A stretch of DNA of 6,101 bases from a candidate division TA06 bacterium SM23_40 (GCA_001303705.1 LJUI01000150.1:1-6101), one strand, 5' to 3'. Positions 1 to 6,101 are shown, counted from the first letter of the stretch. Program-made: numbers and translations. The notes: generated by a model not told the origin, from the sequence alone.

Positions 1-816
1 TCGGCGGGCGGCCGCATACGGGGGTCCCTGGAGAAAATCCCAGACCGCCATCATTTCATCGGCCGAGACGACGGCACAGTCGGCCACGCCCCCAGGCACG
101 TAGTCGACATAGCATTCATTGCTCCAGGGGAGGAGGATGCTCTTTGCATACCAGTACAGAAAGGGGCCCACCTGCTTGGCTGCCCAGTATCCCGCCCGTA
201 CGATGCTCATCCCCGAAATCATCTCATTGCGAGTCACCTCAGGGTGGCCGACCCTCTCGTATACTGCCTCAGCCGTACCGACCGGCACCCACCAGAGAAG
301 ATGCTCCCCGCCTTCGCCCTGCTCCCAATTGCAGAAGACATCGACCCCTGCCTCGATCAGCTCATGGCTCCTCCCATCCTCGGCCATGGCGGCCGCCAGA
401 AAGCCCGGATGCCACGTATCATCCGACAGCCGGTGGGAGAGAACCCCCATGAGGAAGGTCACCTGGCGCCTCTCCGCCTCTGTGTAGGGCGGGGGAAACT
501 CCTGCTTCACGTAGGCCGCGAAGGTGTCGGAGAACATCTCGCTGTGCGTGAGGTCAGCGATATTCTCCATGAGGAGACCATATCCCCAGTCGGGAAACAT
601 CGATCCGGTATCCCTCTCCCCATCCAGCGACAGAAGCATCTCGACAAGTTCGCCATAGCTCAGAGAGTCAATGATGCCCGGGGTGCGCTCCGCGATCTCG
701 CCATGGGTCGTCATCCCACACGCATCGACCTCACACCTGAAGGGACCGACCCAGCAGGCGATGAGAACGGCCGAAAGGACACCGAAACGTATAGGCGTCC
801 CATACAGGCACTTCAT
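1..816 (-). CDS. Exported zinc-dependent phospholipase C / GPI-PLD-like protein, C-terminus beyond window
   Basis: An open frame of 272 codons runs from ATG at 814-816 to the window edge without a stop, so the C-terminus is missing. The start is set by GGAGG at 825-829, 8 bases upstream. Residues 1-21 form a signal peptide; LIAC at 18-21 fits a lipobox, so it may be a lipoprotein, although signal peptidase I cleavage is not excluded. The mature part resembles the zinc-dependent phospholipase C fold at the N-terminus of GPI-specific phospholipase D: CGMTTHGEI (33-41), FPDWGY (74-79), TH (90-91), SHRLSDDTWH (127-136), HELIE (151-155) and WWVPV (175-179). Candidate metal ligands are H38, D76, H91, H128, D132, H136, H151 and E155, matching in order the His/Asp/Glu set of Bacillus cereus phospholipase C, so the enzyme looks intact. 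Inferred role: hydrolysis of phospholipids or related phosphodiesters outside the cytoplasm; the exact substrate and bond cannot be told. It appears to have its own promoter. Confidence 0.9.
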   Translation of the reverse strand, partial: MKCLYGTPIRFGVLSAVLIACWVGPFRCEVDACGMTTHGEIAERTPGIIDSLSYGELVEMLLSLDGERDTGSMFPDWGYGLLMENIADLTHSEMFSDTFAAYVKQEFPPPYTEAERRQVTFLMGVLSHRLSDDTWHPGFLAAAMAEDGRSHELIEAGVDVFCNWEQGEGGEHLLWWVPVGTAEAVYERVGHPEVTRNEMISGMSIVRAGYWAAKQVGPFLYWYAKSILLPWSNECYVDYVPGGVADCAVVSADEMMAVWDFLQGPPYAAARR

Positions 817-864
817 GTGGCTTTCCTCCTTTATGAGTGGCCTCAACGGATCGCGACAACTACC

Positions 865-893
865 AACATACCACAATCCGGCGATCTGATCAA
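865..893 (-). promoter_or_regulatory. Putative sigma-70-type promoter of the phospholipase-like gene
   Basis: Read on the minus strand, TTGATC (888-893) and TATGTT (865-870) are separated by exactly 17 bases. Each box matches four of six consensus positions. Transcription would start near 858, giving a leader of about 40 bases before the ATG at 816. The site lies just downstream of the probable terminator at 915-950, which is where a new transcription unit is expected. The host's promoter consensus is unknown, so this is only a fit to the general bacterial pattern. Confidence 0.4.
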
Positions 894-914
894 GGGGCCA
901 TCTGAGAGGCTCGC

Positions 915-950
915 ACTACAAGAATGCGGGCGTGCTGTTCCGCGCCCGCA
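915..950 (-). terminator. Probable Rho-independent terminator of the repeat-protein transcript
   Basis: On the minus strand TGCGGGCG (943-950) pairs perfectly with CGCCCGCA (925-932) across a 10-base loop, giving an 8-bp GC-rich stem. It is followed at once by the T-rich TTCTTGTAGT (915-924). It sits about 160 bases beyond the stop of the repeat-protein gene and just before the putative phospholipase promoter. The T tract is interrupted, so strength is uncertain. Confidence 0.55.
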
Positions 951-1110
951 CCATACCGGTCCCGTGCGGCCCGAGGCGACATCCCTGATACCGCCCGACC
1001 CGACCCTGCCAAGTTATCGTGTTGCCAGGCTGTCTCTCTTCCCTGCATCTCGATGCATGCAGCCGCTCTGCGGCCGCGTCGGTGGCCCGTGCCCGCATGG
1101 GGCGACAGAT

Positions 1111-2577
1111 CTACCGCACCAGAAGCATGCGCCTTGTCTCGTTGACCTCGCCCGCTTCCATACGGCAGAAGTAGATCCCGCTCCCCACCTTGTACCCCCG
1201 GTCGTCCCGCCCATCCCACTCCAGCTCATGCGGGCCCGCAGGGACAGAATTCGAGACCAACGAGCGGACACGTGCGCCCCGGATATCATACAGCACAACA
1301 GTCACGTGCCCCGCCTCGGGAAGAGCATAGCGGATCGTGGTCTTCGCACGAAACGGGTTCGGATAGTTCTGGGCAAGATAAGACGAGCGCGGCCGGGGAG
1401 GCTCATCCACCTCCCCACTCACCCCGACAAGGCCTTCGGCGTTTGTCTTGATGAGATAGACGTCCGAACCGCTAACACCGAACGATTCCGTGTATCCTGC
1501 GACGATGTACCCCCCGTCGGCCGTCTGGGCGACGGCCTGGCCCTCGTCATACTCCAGCTCCCCATACGTGCGTGTCCAGAGCGTATCGCCACTGGCGTCT
1601 GTCTTGATCAAATACAGATCACCGATGCCGCTGGCGGACGGTTCCACGTATCCGGTGACGATGTATCCTCCATCGAACGTCTGGGCAACCGAAAACCCCT
1701 CATCATAGTACTGGCCGCCGTACGTGCGTGTCCACAGTGTATCGCCATCCCCGTCTGTCCTCACAAGATAGAAATCCCATCCGCCTGCACCGAATGACTG
1801 AGTCTCTCCCCCGATGATGTAGCCACCATCGACCGTCTGCGCAACCGAATGGCCGAAATCCTGATCTGAACCGCCGTGGGCACGCGTCCACAGCGTATCC
1901 CCGCTCGCGTCTGTCTTGATCAGATAGACATCGGACTCGCCTGCCCCGAACGAGCGAGTATACCCGGCGATGATGTATCCCCCGTCCGCCGTCTGCGCGA
2001 CTGAGCTGCCCCTGTCGGAACCCGAGCCCCCGTAGGTGCGGGTCCACAGCGTATCCCCATCGCCGTCGGTCTTCACGACGTAGACATCCGTTACTCCGGC
2101 ACCAAATGAATAGGTGTAGCCTGCAACGATGTATCCCCCATCATCCGTCTGCGCCACCGAGCTACCTCCATCGTGGTCTGTGCCGCCGTACGTGCGTGTC
2201 CACACCGTGTCGCCCGCCCCATCAGTCTTCACCAGATATATGTCATTGCCCCCATGGCCGAAGGAAGTAGTGCCTCCGACAACGACGAACCCTCCGTCGT
2301 CCGTCTGGTCCAGCGAATAGCACGACTCCGAGGCCGGCCCGCCGTACGCGTTCCACCACAGCGGGTCGCCCCATTCATCTGTTCTGATCAGATAGGCATC
2401 CTGTGAGCCCGCACCGAACGAGTAGGTCCATCCAGCGATGGCGTATCCACCGTCACTTGTCTGCCGGACTGAATACGCTCCATCCCAGTCGGCACCGCCG
2501 TAGGTGTACTCAAACATGATCTGGGCGCCAGCGGTCAGCGGCACCAGTAACGCCAGCACAAACATCAATGTTCTCAT
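1111..2577 (-). CDS. Secreted seven-repeat probable beta-propeller protein with FlgD-Ig/T9SS-like C-terminal sorting tail
   Basis: The protein has 488 residues. The start is ATG at 2575-2577, preceded by GAGGAG at 2584-2589 and opening with a signal peptide (MRTLMFVLALLVPLTAGA, cut probably after A18). An in-frame extension to 2637 lacks a signal and is rejected. Residues 26-382 are seven consecutive 52-residue units (the last about 45), pattern YGG...D.G.SV.QT.DGGYI.AGYT.SFGAG..D.YLIKTD..GDTLWTRT. A linker (383-398, VDEPPRPR) leads to an Ig-like tail: YPNPF at 405-409, LYDIRG at 429-434, WDGRD at 454-458, SGIYF at 466-470 and a basic end. Such tails belong to the FlgD-Ig / type IX secretion sorting group and direct export or surface attachment. 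Seven four-stranded units suggest a propeller. No catalytic motif is visible; binding or scaffolding at the cell surface is inference. The gene follows the membrane cassette after 87 bases, with no clear promoter or terminator between. Confidence 0.93.
   Translation of the reverse strand: MRTLMFVLALLVPLTAGAQIMFEYTYGGADWDGAYSVRQTSDGGYAIAGWTYSFGAGSQDAYLIRTDEWGDPLWWNAYGGPASESCYSLDQTDDGGFVVVGGTTSFGHGGNDIYLVKTDGAGDTVWTRTYGGTDHDGGSSVAQTDDGGYIVAGYTYSFGAGVTDVYVVKTDGDGDTLWTRTYGGSGSDRGSSVAQTADGGYIIAGYTRSFGAGESDVYLIKTDASGDTLWTRAHGGSDQDFGHSVAQTVDGGYIIGGETQSFGAGGWDFYLVRTDGDGDTLWTRTYGGQYYDEGFSVAQTFDGGYIVTGYVEPSASGIGDLYLIKTDASGDTLWTRTYGELEYDEGQAVAQTADGGYIVAGYTESFGVSGSDVYLIKTNAEGLVGVSGEVDEPPRPRSSYLAQNYPNPFRAKTTIRYALPEAGHVTVVLYDIRGARVRSLVSNSVPAGPHELEWDGRDDRGYKVGSGIYFCRMEAGEVNETRRMLLVR
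1432..2502 (-). repeat. Seven tandem 156-bp coding repeats (52-residue units)
   Basis: Units start with the YGG (or HGG/YGE) codons at 2502, 2346, 2190, 2034, 1878, 1722 and 1566. The first six are exactly 156 bp with no insertion or deletion; the seventh keeps about 135 bp. Units 3 to 7 are closest to each other, while unit 1 (EWGDPLWWNA) and unit 2 (PASESCYSLDQ) have diverged most. Unit 6 replaces the usual YT.SFGAG with YVEPSASG. DNA similarity is still obvious around the QT.DGGYI codons, so duplications are fairly recent or kept similar by recombination, and copy number could vary between strains. Confidence 0.95.
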
Positions 2578-2583
2578 GATGAT

Positions 2584-2589
2584 CTCCTC
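2584..2589 (-). promoter_or_regulatory. Ribosome binding site that fixes the repeat-protein start
   Basis: GAGGAG on the minus strand lies 6 bases before ATG 2575-2577. This supports the start that begins directly with the signal peptide rather than any alternative start farther upstream, which would put about 20 polar residues in front of it. Confidence 0.8.
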
Positions 2590-2664
2590 TCTCAGTTGAC
2601 GCTTCACGCGGGGTGAGTAACCTTCTGAACCTACCAACGTCCCCGAGGAGGGGTATCGGTTTCC

Positions 2665-3285
2665 CTAGCGGAGGTGGAGCCAGTCGTAGAACAGGAACTG
2701 GAATCTTCCGATGAGGAGCGAGATACGGGCCATCACCGTGTACCCGAAGGAGGCGCCGAATGAGATCATCAGGAAGTAGATGCCCAGGCGTGCCACTCCA
2801 CCGAGGGCACCCTTGTGTTCTCGGGAGAAGAAGAAGTAGACGAGCACAGAGAGGACGCCGACCACAACCAGGATGTTGACGATCGAGGCCCCGACGTTGC
2901 CGGTCCAGATGGGCACGAGCGTGGCCCTGAGCTGGGCAACGAGCATCGCCTGCACGGTGGCGGGGATGACGACGCCGACGCCCATGCCGATATAGAAGGC
3001 GAGCGCCCAGCGCGACAGCCAGACAACGCGCGGGATGAGGCGGGTGAAGATGAGCAGTCCGAGGATGCCCGGGATAATGTACAGCCAGCGGTGATCGCGC
3101 ACCAGGCGATCGATGAGATTGGGGACGATCGCATTGTTATAGTAGTAGACCATCCAGTATGCGGCGGACACGCCCACATAGAGATGCTCAGCAAACTTGT
3201 ACACCGGATTGTCCTTGTACAGAAAGCTCAGGATGGCGAGCGTCAGAAAGGCGGCAATCCATGTGCTGAGGATGGTCAAATCCAT
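2665..3285 (-). CDS. Six-helix integral membrane protein of unknown function (cassette gene D)
   Basis: The protein has 206 residues, starting at ATG 3283-3285 with GGGAG at 3296-3300, 10 bases upstream. I do not recognise a named family. Hydrophobic segments lie near residues 3-23, 33-50, 67-84, 91-115, 134-153 and 164-190, so six spans are likely. Basic residues cluster after the third helix (R82, R86, R92) and around 155-166 (REHK...R). The third helix is preceded by a charged stretch (DRLVRDHR, 59-66). The C-terminus (GYTVMARISLLIGRFQFL) ends in a short aromatic DWLHLR. There are no soluble domains or catalytic motifs. It follows gene C after 111 bases and is probably the last gene of the membrane cassette. 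Its size and helix count match gene B, but I see no convincing sequence identity between them. Role as channel, transporter subunit or complex scaffold is open. Confidence 0.92.
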   Translation of the reverse strand: MDLTILSTWIAAFLTLAILSFLYKDNPVYKFAEHLYVGVSAAYWMVYYYNNAIVPNLIDRLVRDHRWLYIIPGILGLLIFTRLIPRVVWLSRWALAFYIGMGVGVVIPATVQAMLVAQLRATLVPIWTGNVGASIVNILVVVGVLSVLVYFFFSREHKGALGGVARLGIYFLMISFGASFGYTVMARISLLIGRFQFLFYDWLHLR

Positions 3286-3352
3286 TACCGTCTTACTCCC
3301 TGTCGATTCACGGGTGCCCTGTGCCTCATCTGATCATTCTCCGTTCCATCCG

Positions 3353-3373
3353 CAGGCCTCCCGGAGAGGCCTG
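3353..3373. other. Perfect 8-bp hairpin between cassette genes C and D
   Basis: CAGGCCTC (3353-3360) and GAGGCCTG (3366-3373) are perfect inverted repeats around a 5-base loop. On the minus-strand transcript no T tract follows (CGGATGGAAC comes next), so this is not a standard terminator. It could be an attenuator, a Rho-linked pause or an mRNA stability element separating gene D from gene C in the widest gap of the cluster. Confidence 0.5.
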
Positions 3374-3396
3374 AACCTGCTCATGCTGACTCAGCA

Positions 3397-4260
3397 TCAG
3401 GCGCCCGGGGAGCGCCGGCGAACGATGAAATACGATATGTTCGCCACAATGATGAACGCCATGATGACGAGGTGCGCCAACGACTGGGCGGTCATTCCCG
3501 CAGTCGCAGACCCGGGCGCGCCGATGAGCGCTTCATATTCGGACGAACCCTTCAGTCCGCCCAAGAGGCCGAAGAGCTGTCCGGAGTCGTAATATGGATA
3601 GTATTGCGATGTCATCACTCCCGTGGCACAGAGTCCGACCCTCAACCCGAACCGCGCGCCCGCGTAAGCGATCCAGTAGTCCGGGGAGACCCCGTGCGCG
3701 AAGTCGACTGCCAGCGCGACGTCATCCAACCGGTGCACCTCGTGCATGAGCGGGAGCTCTTCGACCGACGTATCATAGTGATCTCGGGGATACGGATCCC
3801 ATATTTCCTTTCCCATCATAAGGAGGGCGACGGTCATCCCGGTCTTATACCCCAGGTTGACGTAGTCGACACCGTACTCCTTATCGTACTCTTCTGCCGC
3901 GATCTGGAGTGCGCGCTCCCCGATCGGGATCCCGGGGGCGATATAGCCGAGCGCCACAACACGCAGTCCCTTTGAGAACACGTGCCGGGCGATGGCCAGG
4001 TATGCCGGGTACAGCTCCGGCTCCGAGGTCGGATCGAAATCGATCGCCATTATAATGACCGAACCAGGCGGAAGTTCGTCGATCGCATCATAGAGATCCT
4101 GCACTGGCGGGCTCACGAGCACCGGCAATGTGATCGGGTAGAGGACCGGTACCGCGACGACCACGCCGATGATGACAAAAATGATCCGCCGGTCGATCGC
4201 TGTCAGCCTCTCAAGAATCCCCTGTTTCTGTCTCGGCTCCTGTGCAGTGCCGTACTCCAT
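3397..4260 (-). CDS. Membrane-anchored alpha/beta-domain protein of unknown function (cassette gene C)
   Basis: The protein has 287 residues, from ATG 4258-4260 (GAGGG at 4269-4273, 8 bases upstream) to TGA at 3397-3399. A short basic N-terminus (RQK, RR) precedes a membrane helix near 25-48. A soluble region spans about 52-257, then comes a second helix near 261-280 and a final RRRSPGA. The soluble part alternates hydrophobic strands and helices like a Rossmann-type fold: GSVIIMAIDFDP (66-77), GLRVVALGYI (98-107), DDVALAVDF (179-187), GLRVGLCATG (205-214). Just before the second helix is GLLGGLKGSSEYEALIG, which parallels a stretch at the same place in gene A. No nucleotide-binding loop or catalytic triad is clear. 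By the positive-inside rule both ends are cytoplasmic and the alpha/beta domain faces outward. It lies between two multi-span proteins, suggesting a complex subunit. No named family is recognised with certainty. Confidence 0.92.
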   Translation of the reverse strand: MEYGTAQEPRQKQGILERLTAIDRRIIFVIIGVVVAVPVLYPITLPVLVSPPVQDLYDAIDELPPGSVIIMAIDFDPTSEPELYPAYLAIARHVFSKGLRVVALGYIAPGIPIGERALQIAAEEYDKEYGVDYVNLGYKTGMTVALLMMGKEIWDPYPRDHYDTSVEELPLMHEVHRLDDVALAVDFAHGVSPDYWIAYAGARFGLRVGLCATGVMTSQYYPYYDSGQLFGLLGGLKGSSEYEALIGAPGSATAGMTAQSLAHLVIMAFIIVANISYFIVRRRSPGA

Positions 4261-4315
4261 ACCGAGAACCCTCTACTGTGAAGATCTCACGCCAGTCTTG
4301 CCTGACTGCACGCGC

Positions 4316-4939
4316 CTAGCCCTCTCCGCCGAAGTACCCACGCTCGACCCCAACGAGCATCCGGAGGGCCGTGGCGATGGCGCCGAGCGAGGCGCCCATT
4401 AGGATCCCCCGCTGCGCGGCCATGTTGGGATAGCTCATGATCCAGTCAGTGATGACGGGAATGCGGTGCCAGATCATGTCGCCGATCGGTATCCGACCGA
4501 GCATCACGATGAGGCCAGCGGCAAGCAGGAGGGCAGCCTCTCTGGTTCGCGCCCGAAACGCCCGGTACGCGGCTGACGATATGAAGAAGGCGAGCAGCGC
4601 GAACATCGTCGCCTGCAGGGGCCTCATCATGCTCTCATAGATGAACATGAACGGCGTCCCGGCCCTCACCCCCCAGGCGAGCCCGGTCACGAGCGTCGTG
4701 AGAAATGCGACGAGGAGCACAACCTTGTATCCCCAGTCGCGCTCCTTCCTCCTTACTTTCTTTGCATTGACGATGAACAGATTGAGACCGCTCAGGAACA
4801 GGGCACACGTCCACACGACCAGGTCCCATTCGAGGAGAACCTGGGAGGTATCCTGGACCCGCCGGTGCGGCACGAAGAAGACGGCCAGCATGAAGATGCC
4901 GGAGGCAAAGACGATGGTCAGCGGAACCGTCTTGCGCAC
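4316..4939 (-). CDS. Six-helix integral membrane protein of unknown function (cassette gene B)
   Basis: The protein has 207 residues. The start is GTG at 4937-4939, with GAGGGAG at 4948-4954 ending 8 bases upstream; an in-frame TGA at 4964-4966 rules out a longer form. Hydrophobic segments lie near residues 5-23, 38-58, 71-90, 105-125, 134-150 and 177-196. The loop after helix 2 is strongly basic (NAKKVRRKERDWGYK, 58-72), as is the loop after helix 4 (YRAFRARTR, 125-133), so both should be cytoplasmic. The region between helices 5 and 6 holds GRIPIGDMIWHRIP (148-161) and MSYPNMAAQRG (168-178), rich in Pro, Trp and His and a likely functional or partner-contact segment. I recognise no family. 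It starts 57 bases after gene A and ends 55 bases before gene C, which supports co-transcription. Confidence 0.92.
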   Translation of the reverse strand: MRKTVPLTIVFASGIFMLAVFFVPHRRVQDTSQVLLEWDLVVWTCALFLSGLNLFIVNAKKVRRKERDWGYKVVLLVAFLTTLVTGLAWGVRAGTPFMFIYESMMRPLQATMFALLAFFISSAAYRAFRARTREAALLLAAGLIVMLGRIPIGDMIWHRIPVITDWIMSYPNMAAQRGILMGASLGAIATALRMLVGVERGYFGGEG

Positions 4940-4947
4940 AGCTGCTA

Positions 4948-4954
4948 CTCCCTC
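4948..4954 (-). promoter_or_regulatory. Ribosome binding site supporting the GTG start of cassette gene B
   Basis: GAGGGAG on the minus strand ends 8 bases before GTG 4937-4939. No upstream ATG is available in frame before the TGA at 4964-4966, so this site makes the GTG the preferred start; the first downstream ATG (M17) would remove helix 1. Confidence 0.75.
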
Positions 4955-4996
4955 AGGTCCACCTCACATACTCGTGTGTTGATGAAACAGACACCG

Positions 4997-6101
4997 CTAT
5001 CGCACCGTCAACCAGGTCGTCAGATTCGTGATCCCGAGCGTTTCGAGAACAACGCCCATGATGATGAGGATCATGATGAGGAGTTTCCCCGAGTCCTGCC
5101 CCTTCGTGGAGGCGACGAGCATCGGCTCCCGCGACAAATATGCTGAGGCTGCGTACAGCTCCTCCCCGATCAGCGTATAGTCACAGGCAGTGACGAAGAA
5201 CGGGAGCTGGGCCAGCTCTGCCGTCCCTGCGATCTGGATCGCCCCGGTCGAGTACCCCGTCTCAGCGAGAATGAGAGACTCTGCCATGAAGTACCCGAGA
5301 AGGAAGATCGCTCCGGGCCGCTCGCGCTGCATGATCCCGTCGACACCCGCCGCAAACCCGAACTGGTCGCTCGTAAGGAACCGCACGCTCTCCGGGTTGA
5401 ATGCATCAGGACGGCCGGCATCGACGTACGACCCCTGGACCACCTCCTGAGCCACGGTGAAGACGATCGGATCATAGTTGGGCATGACGAGGGCGGTGTC
5501 GTACTCCGCTGCCCTCCGTGCCACCCGCCGCAGGATCGACACACTGGCGATCGTCTGCGGGTAGCTCATGTCGCCGATCCCGGGCACAAAAAGGATCGGG
5601 CGGCCCATCTCTGTGGCACGCCCGATCGCCTCATCTACGGCGTTCAGCCCCGCGATTCTCCGGATGAAGAGATCGATCCCTCTGGTCGCCTTCCATACGA
5701 AATAGAACAGGATGATTGAGAAGAGAGCGATCGGAATCAGAATATTGACCCGGCCGGTATGAAACCAGTTGGAGGCAGGAGTGACCGGCCCCACAACCTC
5801 GGAGTCGGCAGAGCGTATACCGTCCGTGGCCTGGACGATATAGAAGTAGCGCAGGGTATCGCTCACATCCGTGTCCATGAACCGATCGGTCCCTGCGCCA
5901 ACTGATCTGACTTCCTCAAACGGCCCTGCCGCATCCGTTGCCCGCAGGATGCGATACACCGTGACCAACTGGGCGCGTTCTCCATCATCGAGCGAGAGTT
6001 GCCAAGTGAGGGAGAGTGCCGATCCATCGTCGTTCGGCTGATCCTCGGCCCGGACCGATCGCGGCGGCGCAAGGCCTGCCTCCTGGGTCTTCGCCGAGCC
6101 T
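4997..6101 (-). CDS. FN3 / DUF6754-like membrane protein, N-terminus beyond window (cassette gene A)
   Basis: The frame is open from the window edge to TAG at 4997-4999 and gives 367 residues (numbered from the edge). The true start and any signal peptide lie beyond 6101; the TTG at 5966-5968 is internal. Residues 11-106 look like a fibronectin type III domain: APPRSVRAEDQ, the SLTWQL strand, VTVYRILRAT, then FMDTDVSDTLRYFYIVQATDG split over 74-94. A membrane helix lies at about 118-137, followed by basic residues (K137, R140, R147, R148). An alpha/beta region of about 155-335 includes GRPILFVPGIGDMSYP (166-181), DTALVMPNYDP (201-211), GAIFLLGYFMAES (263-275) and GAIQIAGTAEL (286-296). A second helix is near 338-356. 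From memory this architecture resembles the DUF6754 group, whose function is unknown; that match is not certain. The basic residues after the first helix place the alpha/beta domain in the cytoplasm and FN3 outside. It is the first visible gene of the cassette. Confidence 0.88.
   Translation of the reverse strand, partial: GSAKTQEAGLAPPRSVRAEDQPNDDGSALSLTWQLSLDDGERAQLVTVYRILRATDAAGPFEEVRSVGAGTDRFMDTDVSDTLRYFYIVQATDGIRSADSEVVGPVTPASNWFHTGRVNILIPIALFSIILFYFVWKATRGIDLFIRRIAGLNAVDEAIGRATEMGRPILFVPGIGDMSYPQTIASVSILRRVARRAAEYDTALVMPNYDPIVFTVAQEVVQGSYVDAGRPDAFNPESVRFLTSDQFGFAAGVDGIMQRERPGAIFLLGYFMAESLILAETGYSTGAIQIAGTAELAQLPFFVTACDYTLIGEELYAASAYLSREPMLVASTKGQDSGKLLIMILIIMGVVLETLGITNLTTWLTVR

Follow-up and report, generated by a model that had tools for sequence, protein, structure and literature searches.

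The four successive membrane protein genes on a contig of the candidate division TA06 bacterium SM23_40 belong to a conserved operon, A-B-C-D, which recurs across phyla. Clustering of the neighboring genes revealed recurrent partners of this cassette, an ASKHA protein of the MutL/GlmL type (MutL) and a 374 aa protein (c0), which are accompanied by a small helical protein (S). We tentatively propose that A to D form one inner-membrane complex working with one cytosolic MutL-c0-S module, and an ATP-dependent task at the envelope is favored over the other options.

The window, the stretch of 6,101 nucleotides that was analyzed, is the whole of contig C119 from a genome of 2.88 Mb in 189 contigs, which was the sole member of its phylum among the genomes searched. 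Four successive open reading frames on the minus strand were confirmed:

4997-6100, minus strand: gene A, FN3 domain, transmembrane (TM) helix, DUF6754 alpha/beta domain and second TM helix (PF20539, FN3 by sequence and structure, AlphaFold2)
5765-6082, minus strand: FN3 domain of A, residues 7-112, predicted to be extracytoplasmic (VIA and profile match to titin FN3)
5015-5776, minus strand: DUF6754 region of A with its flanking TM helices, six-stranded alpha/beta domain predicted to be cytosolic (Pfam, AlphaFold2, charge)
4316-4939, minus strand: gene B, six-TM protein of 207 aa with a GTG start, both termini predicted inside (hydropathy, charge)
3397-4260, minus strand: gene C, 287 aa, TM helix, six-stranded Rossmann-like domain and second TM helix, domain predicted outside (AlphaFold2, charge)
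2665-3285, minus strand: gene D, protein of 206 aa with about six TM segments and a conserved FGASFGYTVMARISLLIGR motif (hydropathy, alignment)

The genes are spaced by 57 bp (A-B), 55 bp (B-C) and 111 bp (C-D). Gene A is open at its 5' end, where the end of the contig removes its signal peptide. Hydropathy over alignments of 57-78 relatives gave six TM segments for B, about six for D, and one on either side of the alpha/beta domain in both A and C. These results agree with the first-pass annotation, which had described four consecutive minus-strand membrane protein genes with the large-domain proteins A and C alternating with the six-helix proteins B (207 aa) and D (206 aa). It had omitted the N-terminal FN3 domain of A and the known Pfam identity of its alpha/beta domain (DUF6754), and it missed MutL, c0 and S because these genes are not in the window. 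Directly after D, the window encodes a beta-propeller (DUF5122/delta-60 repeat) surface protein with an FlgD-like/type IX sorting-like C-terminal domain (1111-2637, minus strand). The reading frame at 1-876 (minus strand) is cut by the contig end and showed a weak match, barely over the cut-off, to zinc-dependent phospholipase C (PF00882).

Scanning of named genomes for the cassette gave at least 565 matches, and we compared the 79 best loci together with the window and two sister contigs (82 loci). Gene neighborhoods across phyla, a check proposed in the first-pass annotation, were conserved: complete A-B-C-D was present at 71 of these 82 loci, with 100 cassettes and up to three in tandem. 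The pairs A-B, B-C and C-D were adjacent 109, 103 and 100 times in the same set, with median gaps of 3, -1 and -1 bp. Carriers among the best 79 loci included WOR-3/Stahlbacteria, TA06, Zixibacteria, Latescibacterota, Poribacteria, Coatesbacteria, Edwardsbacteria, Fermentibacteria, Eisenbacteria, CSSED10-310 and others. Since the four frames are kept as proteins in the same order at the 71 loci and in five cassettes of the window's genome, chance can be excluded.

Gene A is present six times in the window's genome, and B, C and D five times each. Contig C183 reads A-B-C-D, A, A-B-C-D, A-B-C-D in coding order, with the final D cut by the contig end. Upstream of this array lies a surface protein gene similar to the beta-propeller gene of the window (L009:12331-13797). 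On contig C133 (L010:6461-9494) the cassette has the order A-B-D-C. Two successive A genes precede one B-C-D set at L009:5694-8376 and at L073:1643-4226, and solitary DUF6754 genes with no adjacent B, C or D were found at L047 and L074. An apparent fusion of A to a signal peptide peptidase (S49) at L083:9806-12190 was rejected, as the two genes are bridged by a stretch of N in the scaffold.

Correlation of pairwise distances among the four proteins gave coefficients of 0.73-0.85. Shuffling of paralogs within loci lowered all six correlations, to 0.59-0.69; the A-B correlation was 0.815, compared with a mean of 0.642 and a maximum of 0.725 in 200 shuffles. We concluded from this decrease that the cassettes evolve as units. 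Among 41 genomes, an identical group of 12 carried A, C and D, and B was found in these 12 and, with a marginal match, in one further genome. DUF6754 was present in 62 of 241 sampled genomes, about a quarter, across some 50 families, and the system was absent from all 14 well-known control genomes. The near-perfect co-occurrence and the co-evolution fit one hetero-oligomeric complex, as suggested in the first-pass annotation, better than the two related pairs that it had offered as the other option, and we infer such a physical complex from the genomic context.

Protein A is a full member of PF20539 (DUF6754), a Pfam family with no assigned function (E 4e-116, 387 bits against a cut-off of 27, profile positions 2-255 of 257). 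The AlphaFold2 model of A was confident (pLDDT 94, 68 aligned sequences) and comprised the FN3 domain, a TM helix at 115-139, a six-stranded alpha/beta domain and a TM helix from 326. Both the sequence profile, with a match to titin FN3, and the beta-sandwich fold, with a VIA Z of 13.3 to FN3 domains (rmsd 2.0, 95 aligned), placed the N-terminal domain in the FN3 family. This domain is optional: it is absent from a relative in a single-contig genome and present in several copies in another relative. FN3 rows filled the fold-search match lists for A, which hardly probed the DUF6754 fold. Among the invariant residues of A are G174, P207, Q246, G269, E274, T293, Q298 and G312-E313-E314, which lie just after strand ends and likely form a pocket; the enrichment of conserved residues after strands was modest (13 of 42 positions compared with 23 of 96 elsewhere).

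For the window's B, C and D, profile searches yielded no Pfam or NCBIfam family above the cut-off; their relatives matched none consistently, and none of the three had a sequence relative in the PDB. The model of C was confident (pLDDT 95, 78 aligned sequences), with a TM helix at 24-40, a six-stranded alpha/beta domain and a TM helix at 251-283. Conserved residues after strand ends were enriched more clearly in C than in A (15 of 42 compared with 20 of 119 elsewhere). Foldseek searches with C against the PDB and viral models returned nothing below E 0.001. By VIA, the nearest solved fold was 1kjn, an uncharacterized archaeal protein (Z 9.6, rmsd 4.0, 140 aligned), followed by CdhB (Z 9.3, rmsd 3.2, 146 aligned), with many unrelated Rossmann proteins close behind, and domain III of transhydrogenase (Z 7.9, rmsd 3.8, 143 aligned); these Z values are barely above the level that the tool gives for common arrangements, and the rows are generic Rossmann-like.

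The matches of C to CdhB and to transhydrogenase domain III would be in line with a redox or proton-translocating enzyme with a DHS-like/Rossmann C, as would the similarity of c0 to the N-terminal domain of RnfC. The barrel-sandwich-like c0 resembles RnfC_N over residues ~69-116, with E values from 2e-5 in one relative to 0.0075, all below the cut-off. However, the domain of C is predicted to be extracytoplasmic, conserved Cys/His sets were not found, GxGxxG was not conserved over the alignment of A, and the Z values of C hardly exceed the common-arrangement level. We consider a redox enzyme very improbable.

The AlphaFold2 models of A and C have an identical predicted order of secondary structure elements, TM-alpha(beta-alpha)6-TM. 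Profile-profile comparison, which would reveal an ancient duplication, gave no match between A and C, with or without secondary structure, and none between B and D. From the earlier proposal of two related pairs, the common build of A and C was supported and sequence kinship was not detected. Charge counts over the alignments placed the domain of A and the two termini of B inside and the domain of C outside; for D they weakly suggested an outside N terminus. By the positive-inside rule, the alpha/beta domains of A and C are thus probably located on opposite sides of the membrane.

In line with the receptor/channel-like pairs suggested in the first-pass annotation, ABCD could also be a receptor or a gated channel that is not driven by ATP, in which FN3 and the outer domain of C would bind a ligand, B and D would transmit or conduct, and the inner domain of A would report. 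The varying number of FN3 domains, from none to several, would fit variable recognition, and many paralogs per genome as well as a weak, sub-threshold similarity of B to 7TMR-DISM point in the same direction. None of A to D carries a signaling output domain, however, and a receptor would leave unexplained why c0 and MutL co-occur with the cassette almost perfectly, so that we regard it as unlikely. Assignment of B itself as a 7TMR-DISM sensor (PF07695) was rejected because the score was below the cut-off (14.3 bits compared with 29) and B has six TM segments instead of the seven required.

Ten named loci and several further genomes carry the whole block S-MutL-c0-A-B-C-D; in genome G008 the order is S-A-B-C-D-MutL-c0 on a single strand. 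In the window's genome, S, MutL and c0 are located outside the window on contig C72, where GcvPB-S-MutL-c0 runs off the contig end and may continue into a cassette whose A is cut. The c0 gene was present in 58 of the 62 DUF6754-containing genomes, and all 179 genomes lacking DUF6754 also lacked c0 (241 genomes, Fisher p 1.6e-51, a value that overstates independence as the genomes are related to varying degrees, though most are from different families). In the 41-genome set, MutL was above the cut-off in all but one of the 12 genomes that carry A and also in G031, where the frame has only 503 aa. MutL and full-length c0 were essentially single-copy in this set, while A reached 6-7 copies in some genomes. 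These copy numbers suggest that one shared cytosolic module may serve several membrane modules. The parts are not strictly inseparable, since four A-containing genomes lack c0 and A is solitary at L047 and L074.

GcvPA/GcvPB genes were observed upstream of S-MutL-c0-ABCD at L110 (C72), L127, L120, L058, L077, L078, L094, L100 and L107; GcvPB was confirmed on C72 and both genes on L127.

Away from ABCD, MutL and a c0-like domain are joined in one chain of ~950-1015 aa in four genomes, which supports that MutL and c0 act together:

L121:3322-6168, L122:4881-7925, L123:897-3932 and L124:5135-8089: MutL-c0 fusions

The fusion at L122 also bears an N-terminal helix-turn-helix, and the genes next to the fusions vary (radical SAM, DAHP synthase, peptidase M3).

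The partner MutL matched PF13941 over its full length (E 2e-123, 412.7 bits, profile 1-450). The ATP-binding motifs DCGSTTTK and DIGGATTD were intact in all 11 MutL relatives checked and were also visible in the C72 protein. Proteins of this type are best known as enzyme reactivators. As in the case of glutamate mutase, MutL could use ATP to reactivate an enzyme of the corrinoid or radical type, with ABCD handling the cofactor or substrate. Matches of MutL to the GlmL and Or-4 models, below their cut-offs, are consistent with such a role, as are the GcvPA/GcvPB genes upstream of S-MutL-c0 in several lineages, with GcvPB in the window's genome. This role is nevertheless quite unlikely: the B12 motif DxHxxG and CxxC were not conserved in A to D or c0, and no mutase was among the first 25 of the 85 immediate-neighbor families listed.

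Other constant neighbors were not found, the flanking genes being mostly unrelated housekeeping genes or genes for TPR proteins. Genes for ExbB/TolQ, ExbD/TolR, TonB and large outer-membrane receptors lie a few genes past the cassette at L031, L033, L034, L035, L041, L058, L077 and L094. In the Stahlbacteria/WOR-3 loci L031, L033, L034, L035 and L041, paired genes, one of them for a DUF4388 protein, and genes for small membrane proteins directly follow D.

PilM and GspL have actin-like folds and act as cytosolic scaffolds. By analogy, the ASKHA protein could organize ABCD as an inner-membrane platform for envelope building or secretion. The seven-gene operon indeed joins one ASKHA protein to membrane proteins, TonB system and outer-membrane receptor genes are found near cassettes in several lineages, and, of the three contigs with cassettes in the window's genome, two have genes for surface proteins with type IX sorting-like tails alongside. 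Yet the TonB and surface protein neighbors vary between loci, and Pfam, NCBIfam and profile searches revealed no homology to known secretion or pilus parts; a scaffolded platform of this kind appears doubtful.

The task of ABCD is most likely to move or process something at the envelope, by transport, export or envelope assembly. In the ATP-dependent complex that we prefer, B and D would form the membrane core, the Rossmann-like domain of C would sit outside, and the DUF6754 domain of A would lie inside with its FN3 domains reaching out. The cytosolic module would consist of the MutL/GlmL-like ASKHA ATPase, the barrel-sandwich-like c0 and the small S. Binding or hydrolysis of ATP by MutL-c0 may energize or assemble the membrane part. 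One such module would serve 1-7 paralogous ABCD modules differing in specificity. That MutL-family ASKHA proteins are best known as enzyme reactivators and not as transport motors counts against this model. With somewhat more reserve, we suggest a new class of energized machine, in which a MutL-type ASKHA ATPase with a c0 adaptor and S might drive interchangeable four-subunit modules with one Rossmann-like domain on each side of the inner membrane. Such a machine would be in use in a large share of uncultured bacterial phyla and is not known from model organisms.

Given how widespread it is and how often it is duplicated, the system probably matters to the envelope or energy economy of the carrier phyla, and its seven-gene membrane operon now offers a well-defined target for tests. 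Powering of membrane complexes would be a new role for ASKHA ATPases, should MutL drive ABCD.

The first-pass annotation had linked this layout to no known complex and had named scattered homologs or a clear match to a known complex as evidence against a system. The neighborhoods proved to be shared, and Pfam, NCBIfam, PADLOC and profile searches matched no known complex. To our knowledge, no known system combines ABCD, MutL, c0 and S. DUF6754, PF20539 and PF13941 were not named in the open-access full text searched, and no curated family covers B, C, D, c0 or S. Judged by open-access full text and profile libraries, the system appears to be undescribed, with one component already catalogued as a DUF. 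An anti-phage defense system was rejected, as A to D had no PADLOC match, and so was a B12 or iron-sulfur protein, as no conserved motifs were found in A to D or c0.

Besides DUF6754, a close known relative of a component is the MutL/GlmL family (PF13941; TIGR01319) of ASKHA proteins accessory to B12 mutases. The partner MutL covers the whole PF13941 model; it differs from this family in a C-terminal extension of about 120 aa and in being encoded with ABCD. It was not accepted as GlmL, since two relatives (L045, L127) reached only 226.6 and 230.5 bits against NF040745, compared with the 475 required, and MutL relatives were also below the Or-4 and glmL_fam cut-offs of NCBIfam. The c0 protein resembles the N-terminal barrel-sandwich domain of RnfC/NqrA but has no conserved cysteines by the alignment motif check; it was rejected as RnfC for this reason and for its RnfC_N score of 24.8 bits compared with 25.6. 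In type IV pilus and type II secretion systems, a PilM/GspL-type ASKHA scaffold is encoded with an inner-membrane platform. The present system likewise unites an ASKHA protein with an inner-membrane platform, but A to D have no Pfam match to pilus or secretion platform proteins. An ECF transporter was rejected, as A to D, c0, S and MutL had no ABC ATPase match and Walker A was not conserved, and a TonB-ExbB-ExbD energizer was rejected, as A to D and their relatives have no homology to ExbB, ExbD or TonB. ECF transporters and TonB-ExbBD are alike to the present system in logic only, with one shared energizer for several paralogous client modules.
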